Source of the DNA: Sutcliffiella horikoshii
GTDB lineage: Bacteria; Bacillota; Bacilli; Bacillales; Bacillaceae_I
Direction: 5' to 3'
Assembly: GCF_002157855.1 (NCBI RefSeq)
Contig: NZ_CP020880.1
Coordinates: forward strand, 3,658,001-3,722,000
DNA: 64,000 nt
Below, piece by piece: positions 1 to 64,000 of this stretch; positions within the stretch are counted from its first letter, which is position 1, and each line of letters opens with the position of its first letter. Under the pieces are notes generated by a model. It searched no databases and was not told the DNA's origin. It saw nothing but the letters and a program-made list of their open reading frames with translations. The translations under genes were made by a program, and so were the position numbers.

Positions 1-39
1 TTCAAAAAGATTGTTAATCTGATTTAAAATGTTGTTTAG

Positions 40-175
40 ACACCGCTGTGGATTTCCGCAAATGGCTTCGCTTTCCTAGGGGCACTGCTGGAGCCTCCTC
101 GGCTACGCCTGCGGGGTCTCCACCTAGCGCTACCTCCCTCAGGAGTCTTCGCCTTTTGCTCCAATCCTCAGCTAG
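40..175. repeat. Dispersed palindromic repeat, copy R1
   Basis: This copy starts ACACCGCTG and ends CAGCTAG, the boundaries shared by most copies of the family in this window. The centre pairs GGAG with CTCC around a GC-rich loop. It lies downstream of the sugar permease gene. A weaker fragment of similar sequence follows at about 200-245. The stretch 1-279 holds no gene that I can support. Confidence 0.8.
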
Positions 176-279
176 GTATTACCTAAGCACTTGATAATCA
201 GTTTTCCAGTGGCTTTGAGTCAAGTGACTTTCGCTCCAACCCACTCATTAACTTTCTCCTAGAAAACAGCCATCGCCAT

Positions 280-1173
280 TTAGTCTTTTTCTCCGAATAA
301 ACGCCAAGCGATTTTTGAGAAGATATATACGAATAATAGTAATAGAACGCTTATTGCTGCTGCATATCCCATTTCATAACGAATGAAGCCATAGTCTTCT
401 AAATGGTTGACCATTAACTGACCCGCATATTGAGGCGTTGGGTTGGCACCGGATAAGGCGACCCCGATCGCACCGGCCTGGAACGTCCCTACTACTGCCA
501 TGACTGCGCCGAAAAGCATCTGTGGCTTCATGGATGGAATGGTGATATAGATGATTTCTTGGAATCTATTTTTTATGCCGTCAATATAACCAGCTTCATA
601 GATTTCCCTATTGATGTTCAACACACCCGATAGCATCGCAAGGAATCCTACTCCCATGCTCCCCCAAAGGGTAACCACGATCATGATCGTCATTAAGTGA
701 TCTGGTGATTGCAGCCATTGTACAGGCTCCAAGATGACACCGATTGTAATTAATAAACTATTCAAGTAACCCGTCTGATCCCCACTGAAAATGATGGTCC
801 ACACAACTGCCATCGCGATTCCGGCTGTCATGGACGGAGAATAGATGATAAGCGCCAATACAGTTCGCGGCCCTTTGGAGATCTGCGCCAGCATCCAAGC
901 AAGCAGGAAGGATAAAATATATCCCCCCGGCCCGACGATGACTGCAAACATCAGCGTATTCGGCAAGACGCGCTGCATAAAGACTTCATCTTGGGTTAGC
1001 ACACTCACATAGTTGGCAAGCCCGATGAAGCTCGGCATCTCAATCGCGTTGAAATACGTGAACGATAAAAGAATGGCCACTACGACCGGAATGATGATAA
1101 AGGTAAAGAAAAAGATTAAATATGGTGCAAGAAAGATCGATGTACTTGCATGCTTTTGAAGGCTACTCCTCAT
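280..1173 (-). CDS. Sugar ABC transporter permease (MalF/UgpA-type)
   Basis: This is one integral-membrane subunit of a carbohydrate ABC importer, 297 residues long. About six hydrophobic segments are visible, and residues 193-214 carry the EAA loop ([21 protein letters not shown]) that docks the ATPase. Its start overlaps the end of the upstream binding-protein gene by 11 bp, so the two are translationally coupled. The partner permease is not in the window and probably lies further downstream, beyond position 1. No ATPase gene is present; family members of this kind often share an MsmX-type ATPase. The sugar cannot be told from sequence. Confidence 0.9.
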
Positions 1174-4102
1174 TTTCTTCCACCCAGCTTTCTACTTGTT
1201 CAATCGTCGGAATCGGATAGGTTTTTACGATTTTTCCGTCTTTCATATATCCGAATTCCTCCATCTTCCGTCTCATTTCACGGTCAATGGTCACCACCGC
1301 ATCATCAACTGCTGAACGGGTATTTTCCCCGTCAAAGACGACACGGTTCCATACATTACTTATCTCACGCTCTACCATATAAGTGTAAGGCGTTTTTGGT
1401 ACTTCACGTAAATGTTCCCATTGCTCTAAGATGACTTCCTTATGTTCCTCTGGCCATGGTAATTGTTTAAAAGCGTCAAGATTTGCGGTATTCCACATAT
1501 AAGATGGACCATACATGATTTGCAAAGTAGTAGCAAAGTCCGTCTGTGTTTCTGTGGACATCCACCATTTAAGCACTTGCCATGCTTCGTCTTTATTCTT
1601 GCTGCCGTTAAAAATCATGCCTGCCTGTCCAGATCCTGTTGCCCATCTTTCCACTTCTCCGTCCTCATTCTCCACTCCAGGATGAAGGGAAATGTCCCAC
1701 CAGCCGGAGATCTCCGGTGCTGCAGATGTAAGCTCCACATATGTCTGGAAGTTAGAAACACCGATCGGCAAAGTAGAATAACGGAAATGGTTATAGAAAT
1801 TCGGCACTTGAAGCGGCGTGCTGTAGATTGTATTCAAGTCCGTCATAAGCTGAATCCCACGGACTGTTTCATCGCTGTCGATCGTCGTTCCCATGCCATC
1901 TTCTTTATACATGTCCCCTTGATGTTGATAGATAAATGGCGAGGTTGACTGGAATGGTTTGAACGCCACTGCACCTGCAATAGGCGTGTAGTAATTTAAT
2001 CCAAAGCGTTGAAGCTCTGGCAAGACATCAACTACATTCTCCCATGTGTCAGGGACAGGAACATCTAACGCCCCTAAAATATCTTTTCTGTAAAATTGAA
2101 CAAAGAAATCCTGCGTTTCCGGCAACCCATATACCTCATCTTCAATGATCATTGGCAAGAAAGCGCCAGGTGAAAAGTGAGCAAGCGTTTCATCGAAATC
2201 CTCAAACTCTCTTAAGTCATACGCCGCTCCACGAATAGCGAGTTCATATGGAAGCCAGCTACTGATTCCAAGCGCAAGATCCGGCTGACTGTTCGCTGCA
2301 TTCGCTAAAATCAATTTCTGCTCAGAAGGCATGATGGAGAACCTCACTTTTATTCCTGTTTGGGGGGTAAAGTTCTGATCCACCATATTTTGCATCAATT
2401 CCACATATTGTCGTGGTCTGTTTACCCACACATCCACAACATCATCATCCACTTCTTCCGTTGCCAATGTATTAGACTGGAACGAGTGGAAGAATTTCAA
2501 AACAGATTCCTTTGTTTTTGCAAAAAATCCAAGCTCTGGTTTTGGTAACTTTTCGTCACCGTGAATATATATTCGATCCATTATCAATGGCTGTTTTTTC
2601 AAATCCAGTGTTGCATTTCCAAGAAGCTGTGCGACAGAACTGGAGCCTTCTGAAAGCTGAGTCAGTCGTGCCGGAATTTTGTCAGGATCTGCTGCAAGCT
2701 CCCTTAACCGTTCGACGGCAATATTGAGCGATACAATCTCCACTGATTCTTTTCCATCACTTAACTCAAGCAGATACTCACTTTCTCCTTCAAGCTTATC
2801 CGCCCAGGAGGTAAGTTCCCCTTCTATCTCAGGCATGTACTCGGTAATTCTCCAGCCTCGAGAGCGATCTTGGTTGTTTCCGGTTAATCGTTTAATGGAT
2901 AGGGAGAGCTGTTCAATGCCCTTCATCACTTCATCCATTTCGAATAACGTGCGATTTACAGGTGACGCATCACCTTTAAGTGTCAGGGTATTTTTCCCCT
3001 TCTCTAAATAAAAATAATACGGTTTCCCATCTTCATTGCTAAGCGTTTCATTTACCCAGTTCTTCTCCTGTTGGAAAGAATAGCTTTCTACTTCTTCAAA
3101 AGGTACCTCTCCATTGATCATGACTGTCCTGAAGACCGGAAAGCCTGATTGTTTTTCTTGTAAAACTTTCAAGGAAATTTGGTAGTAGCCTGCTTCCTCC
3201 ACATCCATCTCCCAAGTAGCCGTTTGCCCGCTCGTTTCCCATGACTCTCCGCCGATTGCATTCAATAAGCGCTTGTCACGTTCATAAGGGACAACAGATG
3301 CATCCTGTCTATTCACAGGTCTGATAAAAGAGCTGTTTTTCTTCAGCGGGTGCTCCGCTTCAATTGTGATACTGTTTGTTTCCGTGAGATCTCCAGCTTG
3401 TTTCTCTCTATACTCTTCATATGTAGGGATCGTTCCCACACCGCTTACATACATGTTTCCAAGCAGCATTTCTCCCCGGATGTTTTCAAGTGTAATGGTG
3501 TTTTTGCCTGCTTTTAATTGATACTTCAACGGCCTTGCCTGCAGATGACTAGAATCCTCTGCCTTAATAGAATGCCATTGTTCGATCGGGAGCTGCGCCG
3601 GAATAATTTCATCTCCAAAGCGGTCCTGCTCAAAATCATTTGTTGCACTTTTCCAGTCCTTCGGGAACGTAATTCTGCGACTCTCAAAATATGGATACTC
3701 CCCGTTCACTTTGATCGATCCCTCTATCGGAACAATTCCTTCACCTAGAGGATAATAGTCAAAGCCCAGTTCATATAAGCCCTCTTCCTCTACATCCACT
3801 TCAATCGTGACTGAATTCTTGTTTCTCCAAGCATATACCTGATCGCCATACTCCTTGCTTTCTCCACTTGAAAGCAGGCTATTCTTATCAATGGATAAAA
3901 AATCAGCGGGAGTGACAACGCGCTCGAAATCTTGCGCGTTGCCCTGTCCCACTTCATTCCACTGCTTAAGGATTGATAGATAGCGTGGCTCAATGACTTG
4001 TTCTGCCACCTGCTCAAGGCTCTTCTCTTCATCAGCAAATGCGAATTGGCCTGGTACTAGCAACAGCAGTATTAATGACCAGAACATCATTTTACGTTTC
4101 AT
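1163..4102 (-). CDS. Large fusion: tandem beta-rich modules plus ABC solute-binding domain
   Basis: This 979-residue exported protein is more than twice the usual length of a sugar-binding protein. Residues 1-23 form a signal peptide without a lipobox. Residues about 85-230 and 245-395 look like two related beta-rich, carbohydrate-binding-like modules; each has a patch of the type [13 protein letters not shown] or [14 protein letters not shown] helical linker follows at about 395-540. The last 400 residues resemble a family-1 extracellular solute-binding protein. The gene is 33 bp downstream of a conventional binding-protein gene and overlaps the permease gene. The ribosome site GGGGATGGGG precedes ATG at 4102. 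The module assignment is inference from pattern, with no fold search behind it. Confidence 0.8.
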
Positions 4103-4135
4103 ATCTAATCCCCATCCCCTTCACAGTTTTACACC

Positions 4136-5512
4136 TTATTGACCAATCGCTTCTTTGCCTTCTTGGTACTTTTGATTTGCTAATTCATTTATTTGTGCCG
4201 CATAGTCTTCAATCTTGATCTCGCCTCTTACACTTGCATCAATTAATGCCGCTATGTTTGCATTCGGCTCTTCTCCAACGGCTACACCAGTCGGCGCTTC
4301 CCATCTTGATTGAGCAAAGCCTGGTACTGTTTTAACAGGTTCCACAATTCCATTCGCCAGATTGTCATATGCTGTACGTAGGCCAGGGATATCCTGAACT
4401 TCAAAGAATGCATCCAATACTTCTTCATCTTGTGTGACAGGTAAATTGTTCAATGCCTTGTCATGCTCTACTGCTAAATCAATACGCTTTAAGAATCCTT
4501 CTTTACCAAAGCTCATCCACTTAGCAAAAAGGAATGCTTCTTCTTGATGCTTAGTAGACTTAGAGATGCCCATGAAATCATTTACGATGACTGTTCTTCC
4601 GCCAGGAGTTCCAACGAAGTCCCAATCAAAGTCTAGATTAGTAGAGAAGTTTTCCACTGCCCATGTACCATCCCAGTTAAGTCCGATCCCACCGCCTGCA
4701 AATACTTCTCCAGCATTCTCACCATTGAAGTTTGCTTTTTGCTCATCAGACAAGTTCTCATAAGAATAACCGTTTGTTACAAAGTTGCTTGTAAGGTTAA
4801 CACCAGAAATGAATTCATTGCTGTTTAGGTGATACTCGTCTTCACTGAATGTATACCAGCCAATCTCTTCGTTTACAGAGGAAGGATACCAATCCACAAT
4901 GGCAAATGGATTATTTAAACCAACCACTCCACTGTTTAAATTTGTCACGGAACGAACAGATTCCGTAAAATCATCAACAGAGAAACCATATTCAGGAACA
5001 TCCAGGTTTGCCTGGTTGTATAAATCTTTATTTACAAAATAACCAAGGAAATGCTGCGCACTAGGAATAGCATATACCGCATCATTGTATGTAACAGAAT
5101 CTGTTACAACTTCCGGAATGTTTGCAAAATCTTCATCTTCTGCAGCCAATTCTGTTACATCTAACAACCAGTCATTTGCAAGTCCAGTCGGTACTTGAGA
5201 TACCATGAATACATCAGGCATCGCATTTGCACTTGCTGCAGAGGAAAGGGAATTATTCCAGTCATCTGTTGCGATAGACTCATCAATTTCTACATCAATG
5301 TTAGGATATTTCTCTTCGAATTCCGCAATCATCATGCGCTCGATGTTATTATCTTCTTCTGTACCAAGCGCCCAGCTAGCAAATTTAATGGTTACTTGAT
5401 CTTCGTTGTTACCTTCCTTCTCCGCATCATTTGAAGCATTGTTAGAGTTACTGCAACCAACTACCAGCATGAACGAAGCGGCAATCGCGATCCAAGGTTT
5501 CATCAATTTCAT
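4136..5512 (-). CDS. Sugar ABC transporter substrate-binding lipoprotein
   Basis: This is a 458-residue family-1 extracellular solute-binding protein that would capture a sugar or oligosaccharide outside the membrane. The N-terminus is a lipoprotein signal ending LVVGC, with Cys20 as the lipidation site, followed by a Ser/Asn-rich linker. Typical features of the fold include the early KFASWALGTEEDNN segment and a C-terminal helical lobe. It is the first gene of the operon and is followed by the large fusion binding protein and a permease. Two binding proteins in one operon is unusual. Upstream lie a LacI-type palindrome and a cre-like site. Confidence 0.9.
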   Translation of the reverse strand: MKLMKPWIAIAASFMLVVGCSNSNNASNDAEKEGNNEDQVTIKFASWALGTEEDNNIERMMIAEFEEKYPNIDVEIDESIATDDWNNSLSSAASANAMPDVFMVSQVPTGLANDWLLDVTELAAEDEDFANIPEVVTDSVTYNDAVYAIPSAQHFLGYFVNKDLYNQANLDVPEYGFSVDDFTESVRSVTNLNSGVVGLNNPFAIVDWYPSSVNEEIGWYTFSEDEYHLNSNEFISGVNLTSNFVTNGYSYENLSDEQKANFNGENAGEVFAGGGIGLNWDGTWAVENFSTNLDFDWDFVGTPGGRTVIVNDFMGISKSTKHQEEAFLFAKWMSFGKEGFLKRIDLAVEHDKALNNLPVTQDEEVLDAFFEVQDIPGLRTAYDNLANGIVEPVKTVPGFAQSRWEAPTGVAVGEEPNANIAALIDASVRGEIKIEDYAAQINELANQKYQEGKEAIGQ

Positions 5513-5551
5513 TACCCATACACCCCTTATTTATTATTTAATCGTTTAATC

Positions 5552-5561
5552 GAAACGTTTC
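5552..5561. promoter_or_regulatory. LacI-family type operator GAAACGTTTC
   Basis: A perfect 10-bp palindrome lies 40 bp upstream of the first ABC gene. The same palindrome lies upstream of the esterase gene at 6818-6827, and a near copy, GATACGTTTC, is at 5625-5634. This suggests one LacI/GalR-family repressor for both units. The regulator gene is not in the window. Confidence 0.6.
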
Positions 5562-5657
5562 AATTTGTTCGTAAAAATAAAAAGGGAGATTTACTCAACC
5601 TTTTTTACCTGTCTATCTGCAATTGATACGTTTCACTAACGTCATTATACTCCGTCT

Positions 5658-5671
5658 TGTAAACGATTACA
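5658..5671. promoter_or_regulatory. cre-like site TGTAAACGATTACA
   Basis: The sequence matches the CcpA catabolite-responsive element pattern TGWNANCGNTNWCA at every fixed position. It lies about 145 bp upstream of the ABC operon start, where it could bring carbon catabolite control to the operon. Binding itself is inferred. Confidence 0.6.
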
Positions 5672-5837
5672 ATAATATTTTCGAAATATTTTCGGAGATT
5701 GATAGAATTGATTGAAAAGTCTTATTACGTATGGGTTTGGTAGGTATTGGAACTGTTTCTATGATTATGAAAAATAGAAAAAAGAACCGATTCTCTTTGA
5801 TAGAATCGATTCGATAATGACTTTATTCTTCTGTTTT

Positions 5838-5972
5838 ACACCGCTGTTTATTTCCGCAAATGGCTTCGCTTTCCTGCGGGCGGTCCGGGAGCCTCCTCGG
5901 CTGCGCCTGCGGGGTCTCCCCTGTCCCTTCCTCCCGCTGGAGTCTTCGCCTTTTACTCCAATCAACAGCTAG
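5838..5972. repeat. Dispersed palindromic repeat, copy R2
   Basis: A canonical copy running from ACACCGCTG to CAGCTAG. Its central stem pairs GGGAG with CTCCC. It sits between the ABC operon promoter region and the 3' end of the esterase gene. An open frame crosses it but is not a gene. Confidence 0.85.
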
Positions 5973-6034
5973 AAAGCGTCAAATACATAACAATCACCTT
6001 AACAGTGCTTAATTTTTTGATTTATAATCCCAGC

Positions 6035-6790
6035 TTAACGCTGTTGTTCGAAAAATGCTAACACATTTTCGATGTGCTTGTCCCAATATCCCCAGTCATG
6101 GCCACCGGGTCCATCTGAAAAGGTAAGATCTAGCCCAGCTTGGATGGCATGATCCCTAAAGCGGATATTTGCTTCATAGTTATGATCTTCCGTGCCACAG
6201 CACTGATATAACCTTGGCGCTTTTCCCCCTACTCTTGAGGCAAGATGATAAAGGTCATCCTCACTTCCCAAAATAGGACGAACGCCGAATATGTACTTGA
6301 AATCCCTTGGGAATGCAGGCAATCGTTCATTGATATCTACAGAACCTGACATGCTTGCTGCAGCAGCAAATTTCTCCGGATTCCTCATGGCAACTTTGAA
6401 AGCTCCATAACCGCCCATAGAAAGCCCCGCAATAAAATTTTCCTCTCTCTTATCTGACAGCGGAAAAAAGCTTTGAGCAAGTGTCGGTACTTCCTCACTG
6501 ACAAATTTGTAAAAATCATATCCATGTTCCATATCCGTGTAAAAACTTCTACCTGCAGCTGGCATCACAATCGCCCAGCCCATGGCAGAAGCATAACGTT
6601 CTACAGAAGTGAATCTTGTCCAGATGGTATGGTCATCTGAAAGTCCATGCAGTAAATAGAGGGTAGGGTGTTTCTTTTGTTTTACTTTTGTTGAGACCCC
6701 TATTTGTGAATTCGGCTGTGGCAATAAAACCGTCATTGATGTTGAACATTGCAAAGCCTCCGAGAAAAAATCGCATGTAATTCTAGCCAT
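6035..6790 (-). CDS. Esterase of the EstA/carbohydrate-esterase alpha/beta-hydrolase type
   Basis: This 251-residue protein resembles the small tributyrin/acetyl esterases related to esterase D. The nucleophile elbow GLSMGG holds the catalytic Ser, an HG motif (LLHGLSD) begins the oxyanion region, and GPGGHDWGYWD carries the catalytic His. It has no signal peptide, so it is cytoplasmic. I place the start at ATG 6790, after AGAGGAAGTG. It shares the GAAACGTTTC palindrome with the neighbouring ABC operon, which suggests it deacylates the imported sugar. That role is inference. Confidence 0.85.
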   Translation of the reverse strand: MARITCDFFSEALQCSTSMTVLLPQPNSQIGVSTKVKQKKHPTLYLLHGLSDDHTIWTRFTSVERYASAMGWAIVMPAAGRSFYTDMEHGYDFYKFVSEEVPTLAQSFFPLSDKREENFIAGLSMGGYGAFKVAMRNPEKFAAAASMSGSVDINERLPAFPRDFKYIFGVRPILGSEDDLYHLASRVGGKAPRLYQCCGTEDHNYEANIRFRDHAIQAGLDLTFSDGPGGHDWGYWDKHIENVLAFFEQQR

Positions 6791-6817
6791 GATTCTCACT
6801 TCCTCTACTCTTTAATT

Positions 6818-6827
6818 GAAACGTTTC
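6818..6827. promoter_or_regulatory. LacI-family type operator GAAACGTTTC (second copy)
   Basis: This palindrome is identical to the one at 5552-5561 and lies 27 bp upstream of the esterase start, where a bound repressor would block transcription. It links the esterase to the sugar ABC operon. Confidence 0.6.
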
Positions 6828-6974
6828 GACTTAATCATTATACGAGTTGCTGAATCCGCTTTCAATATATTTGTTAGAAGATTCTATTTTGTCGAACGTA
6901 TGTTCTTTATTTTTCATATAAACCTAAATATAATGAGAGAGTAAGTACATACCCATTGAAAAGGAGTGTTGAAA

Positions 6975-7388
6975 ATGAAGCATCAAGCTGTACCTTATTT
7001 ATCATTTAACGGAAATGCAAGACAAGCACTTGAATTTTACAAAGAGGTTTTTGAGGGAGAAATCACAGGCATCATGACATTCGGCGAAGCAGACTTCCCG
7101 ACGCCACCAGAAGCTGACAACCTTGTTATGCACGCACGTTTTGAAAAAGGAAATCTAACACTGATGGCATCTGACTCATTCCCTGGCCAAACAGTAGAGA
7201 TCGGTGGGAACGTCTCTTTAATGCTTGAGATGGAAAGCGAAGAACAGGTTGACACCCTATACGCACGCCTTAGTGAGAACGGAAAAGTATTGATGGAGCT
7301 TCAAGACACTTTCTGGGGAGCACGTTATGGATGTGTTCAGGATTCCTTTGGTGTGAAATGGGATTTGAACTATACGAAACCGCAATAA
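6975..7388 (+). CDS. VOC-family protein (PhnB/glyoxalase-like)
   Basis: This 137-residue protein has the vicinal-oxygen-chelate fold signature of PhnB-like proteins. It opens with PYLSFNGNARQALEFYKEVF, has a central VMHARFEKGNLTLMASDS strand pair, and ends with FWGARYGCVQDSFGVKWDLN. Members of this subgroup often lack known enzymatic activity, so the substrate is unknown. The start is ATG 6975, seven bases after AAAAGGAGTG. It is monocistronic and divergent from the esterase. Confidence 0.85.
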   Translation: MKHQAVPYLSFNGNARQALEFYKEVFEGEITGIMTFGEADFPTPPEADNLVMHARFEKGNLTLMASDSFPGQTVEIGGNVSLMLEMESEEQVDTLYARLSENGKVLMELQDTFWGARYGCVQDSFGVKWDLNYTKPQ

Positions 7389-7430
7389 TATTTGGGTCTT
7401 TTAAAGCATACTATTGATTTTTACATCAAC

Positions 7431-7567
7431 CTAGCTGTTGATTGGAGCAATAGGCGAAGACTCCTGAGGGAGATAGCGTTTAGGGGAGACCCCGCAGGCG
7501 CTAGCCGAGGAGGCTCCCCAAACGCCCCTAGGAAAGCGAAGCCTAGTGCGGAAATCTACAGCGGTGT
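7431..7567. repeat. Dispersed palindromic repeat, copy R3
   Basis: This copy lies in the opposite orientation, from CTAGCTG to CAGCGGTGT. It falls between two convergent genes, the VOC gene and the DUF962 gene. Confidence 0.85.
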
Positions 7568-7591
7568 TTAACAGAGCCTAATATTTAATAA

Positions 7592-7621
7592 AGCTTCGAG
7601 ACCATGGAGGTTCTCGAAGCT
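7592..7621 (-). terminator. Hairpin downstream of the DUF962 gene
   Basis: AAGCTTCGAGA pairs with TCTCGAAGCTT around a short loop, just past the stop of the minus-strand DUF962 gene. The T-run is weak, so it may be a stability hairpin and not a full terminator. Confidence 0.5.
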
Positions 7622-7628
7622 TCTAGAT

Positions 7629-7937
7629 TCATTTGAGGAGGATTCTTTTACCTGAAATCAGCTCAAACGTTTTTAAGAAAAACCAACTGAAACCTGCATA
7701 AAAACCAATGAGTGGATACCTAAATGATGCTGGCTTATTCTTTTCAAAGTAAAAGTGTCCGATCCAGGAAAAAACATAGTGTAATAAAGCTAGCACTATG
7801 GTTACCCACCAATTTATAAATATAAAAATCCAAGCTAAGAAAGCAAAGAGAAAAGCAAAATAATGCAGAATCTGATTCCATTTGTTCTCATGTGCTTTTT
7901 GATATAATAGCAAATTATTTTTCATTTTTTCTTTCAT
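7629..7937 (-). CDS. DUF962 / Mpo1-like small membrane protein
   Basis: This 102-residue protein has the DUF962 (Mpo1-like) pattern. YQKAHENKWNQILHYFAF near residues 12-29 holds the conserved His, and HYVFSWIGHFYFEKNKPASF near 53-72 holds the second His pair. Two to three membrane helices are visible. Yeast Mpo1 is an iron-dependent dioxygenase of 2-hydroxy fatty acids; the bacterial role is not settled. The gene begins 6 bp after the SDR gene, so the two are co-transcribed. Confidence 0.75.
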   Translation of the reverse strand: MKEKMKNNLLLYQKAHENKWNQILHYFAFLFAFLAWIFIFINWWVTIVLALLHYVFSWIGHFYFEKNKPASFRYPLIGFYAGFSWFFLKTFELISGKRILLK

Positions 7938-7943
7938 ACTAGG

Positions 7944-8675
7944 TTAACCCTCGTAAATCATCTTTCTTGTCATGCCGCCATCGACCGTAATGTTTTCGCC
8001 GTTCACAAAATTGTTTTCCGAGTCCGTTAGATACAAACAAGCCTTTGCAATATCAAAAGGCTTCCCAACCCGATTAGACAGATGTTGTGCATGGTCCTTA
8101 TCTCTTAGCTCTTCATAATTTTCATTTTGAATCCATCCAGGTGAAATCGCATTTACTGTAATATTCCGCTCACTTAAGGAAGCTGCCAACGCATGTGTCA
8201 GAGCCACAATGCCGCCCTTAGTTGCAGCATATGCTTCTGAGTTTGGTTCAGACATAGTGGCTCTAGTAGATGCGATGTTCACGATAGAACCACCATTTTT
8301 CATATACTTAGATGCTTCTTTGGACGCGATGAACACACTTCGCAAATTGGTGTTTATTACATCATCCCAAGCTTCAACAGTGAGGTCTTGAAGTGGAGTG
8401 AATCGGGATACTCCTGCGTTATTAATCAGGATATCAATTTGGTGGAAGTGTTCCATGGTTTTAGTTATCAGGTGTTGTATGTCCCCTTCTTTTCTTACGT
8501 CTGTTTTGACGAAAAGGGCTTTGTCTCCAAATTCCCGTTGTAGTGATTCTCCCGCTTTTTTATCCACGTCAGCAAGCACCACATTTGCACCCGCATTTAT
8601 GTATGCTGTTGCGATTCCTTTGCCGATTCCATTTGCCGCACCAGTTATGATGACAGTTTTGTTTTGGAAATTCAT
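7944..8675 (-). CDS. SDR-family NAD(P)-dependent oxidoreductase
   Basis: This is a 243-residue classical short-chain dehydrogenase. It shows the dinucleotide motif TGAANGIGKG near residue 12, the NNAG motif in ILINNAGVSRF, and the active-site Ser before Y-x-x-x-K in EAYAATKGG. The C-terminus has the usual VNGENITVDGGMTR. The substrate cannot be assigned. AAGGAGG lies seven bases before ATG. It shares a transcript with the DUF962 gene downstream. Confidence 0.9.
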   Translation of the reverse strand: MNFQNKTVIITGAANGIGKGIATAYINAGANVVLADVDKKAGESLQREFGDKALFVKTDVRKEGDIQHLITKTMEHFHQIDILINNAGVSRFTPLQDLTVEAWDDVINTNLRSVFIASKEASKYMKNGGSIVNIASTRATMSEPNSEAYAATKGGIVALTHALAASLSERNITVNAISPGWIQNENYEELRDKDHAQHLSNRVGKPFDIAKACLYLTDSENNFVNGENITVDGGMTRKMIYEG

Positions 8676-8705
8676 AGAGATTGCCTCCTTTGTGAGTAGG
8701 TATTG

Positions 8706-10259
8706 CTAGCCATTGCAAGGCAGAATAATCTCCACCATCGCCCCACCATTGGTATTATTTTGAATACAAAGCTTACCATTATGAATCTCTTCTACAACAC
8801 GTTTACAGATCATTAACCCCAGGCCGTTGCCGTCTTTTTTGGTTGTAAGAAATGGTTGACCCATTCTGTGCAAAATCTGGTCAGGAAAACCATTCCCATC
8901 ATCATTAAAACTGACCATAAGCTGATCATCACCCTGTGGTCTTACACTGATAGTGAGTTTTCCGTTCTGTTCCACCGATTCTACACTATTTTTCACGAGA
9001 TTGATAAAAACCTGCTTCATTTGATTACCATCACAGTAGATAGGCTTAACATCCTGAAAGTCGTATAGAATTTCAACATTCTTAATAATGGCGAAGCTCG
9101 ATAATAATACTTCTATTTCACTAATAAGATCACGAACATCATTCAAGTCCTTTCTCTGAATCGTTGGCTTAGATAGCACAAGGAACTCATTGGTGATTTG
9201 ATCAATCCTTTCTATTTCTTTCAACATGATTTCTGGGAAAGCATTACTTGGTTCACCTTCTTTAGACAGTTGTATAAAGCCTTTTAAAGTAGTAAGTGGA
9301 TTCTTTATTTCATGCGCGACTCCTGCTGCCATCTGCCCTACAATTGCAAGCTTTTCAGCATTTTGAATATAGGATTCGGTTTTCGTATATTCTGTAATAT
9401 CATGAAGTTGAATCAATGTTCCTCGTTGAAAAGGAAAAAAATCTACCAAACATGTTCTTGTCTCGTGTTTATTTTGAAAAATAATTTTGTAATCCTGGAT
9501 AACTTCTCCTCTTACGTAAAGGTCATGAACACGACTCAACAACGTTAATTCATCTATCGAGAAGGACTCATAGTCTTGTGGCAAGCCTAAAATATCCCTA
9601 GCTTTAGGGTTAATCCTTACAATTTTCCTGTTTTCCTCTACCACTATGTAGCCTGTGTTGGATTGCTCCAGCACCATATGGTTCATTTCATCTAAATATC
9701 GATTCTTTTCTAGAAGGTTCAATTCCCTTTGAATCGAATCAACAATCGTTTCCAAAGAAGCCATGATAAGCGGGTTCGCGACCTGTACAAACGTCATCAT
9801 GGATATCGTGCCAACTACTTGGTTCTTTATAAATAGAGGTACACTGTAACACGCAGTCTGATGAAGGAAATGAAAGAAATGCTCTTCTCCTATAACTTGT
9901 ACAGGAACACCGAGGTCCAGTGCAGCTAAAATAGAGTTCACCCCTGCCTGCTCTTCGCTGAATTGAACACCTTTTTTCAGGCCAACCTGATTAACAACTG
10001 TATTTTCTAAGCTTGGATCGCCAAGGTATTCAATGATATTTCCTTTTTCGTCTGTTACTGCAACTAAGATAGGTATACCTTTGCTCTTTTCTAAAAATGT
10101 AGTCATAAACAGTCTGATAATATCCAATGTATCCTTGTATTCACTTTGTATCTGGGACAATTCCTCATCTGATAAACTATTAAAAATGGGAATCACATGT
10201 GGATCTAATTTATTGATATGGCAACGCTCGCGCATCTTTGTTATATATTCTTCTAGCAT
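8706..10259 (-). CDS. GAF-PAS sensor histidine kinase (soluble)
   Basis: This 517-residue kinase has no membrane helix. Residues about 40-180 form a GAF-like sensor whose GVQFSEEQAGVNSI segment resembles the input domain of AcoR-type sigma-54 activators. A PAS domain spans about 195-290. HisKA carries the phospho-acceptor His316 in GVAHEIKNPLTTLKGF, and the ATPase domain has the N box around 420-424, DDGNGFP and GNGLGL. The overall plan fits Bacillus sporulation-type kinases. No response regulator is adjacent, so it is an orphan, possibly feeding the phosphorelay (inference). Confidence 0.85.
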   Translation of the reverse strand: MLEEYITKMRERCHINKLDPHVIPIFNSLSDEELSQIQSEYKDTLDIIRLFMTTFLEKSKGIPILVAVTDEKGNIIEYLGDPSLENTVVNQVGLKKGVQFSEEQAGVNSILAALDLGVPVQVIGEEHFFHFLHQTACYSVPLFIKNQVVGTISMMTFVQVANPLIMASLETIVDSIQRELNLLEKNRYLDEMNHMVLEQSNTGYIVVEENRKIVRINPKARDILGLPQDYESFSIDELTLLSRVHDLYVRGEVIQDYKIIFQNKHETRTCLVDFFPFQRGTLIQLHDITEYTKTESYIQNAEKLAIVGQMAAGVAHEIKNPLTTLKGFIQLSKEGEPSNAFPEIMLKEIERIDQITNEFLVLSKPTIQRKDLNDVRDLISEIEVLLSSFAIIKNVEILYDFQDVKPIYCDGNQMKQVFINLVKNSVESVEQNGKLTISVRPQGDDQLMVSFNDDGNGFPDQILHRMGQPFLTTKKDGNGLGLMICKRVVEEIHNGKLCIQNNTNGGAMVEIILPCNG

Positions 10260-10384
10260 GCTATCATCCTTTGAGACTTGTATTTTCTCATACTAAGAAG
10301 TATATACTACTGGGAGTGGAGATGAAACGATGAAAGATTGAGAGGCGGCACTTTCGGTGGTTTATGGGGTTTTTATGGAAATAT

Positions 10385-10414
10385 AAAAGACCACACCGGA
10401 ACAGTGTGGTCTTC
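10385..10414 (-). terminator. Terminator of ssrA
   Basis: AAGACCACAC pairs with GTGTGGTCTT around a short loop, followed by a T-rich tail on the minus strand, about 13 bp beyond the 3' CCA of tmRNA. Confidence 0.85.
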
Positions 10415-10426
10415 TTACATTTGAAA

Positions 10427-10788
10427 TGGAGACGGTGGGAATCGAACCCACGTCCAGAAACATCGCCACTTAAGCATCTACGAGTGTAGTCAATATATTA
10501 GTATTTCGCTAACCGTTCCGCCTATTGACTGGCATCCTGGCAGCTAGTCTGGTTGTTCTCTTCCATTGACCTCAGACGGCGATCTCCGGCGTAGCCCACT
10601 TAGAGTGAGTCCCTGATCCTACCACATGGGCGATGGAGGGAGGAACCGCTATAGTCTGTTATTAAGCAGCTAAAGCGAAGTTGTTGTTTTCTTTGCCAGT
10701 TATATTGGCGTTGACGTTGATGACGAGGACGATCCCCCCGACTCGCAACCCAAGCTCGAACTATCCCTGTCGAATCCGTAACGTCCCC
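10427..10788 (-). ncRNA. ssrA: tmRNA (transfer-messenger RNA)
   Basis: The 5' end begins GGGGACGTTACGGATTCGAC and the 3' end carries a T-arm (GGTTCGATTCCCACC on the RNA) with an encoded CCA. The resume codon GGC at 10695-10697 starts the frame GKENNNFALAA, which stops at TAA 10662-10664. With the charged alanine, the tag is AGKENNNFALAA, shorter than that of B. subtilis but with the usual ALAA protease signal. With SmpB it rescues stalled ribosomes. A -10-like TATAAT lies just upstream at 10792-10797. It is adjacent to smpB, as in other Bacillus. Confidence 0.97.
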
Positions 10789-10976
10789 TCGATTATAAAT
10801 GTCTATGTTGAAGTTTAAATCAACAAAGAGCAAAAGCACGAGGTTCTACGGGAAAGATAATCAAGCCATTGTGTTGGCTATTCAATTATCAAAGCGCCGC
10901 TGTTATCTTAGCGACATCCTTATTATAGCACACTCACATAACTTTGCAATTGTAAGTTATTGTAAAACGGACTAAG

Positions 10977-11444
10977 CTATTCCTTTTGACGTTCACGGAA
11001 CGCTCTCTCAATATCGCGTTTCGCTTCTTTCTTTTTCAAGTCATCACGCTTGTCGTATTTCTTTTTCCCTTTACCCAGACCGATTAACAGCTTGGCATAG
11101 CCATTTTTCAGATAGATTTTCAAAGGGACTAATGCATACCCTTCTTCTTTGGTAAGACCTATCAGCTGATTGATCTGTTTGCGGTGAAGAAGCAGCTTTC
11201 GTGTACGAAGCGGATCATGGTTGTATCTGTTTCCTTGTTCATACGGACTGATGTGCAGATTGTGCAAAAACACTTCCCCGTTTTGCACTCTTGCAAAGGA
11301 ATCCTTCAAGTTTACTCGGCCAGCTCGCATGGATTTGATTTCTGTACCCTGCAGGACCATACCCGTTTCATATGTCTGTTCGATAAAATAATCGTGGTTG
11401 GCTTTTTTATTGGTACTGATGACCTTTCCCGTTCCCTTCGGCAT
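10977..11444 (-). CDS. smpB: SsrA-binding protein SmpB
   Basis: This 155-residue protein binds tmRNA and delivers it to stalled ribosomes. The family landmarks are clear: [27 protein letters not shown] at the start, the [14 protein letters not shown] segment, and a basic C-terminal tail, [20 protein letters not shown], that enters the empty mRNA channel. It lies 125 bp downstream of rnr and upstream of ssrA, so the whole trans-translation set is together. Confidence 0.97.
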
Positions 11445-11513
11445 GGATGTTTCCCCCCTTTCTTTCTAATAAGGCGTAGTGAATATTTTACCAAATACAC
11501 TACCCCTCTACAA

Positions 11514-11550
11514 GAAAGAAGGATCTTTCTTGGTGAAAAAGACCCTTCTT
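11514..11550 (-). terminator. Hairpin between rnr and smpB
   Basis: On the minus strand AAGAAGGGTC pairs with GATCCTTCTT across an internal AAA/TTT extension. The T-run is short, so it could attenuate transcription into smpB without ending it. Confidence 0.5.
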
Positions 11551-11568
11551 CCCATTCATTAAAGCTTA

Positions 11569-13950
11569 TCACTTCTTCTTTTTACGCTTCTGTTTCGGCG
11601 CATTTTCAAAGAACTTCTTGTTTTTCTTTTTCTTTTTACCAGTGCCAGGCTTACCTGTACCTGGCCCCTTAGTCGTCCAGCCGATTTCAAACGTGTAATC
11701 ATCAATATTGCTCTCGTCTTTACGCTTCTGACTGCGACCTTTGGTAGGTTTCTTGCGTTCGCTCTGAATGACACGCGGTGCACTCTTGGTATCTGGGCGA
11801 CGAGTACCCTTCATACCAACCACTTCAAAGTCAATGGAGCGCTCATCTTTGTTTACATTAATTACACGAACGGTGATTTCGTCTCCGATGCGGTATACTT
11901 TCCCTGTACGCTCTCCGATCATCGCATAATGACGCTCATCGTAACGGTAATAGTCATCTGTCAGGTAGCTCACATGGACAAGCCCTTCAATCGTATTAGG
12001 CAGCTCGACGAACATTCCGAAGTTTGTAACAGAGCTGATGATGCCATCGTATTCTTCTCCAATTTTATCAAGCATGTACTCGGACTTTTTCAGTTCATCC
12101 GTTTCACGCTCTGCATCCACAGCTCGGCGTTCCATGTTTGAGGAGTGCTCGGCGATTTCTGGCAGCTTGTCGCTCCATTTCTCTTGGGTCTTCGCATCCA
12201 GTTTCTTTTGAATCAGGTAGGTGCGAATCAGACGATGAACAATCAAGTCAGGATAACGACGGATTGGTGAAGTGAAATGGGTATAGAACTCTGTGGATAA
12301 ACCAAAGTGTCCTAAGCTTTCCTCATCATATTTCGCCTGTTTCATAGAACGAAGCATGACAGTGGATACTACCATTTCTTCCGGCTTACCTTGTACCGCT
12401 TCAATTACCTCCTGAAGCGCACGAGGATGAATCTCGTTCCCTTTTCCTTTAACCACATATCCGAAGTTTGTGATGAACTCAAAGAATCGTTGAAGCTTCT
12501 CTTCTTTTGGATCCTCATGGACACGGTAAATGAACGGCACATTCATCCAATGAAAATGCTCGGCTACCGTTTCGTTCGCAACAAGCATGAACTCTTCAAT
12601 CAAGCGCTCGGCTACTGAACGTTCTCGAAGAACAACATCCTTAGGTACTCCCTCTTCGTCTACAATTACCTTGGACTCTTTAAAATCGAAATCAATGGCA
12701 CCACGCGTCATCCGCTTTTTGCGAAGGACAGCAGCCAACTCCTCCATTAACTGAAACATCGGAACTAAGGACTCATAACGAGATATTACTTCTTCGTCTT
12801 TATCAACGAGAATTTTTTTGACATCTGAATAAGTCATACGTTCCGTTGTCTTAATTACACTGTGGAAAATCTCATGTTTCACAACTTCACCGGCATTATT
12901 AATCTCCATCTCACAAGAAATAGTAAGGCGGTTGACTTTCGGGTTCAACGAGCAGATCCCATTGGAAAGGCGATGAGGAATCATTGGGATTACACGGTCC
13001 ACAAGATAAATACTTGTTCCGCGCTCCTGCGCTTCCATATCTAACGGTGAACCTTCTGTCACATAATGTGTGACGTCTGCGATATGAACGCCAAGCTTGT
13101 AGTTACCGTTGTCTAGTTTCGTCACGGTTACCGCGTCATCCAGGTCTTTCGCGTCCGCTCCATCGATCGTAACAATGACCTGATCGCGAAGGTCACGACG
13201 ATCACCCAGATCTTTTTCGTCAATCTCATCTGGTGTGGCGTTCGCCTGATCTAGTACCTCTCTTGGGAATTCCTGCGGCAGGCCATGCTTATGAATGACA
13301 GACAAGATATCTACACCTGGGTCATTTTTATGACCGAGTATGCGGATGACTTCACCCTCGGCACTAAGGCGACCTTCCGGATAAGTAACTAGTTTTACTA
13401 CAACCTTATGTCCTTCAACCGCACCATTGCTGGCACTTTTCGGAATGAAGATATCATTGGCAATTTTTTTGTCATCTGCAATTACGAAGCCAAAACTTTT
13501 ACTTTCGGTATATGTACCAACAATCTCTTTGACTCCACGTTCCACGATCCGGATGACCGTACCTTCTTGACGCGAATCACCAGCAGCCTTTCTGCTTACG
13601 CGTACAAGTACGATATCTCCGTGCATGGCATTGTTCAGCTCGTTCGGTGGAATGAACACATCGTCCATATCCGCCTCTTCCGGCATGACAAATGCAAAGC
13701 CCTTGGAGTGACCGATTACTTTTCCTTTAATCAGGTTCATTTTTTCAGGCAAGCCATAACGGTTGCTGCGTGTTCTTACAATGAGCCCCTGGTCTTCCAT
13801 GTACACTAACGCTTTAACGAAGTCCTTGAATTCTTCTGAGTCTTTGATTCCGAAAGCTTGTTCTAATTCTTGAGTAGTTAGTGGTTTGTAGGCTTCTTCT
13901 TTCATATAGGAAAGTAATTTATCTACGTGTTGTTGAATTATTTCTTCCAT
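11569..13950 (-). CDS. rnr: Ribonuclease R
   Basis: This 793-residue 3'-5' exoribonuclease degrades structured RNA and tagged mRNA during trans-translation. An N-terminal winged helix (1-65) and cold-shock-like OB domains precede the RNB catalytic domain, where the acidic metal ligands lie in [16 protein letters not shown] near residues 268-283. An S1 domain follows near 640-720 ([24 protein letters not shown]). The last 70 residues are very basic, ending in lysine repeats, as in other RNase R proteins. It is co-oriented with est upstream and smpB downstream. Confidence 0.97.
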
Positions 13951-13991
13951 TATATATCCCTCCCCTTATCAGGTTTTTGAGTGTCTGTTGT

Positions 13992-14124
13992 TCACCGCAG
14001 TTGATTTACACGCTAGGCTTCGCTTTCCAGTGGGCGGTCCGGAAGCCTCCTCACTTCGTTGCGGGGTCTTCCCAGTCCCTTCCTCCCACAGGAGTCTACG
14101 CCTATCGTTCCAATCAACAGCTAG
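13992..14124. repeat. Dispersed palindromic repeat, copy R4
   Basis: This copy lies between est and rnr in their transcript direction. Its central stem is GGAAG with CTTCC, a two-sided change from the GGGAG/CTCCC of other copies. Confidence 0.85.
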
Positions 14125-14160
14125 GTTACTTCAATGATTAGAGTTCTTATATATATAGTA

Positions 14161-14901
14161 TTACCAATCCAGCGACTCTAAAAACTCGTAGACGTCTTCG
14201 TGGAGTTGCTCGCGTTCTTTATCGAGCGTGATGACGTGACCGGATTCTTCGTACCATTTTATTTTCTTATCGTCCGATTCCACTTCGTTGTAGATAATAT
14301 TGGCACTGTCTGTGTTAATCATGTTGTCATGTCGGGCTTGTACCACAAATGTTGGGGAATAAATCATATCTACATTATTCCGCACGTCTGCAATCAATTC
14401 CTGCAAAGCCTTCAATGTCCCCATCGGTGTCTTCTCGAATTCCTTCATTTCTTGTTCAATCTGCTCCGCGCTTTTCCCTTCACGGCGCTTGAACTCGCGC
14501 GCGTATTCCAAGACACCTTGGTACATTATTTCTTCGCTCTTGATATACATCGGCGCGCACATTGGCACAATACCCTTCACAGGAACTGTATAGCCTAACC
14601 TTAAAGAGAAAACTCCGCCAAGAGACAAGCCTACGACCGCAATACTTTCAAAACCTTTATCCTTCAAGAACTGGTAGGCTTCCATCACGTCCTTCCACCA
14701 ATCCTCAGGTCCTGTATGAACCAATTCCTCCGGTGGCACCCCATGCCCTTTATACTGAGGCGCATGGCAAGTATAACCTCTCTTCTCCAAGAACCGGCCC
14801 ATCATCCGCACATCTGCCGAATTCCCTGTAAACCCATGTAACATCAATACCGCACGATCTCCGCCTTCAAACGTAAAAGGCTTGGGCAGCTTCACTTTCA
14901 T
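14161..14901 (-). CDS. est: Carboxylesterase Est (YvaK-type)
   Basis: This 246-residue alpha/beta hydrolase is very close to B. subtilis YvaK and the Geobacillus Est30 family. It has [14 protein letters not shown] for the oxyanion side, the nucleophile elbow GLSLGG near residues 93-98, an Asp in VQARHDNMI, and the catalytic His in [10 protein letters not shown]. It acts on short- to medium-chain esters. The start is ATG 14901; a GTG codon lies directly before it. The order secG-est-rnr-smpB-ssrA matches B. subtilis, but a sin island is inserted between secG and est. Confidence 0.93.
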
Positions 14902-15243
14902 CACGTCAGAACATCCTTTCTTTCACATGTATTTATAGTATGCTAATTTTAATTAAATATCAGATATGATTAGTCCGAAAAGAACATTTTACCATAAAGG
15001 GTGATGAATAGCTTTTAATGAGCCCTTTTCGTAGAGGAGTTTACATTTACGGGGGTACTTAGTAAAGAAGTATCAAAATTGATTTTTTAGTAGGAGAAAA
15101 TCGACAAAAATAATGTTTTACTTTTTGAATAAAAGGTGGCAAAATACCCATATTTACTATTCAAAACCCGCTATTCAAGTCCTCAATTCAGCTTTTATAA
15201 ACATTTTATTCCTAAAAGCATTTTCGTAAAATAATTATATATA

Positions 15244-15287
15244 TTCGACAACAATCTGCAACATTCCATAATTAGTTATTTTATAAT
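15244..15287 (+). promoter_or_regulatory. Putative Spo0A-activated promoter of sinI
   Basis: TTCGACA at 15244-15250 is a perfect Spo0A box. A near match, ATCGACA, is at 15100-15106. TATAAT at 15282-15287 gives a -10 element with no good -35, as expected of an activated promoter whose box sits just upstream of the -35 position. In B. subtilis, Spo0A~P activates sinI directly. The assignment here is inference from motif and context. Confidence 0.6.
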
Positions 15288-15349
15288 AAATTTGGGGAAT
15301 AGGAAGGACAATGGTAGCAATACCAAAGTTGTATATCGAATAATTCGAA

Positions 15350-15464
15350 ACAACAGTCAAAGGCAAACTTGCTGAAAAGCAAGGACGCAAAGTCTACAGA
15401 TCTAAGATTGTGTAAAAGATAAACAAAAATCCTTTTACTAATTAAGATGGCTGGGCTGCCTGAA
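15350..15464 (+). ncRNA. Cyclic di-GMP-I (GEMM-I) riboswitch
   Basis: The conserved core is visible in order: AAAGGCAAACTTGCTGAAAA, then AGCAAGGACGCAAAG, then after a variable arm ATGGCTGGGCTGCC. TTGCT and AGCAA close a GAAA tetraloop, and GGC...GCC closes the second arm, as in the c-di-GMP-I class. The aptamer ends about 15 nt before the AGGAGGG ribosome site of sinI. An 11-nt direct repeat, AATACCAAAGT, flanks it at 15319-15329 and 15464-15474; the second copy overlaps a small hairpin beside the ribosome site, which could be the expression platform. Confidence 0.85.
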
Positions 15465-15494
15465 ATACCAAAGTATTTTAGGAGGGAAAAAAGG

Positions 15495-15641
15495 ATGGAA
15501 AACGTAGCAGTTGAAATGACAGAAAATTTGGATAAGGAGTGGGTAGATCTAATTAATAATGCACTAGAAATGGGTATTTCCTCTGCAGAAATTAGAGATT
15601 TCTTACATAATTATCGCAATCATTCATCTTTTAAGCTCTAA
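15495..15641 (+). CDS. sinI: SinI-family antirepressor
   Basis: This 48-residue protein matches the SinI dimerisation module in LDKEWVDLINNALEMGISSAEIRDFL. SinI binds SinR and frees biofilm genes from repression. I start it at ATG 15495, eight bases after GGAGGG. The in-frame ATG at 15447 lies inside the riboswitch aptamer and is rejected. It precedes sinR as in B. subtilis but has its own c-di-GMP riboswitch and Spo0A-type promoter elements. Confidence 0.88.
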   Translation: MENVAVEMTENLDKEWVDLINNALEMGISSAEIRDFLHNYRNHSSFKL

Positions 15642-15676
15642 TTTTGCGAGTTTTTACGTATTTTCGTTCTAAATAT

Positions 15677-15705
15677 CTAACAAACCCTTCGTTATATGCT
15701 ATAAT
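15677..15705 (+). promoter_or_regulatory. Putative sigma-A promoter of sinR
   Basis: CTAACA and TATAAT are separated by 17 bp, 25 bp upstream of the sinR start. A GTTCT half-site like a SinR operator half lies just before it at 15666-15670. This fits the separate constitutive sinR promoter known in B. subtilis. Confidence 0.55.
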
Positions 15706-15729
15706 AAGCATGATAGGAAGGTGAAAGCC

Positions 15730-16065
15730 ATGATTGGTGAACGAATTAAAAAATATAGAGAACAACGAAAAATGTCCATGTCAGAACTAGCAGAACGCGC
15801 CGGCGTGGCCAAATCATACCTAAGCTCAATTGAACGCAACCTACAATCCAATCCATCCATTCAATTTCTTGAAAAAGTATCCTCCGTCCTAGGTGTGACC
15901 GTAAATACCCTTCTACATGACGAATATGAAGACCAAACGAAAGAAAACCTTGATCGAGAATGGGCCACGCTTGTTAGAGAGGCGATGGATTCGGGTGTTA
16001 CAAAGGATCAGTTTAAAGAATTCTTAGAGTTTAACAAGTGGAAAATAGATCAAGAAAGAAAATGA
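15730..16065 (+). CDS. sinR: SinR-type biofilm repressor
   Basis: This 111-residue protein has the same length and plan as B. subtilis SinR. The N-terminal XRE helix-turn-helix includes MSELAERAGVAKSYLSSIER, with the recognition helix followed by NLQSNPSIQFLEKV. The C-terminal SinI-binding module is LDREWATLVREAMDSGVTKDQFKEFLEFNKW. It represses matrix and biofilm genes and is antagonised by SinI. The start is ATG 15730 after AGGAAGGTG; a GTG nine bases upstream overlaps the ribosome site. Confidence 0.92.
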   Translation: MIGERIKKYREQRKMSMSELAERAGVAKSYLSSIERNLQSNPSIQFLEKVSSVLGVTVNTLLHDEYEDQTKENLDREWATLVREAMDSGVTKDQFKEFLEFNKWKIDQERK

Positions 16066-16085
16066 GTCAAATATTATAAAAAACG

Positions 16086-16118
16086 GCGCCCCTTGCTTGA
16101 TTTGCTAGGGCGCTTTTA
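16086..16118. terminator. Bidirectional terminator between sinR and the zinc-ribbon gene
   Basis: GCGCCC pairs with GGGCGC, flanked by A-rich sequence on the left and a T-run on the right. It serves sinR on the plus strand and the convergent small gene on the minus strand. Confidence 0.8.
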
Positions 16119-16322
16119 TATTGTAGTATTAATAGTACTTTCAGTCACTTTTAAAGTTATCTTCTTATATCTACTTGATTTATGTAAAGATTGGTAGCCA
16201 ATCTTTACATATGCTCCCTTACAAACAGTAATGTTCCTTAAACAAGAAGGACATAGCCATTGATAATCAGAACAACTACTATAGGATGACTGGTTACAAG
16301 ACGAACATACTTTCATATACAT
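16116..16322 (-). CDS. Small CxxC zinc-ribbon protein of unknown function
   Basis: This 68-residue protein has two CxxC pairs, at Cys6/Cys9 and Cys24/Cys27, with an extra Cys17, fitting a zinc ribbon. The remainder is basic and Ser/Thr rich. The start is ATG 16322 after GGAAGGG. I do not recognise the family. A near-perfect SinR-type operator lies 20 bp upstream, so it may be a direct SinR or paralogue target. Coding status rests on the ribosome site, the Cys pattern and the terminator. Confidence 0.6.
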   Translation of the reverse strand: MYMKVCSSCNQSSYSSCSDYQWLCPSCLRNITVCKGAYVKIGYQSLHKSSRYKKITLKVTESTINTTI

Positions 16323-16341
16323 GCATATCCCTTCCAATCTT

Positions 16342-16357
16342 GTTCTTTTTAAAGAAC
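16342..16357. promoter_or_regulatory. SinR-type operator, GTTCTTT inverted repeat
   Basis: GTTCTTT and AAAGAAC are perfect inverted arms separated by two bases. This agrees with the SinR operator consensus GTTCTYT in inverted array. It lies between the zinc-ribbon gene start and an A/T-rich promoter-like region, so binding would repress that gene. Confidence 0.65.
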
Positions 16358-16544
16358 ATAATATTTATAGTATAACTTTTTTCACTCTATTAATAAAGTT
16401 CATTTTTTTTTGTATTTTCTTAATATAGAACGAAAATAGGTTGTTTACTCTGATTTCCTCTTAAAAACTTACTTTTTCGTTTTTTATAAAGTTCCTAATG
16501 TGCTATATAATGAACTTACGTCATATGTTATTAAGGGGACGAGT

Positions 16545-16919
16545 ATGCTTGGTGAGCGCTTGAAGAGCTTAAGGAAAAGAAAGGGCTATTCATTGAGTGA
16601 ACTCTCGGAACTGGCTGGTGTGTCGAAGTCTTATTTGAGTTATTTGGAGAGAAATATCCAGACCAATCCTTCTCTGCAATTTTTAAATAAGATAGCCGTT
16701 ACGCTTGAGACAGACTTGGAATTCTTGTTGAACGGAGTATCGGAGGACGATATGCCGGATGTACAGGTGCTGGATGAGGAATGGAAACGGTTGGTGCAAC
16801 GGGCGATTTTGGAGGGAATGAGCAAGGAAGACTTTGTTCACTTTAAGGAGTATATGGAATTTCAGAAGTGGCAGGGTGCTAAAAAGACAAGTAGCAAGAA
16901 GGAGGACGAAGAGGCTTGA
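16545..16919 (+). CDS. Second SinR/SlrR-type regulator
   Basis: This 124-residue SinR paralogue has the helix-turn-helix LSELSELAGVSKSYLSYLER followed by NIQTNPSLQFLNKI, and a C-terminal SinI-like interaction module, LDEEWKRLVQRAILEGMSKEDF. The start is ATG 16545 after AAGGGG, with TATAAT at 16506-16511. It could be the SlrR equivalent, forming mixed dimers with SinR, or a second SinR with its own partner. The tiny SinI-type gene overlapping its stop favours a dedicated pair. Confidence 0.85.
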   Translation: MLGERLKSLRKRKGYSLSELSELAGVSKSYLSYLERNIQTNPSLQFLNKIAVTLETDLEFLLNGVSEDDMPDVQVLDEEWKRLVQRAILEGMSKEDFVHFKEYMEFQKWQGAKKTSSKKEDEEA

Positions 16920-17050
16920 ACAAAGAGGTAGATTTGGAGTGGGTAGAGCTGTTGTCATTGGCCAGAGCTTATGGAATTTCTATCGAAGAGGTAAAAGCTT
17001 TCCTTCAACAAACAAGTGAACCGAACAAGGAAGTCTTGGTCGTAAAGTGA
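16916..17050 (+). CDS. Second SinI-like antirepressor (44 aa, TTG start)
   Basis: A frame from TTG 16916 encodes 44 residues with the SinI signature VDLEWVELLSLARAYGISIE followed by EVKAFL. The TTG overlaps the TGA of the upstream SinR paralogue (CTTGA), and AAGGAGG lies about nine bases before it, so translation is coupled. It lacks a DNA-binding domain. The order regulator-then-antirepressor is the reverse of the sinI-sinR pair 1.2 kb to the left. It is easily missed because of its length. Confidence 0.8.
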   Translation: MNKEVDLEWVELLSLARAYGISIEEVKAFLQQTSEPNKEVLVVK

Positions 17051-17080
17051 CCAGGGCTTTTCTTTTGTATATGGATGCAA

Positions 17081-17112
17081 AAAACCACTTTCCGGTTGGA
17101 AAGTGGTTTTAT
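17081..17112. terminator. Bidirectional terminator between the sin island and secG
   Basis: AAAACCACTTTCC pairs perfectly with GGAAAGTGGTTTT around a four-base loop, with A- and T-runs at both ends. It serves both convergent units. Confidence 0.9.
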
Positions 17113-17115
17113 TTA

Positions 17116-17346
17116 TTAAGCGAAGTATGCAATTGACAGTGTCAGGACAAAGAATAATACAGAAAGAACAACTGTCGCACGGTGTAGAACAAGGTCTAGG
17201 CCGCGTGCTTTTTGTTTTCCGAAAAGTGATTCTGCTCCACCGGAGATCGCTCCTGAAAGACCTGCACTTTTACCTGATTGAAGTAGTACTACTGTGATCA
17301 AAGAGATTGCTACGATAATAAGTAAAATAGTAAGAAATAACGTCAT
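17116..17346 (-). CDS. secG: Preprotein translocase subunit SecG
   Basis: This 76-residue protein has two membrane helices separated by the conserved cytoplasmic loop [23 protein letters not shown]. SecG joins SecYE in the export channel. The start is ATG 17346, after AGGAGGTG; longer readings upstream are not supported. It follows eno and precedes the sin island. Confidence 0.95.
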
Positions 17347-17430
17347 GTAAACTACACCTCCTGCGGAACGTACATTTGTCGATATATTTAATGTACCACA
17401 AACTGTCAAGTGGGACAAGATGAAGATGAC

Positions 17431-17458
17431 AAAAAAGAACCCAACCGAAGTCGGGTCC
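17431..17458 (-). terminator. Terminator of the glycolytic operon after eno
   Basis: On the minus strand GACCCGACTTCGGTTGGGTTC folds to a stem with a TTCG-type loop and runs into six Ts, 14 bp after the eno stop. Confidence 0.9.
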
Positions 17459-17471
17459 TCGCAAGAAGTAA

Positions 17472-18800
<1,329 letters not shown>

Positions 18801-18818
18801 TTATTTTTTACTGCTTTA

Positions 18819-18957
18819 ACACCGCTATAGATCTCCGTTTCAGGTGTTCGCCTTTCCGCGGGACGGTGCTTGAACTCCTCGGCTTCGCCTGTGGGGTCTC
18901 AAGCTACCGTTTTCCCCCCGCTGGAGTCTCACACCCTACACTTCGATCTATAGCTAG
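18819..18957. repeat. Dispersed palindromic repeat, copy R5 (variant type)
   Basis: This copy sits in the gpmI-eno gap. It belongs to a variant shared with R12: its central stem is CTTGA with TCAAG in place of GGGAG/CTCCC, and the outer ends pair CTATAGATC with GATCTATAG. Confidence 0.85.
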
Positions 18958-18967
18958 AAATCAGTTA

Positions 18968-21433
<2,466 letters not shown>

Positions 21434-21461
21434 AAACCTTATAATACTTAAAATACTTTAA

Positions 21462-22646
21462 TTACTTATCGTTCAGCGCTACTACTCCTGGAAGTTCTTT
21501 GCCTTCCATGAATTCCAGGGATGCGCCTCCACCAGTTGAGATATGGCTCATTTTGTCTGCAAGGTTGAATTTTTCAACAGCAGCCGCAGAGTCTCCTCCA
21601 CCGATGACAGAGTATGTATCGGTAGCTTCTGCTAGGGCTTCACCTACTGCTTTTGTTCCGCCAGCAAATGCATCAAGTTCGAATACTCCCATTGGTCCAT
21701 TCCAGATGACAAGCTTGGAGTTTTTGATTACATCCGCGTAGATTTCACGGGATTTAGGTCCGCAATCAAGGCCTTCCCAGTCGCTTGGAATTTCTTCAAT
21801 AGGTACGATTTTTGTGTTTGCGTCGTTGGAGAAATCATCTGCAACAACTACATCCACAGGCATGTACATGTTCACGCCTTTTTCTTTTGCTTGCTCCATG
21901 AAGGATTTAGCAAGGTCGATTTTGTCTTCTTCCAATAAGGATTTTCCTACATCATAGCCTTTAGCCTTGATGAACGTGTAAGCAAGTCCACCGCCGATGA
22001 TCAGGTTATCCACTTTGTTAAGAAGATTTTCGATGACACCTATTTTATCTTTAACCTTTGCTCCACCGATGATCGCCGTGAATGGGCGCTCAGGGTTGGA
22101 AAGGGCTTTTCCTAGTACTTCTAATTCTTTTTCCATTAAGAGGCCTGCTACTGCCGGTAAGTGCTGGGCAATACCTTCTGTGGAAGCATGTGCACGGTGA
22201 GCGGCGCCGAATGCGTCATTTACATACACATCTGCAAGCTCAGCAAACGCTTTTGCAAGTTCTGGATCGTTTTTCTCTTCACCAGGGTAGAAACGAACGT
22301 TTTCTAATAAAAGAACGTCTCCCTCGCTCATGTCGTTTACGATGGCTTTTACGGAATCGCCGTATGCTTCATCCGCTTTTTTTACATCTTTTCCAAGAAG
22401 CTCTTGTAGACGGGCTGCAACCGCGGTTAAGCGAAGCTCTTCGACTACTTGCCCTTTTGGACGTCCTAAGTGGCTTGCAAGCAAGACTTTCGCGCCGTTA
22501 TCCACTAGGTGCTTGATGGTTGGCAATGCTGCACGGATACGGGTTTCGTCTGTTACTTGTCCGTCCTTCATCGGTACGTTAAAGTCCACACGGCAAAATA
22601 CGCGTTTGCCTTTCACGTCGATGTCACGAATACTTTTCTTGTTCAT
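21462..22646 (-). CDS. pgk: Phosphoglycerate kinase
   Basis: This 394-residue monomer transfers phosphate from 1,3-bisphosphoglycerate to ADP. It shows [19 protein letters not shown] near residue 18, the substrate loop HLGRPKG near 60, GGAKVKDKI near 195, and the nucleotide-binding [12 protein letters not shown] and [10 protein letters not shown] at the C-terminus. It is the third gene of the operon and is flanked on both sides by dispersed repeats. Confidence 0.98.
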
Positions 22647-22685
22647 CTTGAACGGCCTCCCTTTAAAGGAAATTTGTTTGGTACT

Positions 22686-22808
22686 GAGTGATTTCCGCTG
22701 CAGTCACTTGCTTTCCGCGGGCGGTCCGGGAGCCTCCTCGGCTTCGCCTGTGGGGTCTTCACTGTCCCTTCCTCCCGCAGGAGTCAAGTGACTTCCGCTT
22801 CAATCACA
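22686..22808. repeat. Dispersed palindromic repeat, copy R7 (divergent ends)
   Basis: This copy lies in the gapA-pgk gap. The centre is typical, but the outer arms carry AGTCACTTG and CAAGTGACT in place of the usual GATTTCC/GGAGT arms, so both arms changed together. Confidence 0.8.
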
Positions 22809-22832
22809 TCAATAAAGTCTCTTGAAAACATG

Positions 22833-22866
22833 AAAAGAGGGAGGGGTGTGTTCCCCAATCCCCCTC
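22833..22866 (-). terminator. Attenuating terminator between gapA and pgk
   Basis: On the minus strand a GAGGGGGATTGGGG arm pairs with CCCCTCCCTC around a short loop and runs into TTTT. Located 67 bp after gapA, it would make cggR-gapA mRNA more abundant than the full operon mRNA, as is known for B. subtilis. Confidence 0.65.
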
Positions 22867-22933
22867 TACTTCACATGTCTTATTATAGAATGCTGATAAG
22901 GTTTATCCAAGCAATATCTATTGCTATGAAAAA

Positions 22934-24127
<1,194 letters not shown>

Positions 24128-24152
24128 TCTCTTAGCCTTTATAGAAGGGATG

Positions 24153-25172
24153 TTACTCCCTAATTAACTCTTTTGCTGCTCCTTCATCCGTAATGAGGAT
24201 GGTGTGGGGAGCTTTTTTTAGATACGCTTGAATCGCTTTTGCCTTTGAGGCACCGCCGGCTACTGCAATCACACATTCTATCTTTTCCAAATCTGCGAGT
24301 TGCATTCCAACTGTCTGAACTTTATGCACCACTTCTCCGGCTTCATTGAAATAGTACCCGAAAGCTTCAGCTACCGCATGGCTTTGTTCGATCTTGCGCA
24401 TATTTTCCGGCGCTGTTTTACGGCGCTCTGCCATTGTTTTAGCGTCTCCAATTCCATGAATAACCATACTAGAATTTTTAATGAGGGAAATTACTTCTTT
24501 TATAGAAGGTTCCTCAATCATCGATTGGTAGGATTCATGACTCAGCGAATCAGGAATATGCAAGAGCCTGTAGTCGCCTGATGCCTTTTCTGCCATGGTG
24601 GCACAAATGGTGTTCGACTGGTTTTGCACCTTCTCGCCAAGACCGCCTCGAGCAGGGACAAACAACAGATTACGGTTTTTAGTGTCGGGTGTCATCATTT
24701 CTGCTACGGAAGAAACAGTTGTTCCACCAGCTACAGCAATGACATTTTCGTGATGGAATCGTTCTCGCATTGCGGATACACATGCACGACCGAGTTCTTT
24801 TTTCACCCAAGGGGATTGGTCACTGTCACCCGGAACCACGACAACTTTTGTAATCCCTAACTTTTCTTCTATTCCCGCTTCTAGTTGCTTTAAACCGGAA
24901 ACTTCTTTCATAACCTCTTCCAGATCTTTAATGAGGTATTCCCCTTCTTTTGTCAATGTCATGCCGGCAACACTAACATGAATCAGGTTCTGCGCTTTTA
25001 GGAAATCAACTTCCCCTCTCAGCACCCGCTCACTTAAACCTAGACTGCCTGACAAACTTCTTCTTCCAATCGGCTGCATCAACCTTATGTATCTCAAGAT
25101 CTCGTATCGTTTCTGCATAATAGAAAGAAGATCAGGCAACAATTTCTTTTGTACTTCAATGATTTGATTCAT
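24153..25172 (-). CDS. cggR: Central glycolytic genes regulator CggR
   Basis: This 339-residue DeoR/SorC-type repressor has an N-terminal winged helix (residues about 25-80, QPIGRRSLSGSLGLSERVLR) and a C-terminal sugar-phosphate-binding domain with VVVVPGD, VAVAGGTTVSSVAE and GIGDAKTMAERR. In B. subtilis, fructose 1,6-bisphosphate releases it from DNA, so the operon follows glycolytic flux. It is the first gene of the operon and has a matching operator upstream. Confidence 0.96.
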   Translation of the reverse strand: MNQIIEVQKKLLPDLLSIMQKRYEILRYIRLMQPIGRRSLSGSLGLSERVLRGEVDFLKAQNLIHVSVAGMTLTKEGEYLIKDLEEVMKEVSGLKQLEAGIEEKLGITKVVVVPGDSDQSPWVKKELGRACVSAMRERFHHENVIAVAGGTTVSSVAEMMTPDTKNRNLLFVPARGGLGEKVQNQSNTICATMAEKASGDYRLLHIPDSLSHESYQSMIEEPSIKEVISLIKNSSMVIHGIGDAKTMAERRKTAPENMRKIEQSHAVAEAFGYYFNEAGEVVHKVQTVGMQLADLEKIECVIAVAGGASKAKAIQAYLKKAPHTILITDEGAAKELIRE

Positions 25173-25231
25173 TATAGCTTCCCCTTCAGAGTGTGTATTT
25201 TACCTGATGGACAATCGCCTGTCTTTTGCTG

Positions 25232-25267
25232 GACCTTAAATGTCCCACTGTGACATATTATGTCCCA
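25232..25267 (-). promoter_or_regulatory. CggR operator
   Basis: On the minus strand the order is TGGGAC, six bases, TGTC, four bases, TGGGAC, six bases, GGTC. This is the tandem arrangement known for the B. subtilis CggR operator, which has CGGGAC and TGTC halves at the same spacings. It lies about 60 bp upstream of cggR. Confidence 0.85.
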
Positions 25268-25274
25268 GTAGCGG

Positions 25275-25319
25275 TAAAAAAAATCACCCTTGCTACAAGT
25301 TGATTGTAACAAAGGTGAA
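25275..25319 (-). terminator. Terminator after the sigL-glutaredoxin unit
   Basis: On the minus strand TCACCTTTGTTACAA pairs with TTGTAGCAAGGGTGA, followed by a run of eight Ts. It separates the sigL unit from the cggR promoter region. Confidence 0.88.
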
Positions 25320-25338
25320 ACCCTTATGCAACTAGGGT

Positions 25339-25581
25339 TTAGCGGATTTTTTCAAGTAAACGCTTTCTTACTTCTTCTTTGTTCACTTGACCATAAGCAA
25401 GCATTTCTCCCTCATGCTCCACTACCGGAATCATTAACTGATATTTTTCTAGCAAGGTGTCATCTTTATAAATATCGAATTCTTCTATTGTAAAATCAAG
25501 ATCGGATTGCAGTTCTTTTAGTTTTGTTTTTGCCTTATCACAAAGCGGGCAATCCACTTTTGTGTAAAATTGTACATTCAT
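25339..25581 (-). CDS. Glutaredoxin-like thiol protein (DUF836-type)
   Basis: This 80-residue protein has a thioredoxin-like fold with the redox motif CPLC in YTKVDCPLCDKAKTKLKEL near residue 12. It ends with a helical KEEVRKRLLEKI. Partner and substrate are unknown. It starts 15 bp after the sigL stop, so it is co-transcribed with sigL. Confidence 0.85.
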   Translation of the reverse strand: MNVQFYTKVDCPLCDKAKTKLKELQSDLDFTIEEFDIYKDDTLLEKYQLMIPVVEHEGEMLAYGQVNKEEVRKRLLEKIR

Positions 25582-25596
25582 TTTGCATCTGCCTTT

Positions 25597-26931
25597 CTAA
25601 TCATACCTTTTTCTCATGGAAGATCCCGGGATGCTCAATAAATCTCGATATTTTGCAACGGTTCTTCTGGAGATGGTTATATGATACTGCTTTTGCAGGA
25701 TGTTTGTCAGCTGTTGATCTGACAAAGGCTTCTGTTTGTCTTCATTCTTAATGAGTTCTTCGACCAATTGTTGCACCTGCTTGGTTGACTTCTCTTCATC
25801 ATGTCTGCCAGAGAGACTTTGACTGAAGAAGTATTTTAATTCAAACAAGCCATATGGTGTCTGAACATATTTTTCCTTTGTCGCCCGGCTAACCGTAGAC
25901 TCATGGATTTCAAGCCTGGTGGCGATATCCTTCAATGTTAACGGTTTCAAAGAGGATGGTCCGTTAAGAAAGAAAGATTGTTGGACACGGAGTATCTCTT
26001 CCATCACTTTGACAAGTGTGTGTTTGCGATGCTCCATTGATTTAACAATCCACTGACATTGCTGGAGCTTTTCCTGCAAGTAGGATTCAAGTTCATTTTT
26101 ACTTTTAAGCGCCGACTCATACTGCTTATCTATCTTAATTTGCGGGATGATCTCTTCGTTTAATGACACGACAAAATGATTTTGGTGTCTTTGAACGATT
26201 AAGTCCGGGGTGATATATTTTGGTTTTTCAACTGTTTCATATCTGTTTCCCGGTCGCGGGTTGAGTTTGACGATTTCGTCGTGGATCGTCTGAATCTCTT
26301 TTATGTTAATCTCATACTTCTTTGCGAGTGTCTTCCACGCTTTTTCTGCAAAGAGGGTGAAATCATTTTCTAATATAGCTTCTGCAAGTTCGTTTCTGGG
26401 TGATATTCTTTTTAGTTGAAGCAAGAGGCACTCCTGGAGGTTTTGTGCTCCTATCCCTGCCGGTTCCAACTGTTTTATGGTATTTAAGGCTTTTATGATG
26501 ATTTCTGGTTTGGTTTTAAGCTGTTCAGCAATCGCAACTGGCTCCTCTTTTATATAGCCATTCTCGTCCATGTGTTGGATAATGCGCTTTGCAAGTTTTT
26601 TTTCTTCCGTTGTCATGTCCGTGTCGAGCAATTGTTGTTCAATATATTGATGTAGCGTTTCTCCATGTTTACTGAAATTTTCAATGGAAAAGGTCTGTGT
26701 GGTGGTCGTTCCGATCTTCTTAGGTTTCAAGCGTTGCACACGAGAAGAAGATAGTTCCCTATGGATGGACGGTTCCTTCAAATCCATAAGCGGGTTCTCG
26801 AGCGATTGCTCCTTCAGGAAATCTACAAGCTCCAATGTCGAATACTGCAACAACGTAATCGCCTGCTTCAACTCCTGCGTCATCGCAAGCCTCAACGACT
26901 GCTCCTGATACAAACCAACTGACTGCTTCAT
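25597..26931 (-). CDS. sigL: RNA polymerase sigma-54 factor
   Basis: This 444-residue protein shows all sigma-54 regions. The Q/L-rich activator-interacting region I is at the start (QEQSLRLAMTQELKQAITLLQYS). The core-binding domain is central. The C-terminus carries the RpoN box as ISRRTVAKYRDLLSIPGSSMR. The helix-turn-helix ATRLEIHESTVSRATKEKYVQT lies before it. It drives -24/-12 promoters with enhancer-binding activators. The location upstream of cggR is as in B. subtilis. Confidence 0.96.
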   Translation of the reverse strand: MKQSVGLYQEQSLRLAMTQELKQAITLLQYSTLELVDFLKEQSLENPLMDLKEPSIHRELSSSRVQRLKPKKIGTTTTQTFSIENFSKHGETLHQYIEQQLLDTDMTTEEKKLAKRIIQHMDENGYIKEEPVAIAEQLKTKPEIIIKALNTIKQLEPAGIGAQNLQECLLLQLKRISPRNELAEAILENDFTLFAEKAWKTLAKKYEINIKEIQTIHDEIVKLNPRPGNRYETVEKPKYITPDLIVQRHQNHFVVSLNEEIIPQIKIDKQYESALKSKNELESYLQEKLQQCQWIVKSMEHRKHTLVKVMEEILRVQQSFFLNGPSSLKPLTLKDIATRLEIHESTVSRATKEKYVQTPYGLFELKYFFSQSLSGRHDEEKSTKQVQQLVEELIKNEDKQKPLSDQQLTNILQKQYHITISRRTVAKYRDLLSIPGSSMRKRYD

Positions 26932-27039
26932 ACATCCAACCCTCCTCCGGCTACTTTAATATCCGGTCTCTACCTATATTCTACATGACTTTTAGGGACT
27001 TGTAAGCTTTTAAAATCTTCCTGAAATTCTTTGCTTAAG

Positions 27040-27052
27040 GGGGTCAGACCCC
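27040..27052. repeat. Short palindromic repeat GGGGTCAGACCCC, copy 1
   Basis: A perfect 13-bp hairpin with one unpaired centre base, followed by GGCAGGATTTT and, further on, CATGTCG. The same string and downstream context occur at 49614-49626. The stretch 26932-27303 has no gene that I can support. Confidence 0.7.
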
Positions 27053-27303
27053 GGCAGGATTTTCTCCCCTCATGTCGAAGGTACCGCTTTCTGCTGACGG
27101 TGCTAGTTGTTTATTCTATTTTATTATGGGGTTTGGTTGGTCATACTTAGTTTCGGGTGAAGTTTTGTTGTGAGGATTTATTTGTACAGAGGGTTGGAGG
27201 AGGTTTATTTTCCGTTAACCCAAATATATTTTCCGTTCGCCTTAACTTCAAAATAAAAAGAATAAAAGGCATCCCATCATTACGCTGAGATACCTTTTTG
27301 ACA

Positions 27304-27332
27304 AAATAAAAACCCAGTGTGCCGACACTGGG
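27304..27332 (-). terminator. Terminator of tRNA-Arg
   Basis: On the minus strand CCCAGTGTCGGCACACTGGG folds to a stem followed by TTTTTATTTT, about 100 bp past the tRNA 3' end. Confidence 0.85.
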
Positions 27333-27430
27333 TGAGTAGATAATATGAGATAACGGCGCTTGTCCGTTACAAGTAATACTATAGCATGGTTGCTGACTAT
27401 GTATCAAACGTAAGTTTTTCCAATTGATAA

Positions 27431-27508
27431 TGGCGCGCTCGGAGGGATTCGAACCCCCGCATGACGCGGTACCGGAAACCACCGCTCTATCCCCTGAGCT
27501 ACGAGCGC
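27431..27508 (-). tRNA. tRNA-Arg(CCG)
   Basis: The cloverleaf is complete: acceptor GCGCTCG with CGAGCGC, D arm GCTC...GAGC, and an anticodon stem GTGGT/ACCGC closing the loop TTCCGGT with anticodon CCG. The T arm holds TTCGAAT, discriminator G follows, and CCA is encoded. It reads CGG codons. It stands alone upstream of sigL. Confidence 0.95.
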
Positions 27509-27714
27509 ACGCTGCAAATGGAACTTTACTAATATACCAAATTATACACTAATTGTCGAGAGTCCGGCAATAACAAGTCGTGCCGGTAGAGAAATTAACT
27601 CCCCTTAAATTTGTTCTATAAGCCGCCCGGTACCCCCTTTCGAAGTTTAATCCCACCCCATACTGGATATGATTATTACATGGGGAAAAATGGGGGTATT
27701 TGCGATGGTTTTTA

Positions 27715-27744
27715 TTTGACCATTCTTGACCTTGTATGTATGAT
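27715..27744 (+). promoter_or_regulatory. clpP promoter with overlapping CtsR box
   Basis: TTGACC (27716-27721) and TATGAT (27739-27744), 17 bp apart, form a sigma-A promoter. On the minus strand GGTCAAG, AAT, GGTCAAA forms the tandem heptad of the CtsR operator at 27715-27731, with one mismatch. Its first half covers the -35, so CtsR would block polymerase until heat shock. Confidence 0.85.
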
Positions 27745-27862
27745 AAAAGTACATAAAGATTTAGTAATACTTACTAATTGGTATAGGTTCGCTGAAGGTT
27801 TTCCCATTTTTACATAGGAGCCTATATCGATTGAAATTTAAATTTTAAGGAGGAAAAGTGAG

Positions 27863-28450
27863 ATGAACTTAATTCCTACAGTTATTGAACAAACAAGCCG
27901 TGGGGAGCGCGCGTACGATATATACTCCCGTCTATTAAAAGACCGTATCATCATGCTTGGAAGTGCAATTGATGACAATGTGGCTAACTCCATTGTTTCT
28001 CAGCTTTTATTCTTGGCAGCGGAAGATCCTGATAAGGATATCTCCCTTTATATCAACAGCCCGGGTGGATCCATTACAGCTGGTATGGCCATCTACGATA
28101 CAATGAACTTCATTAAACCAAATGTCAGCACAATATGTGTGGGTATGGCCGCTTCCATGGGAGCATTCTTACTTGCAGCTGGTGAAAAAGGCAAGCGTTT
28201 CGCGCTTCCAAATAGTGAAGTCATGATTCACCAACCACTTGGTGGAGCACAAGGTCAAGCAACGGAAATCGAGATCGCTGCAAAACGCATCTTGTTCCTA
28301 CGCGAAAAGCTTAACACCATCCTATCCGAGCAAACTGGCCAACCAATCGAAGTGATTTCCCGCGACACAGACCGCGACAACTTCATGACTGCCGAACGTG
28401 CATTGGAATATGGATTGATTGATAAAGTTATGAATAAAAACAACCTATAA
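27863..28450 (+). CDS. clpP: ATP-dependent Clp protease proteolytic subunit
   Basis: This 195-residue serine protease forms tetradecamers with ClpC, ClpX or ClpE. The catalytic Ser is in [14 protein letters not shown], His in [13 protein letters not shown], and the Asp in RDTDRDNFM. It starts after AAGGAGG. This is the one plus-strand core gene in this stretch, and it is controlled by the CtsR-overlapped promoter upstream. Confidence 0.98.
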
Positions 28451-28451
28451 C

Positions 28452-28491
28452 AAAAAACCGGGCTTCCCATCAAGGGGAGACCCGGTTTTTT
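28452..28491. terminator. Bidirectional terminator between clpP and crh
   Basis: AAAAACCGGG pairs with CCCGGTTTTT, extended by TTCCC/GGGGA, with A- and T-runs on both sides. It serves clpP on plus and the crh operon on minus. Confidence 0.92.
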
Positions 28492-28747
28492 AGTTCTCTT
28501 GTTGTACATATGCCGTTAAGGCAGCGATCGCCTCTTGTTCATCGTGACCATCAGCAATTAATGTAATCGTCGCACCAGTGCTAATAGCTAAGCTCATCAA
28601 GCCCATAATACTTTTCGCATTTACCTTTTTCCCGTCCTTTTCTAAGAAAACCTCGCTTGAGAAGCGGTTAGCTTCCTGTACGAAAAGTGCTGCCGGGCGA
28701 GCTTGCAAGCCAGTTTTTAAACGAACATCCACTTGTTTTTGTACCAT
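28490..28747 (-). CDS. crh: Catabolite repression HPr-like protein Crh
   Basis: This 85-residue HPr homologue has Gln15 in place of the PTS histidine (TGLQARPAA), so it cannot carry phosphate for sugar transport. It keeps the regulatory Ser46 in NAKSIMGLM. HprK phosphorylates that Ser, and P-Ser-Crh acts with CcpA and on other targets. Gln15 and the position after whiA identify it as Crh, not PtsH. It is the last gene of the yvcI-rapZ-yvcK-whiA-crh operon. Confidence 0.96.
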   Translation of the reverse strand: MVQKQVDVRLKTGLQARPAALFVQEANRFSSEVFLEKDGKKVNAKSIMGLMSLAISTGATITLIADGHDEQEAIAALTAYVQQEN

Positions 28748-28818
28748 TTCTATTCCTCCTCTATTTCATGTATGTTTGCTGGCTGAGTCAGCTCAAATTA
28801 AGGTGACTTTCTCCAGTT

Positions 28819-29763
28819 TTATTTAACAGATTCCCCTGCACGTAGTTTATCGGCAATTTCATCTATTTTTCGTAGTCGGTGATTGATACCGGATTTGCTG
28901 ATCGTCCCGCTCGACACCATTTCACCAAGTTCTTTTAACGTGACATCTTGATAGGTGACGCGCAGTTCCGCGATTTCACGAAGCTTGTCAGGCAATATAC
29001 CAAGGCCGACCGTGCTATCGATAAAGCGAATGTTTTCCACCTGGCGAATCGCAGCACCAATCGTTTTATTGAGGTTGGCAGTTTCACAGTTCACGAGGCG
29101 ATTAACCGAGTTCCGCATATCACGAACAATCCGGATGTCCTCGAACTTCAGCAATGCCTGATGGGCACCGATGATGCTTAAGAATTCCGCGATCTTTTCG
29201 GCCTCTTTCAGGTATGTGATATAGCCCTTTTTCCGCTCCAATGTTTTACTGTTTAAGTGAAACCTATTCATCAGTTCACATAATGATTCGTTGTGTTCGT
29301 GGTAGAGCGAAAATATTTCAAGATGATAGGAAGACGTTTCTGGGTTATTAACCGAACCTCCAGCCAAGAATGCTCCTCGCAAATATGATCGTTTGCAGCA
29401 TTTTTTGTTAATCAGGTCCTCGGAAATGTCACGAACGAACGTGAATCCATCCTTTAAAATCTTCAATTCATCCAAAATATAATGCGCCTGCTCGGCATAA
29501 CGAACGATATAGACATTATTCTTTTTTAGTCTCATCTTCTTTCGTACAAGCAATTCGACGCGCACATCATAAATCCTTTTTGTTAACGTGTAAATTCTGC
29601 GGGCAATCGCGGCGTTTTCGGTTTGTATATCCAAGATCAATTTGCGATTGGAAAAGGATAGAGAACCGTTCATTCGGATCAGCGCCGCAAGTTCCGCCTT
29701 AACGCAACAGTCTTTTGTTTCGATGGTGGTTAATTCTTTTTTTGTTTCAGAAGCGTAGGACAT
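28819..29763 (-). CDS. whiA: DNA-binding protein WhiA
   Basis: This 314-residue protein combines a LAGLIDADG-type N-terminal domain without nuclease function (residues 1-215, including [16 protein letters not shown]) and a C-terminal helix-turn-helix ([24 protein letters not shown]). It influences cell division and chromosome segregation in Bacillus. I start at ATG 29763 ([12 protein letters not shown]), after a TGGAGG site; a longer reading is not supported. Confidence 0.95.
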
Positions 29764-29856
29764 TGTTTTCACCTCCATTGTGAAAGTACTTGGTGTCTGC
29801 GAGGTGTTCAAACAGTAGATTATCCTCTTACCACCAGCAATGCATCCGTTTGCATC

Positions 29857-30825
29857 CTATTTTTCGTCCGATTTTATCATGGAGTACAAGAGTGCCGCTA
29901 CTTTTTGAGTATCATGACGAATCACTCCATCTTCGTATCGGATGATTTTATCATGTACAATTTCAAGCCCCAAATTAGACAAGGCGGCAATATCATATAT
30001 TACTGGTGTTGCAGATTCTTTTTTATAGCGAAGGGCTATTTCATCTGGAATTCCCTCATCATTCACAAGAATGGTATCCATGAAACGGCAGCCCAAATGG
30101 TCATAGAGTGCTTTAACATGATCGCTTGCCGTGTATTCAAGCGTTTCACCGGCTTGCGTCATGACATTACATATATACACTTTTTTGGCGTGTGCGTTAC
30201 ACACAGCCTCTCCTATTTTCGGAACAAGAAGATTTGGCAGTATGCTAGTATAGAGACTTCCAGGTCCGACGATAATTAAATCTGCCTTTTCTATCTCATC
30301 GACTGATTCCTGTAGTGGCTCCACTTTATCAGGGGTAAGGAACACTCGCTTTATTTTCTGACCGTTGTCAGGGATCTTGGATTCACCAGTAACAATCGAG
30401 CCGTCTTCCATTTCCGCATGTAAAATAACACTTTGGTTTGCTGCAGGCAGAACCTTTCCACGAACGTTCAACACCTTGCTCATTTCACGGATGGCATGGA
30501 CAAAGTCACCTGTAATGGTAGTCATCGCCGCTAACAGCAAGTTACCGAGTGAATGTCCTGAAAGTCCATTGCCTGTTGCAAAACGGTGCTGGAAAAGATC
30601 CTCGATTAACGGCTCCACATCTGATAAGGCGGCAAGCACGTTCCGGACATCTCCAGGAGGCGGGATATGCAGTTCATCGCGCAATCTGCCTGAGCTCCCA
30701 CCGTCGTCGGCAACTGTCACCACCGCGGTTATATCCACATCATAATGCTTGAGACCCCGGAGTAAAACTGGCAGCCCGGTTCCCCCTCCTATGATGACGA
30801 TTTTAGGTACTTTTTGACGTCTCAT
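29857..30825 (-). CDS. yvcK: Gluconeogenesis factor YvcK (CofD-like)
   Basis: This 322-residue protein of the CofD/UPF0052 type has VIIGGGTGLPVLLRGLK at the start, VTVADDGGSSGRLRDEL and SGHSLGNLLLAAM. B. subtilis YvcK binds UDP-GlcNAc and is needed for growth on gluconeogenic carbon and for cell shape. Its start overlaps the rapZ stop by one base (TGATG). Confidence 0.94.
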   Translation of the reverse strand: MRRQKVPKIVIIGGGTGLPVLLRGLKHYDVDITAVVTVADDGGSSGRLRDELHIPPPGDVRNVLAALSDVEPLIEDLFQHRFATGNGLSGHSLGNLLLAAMTTITGDFVHAIREMSKVLNVRGKVLPAANQSVILHAEMEDGSIVTGESKIPDNGQKIKRVFLTPDKVEPLQESVDEIEKADLIIVGPGSLYTSILPNLLVPKIGEAVCNAHAKKVYICNVMTQAGETLEYTASDHVKALYDHLGCRFMDTILVNDEGIPDEIALRYKKESATPVIYDIAALSNLGLEIVHDKIIRYEDGVIRHDTQKVAALLYSMIKSDEK

Positions 30826-31715
30826 CAGTGTTTACCCTTTCGTTTCTCAATATCTCGGTGTGTTAGGAGTGTATCATATTCATCCTTGAAATGCTTGGCA
30901 AAATACTCTGCCAAGGTTACAGAACGGTGCTGCCCTCCTGTACATCCGATCGCAAGGACCAGCTGGCTCTTTCCTTCTCGCTTGTAGTACGGAAGCATGA
31001 AAGTCAGCAGGTCCGTAAGCTTTTCTATAAATTTCTGCGTTTCCGTCCACTTCAACACATAGGAAGAAACCTCTTCATCAAGCCCCGTCATCGGTCTCAT
31101 ATGGTCAATATAATGGGGATTTGGTAAGAAGCGTACATCAAACACAAGATCTGCATCTATAGGAAGTCCATATTTAAAACCGAAGGAAACGACATTCAAT
31201 TTAAAAGTCTGTTTGGAGTGTGTGGCAAATTGTTTGAGGATTTTCTCTCTAAGTTCACGTGGCTTTAGGTTGGAAGTGTCCAAAATCAGTTGGGCACGTC
31301 CCTTTAACTCTTCTAACAACTCGCGCTCATGTTCAATTCCTTCAAGCGGAAGTCCTGATTTTGCCAATGGATGCGATCTTCTTGTTTCCTTATATCGCGT
31401 CACCAAAACGGAATCTTTAGCATCAAGGAATAAAATTTGCGGTGTCACCCATGACAATTCCGAAATATCATCCAGCGCTTCAAACAGGCTGTCAAAAAAC
31501 TCACGGCCGCGTAAATCCATTACCAAAGCCACTTTATTCATTTTACTGCCTGACTCCTCCATCAGCTCCAAAAACTTTGGAAGCAAAGTCGGCGGCAGAT
31601 TATCGACACAGAAAAATCCGAGATCCTCTAAACTCTGAATGGCCACTGTTTTCCCAGCTCCACTCATCCCAGTGATAATGACTAATTTGACATCACTGCT
31701 CGTACCTGTACTCAT
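30825..31715 (-). CDS. rapZ: RNase adapter RapZ / nucleotide-binding YvcJ
   Basis: This 296-residue protein has a Walker A motif, [17 protein letters not shown], near residue 15, a B-type motif [12 protein letters not shown], and the conserved C-terminal domain with [14 protein letters not shown]. coli RapZ guides RNase E to a small RNA; in Bacillus, YvcJ hydrolyses GTP and affects competence. It is translationally coupled to yvcK. Confidence 0.94.
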
Positions 31716-31742
31716 GTATCTTCCACTCCCTTTTTTGTCTAA

Positions 31743-32201
31743 TCAATTCGGATCAAGACGGTAGGACAACAGTTCAAAGTCCGGCGTATAAGTAAATGTC
31801 CCAAAAATCATGCCAGATCCTTTAATGAGGTAATCAAGAATATGAAAATCACCAGGTGCCATTGGAAGCTTTGCAATCTCTTCCTGCTTATGCCACTCAA
31901 TTTTTCCTTCCTCTGATTCCTTCACATTCTGTCCGTCATACTCCGTTGCAAGGAAGGTGAACATCATCCATTCGGATACGATATCCTTGCCTTCTTTTAT
32001 TACAAATGTAAAAACACCCTTTAGGGCAGGATTTTTTAAGTAAATGCCAGTTTCTTCACGATATTCGCGCACAACCGTATCTTTTACGGATTCTCCGTGC
32101 TCCATTTTTCCACCAGGTGCAACCCACCATCCACGACGTGGCTTTTGCAATAGTAGCACTTGGTCATCTTTTACTAGCACACAATTTGTTACTCTTTGCA
32201 T
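31743..32201 (-). CDS. yvcI: NUDIX hydrolase YvcI
   Basis: This 152-residue protein carries the full Nudix box, running from GGKMEHGES to EYREETGI, which binds Mg and the pyrophosphate of the nucleotide. The substrate is not fixed by sequence. The start is ATG 32201 ([14 protein letters not shown]), after AAAAGGGG; the reading from further upstream is not supported. It heads the yvcI-rapZ-yvcK-whiA-crh unit. Confidence 0.9.
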
Positions 32202-32516
32202 GGTTACAACCCCTTTTGAGCTTGGCTGACTGAATTTTATATCTATAATGCTGTTTGCAGAAAGCAACAGCGGCATAAAAATTAAAACTAGCCAAGTGTA
32301 TCATTTTTTATTTTACAGCAAAAGTATTGATTAAGACACAGTAAAGTTCTACAAATTAGCAAACTGTGTGTCAGGATTTCTTACAGGTATCGATTCCAGA
32401 TCGGGAGTAGTTTCGTGTAAACGCTTTACTTTTTAAGTATATCATAGCTTTGTGGGATAGAGTAAACAAGGAGGTATGAGGTAAGGTTTGGTTGAACGGT
32501 TTTATTTTACCGTTCT

Positions 32517-32806
32517 GCTTGAAAACCACTTGCTTCGGGCTTATAGAACGCTTCTATTTGACCGATCTGCTTAAAAACCGCTTGCTTCGGGCTTATCGAA
32601 CGCTTCTATTTGACCAATCTGCTTAAAAAACGCTTGCTTCGGGCGTATAGAACGCTCCTATTTGACCCGTCTGCTTAAAAACCGCTTGCTTCGGGCTTAT
32701 AGAGGGCTTCTATTTGACCGATCTGCTTAAAAACCACTTGCTTCGGGCGTATAGAGGGCTCCTATTTAACCGTTCTGCTTGTAAACCGCCGGCTTCGGGC
32801 GTATAG
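32517..32806. repeat. Tandem array 1: five full 52-bp units plus partials
   Basis: Units begin at 32517, 32569, 32621, 32673 and 32725, each GCTTRAAAACCRCTTGCTTC-like. A truncated sixth unit starts at 32777, and a degenerate part-unit lies before the first. Most units hold a small inverted repeat of the form ATAGAACGCTTCTAT. The array lies between the trxB terminator and yvcI and contains no gene. A cre-like 12/14 match at 32417-32430 lies just to the left. Confidence 0.95.
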
Positions 32807-32842
32807 ACAAAAACGCACGGCATGCCACACAAAAAAAGACAT

Positions 32843-32876
32843 AAAAAAAGGACACGGGAAAAAGGGAACCCGTGTC
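32843..32876 (-). terminator. Terminator of trxB
   Basis: On the minus strand GACACGGG pairs with CCCGTGTC around TTCCCTTTTT, followed by CTTTTTTT. It lies 167 bp after the trxB stop. Confidence 0.88.
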
Positions 32877-33042
32877 ATCCACTATATTTATAAAAGGGGG
32901 TCAATTACTATTTATATAATAACCGATTATTGTTTCAAAGCTGTTACAGATGCGTTAAGGCGCAGTTACGTTTTGGTTAAAGGGATATTTCGACAAAGCC
33001 TTTTATAGTTCGACATACCTAGCGTCCCTATCCTTTAGCCTA

Positions 33043-34020
<978 letters not shown>

Positions 34021-34161
34021 TTACTGCATATTATGAAAACCCTATTTTCATCCAATTTTATATTTATATTTACAGAATACCTTTAAAAGTATTCCCAGTT
34101 ACTATCCTATATAACAGGTGTGTTGTCCGTCCAATTTTTTGCTCATGGAAAGTTTGGTAAG

Positions 34162-34385
34162 GCTTTACTGTCTCTTCGCATGGTATGAAGACAATGTTTC
34201 CTCTTTTTCATCGGCTCAGGGCTTCATTGACATCCTACGAGGACAATGTTTACTCTTTTTCACCACTTCAGGGTTTCATTGACACCCTACGAGGACAATG
34301 TTTGCTCTTTTTCATCGGCTCAGGGTTTCATTGACACCCTATGAGGACAATGTTTACTCTTTTCAACCGGCTCAGGGCTTTATTG
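34162..34385. repeat. Tandem array 2: 52-bp units between trxB and a small gene
   Basis: Full 52-bp units begin at 34221, 34273 and 34325, with a 59-bp first unit at 34162 and a 9-bp start of a further unit at 34377. Units carry TTCATTGACACCCTACGAGG then ACAATGTTTACTC. CATTG and CAATG form a short inverted repeat per unit. The end overlaps the stop codon of the frameshifted small gene. Confidence 0.93.
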
Positions 34386-34600
34386 CGTGCCATTTTTCCC
34401 CTTATTATCCTTTACGAACATCATTATGCTCAGAGCTAAAAAAGCGATACCACTTAAAACCATCGAAATAACCAAAAACCAAGGAGTTGGGACAGGACCA
34501 TTTCCGATTGGACCAACTCGTGGTTTATTTTCAAGATATATTGCGTAAAACGAAGAGCAATCATGATTAATGAAAGCACCACTAATATGTATTTTCTCAT
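34380..34600 (-). pseudogene. Small two-helix membrane protein gene with a frameshift
   Basis: From ATG 34600, after GAGGTGATAGCA, the frame reads MRKYILVVLSLIMIALRF and soon degenerates. In another frame the text continues as YAIYLENKPRVGPIGNGPVP, then PTPWFLVISMVLSGIAFLAL, and stops at 34380-34382. Joined, they give a convincing protein of about 70 residues with two membrane helices. The shift falls near 34545, where TTTT follows CG. It could be a real inactivation, programmed slippage or a sequence error. I do not recognise the family. Confidence 0.6.
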
Positions 34601-34658
34601 TGCTATCACCTCAACACCATTTTACCATTTCTTCCATAATTAAGGTCACCAACCACGC

Positions 34659-34691
34659 AAAAAAACCGAGCATCATCGCAGCTCGGTTTTT
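34659..34691 (-). terminator. Terminator after the TPR protein gene
   Basis: AAAAACCGAGC pairs with GCTCGGTTTTT around a nine-base loop, overlapping the last codon region of the TPR gene and giving a T-run on the minus strand. Confidence 0.88.
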
Positions 34692-36117
34692 AAGTAAGTA
34701 GATCTTCTACTTTTTTAATATATTTTCTTAAAGTGCTTGCGGAAATTTCATATGTTTCCACCAGCTCTTTCTGCGTTACAGCATAGCCGTTTCCTTTGCT
34801 CCAGACGTAGGAAAATGCGGCTGCCCATGCTGGTGCGTTCGTGAAAGTGACAGCTTGTTTTAATGCTCGAGCATATAAATCAAACCATTCTTTTACAATC
34901 ATATCAGCTTGTTTTGTATTTAATAATGACGCAATCTCATACCCATTCACGACATTTACTGGCACATCTTTACGATTCAATAAGGCAAACATGGCAAATT
35001 CACGGACAGTCGAGGTGACAAAGGATTGTTCCAGTACGTTTTTGACTGTTGTTTTGTTAGAAGTACTTGATTGGAAAATATGAAAAAGCTGTTCTGCTTC
35101 TTCTTCCTCAACCGTCTTATCCTCCATATGATTCCATGGCTCCGTTCCGGACTTTTCAGGATTCATCTCAACAACTTTGGACCACGCCTGTTCTGCAACG
35201 GTAAAACGCTCTGTTTGGTAGGCTGCATTTGCCAACCAAAAATAAAACGTACCGTCCCCTTGGAAACCGTTTTTCTGCAAGGAACGTAACCATTTGAAAG
35301 ACAATTCATGTCTGCCAATCAACCCGAAAGTCGCTCCGAGCTTATAACGGTGTTCCACCAAAATAGGTGTAACCTTCTCAAGGCGGTTTGCCAGTTTGTT
35401 CATTTCCTTCACATTATTTTCATAATGGAAGAAAACGAGCAAGTTACAAAGCGCATGCAGGTTTCCTGGATTCTTTTCCAGAACTTCCTCCAGGACTTCT
35501 CTAGCCTCCGTTAAATTCCCTTTGTAGAAATAGGCTAGTGCCAGATTATTATATGCCGACCAGAATTGTGGATACTCCTCGATAATCTGTTCGAGCAGCG
35601 CCAATGCTTCTTCTAGTTCCCCCTTTTCAAGCAGACCTCTTGCATTTTCCTGCATGACAATAAGGTGGTCCTGGCCATCCACATAATCTTCCGCTTCATC
35701 TGCCTCAATTTCCAAAAGATCAATCAAATCCTCTGTGTCCTCGACAAATTCTCCGTCCGGCTCCATCGTCAAATATTCCTCAGCATGCTTTCTTGCCTCT
35801 TGAAATAATCCCAAATAGGCATAGTTGTTCGCCAAGAAATAGTGACAATCATGCATGTCCGGTGCCAAATCTTCTATAATATCTTCTAAAAGTTCATTAG
35901 AACGCTGATAGTCACCAAGCTCGGTGAGGACAATCGCCAGCTGACACATAATCGATGCATCGCTAGGTTTCATCGCCTCCGCTCGTTGGAGCCATTTTCT
36001 TGCCTTATATAAATCCCGCTTCCGATAAGCGCGGATCCCTTTTTGAAAAAAATAATCGCCATTCTGCGCAAATGGGATGATCTTCGCAACTTGTTTCACA
36101 TTCGGATTTTTTCCCAT
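34690..36117 (-). CDS. yvcD: Tetratricopeptide-repeat protein (YvcD-type)
   Basis: This 475-residue protein consists of TPR-like helix pairs. Clear units include YRKRDLYKARKWLQRAEAMKP, LGLFQEARKHAEEYLTMEPD, GELEEALALLEQIIEEYPQF and GNLTEAREVLEEVLEKNPG. The C-terminal 60 residues differ and resemble a small helix-turn-helix-like tail (VTQKELVETYEISASTLRKY). The start is ATG 36117, after GGAGG. It follows the his operon of B. subtilis-type order. The partner is unknown. Confidence 0.88.
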   Translation of the reverse strand: MGKNPNVKQVAKIIPFAQNGDYFFQKGIRAYRKRDLYKARKWLQRAEAMKPSDASIMCQLAIVLTELGDYQRSNELLEDIIEDLAPDMHDCHYFLANNYAYLGLFQEARKHAEEYLTMEPDGEFVEDTEDLIDLLEIEADEAEDYVDGQDHLIVMQENARGLLEKGELEEALALLEQIIEEYPQFWSAYNNLALAYFYKGNLTEAREVLEEVLEKNPGNLHALCNLLVFFHYENNVKEMNKLANRLEKVTPILVEHRYKLGATFGLIGRHELSFKWLRSLQKNGFQGDGTFYFWLANAAYQTERFTVAEQAWSKVVEMNPEKSGTEPWNHMEDKTVEEEEAEQLFHIFQSSTSNKTTVKNVLEQSFVTSTVREFAMFALLNRKDVPVNVVNGYEIASLLNTKQADMIVKEWFDLYARALKQAVTFTNAPAWAAAFSYVWSKGNGYAVTQKELVETYEISASTLRKYIKKVEDLLT

Positions 36118-36213
36118 TATAGCCTCCATACAAACTTACTTACCGTTCGTAGTATAACATAAGAGAGGTTGGAAAGAATAGGTGGGAAATTTTGAGGTGT
36201 GCTTTATTTGCAA

Positions 36214-36252
36214 ATAAAAAACACTTTCCCAGTTTTTAACCAGAAAAGTGCT
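36214..36252 (-). terminator. Terminator of the histidine operon
   Basis: On the minus strand AGCACTTTTCTGG pairs with CTGGGAAAGTGTT across a short loop, followed by a TTTTTATTT tail. It lies 19 bp after hisIE. Confidence 0.8.
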
Positions 36253-36270
36253 AAAACTAAGTTATCCACC

Positions 36271-36936
36271 TTATTTATCAGATGGCTTTTTGGCATGCCG
36301 TTCTTCAAGCACCGATAACACTTCATCCAAGCTCACGTCCTGCTCACGCAACAACACCATCACATGGAAAAGGAGATCGGCAACCTCCCAAGTAAGCTCT
36401 CCGCGGTCACGGTTTTTCGCCGCAATGATTACTTCTGCCGCTTCCTCGCCAACCTTCTTCAGAATCTTATCCACACCTTCTTCAAAAAGATAAGTAATAT
36501 AAGAGCCTGCTGGTTTATCCACAGCACGGGATGCAATGACAGATTCTAAGCGTGATAAAATAGCAGTTGTCCCTGAAGCCGAAGCACCGAATTCCCCCGC
36601 CACATCAGAATCGGCACCAAGCACCACCTCATGAAAACAAGTTTCCGCACCGGTATGACACGCCGGTCCATTCGGTTCCACCAGCACAAGCACCGCGTCC
36701 TGATCACAGTCATATCGCATTTCTACCACACGCTGCGTGTTACCGGAAGTTGCGCCTTTATGCCAAAGTTCCCCACGAGAGCGACTCCAAAACCATGTCT
36801 CCCGAGTCTCGACCGTTTTTACCAATGACTCCCCGTTCATATATGCTAACGTCAACACCTCTTTAGTAGAAGCATCTTGCACAATTGCCGGGACAAGCCC
36901 TTTTTCATCAAACCTTACCGCTTCTAAGTTGATCAT
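36271..36936 (-). CDS. hisIE: Bifunctional phosphoribosyl-AMP cyclohydrolase / phosphoribosyl-ATP pyrophosphatase
   Basis: This 221-residue fusion catalyses steps 2 and 3 of histidine synthesis. The HisI part (1-115) has [19 protein letters not shown] and the metal-binding YDCDQDAVL and [10 protein letters not shown]. The HisE part (about 128-221) has [16 protein letters not shown] and the helical [14 protein letters not shown]. It overlaps hisF by four bases (ATGA). Confidence 0.96.
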
Positions 36937-37691
36937 CGAACCTGCACCCCTTTCTCCTTAAGATAGCTTTTTACTTCTTTAACACTCGTTTCTTTATAGT
37001 GGAAAATAGAAGCTGCAAGTGCTGCATCTGCTGCTCCTTCTTCAAACGCCGAAAGAAAATGAGACGCTTCACCTGCCCCACCAGAGGCAATTACCGGTAC
37101 AGAAACAGCCGAACTTACCGCTTTGGTCAAAGCTAGGTTAAAGCCTTTTTTCTCCCCGTCACTGTCCATGCTAGTTAATAAAATCTCCCCTGCGCCTAAC
37201 TTAACCGATTCTTGTGCCCATTTCACCACTTCCCAGTCCGTTTCCCTGCGCCCGCCATGCGTATACACTCTCCACGAACCGAGGCTCTCGTCATACTTAG
37301 CGTCAATCGCTACAACAATGCATTGCGAGCCAAAGTAATCCGCTCCGGCTTGGATCAAATAAGGATTCAACAAGGCAGCCGTGTTTAGAGAAACCTTATC
37401 CGCACCTGCACGCAACAACCGCTTCATGTCATCAATAGAGTTGATGCCGCCCCCGACTGTGAACGGAATCGCCAATTTTGCAGCCACCTGCTCGACCACA
37501 TCCACCATCGTTTCACGCCCTTCATGGGAGGCAGAAATATCAAGGAACACCAGTTCATCTGCACCTTCTTCATCATAAAAGGCAGCAAGCTCAACCGGAT
37601 CACCCGCATCTCGGAGCTCGACAAACTGAACTCCCTTTACCACCCGTCCTTCTTTTACATCCAGACAAGGGATAATCCGTTTCGTAAGCAT
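36933..37691 (-). CDS. hisF: Imidazole glycerol phosphate synthase, cyclase subunit
   Basis: This 252-residue TIM barrel has the catalytic Asp residues in [16 protein letters not shown] near residue 11 and in [10 protein letters not shown] near 130. It takes ammonia from HisH to make imidazole glycerol phosphate and AICAR. It directly abuts hisA and overlaps hisIE. Confidence 0.97.
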
Positions 37692-38420
37692 CTATTTCAC
37701 CTCTTCCAATGCACAAGCAAGGTTGATTTTCTCTGTGTAGATTGCTTTACCAACTATGGAACCTGAGACGCCATCGTCGGCAAACTTTCGAAGCGCCAAC
37801 AGATCATCAACTGAACTTACTCCCCCTGAAGCAATGACAGAAGCACCTGTCACACGAGCAAGTTCCACCGTCGCATCTACATTCGGTCCAGATAACATGC
37901 CGTCTGTTGCAATATCTGTGAAAATGAATGTCTCCGCTCCAGCATCTGCTAGCTCTTTTCCAAGGACAGTGGCTTTCACAGTCGACGTTTCCACCCAGCC
38001 TTCTGTTGCCACATAGCCATCCTTTGCATCAAGCCCAATCGCAATCTTAGCACCATATTTGGCAAGCATCGACTTCACAAATTCAGGGTCATTTATTGCC
38101 GCACTTCCTAAAATGACTCTATCAACACCATTGTCCAAATAACGCTCCACATCCTCCGCCGTGCGGATTCCCCCGCCAATCTGCACTTTCGCAGGTAGCT
38201 CTTGTGCCACCTGAAGCACAAAACGGTCATTGACTGGCGAGCCAGCCTTTGCACCGTCAAGATCCACCATATGAATCCACTCTGCACCCTGCTCCACAAA
38301 TGTTTTTGCCATATCAAACGGCGAATCCCCGTATACTGTTTCCTTATTATAATCTCCCTGCAGCAGACGTACACATTTTCCACCGCGCATATCAATAGCC
38401 GGATAAATGGTAAAACTCAT
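37692..38420 (-). CDS. hisA: ProFAR isomerase
   Basis: This 242-residue TIM barrel is a HisF paralogue with [17 protein letters not shown] at the start (catalytic Asp8) and [15 protein letters not shown] with the second Asp. It opens the ribosyl ring of ProFAR. It lies between hisH and hisF with no spacing. Confidence 0.96.
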
Positions 38421-38421
38421 A

Positions 38422-39054
38422 TTATCGCTCCTCTTCCTTCACAAGGTTCACAAAGTTTTTCAAAATTCCCAAGCCGACATTGCTGCTTTTTTCCGGGTGA
38501 AACTGTGTGCCGAACACATTTCCGCGTCCCACCACAGCCGGCACCTGCACATCATATGTACTGCTTGCCAATAGTTCCGCCTCAGCAAAATCTTTTACAT
38601 AATAGGAATGAACAAAATAAACAAAGTCCTCTGGCACACCCTCTAAAAGCGGGGATGCCTGTTGGAATTCAAGCTTGTTCCATCCCATATGTGGAACCTT
38701 GTATGATGCACCTACCTCTGTAACTCCTGGAAAGCGTTCCACCTTGCCTTTTAAAAGAGACAGTCCCTCTGTAACGCCGTTCTCTTCACTTTCCTCAAAC
38801 AACAGCTGCATGCCAAGGCAGATCCCAAGCATTTTTTTACCCCGCGCCACTTCCTCTTTTATAAAAGAATCAAGGCCTGTTTCCTGTAAAATGGACATGG
38901 CGTCACGGAACGAGCCGACACCTGGGAGGATAAGTCCTTCTGCCTCAAACAGCACATCCCGATCATTAGAGATGACACACTCGACATTCATCCGCTCCAA
39001 TGCCTTGCTGACGCTATATAAATTCCCCATTCCATAATCAATGATGCCTATCAT
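38422..39054 (-). CDS. hisH: Imidazole glycerol phosphate synthase, glutamine amidotransferase subunit
   Basis: This 210-residue class I amidotransferase has the catalytic Cys in [11 protein letters not shown] and the His-x-Glu in [10 protein letters not shown]. It produces ammonia for HisF. It is one base from hisA, in the usual hisB-hisH-hisA-hisF order. Confidence 0.96.
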
Positions 39055-39057
39055 CCT

Positions 39058-39645
39058 CTATAACATTCCCTTCGTAGATGGTACCCCTTTAACTCGCGGA
39101 TCAATCGTGGTTGCTTCGTCCAGTGCACGACCAAGCGCCTTGAATATTGCCTCAATGATGTGATGGGTGTTCGTCCCGTAATGCACAATCACGTGTAGGT
39201 TCATTCGGGCCTCTAATGCAAGCTTCCACAAAAATTCGTGTACAAGTTCAGTGTCAAACGTGCCGACCTTTTGGCTTGGGAATTCCGCTCTTATTTCAAG
39301 ATGTGGACGGTTGCTCAGATCTACGACCACTTGTGCAAGAGCCTCATCCATGGGTACGAACGCGTTTCCGTATCGTTTTATCCCCACTTTATCCCCAAGT
39401 GCATCTTTTAACGCCTGACCAAGGCAAATTCCAATATCCTCTGTTGTGTGGTGATCATCGATATCCACATCCCCATTTGCCTGCAAGTCCAAGTTAAACT
39501 GGCCATGCTTTGTAAAAAGGTCGAGCATATGTGTCATAAACGGGACAGGCGTCTCAAGCTTTGCCGCTCCTTCTCCATCTATTGTAAAAGCAAGCTGTAT
39601 TTGCGTTTCTTTCGTATTTCTCTCCAAACTAGCTGTTCGTGTCAT
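39058..39645 (-). CDS. hisB: Imidazoleglycerol-phosphate dehydratase
   Basis: This 195-residue monofunctional HisB lacks the phosphatase domain of enterobacterial HisB. Metal-binding His clusters are visible in [16 protein letters not shown] and in [21 protein letters not shown]. It is between hisD and hisH. Confidence 0.97.
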
Positions 39646-39657
39646 CAGAATGTCTCC

Positions 39658-40938
39658 TCACTTTTCCTTGTTAGTAAATCGGGATTCGACCGCACGGGCA
39701 TGCGCTTCTAGACCCTCTAGGCGAGCAAAAGCCGCAATTTTATCCACATTCTCTTTTAAAGCCTGTTCACTGTACATAATCACACTGGACTTTTTCACAA
39801 ATTCGTCCACAGACAATCCACTGGAAAAGCGGGCAGTCCCATTAGTAGGTAACACATGATTCGGCCCGGCAAAATAATCCCCAACAGGTTCTGAACTGTA
39901 TCTTCCCAGGAAAATAGCTCCAGCATGCTTGATATACGGCAGAAGGTTCATTGCCTCAGCTGTCATGACTTCCAAGTGCTCCGGCGCCAGTTCATTGACC
40001 ACACGGAGTGCCTCTTTCATCGTGTCTGTTACAAAAATAGTGCCATATGCTTCAATGGAAGCCCGAGCTATTGCTTCACGCGGCAGGCTTGAAAGCTGTT
40101 CTTCTACTTCCTTTGCGACCTGTTCCGCAAGTGATGCCGAAGTGGTCACAAGAACACTTGAAGCAAGTTCATCATGTTCTGCTTGGGATAATAAGTCCGC
40201 GGCAATCTCGTCAGCGTGTGCCGTTTCATCAGCCAATACGACAATTTCACTAGGTCCGGCAATGCTATCGATATCCACAAGTCCATAGACTTCTTTTTTC
40301 GCAAGTGCCACAAAAATGTTACCTGGTCCCACAATTTTATCCACAGCCTGAATGGTTTCCGTTCCATAAGCAAGAGCCGCAACAGCCTGTGCTCCACCAA
40401 CTTTATAGATCTCATCCACACCTAGAATATCCGCTGCCACGAGCACCCCTGCAGGCAATGTCCCATCTGCAGAAGGAGGACTCACCATCGCAATGCGCTC
40501 CACCCCCGCCACTTGTGCCGGAATAACATTCATCAATACAGAAGATGGATAAGCCGCTTTTCCACCGGGTACATAGACACCTACCGCATCAAGTGCTGTC
40601 ACCTGTTGACCGAGAATGGTCCCGTCTGGTTTTGTGGATAACCACGACTGCTTGACCTGTTTTTGATGAAAATCGCGGATGTTTTCTGCTGCATTGTGGA
40701 TAATGTTGATAACTTGTGGAGAAAGTTGTTGATAAGCTGCTTGGATTTCTTCTTTTGTTACTTTTAATGTGGATAGCTTCGCACCATCCCATTTTTCAGT
40801 GTAGGAAAACAAGGCTTGATCTCCTTGTACCTTGACCGTTTGCAGAATCTGAAGGACAGCAACGCGTTGTTCTTCTGTTCCTTGGTCGATCGAACGACGG
40901 AGGGATACCGATTCACTCACTTTTTTTATCTTCATCAT
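39658..40938 (-). CDS. hisD: Histidinol dehydrogenase
   Basis: This 426-residue zinc enzyme catalyses the last two steps of histidine synthesis. It shows [22 protein letters not shown] near residue 125, [13 protein letters not shown], the [13 protein letters not shown] motif and QAEHDELA with a catalytic or zinc residue. It starts at the first of two adjacent ATGs, after GGAGAGG. Confidence 0.97.
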
Positions 40939-40941
40939 TTT

Positions 40942-41571
40942 TTACACCTCTCCAACTACCTCTGCTAATCTATCCACAAGTTCATCTATCTGCTTGTCTT
41001 TTAACCGGTAACTCACAGGATTAACAATCAATCGGGATGTGATATCCACAATTCGCTCAAACTCTACTAATCCGTTCTCTTTAAGCGTTCGTCCTGTGGA
41101 TACGATATCCACAATCCGGTCGGACAACCCGATCAACGGGGCTAATTCGATCGACCCGTTCAGTTTGACGATTTCTACCTGCTCCCCTTGCTCGCGGTAG
41201 TAGCTTGAAGCAATACCCGGATACTTGGTCGCAATTTTTGGTGCCACATCTTTCATTTCCGTTCCGGGTAAGCCCGCCACCGCCAAGTAGCAGTCACTTA
41301 TCTTGAGATCAAGCACTTCATAGACATCCCGCTCTTCTTCAAGCATCACGTCCTTGCCGGCAATTCCGACATCGGCCACACCATGCTCCACATATGTAGT
41401 CACATCCATCGGTTTAGCTAAAATAAAGCGCATGTTTTCATCCGGTACATCAATAATCAGCTTTCTGGAATTCTCCAAATCGGGAGGAATGTTATATCCC
41501 GCTTGAACAAGCAATTGAGCCGCCTCTTCAAAAATCCTCCCTTTTGGCATCGCAATTGTCAGTACGCTCAT
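40942..41571 (-). CDS. hisG: ATP phosphoribosyltransferase, short form
   Basis: This 209-residue catalytic subunit commits phosphoribosyl pyrophosphate to histidine. The short form lacks the regulatory C-terminal domain and needs His[14 protein letters not shown] and [14 protein letters not shown] (phosphate loop) are visible. Its start overlaps the hisZ stop by four bases, consistent with an obligate partner. Confidence 0.96.
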
Positions 41572-42758
41572 GCTTCGCTCTCCTTTCTAGCTTTTCCAAG
41601 AAAAAAGGTTACTTCGCTGAAGGACGCGGTGCATGCATCCACATTTTCCACCCCTGCAATGTCTTGGACGATTACTTTTTCTCCTGCTTCTCTCTTAGAA
41701 GTGGCAAATGCAATCGCCTCTTCTCTTCTTTCTTGGCTGAACAGAACTCCATGTATCTTCACTTCTGCCTTTTTCACGCCTTTTGCTTCTAAAAGACGGT
41801 CTAAATGAATTCCGAAACCTGTTGCCGACTTCTCACGGTTGAATTTTTGGAACAACTTATCATATCTCCCGCCATTTCCGATTGGAAAGCCGATGTTGCC
41901 TGCATACGCTTCAAACACAATCCCTGTGTAATAACTCATATGACTGACAATATTCAAATCAAGTTTCACAAACTCTGCTACACCATATGCTTCAAGCATC
42001 GTCCACAGTTGCTCAAGCTCTTTGACCGCTTTTTTTCCTGCATCTCCATCCAGCACTTCTTTTGCAAGCTCAATGTTGGAGGAATCTCCTCTTAGCGTTA
42101 ATAAGCTTAAAAGGCGTTTTTTATCGATGGAAGATAAGGGCAAATTTTTCACATGCTCCCGGTACCCTACATAATTTTTTTCATATAAGTATCTTCTTAA
42201 CGTTGCCGCGCGTTCTTCATTACCTACTATGTCGAGGAAAATCTCCTGTAAAAATCCGATATGACCGATCGCGACCGTGAACGTTGATAATCCTGTGTTT
42301 TTGAGTAGTGCTACAAGCAAGGCAATCATCTCGGCATCGGCACTGATGGAACGGTCACCAATGCACTCAACACCTATTTGCTCAAACTCTGCCGGTCGAC
42401 CCGCTTCATTCTGTTGGGCACGGAAAACATTAGCTGAGTAAGCAAGTCGCTGCGGATAGCCTTCATTTAAAAGTCTGGAAGCTGCCACCCTAGCAATCGG
42501 TGCTGTCATGTCCGGTCTTAACACTAGCGTATGCCCCTGCTGATCGAGCAGCTTGAACAGTTGCTGGTCCAGAATGGCCGATGCTTCGCCTACGGTTTCG
42601 TAGTATTCAAGTGTCGGGGTTTCCATAAACTGATAGCCCCATTGACTGATCTCTGCTGTCATCGTGTTTTTGACGTTCTGTTTTGCTTCATATAAGGAAG
42701 GAAGCGTGTCCCGCATTCCTAGTGGTTTTTCGAACATGAATAGTTTTGAGTTTGACAT
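41568..42758 (-). CDS. hisZ: ATP phosphoribosyltransferase regulatory subunit HisZ
   Basis: This 396-residue histidyl-tRNA synthetase paralogue holds class II motifs such as [18 protein letters not shown] and the histidine-site-like [11 protein letters not shown], but lacks the anticodon domain of HisRS. It forms the holoenzyme with the short HisG. It is the first gene of the his operon. The start is ATG 42758, after AAAGGTGG. Confidence 0.95.
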
Positions 42759-42814
42759 GTGGATACCCACCTTTTAAAATAATCTGAAATCCTTTAGTTC
42801 ACTAATATGGTAAC

Positions 42815-42843
42815 ATACTAACAAAATGAAGCTTTTTGGTCAA
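42815..42843 (-). promoter_or_regulatory. Sigma-A promoter of the his operon
   Basis: On the minus strand TTGACC and TAGTAT are separated by 17 bp, 57 bp upstream of hisZ. No T-box leader is present between it and the gene. Confidence 0.7.
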
Positions 42844-42882
42844 GTGTTAACGGTCCGGGTTGTGCCTTACTCTATTTTGGGT

Positions 42883-42917
42883 AAAAAAAGGCACTTTATC
42901 CTTGGAGACAAAGTGCT
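42883..42917 (-). terminator. Terminator of the hprK-yvoF operon
   Basis: On the minus strand GCACTTTGTCTCC...AAAGTGC folds to a stem followed by CTTTTTTTT. It is beyond tandem array 3, so the array is probably in the 3' untranslated region of the operon mRNA. Confidence 0.82.
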
Positions 42918-42950
42918 TGTTATGTAGAAGATTGTGATTGAATTATTGGT

Positions 42951-43366
42951 GAAGACCTCGCTGGATCAATATTGACGCTTGCCAGGTCTTCATAACGGCT
43001 ATGAGGACTTCTCTCGCTCAATATTCATGCTAGACATGTCTTCATAATGCCCATGAAGACTTCTCTCGCTCAAAATTTATGCTAGACATGTCTTCATAAC
43101 GGCTATGAAGACTCCTCTGGCTCAATATTCATGCTAGACATGTCTTCATAACGGCTATGAAGACTTCTCTCGCTCAAAATTTATGCTAGACATGTCTTCA
43201 TAACGGCTATGAAGACTCCTCTGGCTCAAAATTCATGCTAGACATGTCTTCATAACGGCTATGAAGACTTCCCTCGCTCAATATTCATGCTAGACACGTC
43301 TTCATAACGGCTATGAAGACTCCTCTGGCTCAAAAATTGCGCCTGACATGTCTTCATACGCTAGCT
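42951..43366. repeat. Tandem array 3: eight 52-bp units with strong hairpins
   Basis: Eight contiguous 52-bp units run from 42951, each beginning GAAGAC or GAGGAC. Unit junctions read GTCTTCATA, ACGGC, TATGAAGAC: a nine-base-pair stem with a five-base loop, repeated six to seven times. From unit 3, two versions alternate (TTCTCTCGCT and TCCTCTGGCT), giving a 104-bp higher-order period. It lies between yvoF and its terminator. Confidence 0.96.
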
Positions 43367-43392
43367 GAGCTTCTTCCCAACTCGCCAGCCAA

Positions 43393-43905
43393 CTAAAACC
43401 TCATCCGCTCCTGCATTTCCTCTTTGGTATAGATGACGCGCATGGGGTTGCCCCCGACGAAGGCACCTTCTGGGACGTCTTTATGTACGAGTGTTCCGGC
43501 GGAGATGATGGCGCCGTCGCCGATCACCACGCCGGGAAGGATGGTGGTGTTGGCGCCAATCATAACTTCGCTGCCGATTTCCACATCGCCAAGGCGGTAT
43601 TCCTTGACTAGGTATTCGTGGGCAAGGATGGTGGTATTATAGCCAATTACTGTGTTGCGGCCGACGCTTATTTTTTCCGGAAACATGACATCAAGCATGA
43701 CCATTAAGGCGAAAGAGGTCTGCTCGCCTACTTTCATGCGTAAGAAGGTACGGTAAAGCCAGTTTTTCATTCCGAGAAACGGTGTGTACCTGGCAATCTG
43801 AATGACGGCGAAATTTTTCACCACTTTTAAAAAAGGGACGGTTTTGTAGACGTGCCATAGAGAATTTGCGCCCTCCACCGGGTAACGGGTCGTCCGTCTA
43901 CTCAC
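43393..43905 (-). CDS. yvoF: Left-handed beta-helix acyltransferase (YvoF-type)
   Basis: This 170-residue hexapeptide-repeat protein resembles maltose/galactoside O-acetyltransferases. Repeats such as [40 protein letters not shown] and [17 protein letters not shown] form the beta-helix, ending [15 protein letters not shown]. The acceptor is unknown. It overlaps ppaX by eight bases and ends the hprK operon. Confidence 0.88.
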
Positions 43906-44548
43906 CCTCTGTCACTCCCACTATTGGCAGCAGGTCTTGCATACGTATCAGGGTGTAATCCGGTTCGAAGGATTGAAGGTATTCCACTCCTTTGATTGTC
44001 CAGCTCACTGCAGCCGTTTTCGTTCCGGCATTTTTTCCGGCTAAAATATCATGAAAGTTGTCGCCGACCATGATTGCCTCATCAGGCGTTGAACCAAGCT
44101 GTTGCAGGGCAAGATGGATTGGTTCTGGATCTGGTTTGGCATTGGTAACATCATCAAGGCAGACTACCACATCAAAGAACTGGTCAAGACCTGTTAACTT
44201 AAGGCCCATCACCACTGTTTGACGCATTTTTGTCGTCACGATGCCAAGCTTTAGACCTTTTTCATGAAGAAGCTTCACTGTTTCTACTACTCCTTCGAAC
44301 TCTGTTACGTAATCGTCATGTTTGGCCATATTGAAGGCACGGTAATGTGCAACCATTTCGTCCACTTTCGATTCATCCATTTTCACGAACGTATCGTATA
44401 AAGGCGGACCGAGGAAAGTCAGTACGTCTTCACGTCCATATTGCTCCGGATAATAATGATCTAAAGTGTGAAGGAACGACTCGATAATCAGGTCGTTCGT
44501 ATCTATTAACGTTCCATCTAAATCAAAAAGCACGGTATTAATGGTCAT
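43898..44548 (-). CDS. ppaX: Pyrophosphatase PpaX
   Basis: This 216-residue HAD phosphatase has the nucleophile motif [14 protein letters not shown], motif [11 protein letters not shown] and motif [18 protein letters not shown]. In B. subtilis, PpaX hydrolyses the pyrophosphate released when HprK dephosphorylates P-Ser-HPr; gene position supports the same role here. The start is ATG 44548, within the end of yvoD. Confidence 0.93.
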
Positions 44549-45482
44549 AAGAGGCTTCCTTTCTTTTTGCAAGTTCTAGCCGTTTCCAAATGAAAGCGAC
44601 GGCTATCGTAAGGAGAATGGCTGTTGTAACACGGATGGCAAGCAGCGGCCATACAGGGATGCCGAGCGGAATGAAAATCAATGTATCCTCCACCACCGCA
44701 TGACAGGCAACGAGAAAAATAAAGGCAAGAGTCAAATCTTTCTTACTTACATTATCCTCTTTTACGGCCTGAATCATAACTCCTGCTCCATAGGCAAGGC
44801 CGATCACTAGACCTGCCGCCATTGTTGTCGACGTATTCTCTTTCATTCCGAGCACACGAGTGAATGGCCCCATCCATTTAGAAAATACAGCCAACCAGCC
44901 AAGCTCTTTCATGTATTGCACGAGGATCATAAGTGGAATGACGATAATCGCAAGCTGTAAAATTCCCATCAAACCTCGCTGGGTGGCATCGAGAATAATA
45001 GGAAAAAAGCCAGTTACAACCTCTTCGGATTTAGCGACCATCCCATACTGGGCAAGCTCGCCTCCACCCTTCCAAACCAGGTTGATGATAATTCCTGCTG
45101 AAAAAGCAAGGCCTAGTCGCACCGCTAAAATCACCCATATTTTCAACCCTACTTTTGCCGCGACGGTTGATTCTACTAAAAGATTATGGGAGAAAGAGAG
45201 CATCACCGCTAAAATAAAGACCTCTTTTACAGTTAGGTCCAAGGTGAGGATGGCACCGATTCCAGCATAAAGATTTAGGAAATTCCCAATCACAAGCGGA
45301 ATTGCTGCTTCACCTGACAGGCCGAAAATCCCCATGATCGGCGCAATAGCGTTGATCAGGTACTGCAAGACTGGTGTATGTTGAAGGATGCCGACAAGGA
45401 GGGTAACTGGGAAAATGACTTTCCCCAGTGTCCACGTCGTCCCGAGCCCCACCATCAGCCCGCGTTTAAATGTTTGCATCAT
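44538..45482 (-). CDS. yvoD: Nucleoside-recognition (Gate) domain membrane protein YvoD
   Basis: This 314-residue protein has about eight membrane helices and two nucleoside-recognition/gate-like segments, around [21 protein letters not shown] and [19 protein letters not shown]. Related SpmA/YjiH-type proteins have poorly defined transport roles. I start at ATG 45482, after GGGGGAGG. It is coupled to ppaX by an 11-base overlap. Confidence 0.85.
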
Positions 45483-45538
45483 GAAGCTCCTCCCCCTTTG
45501 AAGTAGCCGCTCCATTTTTTATCTGTTGGAGGCTTTGC

Positions 45539-46405
45539 TTATTTAGTCGCTTCAGGCGTATTTTTCTTTGAATCCATATAACGTTCTTTATTTTCCGGAT
45601 CTAAATATCGTCTATTGGCCATGCCAAGTACACGACGCACAATGATAAGTGCGATGGCAAGGACAATCAGACCAATGGAGATAACTTGTGCAATTCTTAA
45701 AGATTCGGTCAGCATCAAGCTGTCCGTACGCATTCCTTCAATGAAGTAGCGTCCGATGGAATACCAAATCACGTAACTTAAGAAGAGTTCCCCACGTCTT
45801 AGGTTTACTTTTCTCAGTAGTAGAAGCAATCCGACTCCAACAAAATTCCAGATGGACTCATAAAGGAACGTTGGGTGATAATAGGTACCGTTAATGTACA
45901 TTTGGTTGATGATGAAATCCGGCAGGTTAAGTCCTTCCAAGAACGCTCTCGTTACTTCTCCACCATGCGCTTCTTGGTTCATGAAATTTCCCCAGCGTCC
46001 AATTGCCTGACCAAGAAGGATACTTGGTGCACCGATATCGGCAAGCTTCCAGAATGAAATGCCTCGTATTCTTGCAAAAATAACCCCAGTGGTAATGGCT
46101 CCAATCAGTCCCCCATGGATTGCCAGTCCACCTTCCCATATTTTTAAAATATCACCTGGATTTTGTGAATAATGATCCCACTGAAACGCTACATAATATA
46201 GCCTTGCACATAAAATTGCGATCGGAATGGCAAACAAGACAAGATCTACAAATACATCTTTGTTTAGCCCCCGTCTTTCGGACTCCCTTGTGGCCAGCCA
46301 TAAACCAAGCAGGGCTCCTGTTCCAATGATTGCCCCATACCAGTAAACCGTTATCGGCCAACTGATCATGACTGGATTTAACGGCTCAATGTTTCCTAAC
46401 AACAT
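45539..46405 (-). CDS. lgt: Prolipoprotein diacylglyceryl transferase
   Basis: This 288-residue membrane enzyme lipidates the lipobox Cys of prolipoproteins. The signature [14 protein letters not shown] and the segment [12 protein letters not shown] are clear, with seven membrane segments. I place the start at ATG 46405, because the GTG three codons earlier overlaps the ribosome site. It is between hprK and yvoD, as in B. subtilis. Confidence 0.95.
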
Positions 46406-46427
46406 ATTCCCCACACTCCATTATTTT

Positions 46428-47366
46428 TTAAATGTCTTCATGCTCGCTTTCATTATTAATGACACCTGACAGACGGTTGGAGAACTGTTCGGCAGCATTC
46501 ATGCCCATTCTCTTCAAGCGGAAATTCATCGCGGCCACTTCAATGATAACAGCCAAGTTTCGCCCAGGACGAACAGGAACCGTCAAGCGTGTGACTTCAG
46601 AATCAATAATTTTCATCTTTTCTTCATCCAACCCAACGCGGTCGTACTGCTTGTTTTTATCCCAGAGCTCAAGGTTAATGACAAGCGTGATACGTTTGTA
46701 GCTACGTACAGCTCCTGCTCCGAAAAGGGTCATGACGTTGATGATACCTAGTCCCCTGATTTCAAGCAGATGTTCAATCAGTTCAGGAGAGTTCCCGATA
46801 AGTGTATCCGTATCTTCCTGTCTGATTTCAACACAATCATCCGCCACAAGACGGTGTCCTCTTTTTACAAGCTCAAGCGCCGTCTCACTTTTACCAACGC
46901 CGCTTTTCCCAGTGATCAGCACGCCAACTCCATAGATGTCGACAAGCACACCATGTACAGCTGTTGTCGGTGCAAGCTTTCCTTCTAAATAGTTGGTCAA
47001 ATGGGAGGACAATCTCGTCGTTTTCATCGGGGAGCGCATTAGTGGCACACTTTCGTACTCTGCGGCTTCCACAAGCTCAGGCGGAACCTCCATGTCCCTT
47101 GAAACAATGATTCCCGGAGTGATGTCCGTACAGAGCTGACTCATACGCTCTCTTTTCTCCTTTGGCGTAAGCCTTTCAAAAAAAGACAGCTCCGTTTTTC
47201 CAAGCAACTGGATTCGCTCTGCCGGATAGTAGGTAAAATAACCTGCCATCTCTATACCAGGTCGGGAAATATCACTTGTCGCGATCGGACGGTTCACGCC
47301 CTCTTCCCCACCAATCAATTCAAAATTAAACTTCTCAATCAGATCCTTTGTCCGAACCTTTGGCAC
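46428..47366 (-). CDS. hprK: HPr kinase/phosphorylase
   Basis: This 312-residue bifunctional enzyme phosphorylates Ser46 of HPr and Crh and reverses it using phosphate. The Walker A motif is [17 protein letters not shown], the HPrK signature is [20 protein letters not shown], and the capping region [20 protein letters not shown] follows. The best start is GTG 47366, eight bases after AAGGAGG, which restores family length. It leads the lgt-yvoD-ppaX-yvoF operon. Confidence 0.95.
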
Positions 47367-47527
47367 AGCCAAAACCTCCTTAAGTATGGAAACACCCTGA
47401 TGCTGTATTTCAAAATGAGTGTCATGCTTCCTATGTAAAAACAACCTTTTCTCATTTTAGCACTATTTGACTTTTTTATTAAGTGTGAGGTTTGGGGGAG
47501 GATGATTTACTAGGAGTTTGTACTATC

Positions 47528-47662
47528 ATAGCTGTTGATTGGAGCAAAAGGCGAAGACTCCAGCGGGGGAAGAAGCGACATTGTTGAGACCGCGCAACGA
47601 AGTGAGGAGGCTCAAGGTCGCCCCGCGGAAAGCGAAGCCGTTTGCGGAAATCAACAGCGGTT
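47528..47662. repeat. Dispersed palindromic repeat, copy R9
   Basis: This reverse-orientation copy lies between the yvlD terminator and hprK. Its central stem is TTGAG with CTCAA, shared in type with R11. Confidence 0.85.
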
Positions 47663-47674
47663 TCAAACGGAATC

Positions 47675-47710
47675 AAAAAACGCGAACCTTTGAGAAATCA
47701 GGTTCGCGTT
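47675..47710 (-). terminator. Terminator of the yvlBCD operon
   Basis: AAACGCGAACCTTTGA pairs with TCAGGTTCGCGTTT around a short loop, with a T-run on the minus strand, directly after yvlD. Confidence 0.9.
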
Positions 47711-47715
47711 TCTTG

Positions 47716-48075
47716 TTAATTCTTTTTTTGCAAAGGCTCGACAATCGCCTTCTGGATTAGCAAATTTAATATAGATATAACAATCGCTGCCAATATGGCC
47801 GTTCCAAACCCATCAATATTGAAGGCATCTCCCATCAAGAAAGCAGTCAACATTAGCGTGATGGCATTGATGACAAACAAGAACAACCCAAGACTAAGCA
47901 ACGTGACAGGCAATGTCAAAATAACCAAAATCGGTTTTACTATCGTATTCAACACTGCCAAAATTAAACTTGCAATGATCGCCGCTCCGACACCACTCAG
48001 CTGGAACGAGTCAAAATAGCCTGCGACCACGATTAATATCAATGCATTAACGAGAATACTGATTGCCCATCTCAT
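47716..48075 (-). CDS. yvlD: Phage-holin-family (DUF360) membrane protein YvlD
   Basis: This 119-residue protein has four hydrophobic segments and the family core LNTIVKPILVILTLPVTLLSLGL. Members are small integral membrane proteins in the yvlABCD cell-envelope stress locus. It overlaps yvlC by one base. Confidence 0.87.
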   Translation of the reverse strand: MRWAISILVNALILIVVAGYFDSFQLSGVGAAIIASLILAVLNTIVKPILVILTLPVTLLSLGLFLFVINAITLMLTAFLMGDAFNIDGFGTAILAAIVISILNLLIQKAIVEPLQKKN

Positions 48076-48275
48076 CAGCGTATCTCTGTTTCTTCATTAG
48101 GGAGTAGAAATGTTAAAACAAAGTACGTCACAATCAAAGGCATTACTCCTGTCGGGAATAAAAGGATGACAAAAATAACACGCAACAGATTGGAGTCTAC
48201 TCCTAAATATTTCCCTAAGCCTCCAAGCACACCCGCAAGCTTGCGGTCGTTCTTGGAACGGATAAGACGTTTCAT
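48075..48275 (-). CDS. yvlC: PspC-domain protein YvlC
   Basis: This 66-residue PspC-domain protein has the typical KRLIRSKNDRKLAGVLGGLG start, then KYLGVDSNLLRVIFVILLF and one long membrane segment. PspC proteins act in membrane-stress responses. It lies between yvlB and yvlD with almost no spacing. Confidence 0.9.
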   Translation of the reverse strand: MKRLIRSKNDRKLAGVLGGLGKYLGVDSNLLRVIFVILLFPTGVMPLIVTYFVLTFLLPNEETEIR

Positions 48276-48276
48276 A

Positions 48277-49497
48277 TTACTTCACCTCATATGGTTTAAT
48301 TAAAATGGAACCTGTATTAGTTTCCGCAAAGATGTATGTGAGCGGAGCATCTTCTTTTTTCGCCTTAAAATGAAGCGACTTTTGTACCACTTCATTTTTC
48401 TCCTCCACAATATCCATCCCCGGAACCTCGCATGTAAAGCTTCCAAGATTCGTTTTTAACTCTGCCTCAACTGCATTAACAGTTGGAATGAACAGGTCCA
48501 CACTGCCTGTTTTTGTTTTTGCCATAATGGAACGTGCAGCAGATCCAGTCAATTCACCAACCACATTTCCATTAAAGCTTTGAACATCCAGTTTTTCGAT
48601 ATCTCCGCGAACTTTCAACATGCCGTTGATTGTTTCTGCTTCGATTTCTTTCGCGTCGCAATCTGTCAATTGTATATGACCATTTGCCGTTTCCGCTTCA
48701 ATGTAGTCGCTTTTTAGGTTCTCCCAAGTCAACGAGCCATTCGCCGACTTCATTTTCATCGACTTTACATGTAAACCTTCCCCTGATATCGGTCCATTAA
48801 ACATGCGGATATTCAAGCTGTCGTATTTTTCTTCTGGAACATAAACCGTAGCATTCACTTTTATATGCTTCTTTTGGACAGAAAAACGTAGTTTCCCAGC
48901 TTCAATGGAAAATAGTACTTCACTCAAGAAAGCCTTGCGCGCGTCATCTTGTGAGTTCTCTTCATAAACCTTCGCCTCACACTCTATCTTCACATCATTC
49001 TCTTTCCAAGGAACCACCTTAACTGCGCCATTCGCCACATCAAGGTCGATATGCTGCAAATGCACATCTGATTGCTGGAAAATATGTTGAATGGAGATAG
49101 AAGGTCCAAAGTTGAAATCCAAATCCAAGTCTTTAATCTTCTGCAGCGCACTACCAACAAAATCTAAGATGTTATTTTTGAAGGAGGACGCCTGTTTGCT
49201 GTAAGAATCAAATTTGGATTTATCAAAAGAGCTTGATCCGCTCGACGATGAACCTGCCGAGCCGGAACCATGTATAAAATTGGCATTGGAAAATACCTTT
49301 GAAGACAGTGCCTTAAAGATATTGTCTTCTGCTTCCTGAGAACCTTTCGCGTCCTTCGTAAGCTCAGAAACAATTTCATCCTGCCGCAAATTCTTCTCTT
49401 CACTATTCTTCTCCAAACTCTCCAATAAAATAATCGCCTCTTCCGCCGTCAGCTTCCCTTCCTCCACCAACTTCAAAATACGCTTACGCTCTTCCAT
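48277..49497 (-). CDS. yvlB: DUF4097 beta-helix-like protein with SHOCT-like N-terminus, YvlB
   Basis: This 406-residue protein has an N-terminal EERKRILKLVEEGKLTAEEA module (SHOCT-like), then a Ser/Gly linker, then repeating beta units such as MKSANGSLTWENLKSDYIEA, ETANGHIQLTDCDAKEIEA and ETINGMLKVRGDIEKLDVQ of the DUF4097 type. I start at ATG 49497; the upstream reading lacks support. It heads the yvlBCD unit, thought to respond to envelope stress. Confidence 0.88.
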   Translation of the reverse strand: MEERKRILKLVEEGKLTAEEAIILLESLEKNSEEKNLRQDEIVSELTKDAKGSQEAEDNIFKALSSKVFSNANFIHGSGSAGSSSSGSSSFDKSKFDSYSKQASSFKNNILDFVGSALQKIKDLDLDFNFGPSISIQHIFQQSDVHLQHIDLDVANGAVKVVPWKENDVKIECEAKVYEENSQDDARKAFLSEVLFSIEAGKLRFSVQKKHIKVNATVYVPEEKYDSLNIRMFNGPISGEGLHVKSMKMKSANGSLTWENLKSDYIEAETANGHIQLTDCDAKEIEAETINGMLKVRGDIEKLDVQSFNGNVVGELTGSAARSIMAKTKTGSVDLFIPTVNAVEAELKTNLGSFTCEVPGMDIVEEKNEVVQKSLHFKAKKEDAPLTYIFAETNTGSILIKPYEVK

Positions 49498-49613
49498 ACA
49501 TAACATCCTCCCTTTATAGCCTATGAATTCATCTATACTACCTCTACGACCGAACACACCCAAAAGTTTCACTTTCCACTTATACTTTTATTGTTGCATA
49601 AAAATTTCGAAAA

Positions 49614-49626
49614 GGGGTCAGACCCC
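49614..49626. repeat. Short palindromic repeat GGGGTCAGACCCC, copy 2
   Basis: This is identical to the hairpin at 27040-27052 and is followed by the same GGCAGGATTTT and a CATGTCG further on. It lies between two divergent genes. Confidence 0.7.
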
Positions 49627-49773
49627 GGCAGGATTTTTTTAAACCATGTCGTACGCCTCAAGTCTTATTTGTTTGTTGTGTTTTGGGATTCAATTTGGTT
49701 TCTTTGAGTCTCCTTCTCTCCTAATGGTATAATGGTGCTAGTTTCTGGGTATAGATTGTGTGGAAGGAGTGAA

Positions 49774-50187
49774 ATGAATATGGATTTTATTATGGATCAT
49801 TTGTTGACTATCATTATTGTGCTGGTCGTTTTATTTGTGGTTATTCCTTTCTTGAAAAGCATTTTATCTAAACTGGTTTTGATTGGACTGATACTTGCCG
49901 GTTTGATTTTCTTTGGCGTACTGGGTCCCGATTTCACTGAGTCTTCTTCTAATTATGTGGAAAACACCATTCGTCCTGTTGTAACGAATGAAATAGATAA
50001 AGCAGACTTTCACTATGATGAAGCGTCAAAAGAGTACAAGATTCAAAGTGCCTCTTTTCACCTGATAGGAAAACTAAACGAAAACACTGGCGAAATTCGT
50101 TTCAAGGATAAAACCTATGAGATGGATGTTCGATTCTTACAAGATATTATTAAAAAGAAAGTTCAAGAACAAGAGACAAACCAATAG
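49774..50187 (+). CDS. Membrane protein of unknown function
   Basis: This 137-residue protein has two close hydrophobic helices in residues 8-50 (LLTIIIVLVVLFVVIPFL and LVLIGLILAGLIFFGVLG) and a soluble C-terminal part with FHYDEASKEYKIQSASFHLI and EIRFKDKTYEM. I do not recognise a family. GGAAGGAG lies five bases before ATG 49774. It is monocistronic and shares a terminator with uvrA. Confidence 0.75.
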   Translation: MNMDFIMDHLLTIIIVLVVLFVVIPFLKSILSKLVLIGLILAGLIFFGVLGPDFTESSSNYVENTIRPVVTNEIDKADFHYDEASKEYKIQSASFHLIGKLNENTGEIRFKDKTYEMDVRFLQDIIKKKVQEQETNQ

Positions 50188-50193
50188 AAACAC

Positions 50194-50239
50194 AAAAAAG
50201 AAGGATGGTTGCCGAATTGGCGTAACCGTCCTTCTTTTT
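50194..50239. terminator. Bidirectional terminator between the membrane-protein gene and uvrA
   Basis: AAAAAGAAGGATGGTTGCC pairs with GGCGTAACCGTCCTTCTTTTT around a GAATT loop. It serves both convergent genes. Confidence 0.92.
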
Positions 50240-50255
50240 ACTCTATACCTCAAAA

Positions 50256-53132
50256 CTATCCTTTGCTGACCGCTTCAACCTTCTTTACTTTCTGATTCAT
50301 TCGATCACGGTCACGGAGTAAAACTGGTCGAAGATATTGCCCCGTATAAGAAGCTTCTATTTCAATAACTTCTTCAGGTGTACCAGTCGCAATGATGCTG
50401 CCGCCTTTGTCTCCACCTTCAGGACCAAGGTCGACCATGTAATCCACTGCTTTAATAACATCTAAGTTATGTTCAATAACCAGTACGGTATCCCCATTCT
50501 CTACTAATCGTTGTAGAACTTTCAACAATCTCGAGATGTCATCCACATGTAAGCCAGTTGTCGGTTCATCCAAGATATAAAGGGAACGACCTGTAGATCT
50601 ACGATGCAATTCTGATGCAAGTTTGACACGTTGCGCTTCTCCACCAGATAAAGTGGTCGCAGGCTGACCAAGCGTAATATAACCTAAGCCCACATCATAT
50701 ATAGTCTGCAGCTTCCGCTTGATTTTTGGAATGTTTTCAAAGAAGCTCACCGCATCCTCAACGGTCATCTTCAAAATATCATCTATATTCTTTCCTTTAT
50801 ACTGTACTTCAAGCGTTTCACGGTTATAACGTTTCCCATGACACACTTCACATGGCACATACACATCAGGAAGGAAATGCATTTCGATTTTAATAATTCC
50901 GTCCCCTCGACACGCCTCACAGCGTCCGCCTTTCACATTGAACGAAAAACGACCTTTCTTATAACCACGAACTTTTGCTTCATTGGTAGATGCAAATACG
51001 TCACGGATATCATCAAATACTCCGGTATATGTCGCAGGGTTCGAACGTGGCGTTCTTCCAATCGGGGACTGATCGATATCAATTACTTTATCAAGATGGT
51101 CAATCCCTCGGATCTCTTTATGCAGTCCAGGTTTGGTTTTCGCATTATGCAAACGTTGGGCAAGAGCCTTATGCAAAATTTCGTTGATCAACGTACTTTT
51201 CCCTGATCCTGACACCCCTGTAACAGCCACAAAACAGCCAAGCGGAATTTTTACATCCACATTACTCAAGTTATTTTCGTTCGCACCGATGACTTCAATG
51301 AAACGGTCCTTGACGACTTTTCTTTCTGTCGGGAGTGGAATGAATTTCTTACCTGAGAGATATTGACCTGTCAAGGAGCTCTCATCGTTCATCACTTCCT
51401 CAGGTGTACCAGCTGAAATGACCTGACCTCCATGCACACCCGCTCCAGGTCCGATATCAAGCAAGTAGTCCGCTGCCATCATGGTATCTTCATCATGCTC
51501 CACGACAATTAACGTGTTGCCGATATCGCGCATGTTTTTGAGCGTCTGAATGAGTCGGTCATTATCGCGCTGATGAAGTCCGATAGATGGCTCATCGAGA
51601 ATATACAGAACTCCTGTCAATCTGGAGCCGATTTGGGTGGCAAGACGAATCCGTTGCGCCTCTCCACCTGAAAGCGTCCCGGCAGAACGACTCATCGTCA
51701 AATAATCAAGCCCGACATTATTCAAGAAACCTAGACGTTCCTCAATCTCACGAAGAATCATATGGGCAATCTTTTTTTCTTTCTCCGTCAGCTCAAGGCT
51801 ATCAAAGAAGTCCAATGCTTCGACAATGGAAAAGTTAGTCACATTTCCGATATGCCTATTGTTGATAAGCACCGATAAGCTTTCTAACTTCAAACGGTTC
51901 CCCTTACAAGCAGGACATGGTTGCTGCGCCATATACTTTTCCATCTGTTCACGGATGTAATCCGAGCTTGTCTCCTTGTAGCGTCTTTCCACATTGGGGA
52001 TAACTCCTTCAAAGATGATGTAGCTTTCCCGCACTTGTCCAAAGTCGTTTTCATAGCGGAAGTAAATTTCTTCTTTCCCACTGCCATAAAGGACTTTATC
52101 CAAAAGATTCTTGGGGATATCTTTCACAGGTACATCCATGTCAATGCCAAAGTGATTACAAACCGCTTGCAGCATTTGTGGATAATATTGTGAACTTGTC
52201 GGCTCCCAAGGTGCAAGGGCGTGCTCTTTGAGGCTGAGGTTCTTGTTCGGCATCACCAAATCAATGTCCACTTCCAGTTTCGTACCCAGCCCATCACACT
52301 TTTGACAAGCCCCATAAGGACTGTTGAAAGAGAACATTCTTGGTTCTAGTTCACCTATGGAGAATCCACATTGTGGACAAGCATGATGCTCGCTGAAGAG
52401 AAGTTCCTCTTCTCCAATTACGTCCACAATTACTTTCCCTTCCCCAAGTCTAAGAGCAGATTCCAATGAATCGGACAGACGGGTTTCCACGCCTTCTTTT
52501 ACCACAATGCGGTCTATCACTACTTCGATGGAATGCTTTTTGTTCTTTTCTAACTCAATATCGTCGGAGATTTCCATCATTTCACCGTTCACACGCACAC
52601 GCACATATCCTTGCTTTTTTATATCCTCAAGTGTTTTCACATGCGTTCCTTTGCGGCCTTGGATCACCGGCGCAAGAATTTGAAGTTTGGTCCGTTCCGG
52701 GTACTCCATGATCCGGTCTACCATTTGTTCAATGGTTTGAGAGGAAATCTCAATACCATGCTTCGGACATGTCGGTCTGCCTACCCGTGCGAAAAGAAGA
52801 CGTAGATAATCGTAGATTTCTGTTACCGTTCCAACAGTAGAACGAGGATTTCGGCTTGTCGTCTTCTGGTCGATGGAGATGGCAGGTGAGAGTCCTTCAA
52901 TCGCATCCACATCCGGTTTGTCCATCTGCCCAAGGAATTGGCGCGCATAGGCAGAAAGGGACTCCACATATCGGCGCTGACCTTCCGCATAGATGGTGTC
53001 AAAGGCAAGAGAGGATTTCCCCGATCCTGACAGCCCTGTTAACACCACTAATTTATCGCGGGGAATTGTTACATCTATGTTTTTTAAGTTATGGGCTCTG
53101 GCCCCTTTTACCACTATTTTATCCATTGCCAT
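50256..53132 (-). CDS. uvrA: Excinuclease ABC subunit A
   Basis: This 958-residue ABC-type ATPase scans DNA for lesions in nucleotide excision repair. Two Walker A motifs ([11 protein letters not shown] and [10 protein letters not shown]), two LSGGEAQR signatures and zinc modules around CPQCGF and [17 protein letters not shown] are seen. The start is ATG 53132 or the ATG two codons later, which fits AAGG better. It follows uvrB by seven bases. Confidence 0.97.
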
Positions 53133-53139
53133 CCTTATG

Positions 53140-55119
53140 TCATCCTTCCGCTTTGAGCTCCAAGATGAGGTCACGAAGCTCGGCTGCACGTTCGAAATCG
53201 AGCGCTTTTGCAGCATCTTTCATTTCCTGCTCCATGCTTTCTATGAGCTTTTCTCTTTCTTTCTTGTTTTTCGGTCTTAGTGACGGTGCTTTGCCATCGT
53301 AATTGCCATCTTCCTCAGCTACAAATGTCGCGCGGATAAGTTCCGGAACTTTTTTCTTGATGGTTGTCGGCGTTATGCCATGCTCCAAGTTATATGCCTC
53401 TTGTATTTCTCGGCGACGCTTTGTTTCAGATATTGCAATATCCATAGACTTCGTTATTTTATCTGCGTACATAATGACTTTACCATTTGAGTTACGCGCT
53501 GCTCGTCCGATGGTCTGAATCAAGGATCGTTCGGAACGGAGAAAACCTTCTTTGTCCGCATCTAAAATGGTGACAAGCGACACTTCCGGAATATCGAGAC
53601 CTTCCCTCAATAGGTTGATCCCGATCAGAACATCATGTTTTCCCATTCTTAATTCTCTAATGATTTCAATCCGATCAAGCGTCTTGATTTCAGAATGCAA
53701 GTACGCAACTTTAATACCTAGCTCTTTTAAGTATGCTGTAAGATCTTCAGACATCTTCTTCGTCAAGGTGGTGACAAGGACCCTTTCATCCTTTTCCACA
53801 CGTTTATGAATTTCACCAATAAGATCATCAATCTGGCCTTTTATCGGACGAACTTCAATAATCGGATCAAGCAGTCCGGTCGGTCGGATGATTTGTTCGA
53901 CCATTTTTGGTGTATGCTCAAGCTCGTATGGTCCTGGTGTGGCCGAAACATAGACAAGCTGGGCTGTTTTCTTTTCAAACTCCTCAAACCTTAATGGACG
54001 GTTATCCTTTGCTGACGGCAGGCGGAAACCATGGTCTACTAGAACTTGTTTTCGCGCCTGGTCCCCATTGAACATCCCTCTGATTTGCGGAAGCGTAACG
54101 TGGGACTCGTCAATGACCAATAGAAAATCTTCCGGAAAGAAGTCCATCAGTGTGTATGGCGTTGAGCCCGCAGGACGAAGTGTCAAGTGACGGGAGTAGT
54201 TCTCGATTCCAGAACAAAAGCCCATCTCCGCCATCATTTCCAGGTCATATCGGGTTCGCTGCTCCAGTCGCTGAGCTTCTAGAAGTTTTCCTGCTTCGCG
54301 AAGTTCTTCCAGTCTCTCCTCTAGTTCTGCCTGAATATTGACGATGGCCTTTTTCATCTTCTCTTCGCGGGTTACGAAGTGGGATGCAGGGAATATGGAA
54401 ACATGGTTACGATCTCCAAGAATCTCCCCTGTTAGTGCATCCACTTCTCGTATGCGGTCGATTTCGTCTCCGAAAAATTCCACACGAATACAATGTTCGT
54501 CACGGGATGCTGGGAAAATCTCCACTACATCACCACGAACCCGGAATGTTCCGCGCTTGAAGTCAATATCATTCCTGCTGTATTGGATGTCTACTAAGTC
54601 GCGTAGCAAGACATTCCGTTCTTTTTCCATTCCCGTTCTTAAGCTGACGACAAGATCACGGTATTCTTCCGGTGACCCCAATCCATAAATACATGACACA
54701 CTGGCAATGATGATTACGTCGTTCCGCTCGAAAAGCGAAGCCGTTGCCGAGTGGCGAAGCTTATCAATTTCGTCATTAATGCTTGCGTCTTTTTCTATGA
54801 AAGTATCGGTGGAAGGTACATACGCTTCCGGTTGATAGTAGTCATAATAACTAACAAAATATTCAACTGCATTGTTAGGGAAGAACTCCTTAAACTCACT
54901 ATATAATTGCCCTGCCAACGTTTTGTTGTGGGCGATGATTAATGTTGGTTTATTTACTGCCTGAATCACATTGGAGACAGTAAACGTTTTACCGGTACCA
55001 GTAGCACCAAGGAGTGTCTGATGCTTTTTCCCGTTTTTAAGGCCTTCCACAATCTCCGCGATCGCGGTCGGCTGATCTCCATCCGGCTTATATCCAGAAA
55101 CTAACTCAAATTGTTCCAT
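53140..55119 (-). CDS. uvrB: Excinuclease ABC subunit B
   Basis: This 659-residue helicase-like protein verifies damage and positions UvrC. Walker A is [16 protein letters not shown], the beta-hairpin region is [12 protein letters not shown], helicase motifs include TVSD-type [12 protein letters not shown], and the C-terminal UVR domain is [19 protein letters not shown]. The start is ATG 55119, after GGAGG. A LexA-type box lies upstream. Confidence 0.97.
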
Positions 55120-55161
55120 CCACAAAAAGCCTCCATTTCCGTTCATCTAACCTATACCAAT

Positions 55162-55211
55162 ATTCTACCACATTACATGCCCAAAACAACAAAAATACGA
55201 ACTGATATTCG
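55162..55211 (-). promoter_or_regulatory. uvrB promoter with LexA (DinR) box
   Basis: CGAATATCAGTTCG on the minus strand at 55198-55211 matches the Bacillus LexA box CGAACN4GTTCG with one mismatch. TTGTTT and TAGAAT, 16 bp apart, lie just downstream, with the -10 at 55162-55167. SOS control of uvrBA is known in B. subtilis. Confidence 0.7.
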
Positions 55212-55329
55212 CTTTTTTATATAAATAGCCTTTTTTCTCTATACCCGAGTCTGTTGCGTTTTAAGAGTGTTTTCTATATTCTTATCATTATCATGTATTA
55301 GGAATCGGAAACTGGTTTTGAGGAGATTT

Positions 55330-55851
55330 ATGATGAAAAAGTTTTTTATCAGGAAGAATTATAGAAAATTGTTCTGCATAGGTTGGATTATTGTGTTAAT
55401 AACAGGCTGTTCATTCAACGATATTCCCGAAGAAACGCTAGACTTTCCTTATCTAGATGAACGTGCATTGGAAAATCCCGGGGTAGAACTAACCTACAGT
55501 GAAGTGGATGGCGAGTATGTGCATGATTTTATAAAAGATAATAAAGATAAAGCCATTAGGTGGACTGCAACGGTGACACGTGTAGAAAACAACTCAACGT
55601 ACGAGCTGCAGGAACCGCTTCTACCAGCAATCCTCGTTACTTTTGCAGACGAATTAAATCATACACCAGAAGTTGGGGACGTACTGACATTCGAAGGCGT
55701 TCTTACCGGATACGGAGAGACATTTGGCAAAGACCCGCTTTGGGTAGTAAGGCCCGCCAGCCTCAAGTCGACGACCACTGAAGAGCAAGAAGAATTGGCC
55801 AACTATCAACAATCCGCACAAAAGGCAAAAGAGGGAGCAGACATTCCGTAA
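55330..55851 (+). CDS. Lipoprotein with OB-fold-like domain, unknown function
   Basis: This 173-residue protein has a lipoprotein signal ending VLITGCSF. The mature part holds a beta-rich stretch from RWTATVTRVENNSTYELQEP to DVLTFEGVLTGYGETF then PLWVVRPASLKS, similar in layout to tRNA-anti-like OB folds of surface lipoproteins. The start is the first of two ATGs after GAGGAG. It is divergent from uvrB. The function is unknown and the OB call is inference. Confidence 0.72.
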   Translation: MMKKFFIRKNYRKLFCIGWIIVLITGCSFNDIPEETLDFPYLDERALENPGVELTYSEVDGEYVHDFIKDNKDKAIRWTATVTRVENNSTYELQEPLLPAILVTFADELNHTPEVGDVLTFEGVLTGYGETFGKDPLWVVRPASLKSTTTEEQEELANYQQSAQKAKEGADIP

Positions 55852-55876
55852 TTCGGAAATGCCGCTCCCTCTTTTT
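55831..55876. terminator. Bidirectional terminator between the lipoprotein gene and csbA
   Basis: GAGGGAGC pairs with GCTCCCTC, extended by internal pairing of ATTCCG and CGGAAT, and is followed by CTTTTTC. It overlaps the last codons of the lipoprotein gene. Confidence 0.88.
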
Positions 55877-56101
55877 CTATTTGAATTTCCCTACCATGCG
55901 CTTTGAATACAAAAATCCGAACACTAGAGAAAGGACGTCCACTAAAATAACATACCATTCATTCCCATGTCCTTTAAAAATGGAAACTAAAATGAGGGCT
56001 GCCGCCAAACCTGTACCCACGTAAAGGTTATAGGTCACTCTTGTGAAAAGGACTACGAGCAGCGCAGGGATAATCAACGCTAAAACCAGCTTTACTAACA
56101 A
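55877..56101 (-). CDS. csbA: General stress membrane protein CsbA
   Basis: This 74-residue protein has three membrane segments and matches CsbA with LVLALIIPALLVVLFTRVTY and SIFKGHGNEWYVILVDVLSLV. In B. subtilis it is sigma-B controlled and lies next to uvrBA. Here the plus-strand lipoprotein gene is between it and uvrB. Confidence 0.88.
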   Translation of the reverse strand: MLVKLVLALIIPALLVVLFTRVTYNLYVGTGLAAALILVSIFKGHGNEWYVILVDVLSLVFGFLYSKRMVGKFK

Positions 56102-56155
56102 TCTGAAAACCTCTTTTCTATCTCATCCGAAAATCTTCTATTGTTAGTATAACAT

Positions 56156-56578
56156 TCATTCCACTTCCACAGCTATCTCTGTCACGCTTCTCAATTTCTT
56201 CTGTTTATTAGCCAACTGAATTTTATTTACAAATGTAACGAGGGACTGCGTGTCTTTATCATTTTCTATTAAAAACTCTACCAAGTATGTATATCTTCTC
56301 TTTTTTACATTTGCCTGCACACCAAGGATCTTGGCTTTAAACTCAAGCAATTGGTTAGCCACCTTGAACTTCAAGCCTAATAGCACTTTACTATTTTCCG
56401 GAATCTCCACACGACTAATAAAACGCAATTTTTCCATATTAAGCTCTTCCATGTATACTTTCGTACTGCCTGTCGTCACTTCACGGCCATTCACCTGTAA
56501 AATCGTCATCCCACCAACTACGTAATGTCTTGTTCTATATAAACCTAGCCACAGTAACTTATCGTCTTGATCCCCCAC
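56156..56578 (-). CDS. Small PilZ-like beta-barrel protein (tentative)
   Basis: This protein of up to 140 residues is read from GTG 56578; a shorter ATG start at 56509 (MTILQVNGREVTTGSTKVYM) is possible. Its layout, with YRTRHYVVGGMTILQVNGRE followed by VEIPENSKVLLGLKFKVANQ and LVEFLIENDKDTQSLVTFV, resembles PilZ-type domains of Bacillus. The RxxxR c-di-GMP motif is not clear, so ligand binding is unproven. The call is inference. Confidence 0.5.
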   Translation of the reverse strand: MGDQDDKLLWLGLYRTRHYVVGGMTILQVNGREVTTGSTKVYMEELNMEKLRFISRVEIPENSKVLLGLKFKVANQLLEFKAKILGVQANVKKRRYTYLVEFLIENDKDTQSLVTFVNKIQLANKQKKLRSVTEIAVEVE

Positions 56579-56669
56579 AAAATTGCCCCCTAATCCCGTG
56601 CTTTTGGTTATTATATCGGCAATTTCTATAGAGTTTTTAATCTTTTATCCAATGATTAAAGCTACATGC

Positions 56670-56705
56670 AAAAAAAACTCAACACCCTATAAGGAATGTT
56701 GAGCT
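56670..56705 (-). terminator. Terminator of prfC
   Basis: On the minus strand CTCAACA pairs with TGTTGAG around a 12-base loop, followed by eight Ts, ten bases after the prfC stop. Confidence 0.88.
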
Positions 56706-56714
56706 GTCTTTTAC

Positions 56715-58292
56715 TTAGTCCTCTTCCGCCATAATATCAATCAGGCCGATTTTCGGATTTTTATCTTGGAACCAGCGTAACGAGAAGTCGTTATCAAACA
56801 AGGCAACATACTGGTCGTTGCGGTCTTTCACCAAAATGTTACGCGAATCAAACAACGAAGTATCCACGTCTTGGCTTTCCAACCAACGAGGAATTTTCGA
56901 GCCGATCATGTTGTAGACAACTTCCACGTTGTACTCGCCTTTCATGCGGTACTCAAATACGTCCAATTGAAGCTGACCAACCGCTCCAAGAATGTAGGCT
57001 TCTGTACCGTATTGACGGAACAACTGGATGGCACCTTCCTGCACAAGCTGGGTGATACCTTTTCCAAACTGCTTCCCTTTCATGACGTTTTTCGCTTCTA
57101 CTTTTACGAAAAGTTCAGGAGCAAACGTCGGGATCTCATCGAATTCAACTTTTTGATTGCCACCGCTGAACAGAGAGTCACCAATCTGATACACACCCGG
57201 ATCATAAATACCGATGATGTCACCAGGGTACGCATGATCTACCGTTTCACGGTCAGATGCCAGGAACTGTTGAGACTGCGTCAATTTAATGGATTTACCT
57301 GTTCTGCTTACCGTAACCGTCATTCCACGCTCGAATACACCCGAGCAGATACGCAAGAAGGCAAGACGGTCGCGGTGAGCAGGATTCATGTTCGCCTGGA
57401 TTTTGAAGATAAACCCGGAGAACTCTCCAGATTTAGGCTCAACCGTACCCTCTTCTGTCTGACGCGGCTGCGGCTCACTAGCTAAATCCAAGAACGTACG
57501 GAAAAACATTTCCACTCCGAAGTTGGAGATCGCACTTCCGAAGAATACCGGCGTCTGCAATCCATTTTTCACTTTGTTGATGTCAAAGTCATTTCCGGCC
57601 TCTTCCAACAGTTCAAAGTCTTCTTTTGCTTGGATAAAAGTTGGGTGAGTAGAGATTTCCTCCACTGCATCCAGTTCCTTGAACGGAATGCGATCTTCTT
57701 CGTCTTTTCCTTGATATCGGATGAACACTTCATTGTAACGGTCGTAAACACCCAAGAAGCGTTTTCCCATTCCAACCGGCCAGTTCATCGCATAAGATTC
57801 GATTCCAAGCACTTCTTCAATCTCTTCCAAAAGCGCCAATGGCTCTTTACCTTCACGGTCCAATTTGTTGATGAACGTGAAAATCGGAATACCACGCATA
57901 CGACAAACTTTGAAAAGCTTGATAGTCTGCGGCTCGACCCCTTTTGTACAGTCGATGATCATCACGGCACTGTCCACGGCAGTCAATGTACGATACGTAT
58001 CTTCACTGAAATCTTCGTGTCCTGGCGTATCCAAAATATTGATATGCCTATCCATGTATTCAAAACTCATAACACTCGACGTTACGGAGATTCCACGTTT
58101 CTTTTCAATCTCCATCCAGTCAGATGTTGCAAATTTTCCAGACTTCTTCCCTTTTACCGTACCTGCAGAACGAATAACGTTACCGAATAAAAGCAGTTTC
58201 TCCGTCAAGGTCGTTTTCCCGGCATCCGGGTGGGATATAATCGCAAAGGTTCTGCGGCGATCTATCTCTTTATTTAAAAGTTCATTTTTCAC
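56715..58292 (-). CDS. prfC: Peptide chain release factor 3
   Basis: This 525-residue translational GTPase recycles RF1/RF2 from the ribosome. The G1 motif is [17 protein letters not shown]3 is DTPGHEDF, and G4 is [10 protein letters not shown]3 signatures include [20 protein letters not shown] and [16 protein letters not shown]. The [20 protein letters not shown] switch I region is typical. Many Bacillus strains lack RF3, so its presence is a lineage marker (from family knowledge). Confidence 0.96.
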
Positions 58293-58442
58293 AGTTTCCG
58301 TACCTACCTCTCAAAAATTACACAATAGTGCTATTATAACAGAAATCAGCGCGAGAAAAATATAGCAATCCAACGAAAACCTATTTCCATTATTCCTATT
58401 CTCGGTTATACTCTTTGTAAATATATGTTAGGAGTGATCATT

Positions 58443-58772
58443 TTGGCAAAAAGTAAGGCAAAAAAGCTTCGTGACAAGCAAGTCCGCGAAGGCAAGCGCA
58501 ACCCAGAGAATGGACGCGGCATCTATGCCCTTGCAAATCTTACAACCAAAACAACCAAGACGAAAAAAGAAAAACTGAATCAGCTGTACAAAAAAGAACG
58601 ACAATCTCGCTATGGTGGTGACCGGGAGAATGTCGTTCTTTATTTATTTTCTGAAAAAAAGTGGATGAAGGAATTTCATTCAATGTTGTTTCCAGTTGAT
58701 TGCAGTGGAAGGTGCGCAGACGCCCGCGGGAGGAAGGGACAGGTGAGACCCCGCAACGAAGGAGGCCACTGA
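58443..58772 (+). CDS. Small basic protein with a repeat-derived C-terminus
   Basis: The frame starts at TTG 58443, after GGAGTG, and encodes MAKSKAKKLRDKQVREGKRN then PENGRGIYALANLTTKTTKT, a small basic Bacillus-type protein that I cannot name. The reading continues through a terminator-like hairpin at 58593-58642 and ends inside dispersed repeat R10, so the last 30-40 residues are probably not ancestral. Confidence 0.65.
   Translation: MAKSKAKKLRDKQVREGKRNPENGRGIYALANLTTKTTKTKKEKLNQLYKKERQSRYGGDRENVVLYLFSEKKWMKEFHSMLFPVDCSGRCADARGRKGQVRPRNEGGH
58593..58642 (+). terminator. Terminator-like hairpin inside the small basic gene
   Basis: AAAGAACGACA pairs with TGTCGTTCTTT, followed by ATTTATTTT. 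It lies within the open frame and suggests that the transcript ends here, before the repeat-derived tail. Confidence 0.65.
58694..58761. repeat. Dispersed palindromic repeat R10, left half (split by IS)
   Basis: The left half of a repeat copy runs to CAACGAAG, where the IS begins. It resumes at 60626. The halves join to a full repeat when the IS and one 8-bp duplication are removed. Confidence 0.8.
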
Positions 58773-58883
58773 AAAACTATAATTATTTTTGAATGAAAAA
58801 CATTCAGAAATGAGATTCACAAAAAAAGGGGCAACTTTTTCTCCGAAAAGGATAAAAAGTTGCCCTATAAACGTTGTACTTTA

Positions 58884-60338
58884 CTATTTTTCATTTATTA
58901 GTTTTAGTATTCTCTTTAGGTTGACAGCGAATATCGCTGTGGCACCTTGTACCTCCATACCTAATAGACCCGCGGAGGAGGCTGTATCATACCCGTGTCT
59001 ATGCTTTAGTTCACTGTTTTTCGCTTCAATCTTATATCTGGATTTCGCCTTTTCTTTAAAACCTTCGGTATTTTGAAATTCCTCCTGCTCTTTATGTTCT
59101 GTTGATTTTATAGTAATAGAGTATGTTCTACTTTTTGCACCTTCTGTATAACAACCTTCTTTGAAAGGACAGACCTTACACTTTTCGATATCAAAGTAAT
59201 AGGTTTCACGTCGGTTTTTCGCCACATTTTTCTTGCCTTGTCGTCTTAACTTAAATGCCAGGTGTCCCGCCCTACATACATACATGCCTGCATCCTTATT
59301 AAACTCAAATTCATCCTCTTTTGTACGAGTCCCTTGAATAACAGGATTTAATTTAGAGATGAGTGCTATATTATTCTCTTTTGTGTAGGAGATATTATTT
59401 TTTTCTGAGTAAGCGGTATCTCCAATGGCTGTATCAACTTCCATCCCAGCTTTTACGGTTTTCTCAATTAATTCAGGAAGGTATTTCCCATCACTTTTTT
59501 CACCTGTTGTAATAACTGCAGCTGTAATAATACGTTCTTCACTTATTGCGATATGAGTTTTAAATCCGAAAAAAGAGGAGTCAGCAGTTTTATGTCCCTT
59601 GCGAGCATCTGGATCATTGGAATAACTTATTTGTTCTGTGTAATCTTCCACAACTTCTTTCAGTATATTTAACTTCTCCCTAACTGCTGGTATAGAAGCA
59701 ACTTGCGGGATTTCATCTACCGTATCAATCACTTTACGGCAATAAGCTAATTCCTCTTCGACATCATTAGATGTCGTCTTCTGTGGTAACTTTGATTTTA
59801 ACGATTCGTCTATCTGGTAAATAGCTCTTCTCACATTTTTTGATTTTTCTTGTAGAAATTCAGTCGCGGACTTTTGATTGTATCGAGCTTTTGAATGGGT
59901 GGCATCTATTATTATGGTATTGGTTTTTATGATTCCTTTTTCTAATGCAATCTCAACTGTCTTCTCTATAAGCATATCTAATAATCCCACGTCTTTAAGA
60001 CGGAGCTTTCGAAATTTCGTTAATGAACTTGAATCAATGACACGATCTTCTGGAGCCATCTCGAGAAAATACTTAAATGACATATCGTATTGGGATCGAT
60101 CAACAACATCAACATCTGACAAATCATAAATAGATTTTAACAACAAGTATTTGAACATACGAATAGGCGGGATAGCGTTACGACCATTATCCAAACAGTA
60201 TTTTGTTTTTAGTTCATCAAGAATAAAAGAGAAATCTACTAGTTCATTTATTTGACGAAGCATATTATTTTTGGGGACTACGATATCATATATCGCTGAG
60301 AATGGGCTAAGGTTAAAGGACTCTTGATTAGAAATCAT
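58884..60338 (-). CDS. IS1182-family transposase
   Basis: This 484-residue transposase is intact. It has the N-terminal DNA-binding half (RQINELVDFSFILDELKTKY and SLTKFRKLRLKD) and the DDE domain with IIIDATHSKARYNQK and ISYSNDPDARKGHKTADSSF. The C-terminal SELKHRHGYDTASSAGLLGM segment holds the last catalytic Glu region. No frameshift or stop is seen, so the element could be active. Confidence 0.9.
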   Translation of the reverse strand: MISNQESFNLSPFSAIYDIVVPKNNMLRQINELVDFSFILDELKTKYCLDNGRNAIPPIRMFKYLLLKSIYDLSDVDVVDRSQYDMSFKYFLEMAPEDRVIDSSSLTKFRKLRLKDVGLLDMLIEKTVEIALEKGIIKTNTIIIDATHSKARYNQKSATEFLQEKSKNVRRAIYQIDESLKSKLPQKTTSNDVEEELAYCRKVIDTVDEIPQVASIPAVREKLNILKEVVEDYTEQISYSNDPDARKGHKTADSSFFGFKTHIAISEERIITAAVITTGEKSDGKYLPELIEKTVKAGMEVDTAIGDTAYSEKNNISYTKENNIALISKLNPVIQGTRTKEDEFEFNKDAGMYVCRAGHLAFKLRRQGKKNVAKNRRETYYFDIEKCKVCPFKEGCYTEGAKSRTYSITIKSTEHKEQEEFQNTEGFKEKAKSRYKIEAKNSELKHRHGYDTASSAGLLGMEVQGATAIFAVNLKRILKLINEK

Positions 60339-60452
60339 TTGGATACCACCTAAAACTTTTTATAAAAATATTATAAAACAAAAAAGCAGAAGAAAGTTGT
60401 AATTTAAACATTCTTCTGCTTAATTAAGTACGAATTGTACATTCAATTTTTA

Positions 60453-60586
60453 TCTTTTGAATGGAGCAAATGGCGTAGACTCCAGCGGGGGAAGAAGCGA
60501 CATTGTTGAGACCCCGCAACGAAGTGAGAAGGCTCAAGGTCGCCCCGCGGAAAGCGAAGCCATTTGCGGAAATCAAAAGCGGTGTC
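60453..60586. repeat. Dispersed palindromic repeat, copy R11 (inside the IS)
   Basis: This full copy lies between the transposase start and the right inverted repeat. It is of the same TTGAG/CTCAA variant as R9. Its presence inside an IS means the repeat family can move, either by itself or by hitch-hiking. Confidence 0.85.
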
Positions 60587-60625
60587 TTAACAATATCTAA
60601 AATTAAGAACTTTTTCAGTGGCCTC

Positions 60626-60690
60626 CAACGAAGTGTGGAGGCTCACGGACCGCCCGCAGGCAAGCGAAGCGCCTGGAACGGAAATCAACC
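60626..60690. repeat. Dispersed palindromic repeat R10, right half
   Basis: This is the continuation of the split copy from 58694-58761, starting with the duplicated CAACGAAG and ending GAAATCAACC, just downstream of the gntK stop. Confidence 0.8.
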
Positions 60691-60709
60691 GTTCATCAGC
60701 CAATCTTCC

Positions 60710-62242
60710 TTATTTCCTCTGCTGAAACGCCACCACCGCATCAAACTCTTGCTCGTACAAACGGCTTAATCGAATGAACAATGGCGTCAGTTCTTTATAC
60801 ACTTCCACTTCCGCCTGGTCAGGTTCATACCCATTCGTCGTCCCAACCATCTCATTCATCACATCAAACGAATCAATTTCACCGAGTGCATACAATCCGA
60901 GCACCGCAGCACCGAGGCAAGAACTTTCCACGCTTTCCGGTATGCTTACTTCCTGATTGAAAATGTTCGAAAGCATCTGGCACCATACTTTTGAACGGGC
61001 AAATCCGCCTGTAGCATGAATCTTTTCAGGAATTCCGATAATCTCTTCTAATGCCAACAAGACTGTATAAAGGTTAAGATTGATTCCTTCTAATACCGCG
61101 CGCATCATATGCTCTCTTTTATGGTGGATGCCAAGTCCATAAAAGGATCCACGTGCGTTTCCATTCCATAACGGTGCACGTTCACCTGTCAGGTAAGGAT
61201 GGAAAAGAACGCCCTCTGAACCCGCCTTCACTTGAGCAATTTTTGCTGTCATGACATCATAAGGATCAACGCCCAGTGCTTTCGCCTCTTCCACTTCCGC
61301 TTGGCAAAATTCATCACGAAGCCAGCGCATAATCATGCCGCCATTGTTGACAGGACCACCAATTACCCAATGATTTTCTGTCAGAGCATAGCAGAATGTT
61401 CTACCCTTTGGATCTGTTACCGGCTTGTCCGCAACGGTACGGATCGCCCCGCTTGTTCCAATGGTTAACGCGACCACGCCTGGTTGAACTGCGTTTACCC
61501 CAAGGTTGGAAAGCACGCCGTCATTTGCACCAACTACAAATTTTACATCAGCATGTAAGCCAAGTTTTACTGCCCACTCTGGTTGCAATCCTGTGATGAT
61601 TTCTGTTGTTGGGACAAGTCGGGAAAGCTTGCCAGGTGTCACACCGGCAACTCCAAGTGCGCCCGCGTCCCAATTCAAATTTTTTAAGTTCAGCATTCCT
61701 GTTGCCGACGCAATGGAATGATCCACTACATACTCTCCAAAAAACTTGTGAAACACATATTCTTTGATGGAGATGAATTTAGATGCTTTTTCAAACGTTT
61801 CTGGATGTTCGTTTCGCAACCAAACAAGTTTTGCCAAAGGAGACATCGGATGAATCGGTGTCCCGGTTCTCATGTATATCTCATGGCCATTCCATTCGTT
61901 TTTAATTTTCTTCGCCCATTTTTCACTGCGCTGGTCGGCCCACGTGATGCTTTTCGTCAACGGAATTCCTGCTTCATTTACGGCAATCAGACTGTGCATC
62001 GCTGCACTGAAGCTCACATGGGAAAGCTCTGTGGTATCGATGCCACTTTTGAGAATAGTTTCTCTAATCGAAACAGCCACCGCTTCGAGAATTTCGTCGG
62101 GATCCTGTTCTGCTGCACCCATTTCTGGAGTGTACAAAGGATATTCCACGGCATGTTGGCTTTTTACTTTACCATTCTTCGTAAAAAGAACCGCCTTTGT
62201 GCTTGTTGTTCCTATATCAACGCCTAGCATGTATGTTGTCAT
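60710..62242 (-). CDS. gntK: Gluconokinase
   Basis: This 510-residue FGGY-family kinase phosphorylates gluconate to 6-phosphogluconate. It has the phosphate loop MLGVDIGTTSTKAVLF at the start, WADQRSEKWAKKI, and the ATP-site GGFARSKVWCQMLS and ESSCLGAAVLGLYALG. It is downstream of gntP, which supports the gluconate substrate over xylulose or glycerol. Confidence 0.93.
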   Translation of the reverse strand: MTTYMLGVDIGTTSTKAVLFTKNGKVKSQHAVEYPLYTPEMGAAEQDPDEILEAVAVSIRETILKSGIDTTELSHVSFSAAMHSLIAVNEAGIPLTKSITWADQRSEKWAKKIKNEWNGHEIYMRTGTPIHPMSPLAKLVWLRNEHPETFEKASKFISIKEYVFHKFFGEYVVDHSIASATGMLNLKNLNWDAGALGVAGVTPGKLSRLVPTTEIITGLQPEWAVKLGLHADVKFVVGANDGVLSNLGVNAVQPGVVALTIGTSGAIRTVADKPVTDPKGRTFCYALTENHWVIGGPVNNGGMIMRWLRDEFCQAEVEEAKALGVDPYDVMTAKIAQVKAGSEGVLFHPYLTGERAPLWNGNARGSFYGLGIHHKREHMMRAVLEGINLNLYTVLLALEEIIGIPEKIHATGGFARSKVWCQMLSNIFNQEVSIPESVESSCLGAAVLGLYALGEIDSFDVMNEMVGTTNGYEPDQAEVEVYKELTPLFIRLSRLYEQEFDAVVAFQQRK

Positions 62243-62308
62243 GGTGATGTCCTCCTTGATTCAAAATCACAACGGGCCAAGGAAATAGCTCCTTGACCCT
62301 ACTTTAAC

Positions 62309-63655
62309 TTATCCTATAAATATACCAATAATTACCGCTACTGCAAAACCTACGAGTCCGATGATGGTTTCCATGACCGTCCAAGATTTTAATGTATCTT
62401 TTACATCAAGGCCGAAGTATCTGTTTACCAACCAGAAACCGGAGTCGTTTACGTGGGATAGAACCGTTGCTCCAGAAGCAATCGAGATAACGATTAGACC
62501 AAGTACAGGCCCTTCCAGACCCATGATTCCGATTAATGGTGTGATTAGTCCTGCTGCCGTTACCATTGAAACGGTTGCGGATCCTTGCGCCACGCGGACT
62601 GCCGCTGCGATCAAGAACGCTAGGACAATTGGAGGCAATGCAGATCCTGCCATCATTTCACCAAGAACATCACCAACACCAGAGTCGATTAGAACCTGCT
62701 TGAACACTCCACCGGCACCTGTTACAAGGATGATGATACCAGCTGGCTCAAGCGCTTTTGTTGCGATATCTTGTACATCTTGTTTTGTATAACCGCGCTT
62801 CGTTCCAAGGAAGTAGAACGTCAATAATGTTGCAATAGTCAATGCTACGAACGGATGACCGACAAATGTCGTAATCTCTCGAACGATGTGACCCTCTTCA
62901 AACATAACCGTTGAAAACGTATTCACTAAAATCAACACTAATGGTACTAAAATAATAGAAGCAATAAGTCCGAATCCTGGTAGATCCTTTTCATATACCT
63001 TATCTTCATCAATCTCCATATATTTTGGTACAACAACGTGAATTTTCTTCCCGATATATTTACCAAACACTGGACCAGCTAAAATCATCGCCGGAATACC
63101 TGCGATAACACCAAACAGGATAACCCATCCAAGATCTGCACCGATTAAATCAGCTACTGCGATCGGTCCCGGAGTTGGCGGGATGAAGCTGTGCGTTACA
63201 GCAAGACCAGCTAGCAACGGAATACCGTAGTGTAAAAGGGACTTTCCTGTTTTTTTCGCCAAGCCATACACGATTGGCACTAAAATGATGAAACCTACAT
63301 CAAAGAATACTGGGATTGCCACTAAGAAACCTGTGATACCAAGTGCCCACTGGGACTTTTCTTCACCGAATTTCTTCATTAGTGTTTGAGCAAGTCTTTC
63401 TGCCCCACCTGAAACTTCTAGCATTTTACCGAACATGGCACCTAGTCCGACTACGACTGCAACGAACCCGAGGGTGCCTCCCATTCCGTTTTGGACGGAT
63501 GCGGTGACTTCATTTAGCGGCATGCCTGATGCGATACCTACTAGTAAGCTGACTAACAGCAGGGCTACGAATGCGTGTAGTTTGGTGCGGATGACTAGGA
63601 ATAGTAGGACGAATATTGCTGCTGCTGCGATTAGGATTAGCATGGATCCTGACAT
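62309..63655 (-). CDS. gntP: Gluconate:H+ symporter GntP
   Basis: This 448-residue GntP-family permease has about 12 membrane segments and family landmarks LLVSLLVGIASGMPLNEVTA, GITGFLVAIPVFFDVGFII, THSFIPPTPGPIAVADLIGA and HVNDSGFWLVNRYFGLDVKD. It takes up gluconate for GntK and GntZ/Gnd. It lies between the partial gnd and gntK. Confidence 0.95.
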   Translation of the reverse strand: MSGSMLILIAAAAIFVLLFLVIRTKLHAFVALLLVSLLVGIASGMPLNEVTASVQNGMGGTLGFVAVVVGLGAMFGKMLEVSGGAERLAQTLMKKFGEEKSQWALGITGFLVAIPVFFDVGFIILVPIVYGLAKKTGKSLLHYGIPLLAGLAVTHSFIPPTPGPIAVADLIGADLGWVILFGVIAGIPAMILAGPVFGKYIGKKIHVVVPKYMEIDEDKVYEKDLPGFGLIASIILVPLVLILVNTFSTVMFEEGHIVREITTFVGHPFVALTIATLLTFYFLGTKRGYTKQDVQDIATKALEPAGIIILVTGAGGVFKQVLIDSGVGDVLGEMMAGSALPPIVLAFLIAAAVRVAQGSATVSMVTAAGLITPLIGIMGLEGPVLGLIVISIASGATVLSHVNDSGFWLVNRYFGLDVKDTLKSWTVMETIIGLVGFAVAVIIGIFIG

Positions 63656-63717
63656 GATTTGTTCCTCCTTGTTAATTAGCTCTATTTAGAAAAAGTAATG
63701 TTTTTACGTATACTTCC

Positions 63718-63844
63718 TGATGACTTCCGTTCCAGATGTTCGCTTTCCGCGGGACGTGTGCTTGAGCCTCCTCGCTTCGCTGTGGGGTCTCAAGCTACCG
63801 TTATCCCCCGCTGGAGTCTCACATCTTGCACTCCAGTCATCAGG
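63718..63844. repeat. Dispersed palindromic repeat, copy R12 (variant type)
   Basis: This copy is between gnd and gntP. The central stem CTTGAG/CTCAAG and the outer arms CTGATGACT/AGTCATCAG pair fully. It is of the same variant as R5. Confidence 0.85.
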
Positions 63845-63892
63845 AGGAATTTTCATTAACTATGACGTCTCTCGTAATCTACTTAAAATAAT

Positions 63893-64000
63893 TTAGTTCT
63901 TCTCTACTGAGTGTCCGCCGAATTCGTTTCGTAGTGCTGCGACTACTTTTCCGGAGAAGGTATCGGGCTCAAGGGAGCGGTAGCGCATCATTAGGGATAG
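63893..64000 (-). CDS. gnd: 6-phosphogluconate dehydrogenase, C-terminal end (partial)
   Basis: Only the last 35 codons are in the window, ending SGKVVAALRNEFGGHSVEKN and TAA at 63893-63895. The RNEFGGH ending is typical of the short, NAD-type 6-phosphogluconate dehydrogenases (YqeC/GntZ-like). With gntP and gntK downstream it completes a gluconate pathway. The call rests on a short sequence and context. Confidence 0.7.
   Translation of the reverse strand, partial: LSLMMRYRSLEPDTFSGKVVAALRNEFGGHSVEKN

Follow-up and report, generated by a model that had tools for sequence, protein, structure and literature searches.

In Bacillus subtilis, SinI binds SinR and relieves the repression of biofilm genes, and transcription of sinI is controlled by Spo0A, according to PMC3163267. 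The sinI locus studied here, which lies in a window of 64,000 nucleotides (the whole stretch of DNA that was analysed) from a genome of the genus Sutcliffiella, raises the question of whether the same small gene also answers to c-di-GMP through an aptamer in its leader, and in which direction. We consider it probable that this leader is a c-di-GMP-I riboswitch through which the messenger switches translation of sinI on. An RNA would in this way bring c-di-GMP and the Spo0A phosphorelay, both of them classic controls of sessile life, together at a single protein of 48 residues.

The sinI locus and its promoter

The gene was assigned to the SinI antirepressors by a PF08671 score over the cut-off and by its position ahead of sinR (Table 1). 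One flank of the locus holds an alpha/beta-hydrolase gene followed by rnr, smpB and the tmRNA, the names rnr and smpB being those that we presume from the translations, and the other flank holds what we take to be secG and eno. Downstream of sinI-sinR lie a second sinR-like gene and then a second small SinI-like gene (window 16500-17050; PF08671 score of the small gene, 37.7 bits), and an Rfam search at the gathering score found no riboswitch at this second pair.

Read 5' to 3', the sinI leader presents a Spo0A-type box and a -10 element, then the first of two copies of a direct repeat and a hairpin; after these come the aptamer, the other repeat copy within a further hairpin, and the Shine-Dalgarno (SD) sequence. 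The original prediction had claimed a perfect Spo0A box with a -10 element upstream of the gene, and both are in place and unchanged in 16 of 16 leaders of the genus, as judged by the consensus sequences of Spo0A boxes and -10 elements. A good -35 element is absent, as might fit an activated promoter, and the transcript would start at about 15294. By itself, the motif TTCGACA is not rare (11 occurrences in the window against 10.2 expected); a perfect Spo0A-type box at a distance of up to 250 nt is over-represented among leaders of the order, with 24 of 76 against 1.5 expected. The conserved 0A box near the promoter is a predicted Spo0A site, which makes sinI a candidate for Spo0A control. Another promoter suggested by a simple scan (TCGACA/CATAAT) was dropped, the conserved TATAAT at 15282 being the better fit, and an upstream mini-ORF (ATG GTA GCA ...) was discarded because its start codon varies across the genus alignment.

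Table 1. Features of the sinI leader and the adjoining genes, in window coordinates.
Feature	Position	Strand	Basis or remark
Spo0A-type box TTCGACA	15244..15250	+	sequence; identical in 16/16 genus leaders
-10 element TATAAT	15282..15287	+	identical in 16/16 genus leaders
Direct repeat AATACCAAAGT (11 nt), upstream copy	15319..15329	+	AATAC and most of AAAGTT conserved in genus
Hairpin GUUGU...ACAAC adjoining P1	15328..15354	+	MFE fold
c-di-GMP-I aptamer	15352..15463	+	cmscan, RF01051, 66.2 bits
P1 5' strand CAG	15354..15356	+	pairs with CUG 15460-15462; assigned from sequence
Switching strand CCUGA (ligand-contact C, P1 3' strand and anti-SD strand)	15459..15463	+	
SD-sequestering hairpin, 10 bp, CCUGAAAUAC-CAAA-GUAUUUUAGG	15459..15482	+	-10.6 kcal/mol
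Direct repeat AATACCAAAGT, downstream copy, within SD hairpin	15464..15474	+	sequence
SD of sinI, AGGAGGG	15480..15486	+	sequence
sinI (SinR antagonist, 48 aa)	ATG 15495..15641	+	PF08671 SinI, 41.2 bits (cut-off 31.4)
Promoter-like site upstream of sinR	15677-15705		simple consensus scan
sinR	15730..16065	+	HTH_3, 62.5 bits; SinI-type domain, 47.3 bits

The aptamer and the hairpin at the ribosome site

A c-di-GMP-I aptamer about 15 nt ahead of the ribosome site had been claimed, with a covariance search named as a check and a score below the family threshold as grounds for giving the claim up. That search returned a full-length match to RF01051 (positions 1-87, E 9.6e-11) with nearly twice the gathering score of 35, so that this ground for rejection falls away, and the distance from the aptamer end to the SD was measured as 16 nt. 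The aptamer is present at sinI in 16 of 16 Sutcliffiella genomes searched. The positions that we take to be G20, presumably the specificity base, and C92, presumably the ligand-contact C in Vc2 numbering, are G15363 and C15459, and both columns are invariant in 46 aligned sinI aptamers. Helix P1 has only 3 bp in the window; at least three contiguous P1 pairs, in the best of four registers, can form in 67 of 87 distinct sinI leaders as against 6 of 18 distinct controls. The hairpin adjoining P1 is kept in part across the genus, some members having mismatches (alignment read by eye). The genome has a second c-di-GMP-I aptamer (L002, 1501-1645), which precedes a small ORF beginning MKTVRNLQYFWHN, with look-alikes in L025 and L028; downstream of it, AACCUCC could pair with the SD GGAGGU.

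The aptamer is an established family; what sets this leader apart from other c-di-GMP-I (GEMM-I) riboswitches (RF01051 and RF03167), with which it shares that family, is an expression platform in which the 3' strand of P1 enters an SD hairpin, on an antirepressor of biofilm genes. In the unconstrained in silico fold, the first three SD bases are unpaired with a probability of just 0-0.02. A fragment that begins at the A after CCUG folds at only -1.4 kcal/mol, against -10.6 kcal/mol for the SD hairpin, and when P1 and P2 are forced in silico, all seven SD bases become unpaired at 0.81 or above. Forcing both helices costs 15 kcal/mol in the ligand-free fold (from -52.5 to -37.5 kcal/mol), and therefore a co-transcriptional, kinetic switch must be assumed. 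The original prediction had read a direct repeat together with a hairpin as a sign of translational control. Its hairpin holds up on anatomy, energetics and comparison, while the repeat as such is not the switching element: this is the 3' end of the aptamer, CCUGA, which P1 and the SD hairpin have in common. The upstream copy of the repeat is kept as AATACNAAAGTT in nearly all leaders of the genus, its local hairpin is not, and the hairpin around this copy (15312-15325) was rejected on that account.

From the aptamer, the hairpin, their overlap, their conservation and the pairing-preserving changes described below, all of which were computed here, we infer ligand binding, the direction of the response, Spo0A binding and the output on matrix genes. 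P1 and the SD hairpin are mutually exclusive, and the leader is therefore read as a translational ON switch. In the absence of ligand, C92 and the P1 3' strand would pair with UUUUAGG on the SD side and hide the ribosome site. When c-di-GMP is bound, C92 would touch the ligand and CUG(A) would pair with (U)CAG to form P1, upon which the SD hairpin would lose its GC clamp and the SD would be exposed. The ON direction would follow from this anatomy, with ligand and P1 together removing the anti-SD strand, and the ligand-contact base itself would be an anti-SD base, which makes for a simple model of such a switch. More SinI would be made, bind SinR and release the matrix genes. Since transcription starts at a promoter with a Spo0A-type box, the leader would combine the phosphorelay and the second messenger in an AND-like gate. 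The genome has six GGDEF matches and can probably make c-di-GMP, and its one TasA-family match is a plausible output.

Comparative evidence and alternative readings

Within the genus, 16 leaders are almost identical from GATGGCTGGG through AGGAGGG, save for the hairpin loop and one neighbouring base; the platform hardly varies and therefore gives no covariation at this level. Across the order, 59 distinct canonical hairpins were compared, which are canonical by choice, as they were selected by the SD-side strand alone and 34 of 105 loci were not matched by the pattern. The stem has ten pairs, each present in 55-59 of the 59, and the loops, of 3-11 nt, vary in sequence. Most changes in the stem are one-sided, an A to G opposite U, and keep the pairing. 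The best single case is L331, where the putative switching strand reads CCAAU (CUGA to CAAU), its P1 partner AUUG and its SD-side partner AUUGG, so that both predicted alternative helices are changed together. Both sides of P1 are also changed, with SD pairing kept, in L080 (UUUAG/CUAAA) and in L056/L140 (UCAA/UUGA); together with L331, these predicted pairings are the pattern expected of two mutually exclusive helices.

Measured against dinucleotide shuffles, the hairpin energy is better at the 5% level or beyond in 57 of 62 distinct canonical segments and in 5 of 29 non-canonical platforms. The sinI platform motif occurs in 71 of 108 sinI loci (for the first of the two sets described below, among the matches listed) and in 0 of 20 controls, the latter being the first 20 c-di-GMP-I aptamers listed for the order; one of them, L303, was flagged as SinI-like by a loose script and its frame has stops. 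The share of leaders with C93/CC-SD pairing, 94 of 105 at sinI (69/75 and 25/30) against 9 of 20 controls and 86% of shuffled sequences, was dropped as evidence because controls and shuffled middles pass too, and the hairpin energy against shuffles was used in its place. The counts of C93/CC-SD pairing, hairpin energy, stem pairs and P1 omit L047, L072 and L109, the shuffle test also L333 (no SD) and the P1 count also L338. Two loci of the second set, L314 and L321, show T at the place of C92, perhaps through an error of register. For the canonical majority of platforms, the window included, the proposed mechanism is well supported.

The same anatomy bears on the possibility that the leader is an OFF switch, in which ligand binding by the aptamer makes the SD hairpin more stable or reduces sinI translation in some other way. 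Part of the hairpin (AAUAC/GUAUU) can persist alongside P1, with a probability of 0.61 for the pair C15468-G15473, and some hindrance may remain. However, the hairpin uses the same CCUGA as P1 and the ligand, both CCUGA partners are changed together in L331, and a lowering of SinI by c-di-GMP would presumably oppose sessile life; we therefore regard an OFF switch as improbable. Control by transcriptional attenuation, with a terminator or mRNA decay at work and the SD hairpin secondary, draws on the behaviour of other aptamers of this class, since by a crude count a T-run lies within 75 nt in 18 of 20 control c-di-GMP-I aptamers and in 41 of 108 sinI loci (set 1 among the matches listed). Against it, a simple consensus scan of 15100-16150 placed its single terminator-like site on the - strand, inside the aptamer, and none on the + strand, and the hairpin in the window contains the SD and has no U-run behind it, all of which leaves attenuation very unlikely here.

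A degenerate aptamer, or one that senses another dinucleotide such as 3',3'-cGAMP, might be suspected from the decayed versions that seem to be present in the B. subtilis and B. pumilus groups. The RF01051 score of the window and the G and C at the invariant G20 and C92 places speak against either possibility, and we give this reading a similarly slight chance. The translational ON switch thus remains our preferred reading of the leader.

Distribution, earlier reports and apparent remnants of the proposed switch

The original prediction had set the placement of the aptamer on sinI against B. subtilis, where it knew of no such riboswitch. SinI was searched for over 397 genomes of the order, the upstream DNA was fetched, and an upstream c-di-GMP aptamer was found at 108 of 153 sinI-like loci, in 61 of 93 genera and 32 of 38 families (two sampled sets, set 1 among the matches listed; genus and family labels entered by hand). 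The placement is widespread in the order and not peculiar to this genome. At the copy examined, the aptamer was not found in 45 of 153 loci and 32 of 93 genera (set 1 again among the matches listed).

Set 1 comprises 97 loci (L044-L140), hand-picked among the best matches listed to the SinI of the window with a preference for short frames; four come from the family of the window and two of these from its genus. Among these matches listed, 78 of 97 carry the aptamer (16/17, 18/20, 16/20, 13/20 and 15/20), of class I, of the GGC subclass (RF03167) and, once, of class II (L109; RF01786, 72.8 bits against 53.5). In this set, L071 is actually a SinR C-terminus, and L072 was counted as positive although its partial aptamer lies more than 300 nt before sinI. 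The set is biased to SinI proteins like that of the window, and the fairer figure is that of set 2, where 30 of 56 loci have the aptamer by R1, a model built from 46 sinI aptamers. Set 2 (L305-L360) draws on 58 genomes, mostly of genera previously untested, with a single short SinI-like frame from each, and omits G065 and G179, whose listed frames were all long and SinR-like; L346 (12.8 bits) was not scored as a match, and the genera g21, g51, g79 and g115 occur in both sets.

A search of the named genomes with the DNA pattern of the SD hairpin alone gave at least 119 stretches, and a SinI-like ORF lies directly downstream in 119 of the 119 matches listed (112 called by script and seven by eye from printed frames). 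R1 finds an aptamer in 108 of these 119 matches listed (71/80 and 37/39), and in 105 of the 108 the R1 hit stops no more than 8 nt from where the hairpin starts. The model is silent in the other 11 of the matches listed, nine of the B. pumilus group as well as L159 and L152, the fetched stretch of L152 stopping just upstream of the hairpin. The genera among the matches listed include Metabacillus, Peribacillus, Mesobacillus, Rossellomorea, Gracilibacillus, Oceanobacillus, Sediminibacillus, Heyndrickxia, Neobacillus and Cytobacillus.

Several loci show individual features. One genome, G318, has two sinI-like genes, one with the class II aptamer (L109, 473-556) and one with a class I aptamer (L087, 544-627). 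At L072 (~600-884), a match to the Bacillaceae-1 RNA RF01690 (737-803) lies between the 5' part of the aptamer and its apparent 3' end, and at L047 (G001) some 150-200 extra bases seem to be inserted in the P3 region, with platform and sinI looking intact. The aptamer of Rossellomorea marisflavi Bac144 (L219, 2074-2302) looks interrupted; its R1 match stops 114 nt before the sinI hairpin, and the 3' half fits poorly.

The link to sinI is not wholly unreported: a text line and a row of Table 4 in a 2015 study of Bacillus methanolicus MGA3 name a putative (c-di-GMP)-sinI riboswitch (PMC4342826). As here, a c-di-GMP riboswitch is predicted ahead of sinI; that line and row deal with a single genome and are silent on expression platform, direction, any Spo0A link, wider conservation and relics. 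In the open-access literature searched, which lacks most subscription papers, we came across no further mention of a c-di-GMP riboswitch at sinI, and no account of order-wide conservation, an SD-hairpin mechanism, a class II case or relics. The aptamer family is known, and the wider regulatory claim looks new. For B. thuringiensis 407, the account of CdgF overproduction in PMC7793685 states that sinI is up at high c-di-GMP, with reference to deposited, unpublished array data. This rise would be consistent with the ON direction if an aptamer precedes that sinI as well.

B. subtilis shares with the window the antagonism of SinI and SinR and the control by Spo0A, as set out in PMC3163267, whereas B. 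subtilis-like leaders have just the SD hairpin and an apparent remnant of the aptamer. Such leaders (L260-L264) read TCATGGCCGGACTGGCTGAAATACATAAACAAGTATTTTAGGAGG or nearly so, and their SinI ends in RSHTVNPF or close to it. We take these loci to belong to relatives of B. subtilis from the genus label and from the SinI sequence, set beside that of B. subtilis. The 3' part of their leader can be aligned to the end of the aptamer and the SD hairpin in L054, L061 and L064 of the same family; at the C92 position there is a G, and the first two SD bases are still concealed by the fold. Rfam searches with E up to 10 found no c-di-GMP match at 12 B. subtilis- and B. pumilus-like loci, model R1 found no aptamer at L260-L269, L148 and L154, and RF01051 had no match in 14 control genomes, B. 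subtilis included. In the B. pumilus group, the SD hairpin is kept and the upstream RNA is different or decayed. From these alignments, both groups appear to have lost the aptamer and kept the platform.

On balance, we lean towards the view that the gating of SinI translation by c-di-GMP is old and common wiring for entry into biofilm life in this order of Bacilli, that the sinI leader of B. subtilis and its group, like that of the B. pumilus group, is a fossil riboswitch with a hairpin that may limit SinI translation to this day, and that the gating was re-invented elsewhere, once with class II. B. subtilis, the source of the SinI/SinR model, would then be an exception, which on evolutionary grounds raises the question of whether translation there is still restrained by the sinI leader. 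In the B. pumilus group, four loci (L148, L154, L181 and L197) have a match to the glycine-GGAnGA riboswitch of 87-95 bits, below the gathering score of 110, about 3 kb from sinI.
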